From contig JAFAJB010000191.1 of assembly GCA_019236395.1 (NCBI GenBank), positions 1 through 33,131 of the forward strand: 33,131 bases of DNA, given 5' to 3'. Position 1 is the stretch's first letter; each line of letters begins with the position of its first letter. The notes under the pieces were generated by a model, which was not told where the DNA came from, did not search any database, and was given only the letters and a program-made list of their open reading frames with translations. Source of the DNA: Cupriavidus sp. (GTDB taxonomy: Bacteria; Pseudomonadota; Gammaproteobacteria; Burkholderiales; Burkholderiaceae). Positions 1-33,131 of the stretch are shown in pieces. Made by a program: the position numbers and the translations under genes.

Positions 1-97
1 CGGTCGATTAATCTGCCGTTAATCTTCTGTACGGCATCGGGTCTGCGATGTGAATAAAACAACGCGCAGACCTGAAATCAACGAAATCGAACCACTG

Positions 98-129
98 CGG
101 CCGGCAACCAACGCCGGCCGTTTGCTTTT
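98..129 (+). terminator. Rho-independent terminator of a gene left of the window
   Basis: A perfect 8-bp stem (CGGCCGGC at 98-105, GCCGGCCG at 113-120) with a 7-base loop is followed by TTTGCTTTT. On the plus strand this is a standard intrinsic terminator. Bases 1-97 show no gene I can support and are probably the 3' flank of an upstream transcript. Confidence 0.7.
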
Positions 130-140
130 CGGCAATTCGA

Positions 141-168
141 TTGTCGCGCATGGGTTCGGCGCTATACT
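141..168 (+). promoter_or_regulatory. Sigma-70-type promoter of the response-regulator gene
   Basis: TTGTCG (141-146, 4 of 6 to the -35 consensus) and TATACT (163-168, 5 of 6 to the -10 consensus) are separated by 16 bases. They lie about 60 bases before the ATG at 227 and after the preceding terminator, so this gene seems to be transcribed on its own. Predicted by eye only. Confidence 0.5.
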
Positions 169-226
169 GGCCTGCCACGGCCTCTCGCGCTAACCGTTCA
201 CCGCTGGCGGCAGATTAAATCGCACC

Positions 227-1276
227 ATGACATTCAGTTCGCATGACAGGAATCTGTCGGTCTTCCATCACCCCGTGCTGACGGTGCTGGTGGACGATAG
301 CAAATCGTTCATCGACAGCCTGGCGTTCCAGATGGATGCATCCCGCGCGGTAGTCAGTTTCACCGACCCGCGAGAAGCGCTGGCATGGATTCGCGATGCC
401 TACGCCACACGTCATCCGGCGTTTCTGCCGGTACACGTCACACATGACGACCTGACCTTCCTGTCCGAGCGCCGCACGGTGCAGCTCGACGTCGATCGCA
501 TCCATCGCCAGATTCACGACATCAAGCGCTTCCTGCAGCCCGGCGTGATCGTGGTCGATTACTCAATGCCCCAGATGGATGGCCTGGAGTTCTGCCAGGC
601 GCTGGAAGACCTGCCCTGCAAGACGATCCTGCTGACCGGCACCGCCGATGAGAGCATCGCGGTGCAGGGGTTCAACCATGGACTGATCGACCGCTACGTC
701 AAGAAGCACGACCCGAACATGGTGGCGCGCCTCAACGAGGAAATCGACGCGCTGCAGCAGCAGTACTTCACATCGATCTCACGCACGCTGCGCGACCTGC
801 TGACGCGCCATTCGTATTCGTTCCTGTCCGATCCGGCGATGGCTGATCGCGTACGGCAGACCGCCGCCCGCTATGGCTTTGTCGAGTACTACCTGTATCC
901 GAACCCGGTGGGCGTGCTGTTCTTGACCGCGCAGGGCCACGCCACGCTGATGGTGATCGAGACACGCGCCGGGCTGATGAGCCAGGTGGAGTCGGCTGAA
1001 GCCTATGAGGCTCCGGCCGCGCTGATCGAGGGCTTGCGCGAAGGCCGCATCGTGCCGTTCTTCTGGCCCGGCAACGGCATGTACACGCCAGCCTGCCTCG
1101 ACTGGGAACAGTACTGCCTGCCCGCCGAGCGCTGCGAGGGTCATGAGGAATACTTCTACGCGCTGTTCGATCTGCCGCGCCACATGCTGCAGGAGCCGGT
1201 GGTCAGCCTGCAGGGCTTCCTGGCGGATTTCGCACGGAACCCGGATGCAATGACCGGGCGCAACAAACACAGCTGA
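227..1276 (+). CDS. Atypical response regulator, receiver domain plus unknown C-terminal domain
   Basis: The protein is 349 residues and starts with a CheY-like receiver domain. Visible receiver landmarks are the acidic pair D23/D24 (VLVDDSKS), the likely phospho-acceptor D111 in VIVVDYSMPQMDG, T137 in ILLTGTA, and the conserved lysine at about K159/K160 (YVKKHD). Between the acidic pair and D111 there are about 87 residues, where a normal receiver has about 45, so roughly 40 residues are inserted around 60-100. Residues 170-349 match no output domain I recognise: no helix-turn-helix, GGDEF, EAL or histidine-kinase motifs. No kinase is adjacent. It presumably receives a phosphate from a distant histidine kinase and acts in the cytoplasm, but the output is unknown. 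The ATG at 227 has only a weak ribosome-binding site, yet the frame begins close behind a good promoter. Confidence 0.75.
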   Translation: MTFSSHDRNLSVFHHPVLTVLVDDSKSFIDSLAFQMDASRAVVSFTDPREALAWIRDAYATRHPAFLPVHVTHDDLTFLSERRTVQLDVDRIHRQIHDIKRFLQPGVIVVDYSMPQMDGLEFCQALEDLPCKTILLTGTADESIAVQGFNHGLIDRYVKKHDPNMVARLNEEIDALQQQYFTSISRTLRDLLTRHSYSFLSDPAMADRVRQTAARYGFVEYYLYPNPVGVLFLTAQGHATLMVIETRAGLMSQVESAEAYEAPAALIEGLREGRIVPFFWPGNGMYTPACLDWEQYCLPAERCEGHEEYFYALFDLPRHMLQEPVVSLQGFLADFARNPDAMTGRNKHS

Positions 1277-1306
1277 TCAGTCGTTCACACGCCCCTGCCC
1301 TCTCCA

Positions 1307-1326
1307 CCCTCTCCGCGTGGGGAGGG
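1307..1326. repeat. CT-rich hairpin repeat, copy A
   Basis: CCCTCTCC at 1307-1314 pairs with GGGGAGGG at 1319-1326 (one G-U pair, loop GCGT). It is followed by GGAGAAAACCACGGG, which resembles the sequence after copy C at 29625-29656. It sits in the 92-bp gap between two convergent genes. No T-run follows on either strand, so it is not a standard terminator. Confidence 0.5.
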
Positions 1327-1368
1327 GAGAAAACCACGGGCATTGATCGTCAGCACGTCAGATCCCGA

Positions 1369-2634
1369 TCACGCTTCATCCTTCTTCTGCTCCCGATTTC
1401 CGCCGCGCACCATGTCGAACCGGAACAGCCGGCATTCGATATTGCCGTTGAAGAGCGGCGTGCGCCGCGACTCCTTGAGCCGCAGCCGCTTGGGCATCGT
1501 CAGATCGCCCGTGAACACCCATGCCTGCCAGCCCGAAAAGTTCTGCTTCAGCGTCGTCGCGAATGCGCTGGCGAATTGATTGGCGGCGGCCTCTTCTGCC
1601 TCATCACGCGGAGCATCCTGCTCGGCGCCGCGACGGTCGCCGCGCACGGCAATCCGCTCGCCGTACGGCGGATTCATCAGCAATAGCCCGGCTTCGGCAA
1701 ATGGCGGCTGCACAAAGCGCGCGTCCACCTGCTTCAACTGCACGTCGCCCGGCAGGCCGGCGCGCCGCCAGTTGGCCTCGGTCATCGACAGCATGTCCGT
1801 GGAAATGTCCGAGCCCGCGATTTGCAGGTTCGCGGCGCGGCTGCCCGCGTGCTCGCGCGCTCGCTGGGCATCGGAACGCAGCGTCTGCCAGGCCTTGGTG
1901 TCGGCGCCCTTGAGCCACTCGAACGCAAACGTACGGCCCGCGCCAGGCGCCAGTCCGAGCGCGACCTGTGCAGCCTCCACGAGGAACGTGCCGCTGCCGC
2001 ACATCGGGTCGAAGAACGGACGATGTGTCTGGCCGGTGGTCCAGCCGGAGAGACGCAGAATACCGGCGGCCAGGTTCTCCTTGAGCGGCGCCTCGCCCTT
2101 CTCCATGCGCCAGCCGCGCTTGAACAACGGCTCACCGGTGGTATCGAGATAAAGCGTGCAATCGGTTTCGGTCAGGTGCGCGTAGATCCGGACGTCCGGG
2201 CTGACCGTATCGACGCTCGGGCGCGCGCCTAGCCGCTCGCGCATCGCGTCGCAGATACCGTCCTTGACCCGCAGTGCCGTGAAGTTCAGGCTGCGCAGTT
2301 GCGACTTGTGCGCGGTGATGTCGATGCGCAGCGTCTCGTCCGGCGAGAACCACTGCTCCCAGCGCTGCTGGCGCGCCAGCGAATAGATGTCGTCCTCATG
2401 CCTGTAGCCGCGCTGCGCCACGCGCAACAGCACGCGGCTGGCGATCCGCGAATGGAGATTGACCGCATAGGCGGCCGCCATCTCGCCAGAGAACGAAACG
2501 CCGCCCGGCACCTCCCGATGCACTTCGAACGGCGCGGCGGACGCCACGGCCGGATACTGCGCGATCTCGCGCAGCTCTTCGACGAGAGCGGATTCCAGGC
2601 CGCGCGGGCAAGGAGCAAAGAAGGATTGGGTCAT
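1369..2634 (-). CDS. rlmL: THUMP-domain class I rRNA methyltransferase, RlmL N-terminal-half type (23S rRNA m2G2445)
   Basis: The 421-residue protein has the layout of the N-terminal half of E. coli RlmL: a leading region with PCPRGLE (8-14), a THUMP RNA-binding region (about 45-165), and a Rossmann methyltransferase domain with FDPMCGSGTFLVEAA (208-222) for AdoMet and the catalytic loop NPPYGER (321-327). The E. coli enzyme also carries a second, RlmK-type domain that makes m7G2069; that half is absent here. The reading frame is open to 2706, but a terminator hairpin for the upstream gene lies at 2661-2676, inside the longer version. The ATG at 2634, giving MTQSFFAPCPRG, is therefore chosen; AGGA lies about 10 bases before it. 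The exact guanine target is inferred from the family. Confidence 0.85.
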   Translation of the reverse strand: MTQSFFAPCPRGLESALVEELREIAQYPAVASAAPFEVHREVPGGVSFSGEMAAAYAVNLHSRIASRVLLRVAQRGYRHEDDIYSLARQQRWEQWFSPDETLRIDITAHKSQLRSLNFTALRVKDGICDAMRERLGARPSVDTVSPDVRIYAHLTETDCTLYLDTTGEPLFKRGWRMEKGEAPLKENLAAGILRLSGWTTGQTHRPFFDPMCGSGTFLVEAAQVALGLAPGAGRTFAFEWLKGADTKAWQTLRSDAQRAREHAGSRAANLQIAGSDISTDMLSMTEANWRRAGLPGDVQLKQVDARFVQPPFAEAGLLLMNPPYGERIAVRGDRRGAEQDAPRDEAEEAAANQFASAFATTLKQNFSGWQAWVFTGDLTMPKRLRLKESRRTPLFNGNIECRLFRFDMVRGGNREQKKDEA

Positions 2635-2651
2635 GGCGTGAAAATCCTGCA

Positions 2652-2676
2652 AACAAAAACGTCCGCCGTGGCGGAC
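2652..2676 (-). terminator. Terminator after the DsbA-family isomerase gene
   Basis: GTCCGC (2661-2666) pairs with GCGGAC (2671-2676). Read on the minus strand, the hairpin is followed by GTTTTTGTTTG. It closes the leuS-to-isomerase string and separates it from the rlmL-like gene, which fixes the latter's start downstream of it. Confidence 0.65.
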
Positions 2677-2702
2677 GGAAGGTATCGGTGACGGTATCCC
2701 GA

Positions 2703-3308
2703 TCACCCCGCCGCAAGCGCGCGGTCGAGGAAATCGAGCCGGTCCTGGCCCCAGTACGGCTGGCCATCATAGACATACCACGGGGCGCCGAACACGTTGC
2801 CGGAAATGGCATCCTGCGTGTTTTGCGCGTACGCGGCCTGCACGGCCTGCCCTTCGCTGGCCTTGAGCAGGCTGGCGCCATCGAGGCCGCATTCGTCGGC
2901 GATCTGCGCCAGCGTGGCCACATCGGCGATATTGCGCTGCTCGGCCCACACCGCACGCGTGATCGCGCCGGTCAATGCCAATGCGCGCGCCGTGCCATTG
3001 GCCAGTTGCGCCGCGACGATCAGCCTTGCCGCGGCATCGCCGGAGACCGGGAAGAACGTCGGATGCAGGTTCAACGGAACGTTGAGAAACTTGCTCCATC
3101 GTTCCAGCTCGACCAGGCGGTACGCCTGGCGCTGCGGCGGACGCTGGGCCAACGGCAGGCCGCCCGACACCGAGAACACACGCCCGAGATCGAACGGCTT
3201 CAGCAGCACCTGGGCGTTGTGGCGATTGGCGATCTCAACAAATCGCGCATGTCCCATGTACACAAACGGGGATGGCGGCGCCAGAAAATACTCGACCTGC
3301 TTGCTCAT
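2703..3308 (-). CDS. DsbA-family protein, 2-hydroxychromene-2-carboxylate isomerase type
   Basis: The 201-residue protein has a thioredoxin-like fold of the HCCA isomerase/kappa-GST group. The N-terminal strand EYFLAPPSPFVYMGH places S13-P14 where these enzymes have the glutathione-contacting serine, in place of a CxxC. The C-terminal part (GAPWYVYDGQPYWGQDRLDFL) is the family's characteristic closing motif. The founding members isomerise 2-hydroxychromene-2-carboxylate in naphthalene breakdown with glutathione. No aromatic-degradation genes are nearby, so the real substrate is unknown. A GTG at 3311 is possible, but the ATG at 3308 has GAGGT just upstream. It follows hemJ by 35 bases and is followed by a terminator. 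Confidence 0.8.
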   Translation of the reverse strand: MSKQVEYFLAPPSPFVYMGHARFVEIANRHNAQVLLKPFDLGRVFSVSGGLPLAQRPPQRQAYRLVELERWSKFLNVPLNLHPTFFPVSGDAAARLIVAAQLANGTARALALTGAITRAVWAEQRNIADVATLAQIADECGLDGASLLKASEGQAVQAAYAQNTQDAISGNVFGAPWYVYDGQPYWGQDRLDFLDRALAAG

Positions 3309-3343
3309 CACGACCTCAACGTAGAACGGGTGAATACGTCAGC

Positions 3344-3766
3344 TTAGAACGGCTTTACGACAACCAGGATGACAACCGCCAGCAATACCAGCACCGGCAG
3401 TTCGTTGAACCAACGGTAGAACGTGTGCGAGCGCGTATTCGCACCGCGCTCGAACTTGCGCAGCAGCACGCCGCAGCCATGGTGATAACCGATCAGCACC
3501 AGCACCAGCGCCAGCTTGACGTGCATCCAGCCCTGCCCCGGGCCCCGGCCGATGCCGTAGCCGAGGAACAGCCAGAGGCCGAACACGATCGCTGGCACAG
3601 CCAGCATCGTCATGAAGCGAAACAGCTTGCGTGCCATCAGCAGCAGGCGCTGCACGCTGGCCGCATCGGTCTCCATCGCGAGGTTGACGAAGATGCGCGG
3701 CAGGTAGAACAGCCCCGCGAACCACGAGATCACGAACAGGATATGGAAGGCCTTGACCCAGAGCAT
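3344..3766 (-). CDS. hemJ: HemJ-type protoporphyrinogen IX oxidase (CopD/UPF0093 membrane protein)
   Basis: This 140-residue integral membrane protein has about four hydrophobic helices. It starts LWVKAFHILFVISWFAGLFY and ends NELPVLVLLAVVILVVVKPF, both strong HemJ signatures. H8 and K84 (in MHVKLALVL) fit the conserved histidine and lysine reported as important in HemJ. The family oxidises protoporphyrinogen IX to protoporphyrin IX, the next-to-last step of haem synthesis, in organisms lacking HemG or HemY; whether those are absent here cannot be seen. The frame stays open far upstream, but the sequence before 3766 is the shadow of proA. The chosen ATG begins 20 bases after the proA stop, so the two are probably co-transcribed. 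Older databases may call it a CopD-like or hypothetical membrane protein. Confidence 0.85.
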   Translation of the reverse strand: MLWVKAFHILFVISWFAGLFYLPRIFVNLAMETDAASVQRLLLMARKLFRFMTMLAVPAIVFGLWLFLGYGIGRGPGQGWMHVKLALVLVLIGYHHGCGVLLRKFERGANTRSHTFYRWFNELPVLVLLAVVILVVVKPF

Positions 3767-3786
3767 ATGTCGATTCGCCCCCGGGG

Positions 3787-5067
3787 TTACGTGCGAATCT
3801 CGCCGTGGCCGAACACCACGTACTTGAGCGAGGTCAGCCCTTCCAGGCCCACCGGGCCGCGTGCGTGGAGCTTGTCGTTCGAGATGCCGATTTCGGCGCC
3901 GAGGCCATACTCGAAGCCGTCGGCGAAGCGCGTCGAGGCGTTGATCATCACGCTGGCCGAATCGACTTCGCGCAGGAAGCGCATGCCCGTGGTGTAGTTC
4001 TCGGTGATGATCGAATCGGTATGCGCCGACCCGTAGGTGTTGATGTGCGCGATGGCGGCGTCCAGGCCGTCCACGGTGCGGATCGCCAGCACCGGCGCCA
4101 GGTATTCCAGGCGCCAGTCTTCCTCGGTGGCATCGACCAGCCCCTTGAAGCCAGCCGCTTCCAGCGTGGCGCGCGTATCCGCGCAAACGCGCAGTTCGAC
4201 ACCCTTTTCCTGGTAGATGCGGCACAGCTGCGGCAGCACCGTGGCAGCAATCTTGCGCGAGACGAGCAGCGTTTCCATCGTATTGCACGGCGCGTAGCGC
4301 TGGGTCTTGGCGTTGTCGCAGACGCGCACGGCCTTCTCCACATCCGCATCCTCATCGATGTAGACGTGGCAGATGCCGTCGAGGTGCTTGATCATCGGCA
4401 CGCGCGCTTCTTCCATCAGACGCGCGATCAGGCTCTTGCCGCCGCGCGGCACGATCACGTCGACATACTCGGTCATCGTGATCAGGCGGCCTACCGCGGC
4501 GCGGTCGGTGGTCTCGATCACCTGCACGGCTTCGGACGGCAGCCCCGCCGCCGCCAGGCCCTCGGCCACCAGCGTGGCCAGTGCGGTGTTCGATTCGATC
4601 GCTTCCGAGCCGCCGCGCAGAATCGTCGCGTTGCCGGACTTCAGGCACAGCGCCGCGGCGTCGATGGTCACGTTCGGGCGCGATTCGTAGATGATGCCGA
4701 TCACACCGAGCGGCACGCGCATCTGGCCCACCTGGATGCCGGTCGGGCGGAACTTCATGTTCGAGATCTCGCCGATCGGATCAGCCAGCGCGGCAATCTG
4801 CTCGAGGCCCGCGGCCATCGTGGCGATCGCCTTGTCCGACAGCGTCAGGCGATCGATAAACGCGGCATCCTGGCCATTGGCGCGGGCGCGCTCGACGTCG
4901 CGGGCGTTGACGGCCTTGAGCTTGTCCGCGTCGCGGCGGATGGCCGCGGCGATCGTCAGCAGCGCGCGGTTCTTGTCGGCCGTGGAGGCACGCGCCATGG
5001 CGCGCGATGCCGCGCGGGCCTGCTGGCCGACGCGGGTCATGTAAGCGTGGAGATCGAACTCGGTCAT
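3787..5067 (-). CDS. proA: Gamma-glutamyl phosphate reductase
   Basis: ProA reduces L-glutamate 5-phosphate to glutamate 5-semialdehyde with NADPH, the second step of proline synthesis, in the cytosol. The 426 residues match the family length. Visible motifs are [16 protein letters not shown] (119-134), the Rossmann-side [12 protein letters not shown] (145-156), PRGGKSLI (207-214) and the catalytic cysteine C261 in [13 protein letters not shown]. The frame extends to 5211, but the upstream residues are low quality and would run into the holA end; [10 protein letters not shown] at 5067 is the natural start. The gap to holA is 127 bases and holds a 6-bp hairpin (5076-5090) but no terminator tail, so read-through from the leuS string is plausible. 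Confidence 0.95.
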
Positions 5068-5194
5068 GATGGTGTCCGGGCTGTGCCCGGTCTGCTGTGA
5101 GTGCCGCGGTGTTGATGCGCCGGCGCGGCTGCCGGCGAGATTCGTGTTCCGTCGTGGTTCGGTCGTGGCTCGATCGTCGTTCCAGCCCGGGACC

Positions 5195-6265
5195 TCAGGC
5201 TGGCCTGGCAATCAGCAGCGCAAGCTGCAACAGGCCGTCCCATGGCTCTGCTGGCAGCGCGCCGGCCGTGCCGCCCGCGCCAGGAAGATCGGACAGGCCC
5301 TTGACCTGCCGGTCAAGCCGCGCGGCCATCGCGAGCGCGGCTTCCAGTTGCGGCATCGACAACCGTTGCGCGGCCTGCGGCACGAGCCGCTCACGCGGGC
5401 CCCAGACGCGCAGTTCGCGCATCAGCACGCCCGCCGGCTTGCCGGCCGCCACGCCTTGCCGGACCTTGGATAATACGCGAATTTCCTCGGTCAGCGCCCA
5501 CAGCACCAGCACCGTGGCCTCGCCCTCGCCGCGTAGCCCTTCGAGCATGCGGACCAGGCGCGGCACGTCGCCGCCCAGCATCGCTTCGGACAGCTTGAAC
5601 ACGTCGTAGCGGGCCACATTGAGCACCGCATCGTGGACCTGGTCGAAGGTCAGAACGCCGGGCGGATAGAGCAGCCCGAGCTTCTGGATTTCCTGGTGCG
5701 CGGCCAGCAGGTTGCCTTCGACCTTGTCGGCAATGAACTGCAGCGCGCGGCGCCCCGGTTCGCCCGGTTCCACCCGCTGCTGCTGCATGCCGAGCCGCTC
5801 GCCAACCCAGGCGGGCAGCCGCGTCCGGTCCACCGCATCGACCTTGATCGACACACCGGCCGACTCCAGCGCCTGGAACCACGCCGACTTCGACGTGGCG
5901 AAATCCAGACGTGGCAGCGTGACCAGCATGACCACATCGGGCGACGGCTGGGCAGCCACGGCACGTAGCGCCTCGCCGCCATCCTTGCCCGGCTTGCCCG
6001 ACGGGATGCGTAATTCGACGATCTTGCGGTCGCCGAACAGCGACATCGACTGCTGCGCCTCAGTGAGGTGGCCCCACTGGAATCCGCGCTCGGCCACCAG
6101 CACGTCGCGTTCGGAAAATCCTGCCTCGCGCGCCGCACGGCGCAGGCGGTCAACCGCTTCCAGCACCAGCAGGTGTTCATCCCCATGGACGACGTAGAGC
6201 GGCGCCAGGCCCTTGGCCTGGGCCTGCTTCAGGTGTGCCTCGAGTCCATCGAGCTTGAGCTGCAT
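5195..6265 (-). CDS. holA: DNA polymerase III delta subunit
   Basis: HolA is the subunit of the clamp loader that binds and opens the beta sliding clamp during replication. The 356 residues match the family length (E. coli 343). The N-terminal part ([12 protein letters not shown]...[13 protein letters not shown], 1-33) is the family's AAA+-like first domain. The middle region ([20 protein letters not shown]) is the typical delta lid-domain sequence, and the helical collar region follows. There is no Walker A motif, as expected for delta. It begins 32 bases after the lptE stop; this lptE-holA neighbourhood is widespread in proteobacteria, which supports both calls. Confidence 0.93.
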
Positions 6266-6297
6266 CGTCGCCTGTATCGCGCGGGAGCCTGCGCGTG

Positions 6298-6813
6298 TCA
6301 GATTGTCTTGACCGCGGCCAGGCGGCGCATGAGCTGGTTCACCAGATCGCGCTGCATGTCGCGATAGAGCTGCTGCTCTTCGTAGTCCTTGGCCAGCGTA
6401 TTGGCTTCGTTGTACGTCAGGTCGCGCGTCAGCACCAGCGTCGAGGGCGGGATCAGTTCCTTGCCGCTGGCATCGCGCAGGCGGAAGGTGAAGCGGTACG
6501 TCAGCCGGTACTCCCGCACCACACCCTCGGTGGTGATCGAGAGAATCGTCTTGGCGCGCGTGTCGCCAAGCACATCCAGCAACGAGTCGGCTTCCTTCGG
6601 ATCCTCAACGACCTTCGTGTCCGATCCGTTGCGGATGTTGCGGCGCAGGTCCGCGCCCATCAGCGAGTTGGGCGGAATGCCGATATAGAGCCGCTTGAAC
6701 GCGAAATCGGCGTTACCGCGCATGTGAAAGCCGCAGCCCGCCAGCAATCCTGCTGCCGCCATCGCGGCACCGATCGCGATGAACCCGCGGCGTCCCATGT
6801 CCGGTCGATCCAT
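6298..6813 (-). CDS. lptE: LPS-assembly lipoprotein LptE
   Basis: LptE is the outer-membrane lipoprotein that plugs and supports the LptD barrel, which inserts lipopolysaccharide into the outer leaflet. The 171-residue protein has a positively charged start, a hydrophobic stretch and the lipobox LLAGC with lipidated C27, followed by GFHMRG, the hallmark of LptE. Residues 40-165 keep the usual compact alpha/beta pattern (for example REYRLTYRFTFRLRD). The ATG at 6813 has AGGA about 8 bases upstream; the next ATG (6798) has no such site. It lies 23 bases after the leuS stop and 32 before holA, consistent with one operon. Confidence 0.92.
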   Translation of the reverse strand: MDRPDMGRRGFIAIGAAMAAAGLLAGCGFHMRGNADFAFKRLYIGIPPNSLMGADLRRNIRNGSDTKVVEDPKEADSLLDVLGDTRAKTILSITTEGVVREYRLTYRFTFRLRDASGKELIPPSTLVLTRDLTYNEANTLAKDYEEQQLYRDMQRDLVNQLMRRLAAVKTI

Positions 6814-6836
6814 TCCTCTATTCCTGTCTGCGTGCG

Positions 6837-9617
<2,781 letters not shown>

Positions 9618-10415
9618 TTACTTCAGGCCCAGCACGTCCTGCATGTCGAACATGCCGTTCGGCTTGCCGGCCAGGAAGCGCGCCGCACGCACCGCGCCGT
9701 CGGCATACGACTGGCGGCTCGATGACTTGTGGCTGATTTCGATGCGCTCGCCGATGCCGGCAAACATCACCGTGTGATCACCGACGATATCGCCGCCGCG
9801 GACCGTGGCAAAGCCGATCGACTTGGCATCGCGCGGGCCGGTGTGGCCTTCGCGTGCGTAGACCGCGCATTCGTCAAGGTTACGGCCAAGCGCATCGGCA
9901 ATCACTTCACCCATCGTCAGTGCGGTGCCGGACGGGGCATCCACCTTGTGACGATGGTGGGCTTCGATGATTTCGATGTCATAGCCGGTGGACAGCAGCT
10001 TGGCCGCCACTTCGAGCAGCTTGAACGTTGCATTGACGCCAACGCTGAAGTTCGACGCGAACACCACACCGATCGACTTGGCGGCGTCGATCAGGGCCTG
10101 CTTGCCCGCAGCATCGAAGCCCGTGGTACCGACCACGATCTTCTTGCCCAGGCGCTTGGCGACTTCCAGATGTGCCAGCGTGCCTTCTGGCCGCGTGAAA
10201 TCGATCAGGCAGTCGGCGGCGCCCAGCACGGCCTCGATATCCGACGAAATCCTGATGCCCGTCTCGCGACCCAGGAACAGCCCGGCATCCTGGCCCAGCG
10301 CCACTGCGCCCGGCACGTCCAGTGCACCTGCCAGCGTTACGCCGTCGGTATCCAGCACGGTTTCGATCAGCATGCGGCCCATGCGGCCGGAAGCCCCTGC
10401 AATGGCGATTTTCAT
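9618..10415 (-). CDS. dapB: 4-hydroxy-tetrahydrodipicolinate reductase
   Basis: DapB reduces 4-hydroxy-tetrahydrodipicolinate with NAD(P)H in the diaminopimelate/lysine pathway, which also feeds peptidoglycan. The 265 residues are the usual length. The nucleotide-binding GASGRMGR is at 7-14. The catalytic segment [16 protein letters not shown] (151-166) contains the conserved histidine pair, the lysine K157 and the DAPSGTA loop. GTTGF (96-100) is also family-typical. It lies 80 bases after bamE on the same strand, but a terminator separates them. The 160-base gap to leuS holds the leuS promoter region. Confidence 0.96.
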
Positions 10416-10428
10416 GATTTGGTGTCTC

Positions 10429-10464
10429 GGAATGAAAACCGTCCGGCAAGTGACCGGACGGTTT
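10429..10464 (-). terminator. Terminator after bamE
   Basis: A perfect 11-bp stem (AAACCGTCCGG at 10436-10446, CCGGACGGTTT at 10454-10464) with a 7-base loop is followed on the minus strand by TCATTCC after the TTT of the stem. It falls in the 80-base gap between bamE and dapB. The U-tract is short, so termination may be partial. Confidence 0.6.
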
Positions 10465-10495
10465 GGAATGTCTGGAGTGGACCCGCCGCCGCGTC

Positions 10496-11155
10496 TCAGC
10501 TTGCAGGCTTGGCCGGTGCGTCCGAGGCGGCGCTTGCTGCCGGATCGGCAGGCTGCTGGGGAGCTGCCCCAGCCGGCGCCGCCGTCTCCGTGGCTGCCGG
10601 TGCTGCCGGCTCGCTCGCGGCGGCTACCGTGGCAACGGCCGCCGGGGCCGAAGCCGGGGTGGCGGCGGGTGCGGAAGCCGCTGCGGCAGCTTCACCACCC
10701 ATCACCATCTTGCCCGACGTCTGGTTCTTCTGTGCGGCCTTCATGCCGTCAATTTCAGCAATCAGCTCGTATTCCGACGGCAATTCATTGCCAATCCACT
10801 TCACGAGCTTGTCGCCTTCAAAGAACACCGTGAACTGGCGCGACTGCACGACTGGCGTGCTGCCTCGACGGAAAGAGAAGTAATAGTCCCAGCGATCGGC
10901 ATGGAAAACGTCTGTCAGCAGCGGGGTGCCGAGCAGGAAGCGCACCTGGTCGCGCGTCATGCCTTCGCGCAGTTGCGATACCGCCTCACGCGAAACGAAG
11001 TTACCTTGAACGATGTTGATGCGGTACGGCGTGATGGCGTCGGCCACCTTGCGCGAGGTGCTGTCGTAGGCGGAACAGGCACCGGCCAGCAGTGCTGCTG
11101 CCAGCAGGGAGGAAACCAGCGCCGGGCGCATGGCAGACGAACGGAATGAACGCAT
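10496..11155 (-). CDS. bamE: Outer-membrane assembly lipoprotein BamE with an Ala/Pro-rich tail
   Basis: BamE is a small lipoprotein of the BAM complex that folds beta-barrel proteins into the outer membrane. The 219-residue product has a signal sequence, a lipobox-like LLAGAC with C27, and the SmpA/OmlA core (about 40-137), including [40 protein letters not shown] as the signature turn region, and DRWDYYFSF. The E. coli protein has about 113 residues; here residues 155-219 form an extra tail almost wholly of Ala, Pro, Ser and Thr. The open frame reaches 11320, but [13 protein letters not shown] at 11155 gives a proper signal peptide. The gene is divergent from fur, an arrangement common in proteobacteria. 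Confidence 0.9.
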
Positions 11156-11354
11156 GTATCTCGCTTCCAGACGGGGGTGGGTCAGTACCGGAACCGGCAC
11201 ATCTCTCAAGCTGCAGAGGTGTCCGGCACGGCCAGGCGCATTCGGGACTCGCCGCGGGAAGCGGCGTCCGGGCGTCATGGCACCGGGGCGACATTTGTCG
11301 CCAAAACCCTTATGATTCAACTATCCAGACATTGTACTCTAGGGAGTCACGCCC

Positions 11355-11786
11355 ATGCCGAGTCCGGCGGACCTCAAAAATATCGGCCTCAAGGCGACCG
11401 TCCCCCGCCTGAAGATCCTTGAAATTTTCCAGACCAGCGAGGAGCGCCACCTTAGCGCGGAAGATGTCTATCGCATTCTGCTCAACGAGCATATGGACAT
11501 CGGCCTCGCCACGGTCTATCGCGTTCTCACGCAGTTTGAACAGGCTGGCCTGCTGTCTCGCAACAACTTCGAGTCCGGCAAGGCCATCTTCGAACTGAAC
11601 GAAGGCAAGCACCACGATCACCTGGTGTGCCTGGACTGCGGACGCGTCGAGGAATTCTTCGATGCCGAGATCGAGCACCGGCAGCAAAGCATCGCGCGCG
11701 ATCGCGGCTTTGCGCTGCAGGAGCATGCCTTGTCGCTGTACGGCAATTGCACCAAGAACGACTGCCCTCACAGACCCAAACGATAA
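11355..11786 (+). CDS. fur: Ferric uptake regulator Fur
   Basis: Fur is the iron-sensing repressor of siderophore and iron-uptake genes. The 143-residue protein has the N-terminal winged helix ([14 protein letters not shown], then [12 protein letters not shown] and [18 protein letters not shown]). The dimer/metal domain follows, with HHDH (86-89), the CxxC pair C92/C95 and a second cysteine pair C132/C137. AGGGAG at 11341-11346 is a well-spaced ribosome-binding site for the ATG at 11355. The 199-base gap to bamE must contain both promoters. I could not find a convincing Fur box (GATAATGATAATCATTATC-like) or a confident -35/-10 pair there. A bidirectional terminator follows. Confidence 0.96.
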
Positions 11787-11820
11787 CCGCGCCAGATAAC
11801 GCTTCCGGCGGTAGGCAACA

Positions 11821-11849
11821 AAAAAACCGGCGCACTGGCGCCGGTTTTT
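11821..11849. terminator. Bidirectional terminator between fur and the LysR gene
   Basis: CCGGCGC (11827-11833) pairs with GCGCCGG (11838-11844) around the loop ACTG. Six A's lie before and five T's after, so either strand reads as stem plus U-tract. It serves fur (plus) and the convergent LysR-type gene (minus). Confidence 0.9.
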
Positions 11850-11865
11850 CTTTGGTTGCGTCGGA

Positions 11866-12861
11866 TTATTCCTGCGGCATGCCCTGGTCCGCCACGACCC
11901 GCAGGTTGCGCGGCGCCGCTACCGGAGGCAGGCCGACAAACTCGCCCACCACCTGGCGGAACAGGTTGCGCGCCCAGACCAGCATCGGATGCGTGTTGCG
12001 GCTGCGGTGCCAGAACATGTTCAGGCCCAGCATAGTATTCAGCTCCGCCGGCAACGGGAACGCCTTCAGACCATAGGTTTCGCAGGCCATGTCCTTGGTC
12101 AGCGCATTGACCGTGAAGATCATGTCAGTCTGCGAAGCCAGTTCCGCCTGGGCCCGCCACGAATGAACGGTCAGTGTGGCGTTGCGCTTGAGGCCGCGCT
12201 GCTGCAGCGCGTAGTCGAGCGGGATCAACGCCGGAGCAGGACGGCCAGCGCCACCCGAATGCGCCATGAAGATGTGACTGCAGTCGAGATACTGCTCCAG
12301 CGTGCAGTCGTTCTTCAGCAGAGGGTGGTTCTTTCGCGCGCAAACCCACAGGTTCAGCGAGGTCACTATCTCCTCGACGATCTCTGGATGGCGGGTCGGG
12401 AATGGCGAAAAAGCCAGGTCGAGCTCATTGGCGCGCATCGACGCCACGTCGGACTCCCACGAGTGCGACTCGACCAGGCGGATATGCAGGTCCGGTGCCA
12501 GTTGCTTGATGCGCAGAACAAAACGGTTGAATACCGTATCCCCGAGTTCCGCGGCAAAGCCGATACTTAGCGTACCAGTGGCGACGGCCGGATCGAAGGT
12601 GCCCGCATCGCCCTCGTTGATTGACGACCACAGGTCGAGCATGTCACGAATCTTGGGCCCCAACTCCAGCGCGCGCGGCGTAGGCGTGAGACCATGGGGC
12701 ACGCGAATGAAGAGTGGATCGTCGAAGATTTCACGCAAGCGACCGAGCGAGTGCGAAACCGCCGGCGCCGTCATGTGCATCTTTTCCGCCACATAGGTGG
12801 CGTTTCGCTTGCTAAGCAACTCGGTAAAGATCACGAGCAGCTTGGTATCCACATTCACCAT
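11866..12861 (-). CDS. LysR-family transcriptional regulator
   Basis: The 331-residue protein has an N-terminal winged helix-turn-helix (about 4-63: LLVIFTELLSKRNATYVAEK, then MTAPAVSHSLGRLREIFDDPLF). A periplasmic-binding-like effector domain follows (about 90-300), with TLSIGFAAELGD at its first strand. LysR proteins bind T-N11-A sites and usually control a divergent neighbour. Here that is the flavin reductase-like gene across a 292-base gap, so control of it is a reasonable inference. The effector cannot be told from sequence. The C-terminal about 30 residues (PPVAAPRNLRVVADQGMPQE) are a non-conserved tail. The ATG at 12861 lacks a strong ribosome-binding site, but the helix-turn-helix begins immediately. 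Confidence 0.88.
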   Translation of the reverse strand: MVNVDTKLLVIFTELLSKRNATYVAEKMHMTAPAVSHSLGRLREIFDDPLFIRVPHGLTPTPRALELGPKIRDMLDLWSSINEGDAGTFDPAVATGTLSIGFAAELGDTVFNRFVLRIKQLAPDLHIRLVESHSWESDVASMRANELDLAFSPFPTRHPEIVEEIVTSLNLWVCARKNHPLLKNDCTLEQYLDCSHIFMAHSGGAGRPAPALIPLDYALQQRGLKRNATLTVHSWRAQAELASQTDMIFTVNALTKDMACETYGLKAFPLPAELNTMLGLNMFWHRSRNTHPMLVWARNLFRQVVGEFVGLPPVAAPRNLRVVADQGMPQE

Positions 12862-13153
12862 GATCAGGCCCGGTTTGTTATGTCCTACGCTTTGATGGCC
12901 CCACCATTTTCACGGGCTGCACATCTGATATCAACGGATTCTTTCGAGTGTAAGAGAAAAAATCGGCAGCGGAAAGCAAATTCAACATTTCTCGCACTAC
13001 TGAGGGCGAGATTACATGAACTTTCGATAACTTAGGGGCAGATAATATCAAAAATTCCGGCCTGATTACCTTCCGGCGCCGCCATTACAGCGTGTTGCCG
13101 ACAAGATATGCCATGCAAACAGGCCTCCGCCCCAACAATTTCCTCCCCCAATC
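12862..13153. promoter_or_regulatory. Divergent regulatory region, LysR gene / flavin reductase-like gene
   Basis: This 292-base gap is visibly richer in A and T than its surroundings, mainly at about 12920-13060. It contains GATAAT (13041-13046) as a possible -10 for the plus-strand gene, without a convincing -35. An imperfect GATAA...TATC arrangement near 13026-13049 could be a LysR site, but it is not distinct enough to call. Confidence 0.35.
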
Positions 13154-13759
13154 ATGTCCTCCCACCGTCGCGACGTTGACCTGTCCAAAGCCTATCGTCT
13201 CTTGAACCACGGCCCGACCGTGCTGGTCAGCGCGGCCCATCAAGGCCAGCGCAATATCATGGCGGCCGCGTGGGCCATGCCGCTTGACTTTGCCCCGCCG
13301 AAAATTGCCGTCGTGCTCGACAAAGCCACCTGGACGCGCCAGTTGCTCGAAGCAAGCGGTGAATTTGCGCTGCAGGTCCCCACGGTCAGCCAGGTCGATA
13401 TCACACAGGCCCTGGGATCGAGCTCCGGACTGGCCTTGACGGAACAGCAAGGCATCGACAAGTTCGCGGCCTATGGCCTGCAGACGTTCGCAGCCAGCGT
13501 CATCGGCGCACCGCTGCTGGAAGGCTGCGCAGCATGGCTAGAATGCAGGCTGCTGCCAGAACCGGCCATCCAGCACGGCTACGATCTGTTTCTAGGCGAA
13601 GTGGTCGCCGCCCATGCCGACGGTCGCGTCTTCAGCAATGGCCGCTGGCACTTCGCGGGACATGACGATCTGCGCACGATCCACCATGTGGCCGGTGGTC
13701 ATTTCATCGTCGATGGCGATGCCGTCGATGCGCACCCGCTGAAGCCGTCCGGGACCTGA
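13154..13759 (+). CDS. Flavin reductase-like (FMN-binding split-barrel) protein
   Basis: The 201-residue protein resembles the flavin reductase domain family: VLVSAAHQGQRNIMAAAWAMPLDFAPPKIAVVLDK near the N terminus is the FMN-contacting segment. FALQVPTVSQVDITQALG and a later strand pattern around CAAWLECRLLPEPAI follow the family order. Members either supply reduced flavin to a partner oxygenase or act as stand-alone oxidoreductases. No oxygenase is adjacent, so the substrate is unknown. The ATG at 13154 lacks a good ribosome-binding site. The gene diverges from a LysR regulator and ends before a bidirectional terminator shared with gap. Confidence 0.8.
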   Translation: MSSHRRDVDLSKAYRLLNHGPTVLVSAAHQGQRNIMAAAWAMPLDFAPPKIAVVLDKATWTRQLLEASGEFALQVPTVSQVDITQALGSSSGLALTEQQGIDKFAAYGLQTFAASVIGAPLLEGCAAWLECRLLPEPAIQHGYDLFLGEVVAAHADGRVFSNGRWHFAGHDDLRTIHHVAGGHFIVDGDAVDAHPLKPSGT

Positions 13760-13771
13760 GCCCCGCGCAAC

Positions 13772-13800
13772 AAAAAACGCGCCCGAAGGCGCGTTTTTTT
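13772..13800. terminator. Bidirectional terminator between the flavin reductase-like gene and gap
   Basis: ACGCGCC (13777-13783) pairs with GGCGCGT (13788-13794) around the loop CGAA. A-tracts precede and T-tracts follow, so it works for both convergent genes. Confidence 0.9.
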
Positions 13801-13820
13801 GACTACTGAACAACGACGGC

Positions 13821-14828
<1,008 letters not shown>

Positions 14829-14904
14829 CTAGAGAGCAATCGATAAAGCCAGTGGCCGGCGCCGGCAGCCGGCGCGTCGCACCGGCTTGCCGCGCGGGCG
14901 GAAA

Positions 14905-16941
14905 TTACTGCGCGAGCGTGGCGCGCACCGTATCGGCCACGTTATCCACGGTGAAGCCGAAGTGCTTGAACAGCACGCCGGCCGGAGCCGATTCGCCGAA
15001 CGTGTCGATACCGACAACGGCCTGAACCTGGTACTTCCACCAGAAATCGGTGACGCCCGCTTCCACGGCGACGCGCGGCACGCCGGCGGGCAGCACGCTG
15101 GCCTTGTAGGCAGCGTCCTGCTTGTCGAACACGCTGGTCGACGGCACCGACACCACGCGCACGTGCACGCCTTCGGCGAACAGCGCATCGGCGGCGCCCA
15201 CGGCCAGGCCGACTTCCGAGCCGGTGGCGATGATCACGGCGTCCGGGCGCTTCGTGCGCGGATTCTTTGCGTCGCGCAGCACGTAGCCGCCGCGTGCGAT
15301 GTTGGCGCGCGTGACGTCGTCACGCTTCTGGAACGGCAGGTTCTGGCGACTGAAGATCAGGCAGCTCGGGCCGTTCTCGCGGCGGATCGACTGGGCCCAG
15401 GCCACGGCGGTCTCCGTGGTGTCCGCGGTACGCCAGACGTCCATGTTCGGAATCAGGCGCAGGCTGGCTACGTGCTCGATCGACTGGTGGGTCGGGCCGT
15501 CTTCGCCCAGCCCGATCGAATCGTGCGTGAACACGAACAGCGAACGGATCTTCATCAGCGCGGCCATGCGCAGCGCGTTGCGGCTGTAGTCCGAGAACGT
15601 CAGGAACGTGGCGCCGTAGGGGATGTAGCCGCCATGCAGCGCGATGCCGTTCATGATCGCGCTCATGCCGAATTCGCGCACGCCGTAGTTGATGTGGTTG
15701 CCCCACGAATCAACGCGCACGGCCTGGCTGCCCGACCAGTTGGTCAGGTTCGAGCCGGTCAGGTCGGCCGAGCCGCCCAGGAATTCCGGCAGCACCGGCG
15801 CCAGCGCCTCAATCGAGTTCTGGCTGGCCTTGCGCGTGGCGATCGTCTCCGCCTTCTCCTCGCACTTGGCGATGAAAGCGTCCACGGTGGCATCGAACGC
15901 GCCCGGCAGTTCACCGCGCATGCGGCGCTTGTACTCGCCGGCTTCATACGGATGCACTTCGGCGTAGGCGTCGAACAGCGCGTCCCAGGCCTTCTCCAGC
16001 GCGTGGCCGTGGGCCTTGGCGTTCCAGGCGGTGTAGACATCCTGCGGCAGCTCGAACGGGGCGTGGGTCCAGCCCAGTGCCTCGCGGGTGGCCAGCACTT
16101 CGGCGCCGCCCAGCGGAGCGCCGTGCACGTCGTGGCCGCCTTCCTTGTTCGGGGCGCCCTTGCCGATGACCGTACGGCAGCAGATCAGGGTAGGACGGTC
16201 GCTGGCCTTGGCCAGCGTGATGGCGTGGTCGATTGCGGCCACGTCGTGTCCGTCCACGCCGCGAATCACGTTCCAGCCATAGGCCTCGAAGCGCTTCGGG
16301 GTGTCGTCGGCGAACCAGTGCACCACGTCACCGTCGATCGAGATGCCGTTGTCATCCCAGAACGCGATCAGCTTGTTGAGCTTCAGCGTACCGGCCAGCG
16401 AGCAGGCCTCGTGGCTGATGCCCTCCATCAGGCAGCCGTCACCCATGAACACGTAGGTGTGATGGTTGACGATGTCGAAGCCGGGGCGGTTGAACTCTTC
16501 GGCCAGCAGGCGCTCGGCCAGTGCCATGCCGACGCCATTGGTGATGCCCTGGCCCAGCGGACCGGTCGTGGTTTCCACGCCAGGGGTGATGCCGTATTCA
16601 GGATGGCCAGCGGTCTTGCTGTGCAACTGGCGGAAGTTCTTCAGTTCTTCGATCGGCAGGTCGTAACCAGTCAGATGCAAGAGCGCATAGATCAGCATCG
16701 AGCCGTGACCGTTGGACAACACAAAGCGGTCGCGGTCAGGCCAGTGCGGATTGACCGGGTTATGCTTCAGGTGCCGGCCCCACAGCGCCACGGCGATATC
16801 TGCCATACCCATCGGCGCACCGGGGTGACCGGAGTTGGCTTGCTGGACGGCGTCCATGGCAAGTACGCGGATGGCATCCGCCATCAGCTTGACGGGTTGG
16901 GTAGCGTAAGGACTTGTGGCGGGATGGGCGAGGGCAGACAT
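14905..16941 (-). CDS. tkt: Transketolase
   Basis: Transketolase moves two-carbon units between sugar phosphates in the pentose phosphate (and Calvin) pathway, using thiamine diphosphate. The 678 residues match the family. [17 protein letters not shown] (34-50) and [16 protein letters not shown] (75-90) are N-terminal landmarks. The thiamine diphosphate motif GDGCLMEG (167-174) ends in the [11 protein letters not shown] segment. The pyrimidine-binding domain includes [14 protein letters not shown], and the C-terminal domain is complete. The ATG at 16941 shares bases with the ATG of the divergent spermidine synthase-like gene. A possible minus-strand -10 (TAAAAT) lies at 16970-16975. Confidence 0.97.
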
Positions 16942-17914
16942 GCGAGAACCTGACGGCGGGAAAACCGCAATTTTAGCAGAAGCAGGCGGAATTCCCGGTG
17001 CGGAACCAGCATCTCGAAGGGGGTCTCAGGCCTGGACCGAGTGGCTGGCGCCAGGTATTGGCACCACTTTGAGCGAGATCAGCTTGCTGGCGGCCGCCCG
17101 CAGCGCGTATCAGCAGGTGGAAATCGGCGAGAACGCGTATTTTGGACGGATCTTCCGCCTGGATGACTGCGTAATGAGCACCGAAGCCGACGCGTGGATC
17201 CAGCACGAGCTGATGGTGATGCCGATGGCAGCCGCCCACGGCACACCGCGCAGCGCGCTGGTGGTGGGCGGGGGTGACGGCGGGTCGGCATTCGAACTGC
17301 TGCGTATCCCGACAATGCGCGAGGTGGTCGTGGCGGAACTCGATGGCGAGGTGATTCGGCTGGCACGTGAGTGGCTGCGCGGCATTCACCAGGGCGCTCT
17401 CGACGAACCGGGCGATCCGCGCCTGAACCTGGCGATCGGCGACGGCCTCGGCCTGATGGAAGCGTTTGCGCGCGCCGGGCGCCAGTTCGACCTGATCATC
17501 TATGACCTGACCGAGGCCGATGACGACAGCCCGGCGGCGGCGCTCTTCTCCCCTCACGGATTGCAGACGGCGCGCCGCTGCCTGGCGCCTGGCGGCGCGA
17601 TGTCACTGCATCTTGGGCCACCGCTGCACCGGCCGGAAAGCGCGCGCCGGTTGCTGGCACGATTGCGTCAGGAATTCCGGCATGTCGCCGCGCTGACGAC
17701 TTTCGTCCCCGCATACGGCGCGCTCTGGGGCATCGCGCTGGCCAGCAACGCGCTCGATATCGCAGCACAGCCTGCCGAGCGGATTGCCGCGCGCCTGCGG
17801 CAGTGGAAGCTCGAGCACAGCCTGCGCGCCTATCATGCGGCCCTGCACCCTGCGCTGTTCGTTCACCCGCGCCATCTGCAGGCGATCTTCGACAGCGGCA
17901 GCCGTCCCGCGTAA
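16940..17914 (+). CDS. Spermidine synthase-like aminopropyltransferase-fold protein
   Basis: The protein has 324 residues from the ATG at 16940. Residues about 45-100 form the N-terminal beta domain ([20 protein letters not shown]) and about 104-300 the Rossmann methyltransferase-like domain, with [11 protein letters not shown] (110-120) and [14 protein letters not shown] (131-144). Spermidine synthases join the aminopropyl group of decarboxylated AdoMet to putrescine. Here the active-site segment reads YDLTEADDD (188-196), not the usual DxTDP, and the usual Y-H of the putrescine site reads Q88-H89. The substrate may therefore differ. An earlier ATG at 16916 lies inside tkt. The true start could also be later, because residues 1-34 look non-conserved and overlap the likely tkt promoter. 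Confidence 0.7.
16970..16975 (-). promoter_or_regulatory. Possible -10 element for tkt
   Basis: TAAAAT on the minus strand lies 29 bases before the tkt ATG. A -35 hexamer at the right distance is not convincing. If real, the tkt promoter lies inside the first codons of the divergent spermidine synthase-like frame, which argues that the latter may start further downstream. Confidence 0.35.
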
Positions 17915-17979
17915 CATGCACGAGCATCCCGCGCGCACAGACGCGGCGGGACGAGATTCGTGCCATCCGGGAGATCATC

Positions 17980-18414
17980 ATGTCCAGACCGCCCAACACG
18001 CCCTGGCTGACGCCCTACCTGACGGTCGCCAGCGGTCGCGCCGCCCTGGATTTCTACCAGCGCGCGTTCGGCTTCTCGGCCGGCCACGTCCTTGACGAAA
18101 ACGGGGTGCCCACGCACGCCGAAATGCACTATCAAGGCGAACTGGTGGTCATGTTCGCGCCAGAAGGTGCATGGGGCAGCACGGCACGCACGCCGCGCTC
18201 GCTCGGCGTGGAAGCGCCGCAGACGTTCTACGTCTACTGCGCGGACGTGGACGCGATGTACGCACAGGCCGTGGCGGCAGGCGCCACCAGCGTGACCCCG
18301 CCAGCCGACCAGTTCTGGGGCGACAGGTATTGCATGCTTGAAGATCCCGATGGCTATCGCTGGGGCTTTGCCACAAGGCTGGCAACGACCCCTGACTCCA
18401 AACCCACCCCCTGA
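17980..18414 (+). CDS. VOC-family protein (glyoxalase/bleomycin-resistance fold, PhnB-like)
   Basis: The 144-residue protein is built from two paired beta-alpha-beta modules: ALDFYQRAFGFS...HAEMHYQGELVVMFAPEG in the first half, and TFYVYCADVDAMYAQAVAAGA...DRYCMLEDPDGYRWGFATR in the second. The closing DPDGYRWGFA is typical of the PhnB/YdcE-like subgroup, whose activity is mostly unknown. The ATG at 17980 has GGGAG 6-7 bases upstream; longer in-frame starts inside the preceding gene are rejected. The gene begins 65 bases after the spermidine synthase-like stop, and its TGA overlaps the rsmE ATG by one base (TGATG), so the two are translationally coupled. Confidence 0.85.
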   Translation: MSRPPNTPWLTPYLTVASGRAALDFYQRAFGFSAGHVLDENGVPTHAEMHYQGELVVMFAPEGAWGSTARTPRSLGVEAPQTFYVYCADVDAMYAQAVAAGATSVTPPADQFWGDRYCMLEDPDGYRWGFATRLATTPDSKPTP

Positions 18415-19157
18415 TGCCACCCAGATTTTTTGTTGATACGGCACTGACCGCCGAGGCCGTACTGGATTTGCCTGAAGCCGTTGTGCGTCACGTGCAGGTA
18501 TTGCGCCTGGCGCCCGGAGACGCGATTACGTTGTTCAACGGCCGCGGCGGCAGCCACGCGGCCGAACTTGCAGAGATCGGCAAGCGCCACGCCACCGCCC
18601 GGCTTGGCGCCCACGATGCCACGGAAGCCGAAACACCGTTCGCCGTCACGCTGGCGCAGGGCCTGGCCGGTGGCGACAAGATGGACTGGCTGATCGAAAA
18701 GGCCGTGGAGCTTGGTGTATCGGCAATCCAGCCGCTGCATGCCACACGTTCGGTCGTGCGCCTGTCCGGCGATCGCGCCACGAAGCGTCAGGCACACTGG
18801 CAAGCGCTGATCGAGGCCGCGTGCGAGCAATGCGGCCGAAATCGCTTGCCGGCGTTGGCGCCTGTCGCCAACCTTGAAGCGTGGGTGGCCAGCGCGCCGG
18901 CGAAGGGCGCGAGGTTGCTGCTGTCGCCGCGCGCGTCGGGATCGCTGCCCGAGCTTGCCCAGGCACAGCGCGACGCCTGGCGTACCGACGGCGTGACACT
19001 GTTGATTGGCCCCGAGGGCGGCCTGTCGCCCGAAGAAGAAGATTTCGCGCGGCGCGCCGGTTTTATCGGCGTGTCATTGGGGCCGCGCATCCTGCGTACG
19101 GAAACGGCCGGGCTGACCTGCCTGGCAACGTTGAACGCCATCCTTGGCGGATTTTGA
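18414..19157 (+). CDS. rsmE: 16S rRNA m3U1498 methyltransferase RsmE
   Basis: RsmE methylates N3 of U1498 in 16S rRNA of the 30S subunit with AdoMet. The 247 residues show the N-terminal PUA-like domain (PPRFFVD... HVQVLRLAPGDAITLFNGRGG) and a SPOUT-fold catalytic domain. The domain includes DKMDWLIEKAVELGVSAIQP, IGPEGGLSPEEEDF and the knot motif LGPRILRTETAGLTCLA. Length and motif order are normal. The start overlaps the VOC gene stop by one base. The YidB-family gene follows after 18 bases. Confidence 0.94.
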   Translation: MPPRFFVDTALTAEAVLDLPEAVVRHVQVLRLAPGDAITLFNGRGGSHAAELAEIGKRHATARLGAHDATEAETPFAVTLAQGLAGGDKMDWLIEKAVELGVSAIQPLHATRSVVRLSGDRATKRQAHWQALIEAACEQCGRNRLPALAPVANLEAWVASAPAKGARLLLSPRASGSLPELAQAQRDAWRTDGVTLLIGPEGGLSPEEEDFARRAGFIGVSLGPRILRTETAGLTCLATLNAILGGF

Positions 19158-19175
19158 CCAAGAAAGGAGTCGAAT

Positions 19176-19802
19176 ATGGGACTACTCGATAGCGTACTGG
19201 GCGGTGTGCTCGGGCAACTGGGCGGGCAGCACGGCGAACAATCCGGCGGCGGCCTGAACCCCAAGATGATGATGGCGCTGGGCCTGCTGGCAATGATGGC
19301 GATGCGGCACGGCGGCGCGGCAGCCGATGGCAGTGTGGCATCGACGGAGACGGGCGATGCGGGCGCCGGTGGCTTGGGCGGACTCGGCGGCATTCTGGGC
19401 GGGCTGCTCGGTGGCGCTGGTGCTGCTGGTAGCGCCGGTGGGGCATCAGCGCCGGGCGGGCTGGATCTCGGCTCGCTGATAGGCGGCCTGCTCGGCGGTC
19501 AGGGCGGAGCCGGCGATTCGACGCAGGCCATGGGTGCCGCAGCAGGCGGCATCGGTGCGCTGCGCGACGTCCTCGCCCAGGCCGGCCTCGGCCAGCAGGT
19601 CGATTCGTGGATCGGCACTGGCGCCAACCAGCCTGTGAGCGCATCGGACCTGTCCAACGCGTTGGGCAGCACCGGGGCGCTGCAGTCGCTGGCGGAAAAG
19701 ACCGGGTTGTCGTCCGAGGACGTTGCCTCGAGCCTGAGCGAAGGCCTGCCAGAACTGATCGACCGGCTTACGCCGCACGGCACCGTCCCGCCGGCGGCGT
19801 GA
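19176..19802 (+). CDS. YidB-family protein (DUF937)
   Basis: The 208-residue protein has the YidB/DUF937 pattern. The start is MGLLDSVLGGVLGQLGG. A long Gly/Ala/Ser-rich middle follows (about 45-125: repeated GLGG, GGLLGG). The conserved C-terminal module is about 128-200: GIGALRDVLAQAGLGQQVDSW, VSASDLSNALG, LAEKTGLSSEDVASSLSEGLPELIDRLTP. The function of this family is not established. No signal peptide or strong membrane helix is visible apart from a short Met/Leu-rich stretch (30-42). AGGAG lies just before the ATG. It probably forms an operon with rsmE and is followed by a strong terminator. Confidence 0.85.
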   Translation: MGLLDSVLGGVLGQLGGQHGEQSGGGLNPKMMMALGLLAMMAMRHGGAAADGSVASTETGDAGAGGLGGLGGILGGLLGGAGAAGSAGGASAPGGLDLGSLIGGLLGGQGGAGDSTQAMGAAAGGIGALRDVLAQAGLGQQVDSWIGTGANQPVSASDLSNALGSTGALQSLAEKTGLSSEDVASSLSEGLPELIDRLTPHGTVPPAA

Positions 19803-19818
19803 CGCGGACTCTGAAAAC

Positions 19819-19849
19819 GAAAAAGCCCGCTGATCACAGCGGGCTTTTT
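19819..19849. terminator. Bidirectional terminator between the YidB-family gene and barstar
   Basis: GCCCGCTG (19825-19832) pairs with CAGCGGGC (19837-19844) around the loop ATCA, flanked by AAAAA before and TTTTT after. Confidence 0.92.
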
Positions 19850-19887
19850 CCTATGCGGCGCGAGACCGCGGCAACTCAGGCGAACGC

Positions 19888-20286
19888 TCAGGCGAACGAA
19901 TAGAACACGCGGAACTGCACCTTGCGCTCGCTCCAGAATTCGGCCGCGTCGCGGAACACGTCCAGCAGCACCTCGCGCGCTTCCTTGTCGAACTTCTGCG
20001 CGATCGGCAGACCCTCCAGCACGATCACGAAGCCCGGCTGCGGACCGGCCTTGTGGATCATGTCGGTCAGGCAATCGGACAGGGCATCGAAATTCTTGCC
20101 GAAATGCTTCGGGAACGTGAATTCCGTGGCGATGCGCTCGAGAATCTCCGCCTTGCTGGCGCAATCGGCACAGTTGGCATAGAGGAAGTGCTGATTCATC
20201 GCGGCGGCTGCCTGGGCCAGCTCGGGCACGCGGAAGGCGCGGATCGACTGGACGATGTTGGGACGCACCGTCTTGAACAGATTCAT
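19888..20286 (-). CDS. Barstar-family ribonuclease inhibitor
   Basis: Barstar binds and blocks barnase-type RNases in the cytosol before they are exported. From the ATG at 20286 the protein has 132 residues; the barstar fold lies at about 25-125, with FLYANCADCASKAEILERIA, the signature FPKHFGKNFDALSDCLTDM and FVIVLEGLP. The start is chosen because GAGGA lies 6-7 bases before this ATG and homologous proteins, as I recall them, begin near TVRPNIVQSIRAF. The same frame is open back to an ATG at 20496 that overlaps the RNase stop (ATGA). A 202-residue form is therefore possible. The gene lies directly downstream of the RNase it probably inhibits. Confidence 0.85.
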   Translation of the reverse strand: MNLFKTVRPNIVQSIRAFRVPELAQAAAAMNQHFLYANCADCASKAEILERIATEFTFPKHFGKNFDALSDCLTDMIHKAGPQPGFVIVLEGLPIAQKFDKEAREVLLDVFRDAAEFWSERKVQFRVFYSFA

Positions 20287-20492
20287 GGCTTCCTCGTTGG
20301 TGCCGTGGTCAGCGCAGGCCACCATGGCGGGCGCGCATGCTGGGGGAAGTCGGTGCGTCAGATCCTGGCGCGGCATCATCAACACATTGTCGTAAAGGTT
20401 CTGGGCCTGATGGTGAGCCCTTTGCCAGCCATCTCCGGCGCCGCGCTCCTCGCGGGCGGCAAGGGCGTCGCCCAATCCGAAAATGTCACTCA

Positions 20493-21008
20493 TCATTTGG
20501 TTATCCGTTTGAAACTGTTGTAGTGGTCTTCCGTGTAATAGCAGTCGTTGGCGGCGCGTTGATCACCACCGCAAACGATCCGCTTGGCTCCCCGGTTCCG
20601 GCTATTGCTGTTCTTGACGGTGTACTCGCGGTAATACCCGCGAGCCTGCTGCGGCAGGCTGTGTTCGTAGTTGCCGAAACGCGAACCGTCTTTTTCATAT
20701 GGGAACGGCCCGCCGGTCTCGATGCGCTCCAGCGTCTGCCGTGCCTCGTTGGGCAACTGCTGTGCGGCGATGGTTCCCACCACCCCCTGCACGTCATCGG
20801 GCGACTGTCTTGCCATGACGCCTTGCGGCATCACGGCCAGCGCCATCGAAAGCGCCGCGCCCGCCAACACGTGGCCCAGGCTTCGCGCCAGGCCCAGGGA
20901 CTGCCAATGTGACTGCCGCTGCGACTGGCTCGAGGAAATCCGGGAACCCACGTTATCGAAAAAAATTGCGAAAAGTTGTTGGCGGCTCACTCCGGCCCTG
21001 ACGATCAC
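20493..21008 (-). CDS. Secreted barnase-type (N1/T1 family) ribonuclease
   Basis: The 171-residue protein carries the microbial ribonuclease core in about residues 80-170. LPNEARQTLERIETGGPFPY leads in, E128 (REYTV), R143 (GAKRIVCGG) and H162 (TEDHYNSF) match the general base, phosphate-binding arginine and general acid of barnase (E73, R87, H102), and C146/C156 could form a disulfide. A hydrophobic stretch SLGHVLAGAALSMALAVMPQGVMA (43-66) looks like a signal peptide with cleavage after about A66. The N-terminal start is uncertain: the annotated codon is GTG, GAGG is too close, and the n-region before the hydrophobic part would be unusually long (about 42 residues). Barstar follows on the same strand. 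Confidence 0.85.
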   Translation of the reverse strand: MIVRAGVSRQQLFAIFFDNVGSRISSSQSQRQSHWQSLGLARSLGHVLAGAALSMALAVMPQGVMARQSPDDVQGVVGTIAAQQLPNEARQTLERIETGGPFPYEKDGSRFGNYEHSLPQQARGYYREYTVKNSNSRNRGAKRIVCGGDQRAANDCYYTEDHYNSFKRITK

Positions 21009-21054
21009 CCCTCGCAGGTACCGGCGCGCTCAAGGCGCACGCCCGCATTCAAAG

Positions 21055-21068
21055 GCGTAAGGTTACGC
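21055..21068. promoter_or_regulatory. Small palindrome upstream of the RNase gene
   Basis: GCGTAA (21055-21060) and TTACGC (21063-21068) form a perfect 6-bp inverted repeat with a two-base centre, about 50 bases before the RNase start. A weak minus-strand promoter (TTGATT, 17 bases, TAACCT) overlaps it. It may be an operator or chance. Confidence 0.3.
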
Positions 21069-21185
21069 GCATGTCCACCATTAATCAATCCCCGCGCCAT
21101 TGACCGCCCATTTTCCTCAATTGTTTCAACATGTTATGGAAATGTGTGCGCATACTAACCTCGCAAGCGGCCAAATCTTGCGGAC

Positions 21186-21214
21186 ATGAAAAAAGCCGGG
21201 CGAACCCGGCTTTT
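21186..21214 (-). terminator. Terminator after maeB
   Basis: AAAAGCCGGG (21191-21200) pairs with CCCGGCTTTT (21205-21214) around CGAA. On the minus strand it ends in a run of six T's, 41 bases beyond the maeB stop. Confidence 0.9.
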
Positions 21215-21254
21215 GTGTCGTTGATTCAGGAAACCCGAATCGATCGCACTTTTA

Positions 21255-23576
21255 TCACTTGGCTGCGGCGTCAACCACTACCAGTGCGGTCATGTTGACG
21301 ATACGGCGCACCGTGGCCGACGGCGTCAGGATGTGCACCGGCGCCTTCACACCCAGCAGGATCGGGCCGATTGCCACGTTGTTGCCGGCCGCCACCTTGA
21401 GCAGGTTGTACGAGATGTTGGCCGCGTCGATGTTCGGGCAAACCAGCAGGTTCGCCTCGCCCTTGAGCGTGCTGTCCGGCACCAGCGAGTCACGCAGCTT
21501 TTCGTCGAGCGCGCTGTCGCCGTGCATTTCGCCATCCACCTCGAGTTCCGGCGCGCGGTCACGCAGGATCGCCAGCGTATCGCGCATCTTGCGTGCCGAC
21601 GGCGCTTCCGACGTACCGAAGTTCGAGTGCGACAGCAGACCCACCTTCGGCTCGATACCAAAGCGCTTGAGCTCTTCCGCAGCCATGATCGTGATTTCGG
21701 CCAACTCCTCGGCGGTCGGGTCGACGTTGACGTGCGTGTCCACCAGGAAGATCTGGCGGCCCGGCAGTACCAGGCCGTTCATGGCCGCGTACACGCAGTT
21801 GGTGCCGCCGATTACCTGATCGATATAGCGCAGGTGAGCCGCGGTGGTGCTGACCGTGCCGCAGATCATGCCGTCGGCTTCGCCCTTCTTGACCAGCATC
21901 GAGCCGATCAGTGTGGTACGGCGGCGCATTTCCAGCTTGGCGTACTGCGGCGTGATGCCTTGCCGCGACATCATGCGGTAATACGTGTCCGAATACTCGC
22001 GGAAGCGCTCGTCATGCTCGGGGTTCACCACCGTGAAGTCCTCGCCCATGCGCAGGCGCAGGCCGAAACGTTCGATGCGGTGGGCCAGCACGGCCGGACG
22101 GCCGATCAGGATCGGGTTGGCCAGCTTTTCGTCGACGATCACCTGCACCGCACGCAGCACGCGCTCTTCCTCGCCCTCGGCAAAGACGATGCGCTTCTTG
22201 TCCTTCTGCACCTTGCGAGCAGCCGCGTAGATCGGCTTCATCAGCGTGCCCGAATGGTAGACGAACTGCTGCAGTTGCAGACGATAGGCGTCCATGTCCG
22301 CGATCGGGCGCGAAGCCACGCCCGACTTGGCCGCGGCCTCGGCCACGGCCGGCGCGATCTTGACGATCAGGCGCGGGTCGAACGGCTTCGGAATCAGGTA
22401 CTCGGGGCCGAACGACAGGTCCTGGATACCGTAGGCCGAGGCGACGATATCGCTCTGCTCCTGGCGCGCCAGCTCCGCCACCGCGTTTGCGGCGGCGATT
22501 TCCATTTCACGCGTGATCGTGGTGGCGCCACAATCGAGCGCGCCACGGAAGATGAACGGGAAGCAGAGAACGTTGTTGACCTGGTTCGGATAGTCAGTGC
22601 GGCCCGTGGCGATCACGGCGTCCGGACGCACTTCCTTGACCAGTTCCGGCATGATTTCCGGATTCGGGTTGGCCAGCGCCAGCACCAGCGGGCGGTCAGC
22701 CATCTTCTGCACCATCTCCGGCTTGAGCACGCCGGCAGCGGACAGGCCCAGGAAGATGTCGGCGCCTTCGATGACCTCGGCCAGCTTTCGCTTGTCGGTC
22801 TTCTGCGAGAAGCGCGCCTTTTCCGGGTCCATCAGCTCGGTACGGCCCTCATAGACCACGCCGGCCAAATCGGTCACCCAGATGTTCTCGATCGGCAGGC
22901 CCAGGTCGACGAGCAGGTCCAGGCAGGCCAGCGCGGCAGCGCCGGCGCCCGAAGCCACCAGCTTGACCTCGGAAATGTCCTTGCCAACCACCTTGAGGCC
23001 GTTGACCACGGCCGCACCCACCACGATCGCGGTACCGTGCTGGTCATCGTGGAAGACGGGAATCTTCATCCGTTCGCGCAGCGTACGCTCGACGTAGAAG
23101 CATTCCGGCGCCTTGATGTCTTCAAGGTTGATGCCGCCGAACGTCGGCTCGAGCGAGGCGATGATGTCGACGAGCTTTTCCGGGTCCTTCTCGTCGATTT
23201 CGATATCGAACACATCGATACCGGCGAATTTCTTGAACAGGCCGGCCTTGCCTTCCATCACCGGCTTCGACGCGGCGGCGCCGATGTTGCCAAGGCCCAG
23301 CACTGCAGTGCCGTTGGTGATCACGGCCACAAGGTTGCCGCGGGCGGTGTAGCGGAACGAATCAGCGGGATTGGCGACGATCTCCTCGCAAGCGGCGGCC
23401 ACGCCCGGCGAATAGGCCAGGGCCAGGTCGCGCTGGTTCGAGAGCGGCTTGGTCGGGGTGACGGAAATCTTACCGGGGGTCGGAAACTCGTGGTACTCGA
23501 GCGCGGCCTTGCGCAGCGCCTCACGCTGCTGCTGTTTCAGATCGTCTTGGGACGGGGACTGCTGAGGGCTTGTCAT
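21255..23576 (-). CDS. maeB: NADP-dependent malic enzyme, MaeB type with phosphotransacetylase-like C-terminal domain
   Basis: MaeB decarboxylates malate to pyruvate with NADP reduction, linking the TCA cycle to gluconeogenic and biosynthetic needs. The 773-residue protein has the malic domain (about 25-160: Y55 in [26 protein letters not shown]104 in ASKPVMEGK, metal site FHDDQHGT 175-182) and the NAD-binding domain ([16 protein letters not shown], 207-222). The C-terminal half (about 440-773) resembles phosphotransacetylase ([26 protein letters not shown]); in MaeB proteins it is usually regulatory, responding to acetyl-CoA, and not catalytic. [10 protein letters not shown] at 23576 is preferred to the open frame extending to 23642. 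Confidence 0.95.
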
Positions 23577-23684
23577 CTGCGCATCTTCCGATCGGTGGAG
23601 CCGCACTGAATAGCGCTGGCGATGAGTGCGGGCCGGCTCCACGAACCCGCTGTCTCCGCTGTTTTGGCGCTCTGGGAATTGCGC

Positions 23685-23713
23685 ATTTTATATTGTGAAA
23701 TACTATTTCACAA
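23685..23713 (-). promoter_or_regulatory. Predicted maeB promoter
   Basis: On the minus strand TTGTGA (23708-23713) and TAAAAT (23685-23690) are separated by exactly 17 bases. This lies 109 bases before the maeB ATG. The -35 hexamer is part of the large palindrome at 23691-23715, which fills the whole spacer. Confidence 0.5.
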
Positions 23714-23715
23714 TA
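23691..23715. promoter_or_regulatory. 25-bp perfect palindrome, probable operator between maeB and thiL
   Basis: Arms TATTGTGAAATA (23691-23702) and TATTTCACAATA (23704-23715) are exact reverse complements around a single C. The TGTGA and TCACA ends are 9 bases apart, not the 6 of a CRP site, so it is not a CRP/FNR operator. It covers the -35 and spacer of the predicted maeB promoter and lies 33 bases before the possible thiL -10. It is AT-rich in a GC-rich setting and looks like a dimeric repressor site (GntR, IclR or TetR type). The protein is unknown. Confidence 0.7.
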
Positions 23716-23747
23716 AGCGTTTTGCGCGGAGCACCTTTGCGTTTAGG

Positions 23748-23753
23748 TACAAT
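23748..23753 (+). promoter_or_regulatory. Possible -10 element of the thiL operon
   Basis: TACAAT (5 of 6 to consensus) lies on the plus strand; the nearest -35-like TTGCGC (23722-23727) is 20 bases upstream, longer than ideal. A start near 23760 would suit the chosen thiL ATG at 23838. Confidence 0.35.
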
Positions 23754-23837
23754 ATGCCGCATGCCGAAGGGCTTGACCAGCAGGAGTCCTCACCGGGATT
23801 CACGATGCTCGGCCGCCCGGGTTCCCCGCCTGCTTCC

Positions 23838-24815
23838 ATGCCCGATTCTTCCCCAGCGCTTTCCGAATTCGACCTGATCCGACGCTTCTTCACGCGCCCC
23901 GTCCACAAGGCCGCGCTGGGCGTGGGCGATGACTGCGCATTGATCGAAGCCCGCCCCGGCCATCAGCTTGCGATCAGCACCGACATGCTGGTCAGCGGGC
24001 GCCACTTCTTCCCAGATGTGCCGCCTCGCGCACTCGGCCACAAGGCGCTGGCCGTGAACCTGTCCGACCTGGCCGCGATGGGCGCGGAGCCGCGCGCGTT
24101 CACGCTGGCGCTGGCGCTGCCCGAAGCGGACGCCGCCTGGCTGGCCGAATTCGCGGCCGGCATGCTGGCGCTGGCCGACGACTACGGCTGCGAGCTGATC
24201 GGCGGCGACACGACCAAGGGGCCGCTGACACTGTCGATCACGGTCTTCGGCGACGTGCCGCCGCGCCAGGCGCTGCGACGCGACGCCGCCCGGCCCGGCG
24301 AGGACATCTGGGTCTCCGGCACGCTCGGTGATGCGCGGCTGGCCCTGGGCGACTGCCGTGGCGAATGGCTGTTGCCCGAGCCCGATTTCACACTGATCCG
24401 CCCCCGCATGGAAATGCCGACACCGCGCGTGGCGCTGGGCCTGGCACTGCGCGGGGTGGCGCATGCAGCGCTCGATATCTCGGATGGCCTGATCGGCGAC
24501 CTTGGCCACATTCTCGAACGTTCATCGGTCGGCGCGATTGTCGACGTCGACGCGCTGCCGCGCTCGGAAATCCTCGGCGCCCAGCCGCTGGAGTGCCAGC
24601 GGGCCTGCGTGCTGGCCGGCGGCGACGATTACGAACTGTGTTTCACCGCGCCGGTGGGCGCGCGCGAAGCCATCGCCGCAATCGGGCGCCAGCTTGGCTT
24701 GGCCGTAACGCGCGTCGGATCGATCACATCCGAGGCAGGCCTGCGCCTTGTGGATCGTGACGGCAATCCCTATCTGTTCAAGGGCGCGTCGTTCGATCAT
24801 TTCGCCGCGCCATGA
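23838..24815 (+). CDS. thiL: Thiamine-monophosphate kinase
   Basis: ThiL phosphorylates thiamine monophosphate to thiamine diphosphate with ATP, the last step of cofactor synthesis. From the ATG at 23838 the protein has 325 residues, the same as E. coli ThiL. The AIR-synthase-like fold shows SEFDLIRRFFTRP, GVGDDCALI, STDMLVSGRHFF, NLSDLAAMGAEPRAF, GGDTTKGPLTLSITVFG and DISDGLIGDLGHIL, then GGDDYELCFT near the C terminus. Earlier in-frame ATGs at 23754 and 23805 would add poorly conserved residues; 23805 has a weak GGGA site, so it cannot be excluded. Transketolase elsewhere in this window uses the product. Its stop codon lies in a 9-bp inverted repeat. Confidence 0.93.
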   Translation: MPDSSPALSEFDLIRRFFTRPVHKAALGVGDDCALIEARPGHQLAISTDMLVSGRHFFPDVPPRALGHKALAVNLSDLAAMGAEPRAFTLALALPEADAAWLAEFAAGMLALADDYGCELIGGDTTKGPLTLSITVFGDVPPRQALRRDAARPGEDIWVSGTLGDARLALGDCRGEWLLPEPDFTLIRPRMEMPTPRVALGLALRGVAHAALDISDGLIGDLGHILERSSVGAIVDVDALPRSEILGAQPLECQRACVLAGGDDYELCFTAPVGAREAIAAIGRQLGLAVTRVGSITSEAGLRLVDRDGNPYLFKGASFDHFAAP

Positions 24816-24840
24816 CACGCCGCGTACAAGCCGTGTCATG
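24811..24840. repeat. Inverted repeat straddling the thiL stop codon
   Basis: CATGACACG (24811-24819) and CGTGTCATG (24832-24840) are perfect inverted copies with a 12-base loop. The thiL TGA (24813-24815) is inside the left arm. No U-tract follows, so it is not a normal terminator; it may stabilise the mRNA 3' end of thiL. Confidence 0.45.
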
Positions 24841-24864
24841 ATGCCCCATGCGCGCGGGAGAAAT

Positions 24865-24893
24865 TTCTTAGAGCGCGCCCTAGAACATATAAG
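24865..24893 (+). promoter_or_regulatory. Weak possible promoter for pgpA
   Basis: TATAAG (24888-24893) matches the -10 consensus in 5 of 6; TTCTTA (24865-24870) is a poor -35 at 17 bases. It lies 19 bases before the pgpA ATG. pgpA may equally be read from the thiL promoter. Confidence 0.3.
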
Positions 24894-24912
24894 ACTGACG
24901 AGCCAATCCTTG

Positions 24913-25485
24913 ATGTCCGCCAATCCCCCCGGGGCCGCACCGAGCGACCCCGCAGATCCCGTCACGCTGGAAGCCGGCCAGACCGCCAAGGTCACGCGGC
25001 CGACGGCCCGCTTCATGCTCGGCCACCCGGCCCGCCTGATCGCGCACGGCTTCGGCTCCGGTCTGTCCCCGGTCAGCCCGGGCACGGTGGGCACGCTGCT
25101 CGGCTGGCTGATGTTCGTTGTGATTTCGAAGTGGATCGACCCGACCACCTGGCTCTGGATCATCGCGGGAGGCTTCCTGGTCGGCATCTGGGCCTGCCTG
25201 CGCACGGCACGCGACATGGGCGTGTACGACCACGGCAGCATGGTCTGGGACGAGATCGTCGCGTTCTGGCTCGTGTTGCTGTTCGTGATGCCCACGGGCT
25301 TCTGGGGCCAGTTCGCCGCATTCGTCTGGTTTCGCTTCTTCGATATCGTCAAGCCGGCGCCAATCCGCTACTACGACCGCACGCTCAAGGGCCCTGGCTT
25401 TACCGGCGCGTTCGGCGTGATGTTCGACGATATCTTCGCGGCGTTCTACACGCTGCTTGTCTTCGCCTTGTGGCGCTCGATCTGA
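24913..25485 (+). CDS. pgpA: Phosphatidylglycerophosphatase A
   Basis: PgpA dephosphorylates phosphatidylglycerophosphate to phosphatidylglycerol at the inner membrane. The 190-residue protein has the PgpA landmarks FGSGLSPVSPGTVGTLLGW (47-65), VWDEIVAFW (111-119) and RFFDIVKPAPIRYYD (141-155), plus FDDIFAAFY (171-179). About four hydrophobic helices are visible (65-75, 80-96, 115-126, 175-188). The N terminus has a non-conserved Pro/Ala-rich 35-residue lead. The ATG at 24913 has no clear ribosome-binding site, and the longer open frame upstream is the shadow of thiL. A 14-bp tandem duplication contains its stop codon. Confidence 0.92.
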   Translation: MSANPPGAAPSDPADPVTLEAGQTAKVTRPTARFMLGHPARLIAHGFGSGLSPVSPGTVGTLLGWLMFVVISKWIDPTTWLWIIAGGFLVGIWACLRTARDMGVYDHGSMVWDEIVAFWLVLLFVMPTGFWGQFAAFVWFRFFDIVKPAPIRYYDRTLKGPGFTGAFGVMFDDIFAAFYTLLVFALWRSI

Positions 25486-25505
25486 GCGCCACGATCTGAG
25501 CGCCA
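25478..25505 (+). repeat. 14-bp tandem duplication over the pgpA stop codon
   Basis: CGATCTGAGCGCCA occurs at 25478-25491 and again, immediately adjacent and identical, at 25492-25505. The first copy contains the pgpA TGA. It looks like a recent slippage duplication. Confidence 0.85.
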
Positions 25506-25534
25506 ATTACCCCGGATTTTCAGGAACCGCCGTC

Positions 25535-26032
25535 ATGTCCGTCAGCCGTCTGCTCGACCAGCTTGCCATCCAGGCCGGAGCCGCCCTGGCAGAACATTCG
25601 CTCATGCTTGCCACCGCGGAATCGTGCACGGGCGGGCTTGTAGCGGCTGCGATCACCGATGTATCAGGGTCTTCGGGCTGGTTCGAGCGTGGCTTCGTGA
25701 CCTATTCGAACGAAGCCAAGACGACGATGGTCGGCGTTCCGGCGAAGCTGATCCGCGATCATGGCGCGGTCAGCGAGGAAGTGGCTCACGCGATGGCTGA
25801 AGGCGCGCTGCTGAACAGCCGCGCGCAGGTGGCGCTGGCGATCACCGGCGTTGCCGGCCCGGGCGGTGGCACGGCAGAGAAGCCCGTCGGCATGGTCTGC
25901 TTTGGCTGGACCAACCGGATCACTACGCTGACAGACACCCAGCGATTCAAGGGCGACCGGGCCCAGATCCGGCGCCAGGCCGCGGAACATGCAATGCGCG
26001 GGTTGCTGGAACTGATTCGGAACGAAGCCTGA
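25535..26032 (+). CDS. pncC: Nicotinamide-nucleotide amidohydrolase (CinA C-terminal-domain type)
   Basis: PncC converts nicotinamide mononucleotide to nicotinic acid mononucleotide, recycling the by-product of NAD-dependent DNA ligase. The protein has 165 residues, the same as E. coli PncC; it lacks the N-terminal MoCF-like domain of full CinA. Visible motifs are ATAESCTGGLVAAAITD with the active-site serine, FERGFVTYSNEAK, HGAVSEEVAHAMAEGAL and ITGVAGPGGGTAEKPVGMV. AGGA lies about 9 bases before the ATG at 25535. It starts 49 bases after pgpA on the same strand, so thiL-pgpA-pncC is probably one transcript, a common order in betaproteobacteria. Confidence 0.94.
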   Translation: MSVSRLLDQLAIQAGAALAEHSLMLATAESCTGGLVAAAITDVSGSSGWFERGFVTYSNEAKTTMVGVPAKLIRDHGAVSEEVAHAMAEGALLNSRAQVALAITGVAGPGGGTAEKPVGMVCFGWTNRITTLTDTQRFKGDRAQIRRQAAEHAMRGLLELIRNEA

Positions 26033-26038
26033 GAATCA

Positions 26039-26140
26039 CTCCCCTCTCCCGCCTGTTCAGACCGGGTGTGCGAGGACATGGTTGACACTTCCGGACGGTT
26101 CGCCGTCCGGAGGTTCAAACCATGCCATGGGAGAGAGGAG
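26039..26140. repeat. CT-rich hairpin repeat, copy B, with nested inverted repeats
   Basis: The whole convergent gap between pncC and pyrF folds back on itself. The outer arms are CTCCCCTCTCCC (26039-26050) and GGGAGAGAGGAG (26129-26140), 11 of 12 pairs. Middle arms are CATGGTT (26077-26083) and AACCATG (26118-26124). The inner hairpin is CCGGACGG (26091-26098) / CCGTCCGG (26103-26110) with a TTCG loop. No T-run follows on either strand. Confidence 0.55.
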
Positions 26141-26147
26141 AACCCGA

Positions 26148-26966
26148 TCAGCCGTGACGATAGCGATTGATCGTCTCGCGCGTCTGCAACGCCACATTGC
26201 GCGCTGCCACGGCAAAATCCTTGTCGCGGCTGGCGTACAGGATCGCCCGTGACGAGTTGATCATCATGCCCGTGCCGTCGGCCGTGCGTCCTGCCTTGAC
26301 GGTGGCTTCGATGTCGCCGCCCTGGGCGCCGATGCCTGGGATCAGCAGCGGCATGTCACCGACAATCTGGCGCACCTTTGCAATCTCGTTCGGGAACGTC
26401 GCACCCACCACCAGGCCCATCTGGCCATTGGTATTCCAACGCTCACGCGCGGCCTCTGCCACCACCTGGTAGAGCGGCTTGCCATCGACCTGCAGGAACT
26501 GCACGTCCGACCCACCAGGATTCGACGTGCGGCACAGCACGATCACGCCCTTGCCCGGATGCGCCAGGTACGGCGACATCGAATCGAAGCCCATGTACGG
26601 GCTGACCGTCACGGCATCGGCCTTGTAACGCTCGAACGCCTCGATCGCGTAATGCTCGGCCGTGGAGCCGATATCGCCGCGCTTGGCGTCGAGGATCACG
26701 GGAATGCCCGGGTGGGCATCATGGATGTAATCGATGAGCTGCTCGAGTTGGTCTTCGGCGCGCTGCGAGTGGAAATAGGCGATTTGTGGCTTGAAGGCGC
26801 AAACCAGGTCGGCCGTGGCATCAACGATCTCACGGCAGAACGAGAAGATCGCGCCGCCCGTGCCGGTCAGGGACAGCGGCAGCTTGGCCGGGTCCGGATC
26901 GAGCCCGACGCAAAGCAGGGAATCGTTACGCTGCCACGCGGAGGACAGCTGCTCGGTAAAAGTCAT
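26148..26966 (-). CDS. pyrF: Orotidine 5'-phosphate decarboxylase (group 2)
   Basis: PyrF decarboxylates OMP to UMP, the last step of de novo pyrimidine synthesis. The 272 residues fit the longer, group 2 bacterial form. [13 protein letters not shown] (18-30) and the catalytic loop [16 protein letters not shown] (91-106, K95) are diagnostic. [13 protein letters not shown] and [11 protein letters not shown] near the C terminus hold the phosphate site. The open frame extends to 27455, but [15 protein letters not shown] at 26966 is the natural start; the rest is antisense to the EamA permease. It is divergent from that permease across 243 bases. Confidence 0.96.
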
Positions 26967-27209
26967 GGGATGCTCGGAATTCGGGTGAAGCCGGCGGCCC
27001 GGCTGTGAACCAGTGTCTACACAGCATAACGCGGGCATGCGCCGGCCGGTTGGCAGCAACGATACCCCGGCGGGGTTTTGCATTGCAGCAAATGGCGTTG
27101 GCGGCAATTTTACCTGTTGGCGTGATATTGTTTGGAGCTTCCGCTTAAAAGAGCGACTCCGACGCCTTCCCGTCCGGCCGTTTGCACGTCGCCAAGTCTC
27201 CTTTTCCCC

Positions 27210-28094
27210 ATGACACTCGACCGCCGCGGTCTCACCCTCCTTGTCATCCTGACCATTGCCTGGGGCATCAACTGGCCGATCATGAAGCTGGGCGTGGCGC
27301 ACTTTCCGGCCATGGGATTCCGGCTGCTGGGCATGGTCGGCGGGCTGGTGGCGCTGGGCCTGGTGCTGAAGGTGCGCGGCGATTCGCTGCACGTGCCGCG
27401 CCAGGCGTGGGGCATGGTCTTGAAGCTGGCGATTCCGAACATGGTCATCTGGCACCTGTTCGCAATCTGCGCAGTCAAGATGTTGTCGTCAGGCCGCGCC
27501 GCGATTCTCGGCTACACGATGCCGATCTGGGCCGTGGTGTGGGGCCTGGTGATCTATCGCGATCGCATCGCGCTGTCCGCGTGGATCGGCATCGCCTGCG
27601 CCCTGACGGGCACGATCCTGCTGCTGTCCGGAGAGATTGCAGCCCTGACCGGCAGTCCGGCCGGCACGCTGATGATGCTCGTTGCGGCGGCCGGCTGGGG
27701 CTTCGGCACCCAGCAATTGAAACGCAGCCATACCGACGTGCCGATCGGCCCGCTGACGTTCTGGATGCTGGCCATCACGCTACCGTTCCTCGGCATCGGC
27801 ACGCTGCTGTTCGAGACCGGCTGGCGCATGCCCAGCGCGATCGAGTGGGGCGCGATCGCCTACAACGCCGTGGTGGTCTTTGCGTTCTGTCAATTGGTCT
27901 GGTTCATGCTCGCGCGCAGCCTGCCGCCCGTGGTATCGAGCCTGTCGATCATGTTCATCCCCGTGGTGGGCGTGTTCTCGGGCATGTGGCTGCTCGGCGA
28001 AACGCCACACTGGCAAGACTACGTGGCCATCGTGCTGATGTTCGCGTCGCTGTCTTCGGTGATGCTGGCTCCGCTGCTGCGCCGGCGCATGTGA
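27210..28094 (+). CDS. EamA-family (DMT superfamily) permease
   Basis: The 294-residue protein is almost all membrane, with about ten hydrophobic helices in two EamA repeats: residues about 5-135, beginning [20 protein letters not shown], and about 145-290, with [19 protein letters not shown]. The family exports amino acids, nucleosides or other small metabolites; the substrate cannot be predicted. The C terminus ends RRRM. The open frame begins with a TTG at 27132, but the ATG at 27210 starts directly before the first helix. It lacks a clear ribosome-binding site. It shares an intergenic region with pyrF; a functional link is not indicated. Confidence 0.85.
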
Positions 28095-28129
28095 AGCCAT
28101 GCCGGGCTACAACGCTGCCGAGATTTCAC

Positions 28130-28159
28130 TTAACAAGCCCCCCTGCGTTGGATTACACT
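28130..28159 (+). promoter_or_regulatory. Candidate sigma-70 promoter far upstream of corA
   Basis: TTAACA (28130-28135, 5 of 6) and TACACT (28154-28159, 4 of 6) are 18 bases apart. Transcription would start near 28166, about 475 bases before the corA ATG. No terminator is visible between the two. Confidence 0.4.
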
Positions 28160-28554
28160 CGCGGCCATCAGAATCCCGGAGAAAGTACGTGGGCAGTAGC
28201 ATCGGGGGTTCGAGTTGCCGCGGCATAGTCGCGACACTGTCGAATGCCATGTCACTGCGGGCTGCGTAACGTCGATCCGTGCGGGGCACAGTCCCTGCCC
28301 GTCGCCGTCCTTGCCCGCAGACACCTGCGGGTGAGTGTCTTTCCGTTTCCCCTTGCGGCCGCCGCACCGGCTGCCGCGTCGCGCTTCGGATTTTCCCTCC
28401 CCGGCTTGCCAGCCATATCCCGGCAAATCGCAGGCAAACGCCATCGCGTAGCGGCACACCCGCAGCGCGATCACGCTTGCCCGGCCGCGCCATGATCACA
28501 CTGCTGGTGAGCCTTGCTCAGCGCCTGTCTCCGATGTAGACCCAGCGCAATCAG

Positions 28555-28617
28555 AGGTGCTATCAAAATGAAGCGAAGCGGTTCTGGCCAGGCGCCAGAA
28601 TCATTTTGATAGCGCCT
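28555..28617. repeat. Large hairpin just before the corA ribosome-binding site
   Basis: AGGTGCTATCAAAATGA (28555-28571) pairs with TCATTTTGATAGCGCCT (28601-28617) with one G-U pair. TTCTGGC (28582-28588) pairs with GCCAGAA (28594-28600) around CAGGC. A 10-base bulge (28572-28581) lies on the left side only. The stem totals about 24 bp. It ends 10 bases before the corA AAGGA and has no U-tract. GCTATCAAAATGA-type palindromes are, as I recall, frequent in related betaproteobacteria. Confidence 0.7.
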
Positions 28618-28640
28618 CCAAGTAACAAGGAATCCAAGGG

Positions 28641-29603
28641 ATGATCAACCTGTTCGTCCTGCAGAAAGGCCGGCTTGCCCAGGAGCAGGTCGACGAGCGC
28701 AACGAGCTGCTGCAGCACAAGCCCATCTGGATCGACGTGGTGAGCCCCGATGACGAGGAGCTCGCGTGGATCAAGGAAGCCTACGGCGTGGTCCTGCCGG
28801 AACTCGAGGATCTTGGCGACCTCGAGGCCTCGGCCCGCTATTTCGAGGGCGAGGACGAGAACATCCACATCCGCACGGACTTCCTGCTCGACGAGGATGA
28901 AGCGTCGCGCAACGTGCGGGTGGCCTTTGTGCTCACGCGCGACGTCCTGTTCTCGATTCACGACGAGGACCTTCCCGTGTTCCGCCTGGTGCGGCTGCGT
29001 GCACGGATGCGCCCGGGCTCGGTGCGCAACGCCAAGGACGTGCTGATGGACCTCTACGCGACCGACGCCGAGTACTCGGCCGATTCGATCGAGGAAGTCT
29101 ACGAGCGCCTGGAGGAAGCCAGCCGCCGCGTGCTGGCCGAGAACGTGACCGACGCCGCCGCCGCCGACGTGCTGGAAACCATCGCACGCGAGGAAGACCT
29201 GAACGGCCGCATTCGCCGCAACGTCATGGATACCCGCCGTGCGGTGTCGTTCCTGATGCGCAGCCAGCTACTGTCGGCCGAGCAGCAGGACGAAGCGCGC
29301 CAGATCCTGCGTGATATCGACTCGATCGAGAATCACACCGCGTTCCTGTTCGACAAGATCAACTTCCTGATGGATGCCACGGTCGGTTTCATCAACATCA
29401 ACCAGAACAAGATCATCAAGCTGTTCTCGGTGGTGTCGGTGGCGCTGATGCCGCCCACGTTGATCGCCAGCATCTACGGCATGAACTTCAAGATCATGCC
29501 GGAACTCGACTGGGCCGCGGGCTATCCGTGGGCGCTTGCGCTGATGGCCGTGTCGGCGGCGATTCCGCTTGTGTATTTCCGCAGGAAAGGCTGGTTGAGC
29601 TGA
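28641..29603 (+). CDS. corA: Magnesium/cobalt transporter CorA
   Basis: CorA is the main constitutive Mg2+ channel of the inner membrane and works as a pentamer. The 320 residues are typical. A large acidic cytoplasmic domain (1-255) is followed by the pore helix ending in the diagnostic GMN (280-282, in IYGMNFK), a second membrane helix (about 293-311) and the positively charged tail RRKGWLS. AAGGA lies 9 bases before the ATG. Upstream lies an unusual hairpin and a long gene-free region, so expression may be controlled at RNA level. A CT-rich hairpin repeat follows the stop. Confidence 0.96.
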   Translation: MINLFVLQKGRLAQEQVDERNELLQHKPIWIDVVSPDDEELAWIKEAYGVVLPELEDLGDLEASARYFEGEDENIHIRTDFLLDEDEASRNVRVAFVLTRDVLFSIHDEDLPVFRLVRLRARMRPGSVRNAKDVLMDLYATDAEYSADSIEEVYERLEEASRRVLAENVTDAAAADVLETIAREEDLNGRIRRNVMDTRRAVSFLMRSQLLSAEQQDEARQILRDIDSIENHTAFLFDKINFLMDATVGFININQNKIIKLFSVVSVALMPPTLIASIYGMNFKIMPELDWAAGYPWALALMAVSAAIPLVYFRRKGWLS

Positions 29604-29624
29604 TCGTCGCGCTCCAGCGTTCCG

Positions 29625-29656
29625 GCTCCCCTCTCCCACAAGTGGGAGAGGGGAGC
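29625..29656. repeat. CT-rich hairpin repeat, copy C
   Basis: GCTCCCCTCTCCCAC (29625-29639) and GTGGGAGAGGGGAGC (29642-29656) are perfect inverted copies with only two bases between. It is followed by AAAACGTGGG, as in copy A. It occupies the convergent gap between corA and mtgA. It has no T-run, but could stop polymerases or protect 3' ends. Confidence 0.75.
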
Positions 29657-29666
29657 AAAACGTGGG

Positions 29667-30422
29667 TCAGTCAGGCAGTGTCGCCGCGCCCATGCGCCGC
29701 GCGATGATCGACGCCTTCACGCGGAAGTTCACGCGCACGTTGGCGCAATACTGCTTCTTGTCGAAGCATTTCGGCGCCGGCAGCGCGGCGGCCAGCCGGG
29801 CGGCCTGGCCCACGCTGAGCTTCGCGGCCGATGTGTGGAAGTAGTGCTGCGCGGCGGCCTCGATGCCGAACACGCCTTCGCCCCACTCCACCGAATTCAG
29901 GTAAATCTCGAAGATCCGCTGCTTGTCGAGCCAGAGCTCCAGCATCCACGTGATGACCAGTTCCTGGCCCTTGCGCAGGTAGTTCTGCTCCGATGCCAGG
30001 AACAGGTTCTTGGCCAGTTGCTGGGTGATCGTCGACCCGCCGCGCACGATGTGCCCACGCTGCTTGTTGCGCTCCCAGGCGTCGAGCATGGCATCGAGTT
30101 CATAGCCGGGGTGATTGACGAAATCCGCATCCTCGCTGGCGATCACCGCGCGCTTGATGTTGCGCGAGATATCGTCGTAGCGGACCCACTTGCGATCGAC
30201 CGAGCAGCTCCAGAAATTGACGCCGCACAGGCGCCAGCGCTCGGCGCGCATGAACGCGGTCGACGAAGGATTGATGACCTGCCACGCGGCGATCTGCAGG
30301 AAGAAGTAGACCTGCATCGCCACAACGCCGACGATCAGGCAGCCGGCCAGATAGCCGAGCCAGCGCAACGGACTGGCTGCGCCGGCTGTCTTCGTGGACG
30401 ATCTTGCGGAAGAACGGGCCAA
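29667..30422 (-). CDS. mtgA: Monofunctional peptidoglycan glycosyltransferase
   Basis: MtgA polymerises lipid II into glycan strands at the inner membrane without transpeptidase activity. The protein has 251 residues (E. coli 242). One membrane anchor spans about 21-45. The GT51 motifs are all present: [12 protein letters not shown] (95-106, E97 catalytic), [14 protein letters not shown] (127-140), [20 protein letters not shown] (151-170) and [19 protein letters not shown]. No ATG precedes the anchor. The chosen TTG at 30422 lies 13 bases after the aroE stop with GGGA just upstream. A start inside aroE is less likely. The gene closes the tonB-like/aroE/mtgA string. Confidence 0.88.
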
Positions 30423-30435
30423 GGCGGTCCCGGTG

Positions 30436-31353
30436 TCAGCGTGCGGCTTCGGCCTGCAGCGCGGCGCGCAGTTCGGCCAGCACCGGCGCGGTCTTCGGAC
30501 GCACGCCACGCCAGTTGTAGAACGCCTCGGCGGCCTGCTCGACCAGCATGCCAAGCCCGTCCGCCGTGCGCGCGCCGCATTTGGCCGCGTACGCCAGGAA
30601 CACGGTCGGCTCGGCGCCGTACATCATGTCGTAGGCGAGCACGCCTTCGCCAAGCAGGTGCTCGGGGATCGGCGGCAGCTCGCCCTGCAGGCTGCTGGCC
30701 GATGCGTTGATGACCACGTCACAACGTTCGTCTTCGGAGAGCGCATCCAGGGCATCGAGCCCACCTGCCCACAGTTCCACGTTGTACTGGTCCGCGGCTT
30801 CGACGAATTCCTCGACCATGTCGCTGGCGCGCGACGCGGTCCGGTTGGCCACCACGATGCGCGCCGGACGGCATTCGATCAGCGGCAGCATCGCGCCCAT
30901 CGCGGCACCACCGGCGCCAAGCACCAGGATGCGCTTGTCTTCCAGCAGCACGTCCAGGTTGTCCTGGATATCGCGCACCAGGCCCACACCGTCGGTGTTG
31001 TCACCATGGATCAGCCCATCCTCGACCCACATCGTGTTGACCGCGCCGGCGGCCTCGGCACGCGGTGTCAGGCGATCGGCCAGGTCGTACGCCTCGAGCT
31101 TGAACGGCGTGGTCACGTTGAAGCCATGACCGCCCCCGGCCAGAAACTCACGCATCGTATCGGCGAACGCGTCGAGCGGCGCTTCGAGCCGGTCGTACTG
31201 CAGTGCCTCGCCCGTCTGGCGTGCGAAGGCCGCGTGGATCGCCGGCGAGCGGCTGTGCGAAATCGGGTTGCCCACCACCACGTAGCGATCGACGCCTTCC
31301 GGCGTATCAGCGGTATCGGCGGTGTCGGGCGAGGAATTCTGGTCTGCGGTCAT
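30436..31353 (-). CDS. aroE: Shikimate dehydrogenase
   Basis: AroE reduces 3-dehydroshikimate to shikimate with NADPH in aromatic amino-acid synthesis. The protein has 305 residues, slightly long because of a Thr/Asp/Ala-rich 20-residue lead ([10 protein letters not shown]). The shikimate-binding SHSRSPAIH (32-40), catalytic K85 in [15 protein letters not shown] (117-124) and the nucleotide loop GAGGAA (146-151) are intact. C-terminal [13 protein letters not shown] is standard. Its ATG overlaps the stop of the tonB-like gene by one base (TGATG), and mtgA follows after 13 bases, so the three are probably co-transcribed. Confidence 0.96.
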
Positions 31354-32282
31354 CAGCGGCCTTGCAGGCGGACATCGAGCCCGCTGCGGGTGAACTTGAA
31401 AGTTGAAACGACTTCGAGGATATCCTGCTTCGACTGCATCTCTGCCGTGAAGGCCCCGAACGGCGCGGCCGCGCGCACGATGGCCACGGCCTGGCGATCG
31501 AGCGCGGGATCGCCCGAACTCTTCGCCACGTCGATGGCCTCGATGTTGTAGCCGTCGCGGTTGTAACCGAGCTTGCCCTGGCGATTGACGTTGATCACCA
31601 GAATCAGCTGGCCGTAGATCGGCTTGCCGTTCTTCTGCGGAAAATCGCTCGTGCCACGCGCCTCGATCTTGCGACGCAGGCGGTCATAGTACTGCGCGTA
31701 ATCGACGCCCTGAGCGCTGGTGGCAGTCAGCTGCATACGCTTCGGACGCTTGGCGTAGTGCTCGAGATTGCGGCCGATTTCGGCTTCGAGCTTGGCCATC
31801 TCGTCGGTCGACGTACGTTCATCCTGGCCACGCGTCGGCATGTCGGTACGCTGCTCGCCCGGCTTGACCGGCTGGCTGCGCACCGAAGGGGCGGCCTCGC
31901 GCGACTGGGTCATCAGACGGCGCTGCTCTTCCTCGAGCTGCTCCACGCGCCGCTGCGTCATCTTGATCAGGTCCCCGTCCTTCGACTCGGTCTGCGCGGG
32001 CAGCGGCGTGGTGGCGCGCTGGGCGTCATGCTCGCCACCGCCATCGAGATTCGCCTGCGCGAGCACGGTCGGATTGCGCGGCTTCTCCGCCGACTTCGAG
32101 TTGACCAGCACCACGTCGAGCTGTGGATCGGAACGCTTGATCTCGAACACCTCGGGCGCGGCAATCCGCACCATCAGCAGTAGCGCATGGATAGCCACGG
32201 AGACGATCAGCGCCTTGACCAGCGTGCTGCTGGATTGCCACCAGTCGCGTGGGTGGAGGGGAGCGGGGAGTACGGCGTTCAC
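31353..32282 (-). CDS. TonB-family energy-transducer-like protein
   Basis: From the GTG at 32282 the protein has 309 residues. The single N-terminal membrane helix (about 21-42: TLVKALIVSVAIHALLLMV) keeps the serine and histidine spacing of TonB (S28, H32), which couples to ExbB/ExbD. The middle is not proline-rich as in TonB but charged and helical (about 103-128 and 158-178, likely coiled coil). The C-terminal domain (about 190-305: PIYGQLILVINVNRQGKL, then IVRAAAPFGAF) has the TonB fold. It should carry proton-motive energy to an outer-membrane receptor, but no exbB, exbD or receptor gene is adjacent. A GTG at 32342 is an alternative start; neither has a good ribosome-binding site. Confidence 0.8.
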   Translation of the reverse strand: MNAVLPAPLHPRDWWQSSSTLVKALIVSVAIHALLLMVRIAAPEVFEIKRSDPQLDVVLVNSKSAEKPRNPTVLAQANLDGGGEHDAQRATTPLPAQTESKDGDLIKMTQRRVEQLEEEQRRLMTQSREAAPSVRSQPVKPGEQRTDMPTRGQDERTSTDEMAKLEAEIGRNLEHYAKRPKRMQLTATSAQGVDYAQYYDRLRRKIEARGTSDFPQKNGKPIYGQLILVINVNRQGKLGYNRDGYNIEAIDVAKSSGDPALDRQAVAIVRAAAPFGAFTAEMQSKQDILEVVSTFKFTRSGLDVRLQGR

Positions 32283-32399
32283 GTTTGAGATGGGCTGAAC
32301 GGACGGCGATGTGAGTCGGTCGCAGGCCAGCCACCCCACCACAGGGGGATGGCCGGAACAGATTCCGATTGTAAGGGAGCCGACCGGTTTACCGAAGAC

Positions 32400-33131
32400 T
32401 CAGCCGGCCGGATTCGCGCCGGTGTCGCGTGCTGCCGACGCCTCGTCGTCCTGGCTGCCCTCGGGTGCCTCCGAACTGGCTTCGGCAGGCGCTTTTGCCG
32501 CGCCCTCGGCGGCTTCCTCGGCGGCGGCTTCGGCTGCGGCCTCGGCAGACACCTCGGCCATTTCCTCGTCGGCTTCGAGCTCTTCCTCAGGCACCTCGCC
32601 CTCGCCCGCGAAGACTTCCAGCACGCGGCACGACACCTCGAGCGAGATCTCGTCGGTCGAGGCAATCTCGAGCAGCACCTGCGTGCCGCGCGCCGCCTGC
32701 GCCAGTTCCGGCACACGCGTGACCAGCGGGATCTCGGTGAAACGCACCGCGCCGTCCTTCAGCACGGTCGCCATCATCTTGTCGCGGCCTTCCTGCTTGA
32801 GCCAGCGCAGGCACCAGTAACGTTCCATGGTCGACTGGTGGTCGGCGTAGGCCGCATACGTACCTTCGAAGTCGGCCACGGCCGCCAGCAGGTCCGCATC
32901 CTTGGGCTTGAACGGCGCGACGAGCTTGGCCGTCACACCGTGCTGGGCCACCGCCGTGATCTGCCACTGGTTGACCAGGTCGACATAGCGGCGCAGCGGC
33001 GACGTGCTCCACGCGTACTGCGCCACGCCAAGGCCTTCATGCGGCGCGGCCGTCGTCTGCATCCGCGTGCGCTTCGGGCCCGGCGCGCCGAAGCCGCGCT
33101 GGGAGCGGTAGATGCCCGGCACCGTGTGGTC
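32400..33131 (-). CDS. RNB-domain ribonuclease (RNase II/R type), partial at window edge
   Basis: Only the last 243 residues are in the window; the frame runs off the right end. STSPLRRYVDLVNQWQ is the RNB catalytic-domain signature near its C terminus, where the arginines contact RNA. A small all-beta region follows (VRFTEIPLVTRVPELAQAARG... ISLEVSCRVLEVF), replacing or resembling the S1 domain. The final about 65 residues are an Ala/Glu-rich low-complexity tail (EEELEADEEMAEVSAEAAAE...). The enzyme family degrades single-stranded RNA 3' to 5'. It lies 117 bases upstream of the tonB-like gene. Confidence 0.82.
   Translation of the reverse strand, partial: DHTVPGIYRSQRGFGAPGPKRTRMQTTAAPHEGLGVAQYAWSTSPLRRYVDLVNQWQITAVAQHGVTAKLVAPFKPKDADLLAAVADFEGTYAAYADHQSTMERYWCLRWLKQEGRDKMMATVLKDGAVRFTEIPLVTRVPELAQAARGTQVLLEIASTDEISLEVSCRVLEVFAGEGEVPEEELEADEEMAEVSAEAAAEAAAEEAAEGAAKAPAEASSEAPEGSQDDEASAARDTGANPAG

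What the first reader, a model, noticed from the sequence alone, without database searches (positions are those of the whole stretch)
23685..23715. 25-bp perfect palindrome filling the spacer of a predicted maeB promoter
TATTGTGAAATA and its exact reverse complement flank one C. It overlaps a TTGTGA-17-TAAAAT promoter for the malic enzyme and lies upstream of thiL. A perfect 12-bp arm is very unlikely by chance in GC-rich DNA, and the half-site spacing excludes CRP. It points to a repressor controlling the malate/pyruvate node, which I cannot identify.
Basis: partly seen in the sequence, partly recalled or inferred. Interest (0 to 1): 0.62.

Follow-up and report, generated by a model that had tools for sequence, protein, structure and literature searches.

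The report
Conserved operator-like palindrome in maeB promoter
A short mirror-symmetric DNA motif sits inside the predicted start signal of a malic-enzyme gene in nearly all Cupriavidus genomes examined, normally once per genome, so it is probably the landing site of a still unidentified gene-control protein.

Summary
The 25-bp palindrome is real (23691-23715, perfect 12-bp arms, one central base). Alone it is only moderately improbable: 12 of 100 dinucleotide shuffles of the window hold some perfect 12-bp inverted repeat. Conservation makes it convincing. The window is from Cupriavidus. 54 of 60 genomes of the genus have the site; the other 6 were searched for exact matches only. It lies between divergent maeB and thiL in 37 of 37 loci aligned. 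The right arm TTTCAC lies in the spacer of the predicted maeB promoter (TTGTGA-17-TAAAAT), where no promoter element is expected, and never varies. Spacing to the predicted thiL -10 is the same in all 39 matching genomes, from three genera. No second site exceeds the control and no other half-site spacing occurs, so the expected regulon is not found. Rex is absent where searched; CRP and MerR geometry do not fit. Very similar sites flank an Lrp-like gene in another genus, but that protein was not found in Cupriavidus. Best reading: operator of an unidentified dimeric regulator occluding the maeB promoter, perhaps also affecting thiL. Binding, direction of control and transcription starts are untested.

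The parts
23691..23715 (.). 25-bp palindrome, predicted operator; half-site GTGAAA/TTTCAC, half-site centres 11 bp apart
   Evidence: GTGAAA and TTTCAC unchanged in 37 of 37 Cupriavidus loci
23708..23713 (-). predicted maeB -35 hexamer TTGTGA, inside one palindrome arm
   Evidence: also in g48 and G062
23685..23690 (-). predicted maeB -10 hexamer TAAAAT
   Evidence: next to the palindrome in the alignment; TACAAT in G062
23748..23753 (+). predicted thiL -10 hexamer TACAAT, no -35 recognised by eye and none reported by the scan; 32 bp from the palindrome
   Evidence: spacing identical in 37 of 37 Cupriavidus loci, 13 of 13 g48 loci (12 genomes), and in 39 of 39 matching genomes
23716..23747 (.). 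32-bp link between palindrome and thiL -10, conserved within Cupriavidus but different in g48 and G062
   Evidence: mean column identity 0.89 over 28 of its columns; sequences
21255..23576 (-). maeB, malic enzyme with C-terminal phosphotransacetylase domain
   Evidence: Pfam
23838..24815 (+). thiL, thiamine-monophosphate kinase (AIR synthase domains)

Best explanation
The palindrome is an operator for an unidentified dimeric helix-turn-helix regulator. Each subunit would read GTGAAA; the half-site centres are 11 bp apart, about one helical turn, so both subunits would bind one face of the DNA. The site covers the -35 hexamer and the spacer of the predicted maeB promoter, so a bound dimer would block RNA polymerase (repression, centre near -25 of the predicted maeB start). 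The same dimer would lie at about -57 of the predicted thiL start at a fixed distance, so it may also influence thiL. Shown: the sequence, its conservation, its fixed geometry and the lack of further sites. Inferred: that a protein binds, that it represses maeB, and any effect on thiL.
For: 36 of 36 Cupriavidus genomes have it (at most 3 mismatches), one each; both maeB and thiL flank it in 30 of 30 loci fetched there (30 of the 36 genomes). 54 of 60 genus genomes are positive over; the 6 others were not searched with mismatches; pairs 2, 3 and 5-10 of the palindrome are unchanged and symmetric in 37 of 37 loci, while outer flanks average 0.70 and 0.60 identity. The left T of pair 4 is kept (it is a -35 base) while its partner varies in 11 of 37, which separates promoter from operator constraint; the right arm TTTCAC has no known promoter role yet never varies. 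It is also present in 16 of 16 g48 genomes; geometry identical (34 bp between thiL -10 and TTGTGA, although 31-37 was allowed) in 22 of 22 g1, 16 of 16 g48 and 1 of 1 g28 genomes, 0 of 161 others, reversed control 0 of 200; 17 of 20 exact hits in genome contigs are Cupriavidus (16) or an unnamed Burkholderiaceae bacterium (1); 16 of the 17 show both genes, one shows thiL only, its stretch ending 130 bp beyond the site.
Against: No regulator identified and none next to the site. A regulator with one non-adjacent target and no site of the same kind at its own gene is unusual (general knowledge). The palindrome is imperfect in g48 (TTGTGAGATCGCTTTTCACTA) and poor in G062 although the promoter hexamers are kept, so the operator may be loose or absent there. 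Pairs 1, 4, 11 and 12 vary on one side without compensation. [quoted passage not shown] necator under ambient and 10% CO2 (PMC7486775, passages), so repression, if any, is not tight there. Related strains were counted separately.
Confidence: 0.68

Rival explanations
1. No regulator: the block is just two conserved back-to-back promoters, and the palindrome arose because an AT-rich spacer happened to mirror the -35 hexamer.
For: The -35 TTGTGA supplies six bases of one arm; promoter parts are the most widely conserved; pairs 1, 4, 11, 12 vary without compensation; no second site above control; maeB highly expressed (PMC7486775, passages).
Against: TTTCAC in the spacer, where sequence is normally free, is unchanged in 37 of 37 Cupriavidus loci and present in 16 of 16 g48 genomes; 0 of 2000 local shuffles give such a repeat.
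Confidence: 0.17
2. The site serves thiL rather than maeB: the bound protein is an activator at about -57 of thiL, whose promoter has a -10 but no recognised -35.
For: Exactly 32 bp between palindrome and thiL -10 in 37 of 37 Cupriavidus loci and 13 of 13 g48 loci, against 101-221 bp to the maeB start codon.
Against: The distance to the maeB -10 is equally fixed in the alignment; the site overlaps the maeB -35, which an activator of thiL alone would not need.
Confidence: 0.1
3. RNA element: a hairpin in a transcript that crosses the site.
For: The arms could pair; transcription starts are unmapped.
Against: The site lies upstream of both predicted starts; departures from symmetry are one-sided with no compensatory change in 37 loci; no terminator-like site in 23570-23840. 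No RNA folding was run.
Confidence: 0.03

Closest known systems
Rex operator (ROP)
   Same: Half-site TTGTGAA...TTCACAA; ROPs situated close to -35 and -10 elements (PMC8376106, passages)
   Different: ROP is TTGTGAA-N4-TTCACAA; here the gap is 7; no Rex N-terminal domain (PF06971) in the 12 genomes searched
CRP/FNR-family site
   Same: Half-site TGTGA/TCACA
   Different: Gap 9 here, against 6 in the classical CRP site (recalled); the gap is the same in all 39 exact hits
Promoter-overlapping operators of ordinary dimeric repressors (TetR, IclR, GntR, MarR type; recalled)
   Same: AT-rich palindrome over the -35/-10 region, half-sites one turn apart
   Different: No further site in the genomes tested and no adjacent regulator gene
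Tandem palindromes between glmS and an Lrp/AsnC-like gene in genus g34 (gene names by my reading of the translations)
   Same: Closest sequence match found: the 17-mer GTGAAATAATATTTCAC is shared by a g34 site (L133) and 8 of 37 Cupriavidus loci
   Different: g34 has two or three copies 29-30 bp apart, and GTGA...TCAC is complete in only 5 of the 12 main g34 sites (read); the regulator has no match at E 1e-30 in 14 Cupriavidus and g48 genomes

Membership tests
Rex operator | TTGTGAA-N4-TTCACAA | tested here: not met
   Gap is 7; with gaps N0 to N12 allowed between TTGTGAAA and TTTCACAA, every exact hit in 60 Cupriavidus genomes (39 with a hit) has N5
Rex operator | Genome encodes Rex (PF06971) | tested here: not met
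   0 of 12 genomes (9 Cupriavidus, 3 g48); the control rings in 7 of 14 known genomes, 6 over the cut-off
CRP/FNR site | TGTGA-N6-TCACA spacing (recalled) | tested here: not met
   N9 in the sequence
MerR-type operator | Palindrome within a 19-20 bp promoter spacer (recalled) | tested here: not met
   Spacer is 17 bp (counted by eye as 17 in the g48 and G062 sequences)
Site of the g34 glmS-linked Lrp/AsnC-like regulator | Orthologous regulator present | tested here: not met
   0 of 14 Cupriavidus and g48 genomes at E 1e-30; at E 1e-18 only paralogues of 30-37% identity in the 5 such genomes searched, none with glmS within the fetched 1.5 kb where a locus was examined
Lrp/AsnC family in general | Bound by some Lrp/AsnC-family protein | not tested
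   Paralogues exist; site similarity keeps this open
Operator of a dimeric HTH repressor | Conserved two-fold symmetric site over a core promoter | tested here: met
   the promoter is predicted, not mapped
Operator of a dimeric HTH repressor | A protein binds it and lowers transcription | not testable with these tools
   Needs binding and reporter experiments
Regulon-type regulator | Further sites in the genome | tested here: not met
   23 places outside maeB against 24 in the reversed control, 7 genomes, up to 3 mismatches in 16; weaker sites not excluded

The most novel reading that the evidence does not exclude
A dedicated single-target regulator, encoded elsewhere in the genome, uses one dimer on this site to switch between maeB (pyruvate, CO2 and NADPH supply) and thiL (last step to thiamine diphosphate, the cofactor of pyruvate dehydrogenase), coupling pyruvate supply with the cofactor needed to burn it.
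Probability: 0.15. Interest if true: 0.55.

Novelty: new member of a known kind. Interest (0 to 1): 0.36.

Why it matters
Cupriavidus is a chassis for bioplastics and CO2-based production (general knowledge), and malic enzyme feeds pyruvate, CO2 and NADPH. The passages read on maeB in C. necator (PMC8591527, PMC7486775) name no regulator of maeB. A strictly conserved operator-like site gives a clean bait for finding one and a defined place to tune maeB.

Tried and rejected
Lrp/AsnC lead: near-identical palindromes between glmS and an Lrp-like gene in g34. That particular regulator is ruled out because it was not found in Cupriavidus or g48. On rechecking the site resemblance is closer than I first judged: a 17-mer is shared with 8 of 37 Cupriavidus loci. 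A different Lrp/AsnC-family protein as the binder therefore stays open.

Rex lead from the literature: rejected, the gap differs and Rex is absent in 12 genomes.

A weak hit shared by G022 and G033 lies between a LysR-like gene and an iron-sulphur oxidoreductase-like gene (by my reading of the translations) with only one good half-site: taken as unrelated.

Three stray exact hits: two in Lachnospiraceae lie 46 bp beyond the end of similar chemotaxis-receptor-like genes and look like one inherited element; one in Ferruginibacter lies 54 bp upstream of a CRP/FNR-like gene and overlaps the end of the preceding frame. Gene names are my reading of the translations. Not used as evidence.

One search used a wrongly spaced pattern (even the own genome failed to match) and is void; one search is the corrected search, in the family instead of the order. 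A plasmid search to name g48 was uninformative.

Literature: nine searches. Their listings showed no paper whose title or shown abstract describes this palindrome or a maeB regulator in Cupriavidus or Ralstonia; most listed papers were not opened. Passages were read in PMC8591527, PMC7486775, PMC8376106 and PMC9045368; a word search in PMC11332829 found none of its terms. The main text of PMC9045368 (C. metallidurans start sites) has no hit for maeB, thiL or malic; its supplements were out of reach, and RegPrecise itself was not searchable.

Full report
Observation. The palindrome is exactly as described: TATTGTGAAATA-C-TATTTCACAATA at 23691-23715. It covers the -35 hexamer and the whole 17-bp spacer of the only promoter-like match in 23570-23840, TTGTGA-17-TAAAAT on the minus strand, pointing to maeB. 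maeB (21255-23576, minus) has malic-enzyme and phosphotransacetylase domains and thiL (23838-24815, plus) has AIRS domains. Chance: 12 of 100 dinucleotide shuffles of the window contain some perfect 12-bp inverted repeat with spacer 0-10, 2 of 100 one with spacer 1, and 0 of 2000 shuffles of the local 100 bp contain any. The repeat is suggestive, not decisive, by itself.

Where it comes from. The window belongs to an incomplete genome (3.2 Mb, 54% complete) of genus g1. Several g1 contigs have the same lengths as named Cupriavidus contigs found by an exact scan (for example 59872 for C. numazuensis and 142100 for C. gilardii), so g1 is Cupriavidus. The names Ralstonia for g48 and Pandoraea for g34 are my guess from genome size and relatedness; a check of g48 by plasmid similarity was uninformative.

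Conservation. With up to 3 mismatches the 24 fixed bases occur in 36 of 36 Cupriavidus genomes (own included), once each, and in 0 of 24 genomes from other families of the order. A looser core search in 200 genomes of the family matched 108, including 22 of 22 Cupriavidus; many of the other matches are of chance type, as its reversed control shows similar numbers outside Cupriavidus. With exact half-sites and any spacer from 0 to 12, 39 of the 60 genus genomes returned match, each once and each with a 5-bp spacer. Of the 21 without an exact match, 15 carry a variant with one mismatch in the 16-base core and 6 (G518, G519, G520, G524, G525, G527) were not searched with mismatches. So 54 of 60 are positive and 6 undetermined. 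Both maeB and thiL flank the site in 30 of 30 loci fetched (30 of its 36 genomes) and in the 7 further genomes added for the alignment. In the collection of named genomes, 17 of 20 exact hits are Cupriavidus (16) or an unnamed Burkholderiaceae bacterium (1); 16 of the 17 show both genes and one shows thiL only, its stretch ending 130 bp beyond the site.

Fine structure. In 37 Cupriavidus loci from 37 genomes (none dropped by the script) the eight symmetric pairs 2, 3 and 5-10 never vary; pairs 1, 4, 11 and 12 vary, in any one locus on one side only, without compensation. At pair 4 the left base, which belongs to the -35 hexamer, is always T, while its partner is T instead of A in 11 of 37. This separates promoter constraint from operator constraint. 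The right arm, TTTCAC, lies in the spacer, where no promoter element is expected, and never varies. Mean column identity is 0.95 for the 25-mer, 0.99 around the thiL -10, 0.89 for the 28 bp between, and 0.70 and 0.60 in the outer flanks. Closely related strains are counted separately, so these are not independent observations. The centres of GTGAAA and TTTCAC are 11 bp apart, one turn of DNA, as for a classical HTH dimer (general knowledge).

Geometry. The distance between the palindrome and the predicted thiL -10 (TACAAT, 23748-23753) is exactly 32 bp in 37 of 37 Cupriavidus loci and 13 of 13 g48 loci (12 genomes). A pattern joining thiL -10, TTGTGA and TTTC with 31-37 bp allowed matched 39 of 200 family genomes, always with the same spacing: 22 of 22 g1, 16 of 16 g48, 1 of 1 g28, none of the 161 others, reversed control none. 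In g48 the palindrome is imperfect (TTGTGAGATCGCTTTTCACTA, or close variants, 16 of 16) and in G062 (g28) it is poor (TTGTGAAGTTGTGTTTCGCCA), although both keep the hexamers with a 17-bp spacer. In 23 maeB loci of other genera the best match upstream was 10 to 16 of the 24 bases, the 16 in an AT-rich genome, against 22-24 in the Cupriavidus loci, 17 in g48 and 17 in G062 (one of the 23 has under 100 bp of upstream sequence).

Further sites. In 7 Cupriavidus genomes, allowing 3 mismatches in the 16-base core gave 30 places, 7 of them the maeB site; the remaining 23 compare with 24 for the reversed control. A weak hit shared by two genomes lies at a LysR-like gene with a single good half-site. 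No regulator gene flanks the site; among the 25 frames of the window given to Pfam, the regulator-like hits were a LysR protein at 11866-12861 and a response-regulator domain at 227-1276.

Candidate regulators. Rex has the half-site TTGTGAA but with a 4-bp gap (PMC8376106, passages) and was not found in 12 of 12 genomes. CRP needs a 6-bp gap between TGTGA and TCACA (recalled); here it is 9. MerR-type operators need a longer spacer (recalled). A g34 Lrp/AsnC-like gene beside glmS carries two or three palindromes 29-30 bp apart in its upstream region in 6 of 6 genomes; one of them shares the 17-mer GTGAAATAATATTTCAC with 8 of 37 Cupriavidus loci, although GTGA...TCAC is complete in only 5 of 12 of the main g34 sites. 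That protein has no match at E 1e-30 in 14 Cupriavidus and g48 genomes, only 30-37% identical paralogues in the five searched more loosely. So this regulator is not the binder, but a Cupriavidus protein of the same family is the best family-level lead, unproven. The regulator remains unidentified.

Interpretation. The best-supported reading is an operator for one dimeric regulator that blocks the maeB promoter. Because the same site is rigidly placed at about -57 of the predicted thiL start, whose promoter has no recognised -35, an influence on thiL is possible. The chief rival is that only the promoters are constrained; the invariant right arm speaks against it. In C. [quoted passage not shown] neither passage names a regulator.

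Verdict. A real, genus-wide operator-like site without detectable sister sites; ordinary in kind, with an unknown binder and an untested direction of control.

Noticed in passing
19888-21008: Barstar-like (19888-20496) and barnase-like ribonuclease (20493-21008) frames overlap slightly and lie directly downstream of maeB on the same strand.
   Followed up: no
L133-L138, upstream of the Lrp-like gene: In 6 of 6 g34 genomes the region between glmS and an Lrp/AsnC-like gene holds two palindromes of the type TGAAATWWWATTTCA 29 bp apart, and in four of them a third, weaker one 30 bp further up: likely autoregulatory sites of that regulator.
   Followed up: partly
11822, 13772, 19821, 29628: Other places with perfect 12-bp inverted repeats in the window are GC-rich; the first three have flanking A/T runs and look like terminators, the last is a longer GC-rich hairpin about 20 bp after the CorA gene.
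   Followed up: no
L129 7495-7515 and L132 4198-4218: The same 21-mer occurs 46 bp downstream of very similar chemotaxis-receptor-like genes in two Lachnospiraceae genomes (gene names by my reading).
   Followed up: no
L116 743-763: In a Ferruginibacter genome the 21-mer lies 54 bp upstream of a CRP/FNR-like regulator gene (by my reading of the translation).
   Followed up: no
23716-23747: The 32-bp link is conserved within Cupriavidus and within g48 but differs between them, while its length is fixed; it may hold a further, unrecognised element of the thiL promoter.
   Followed up: no
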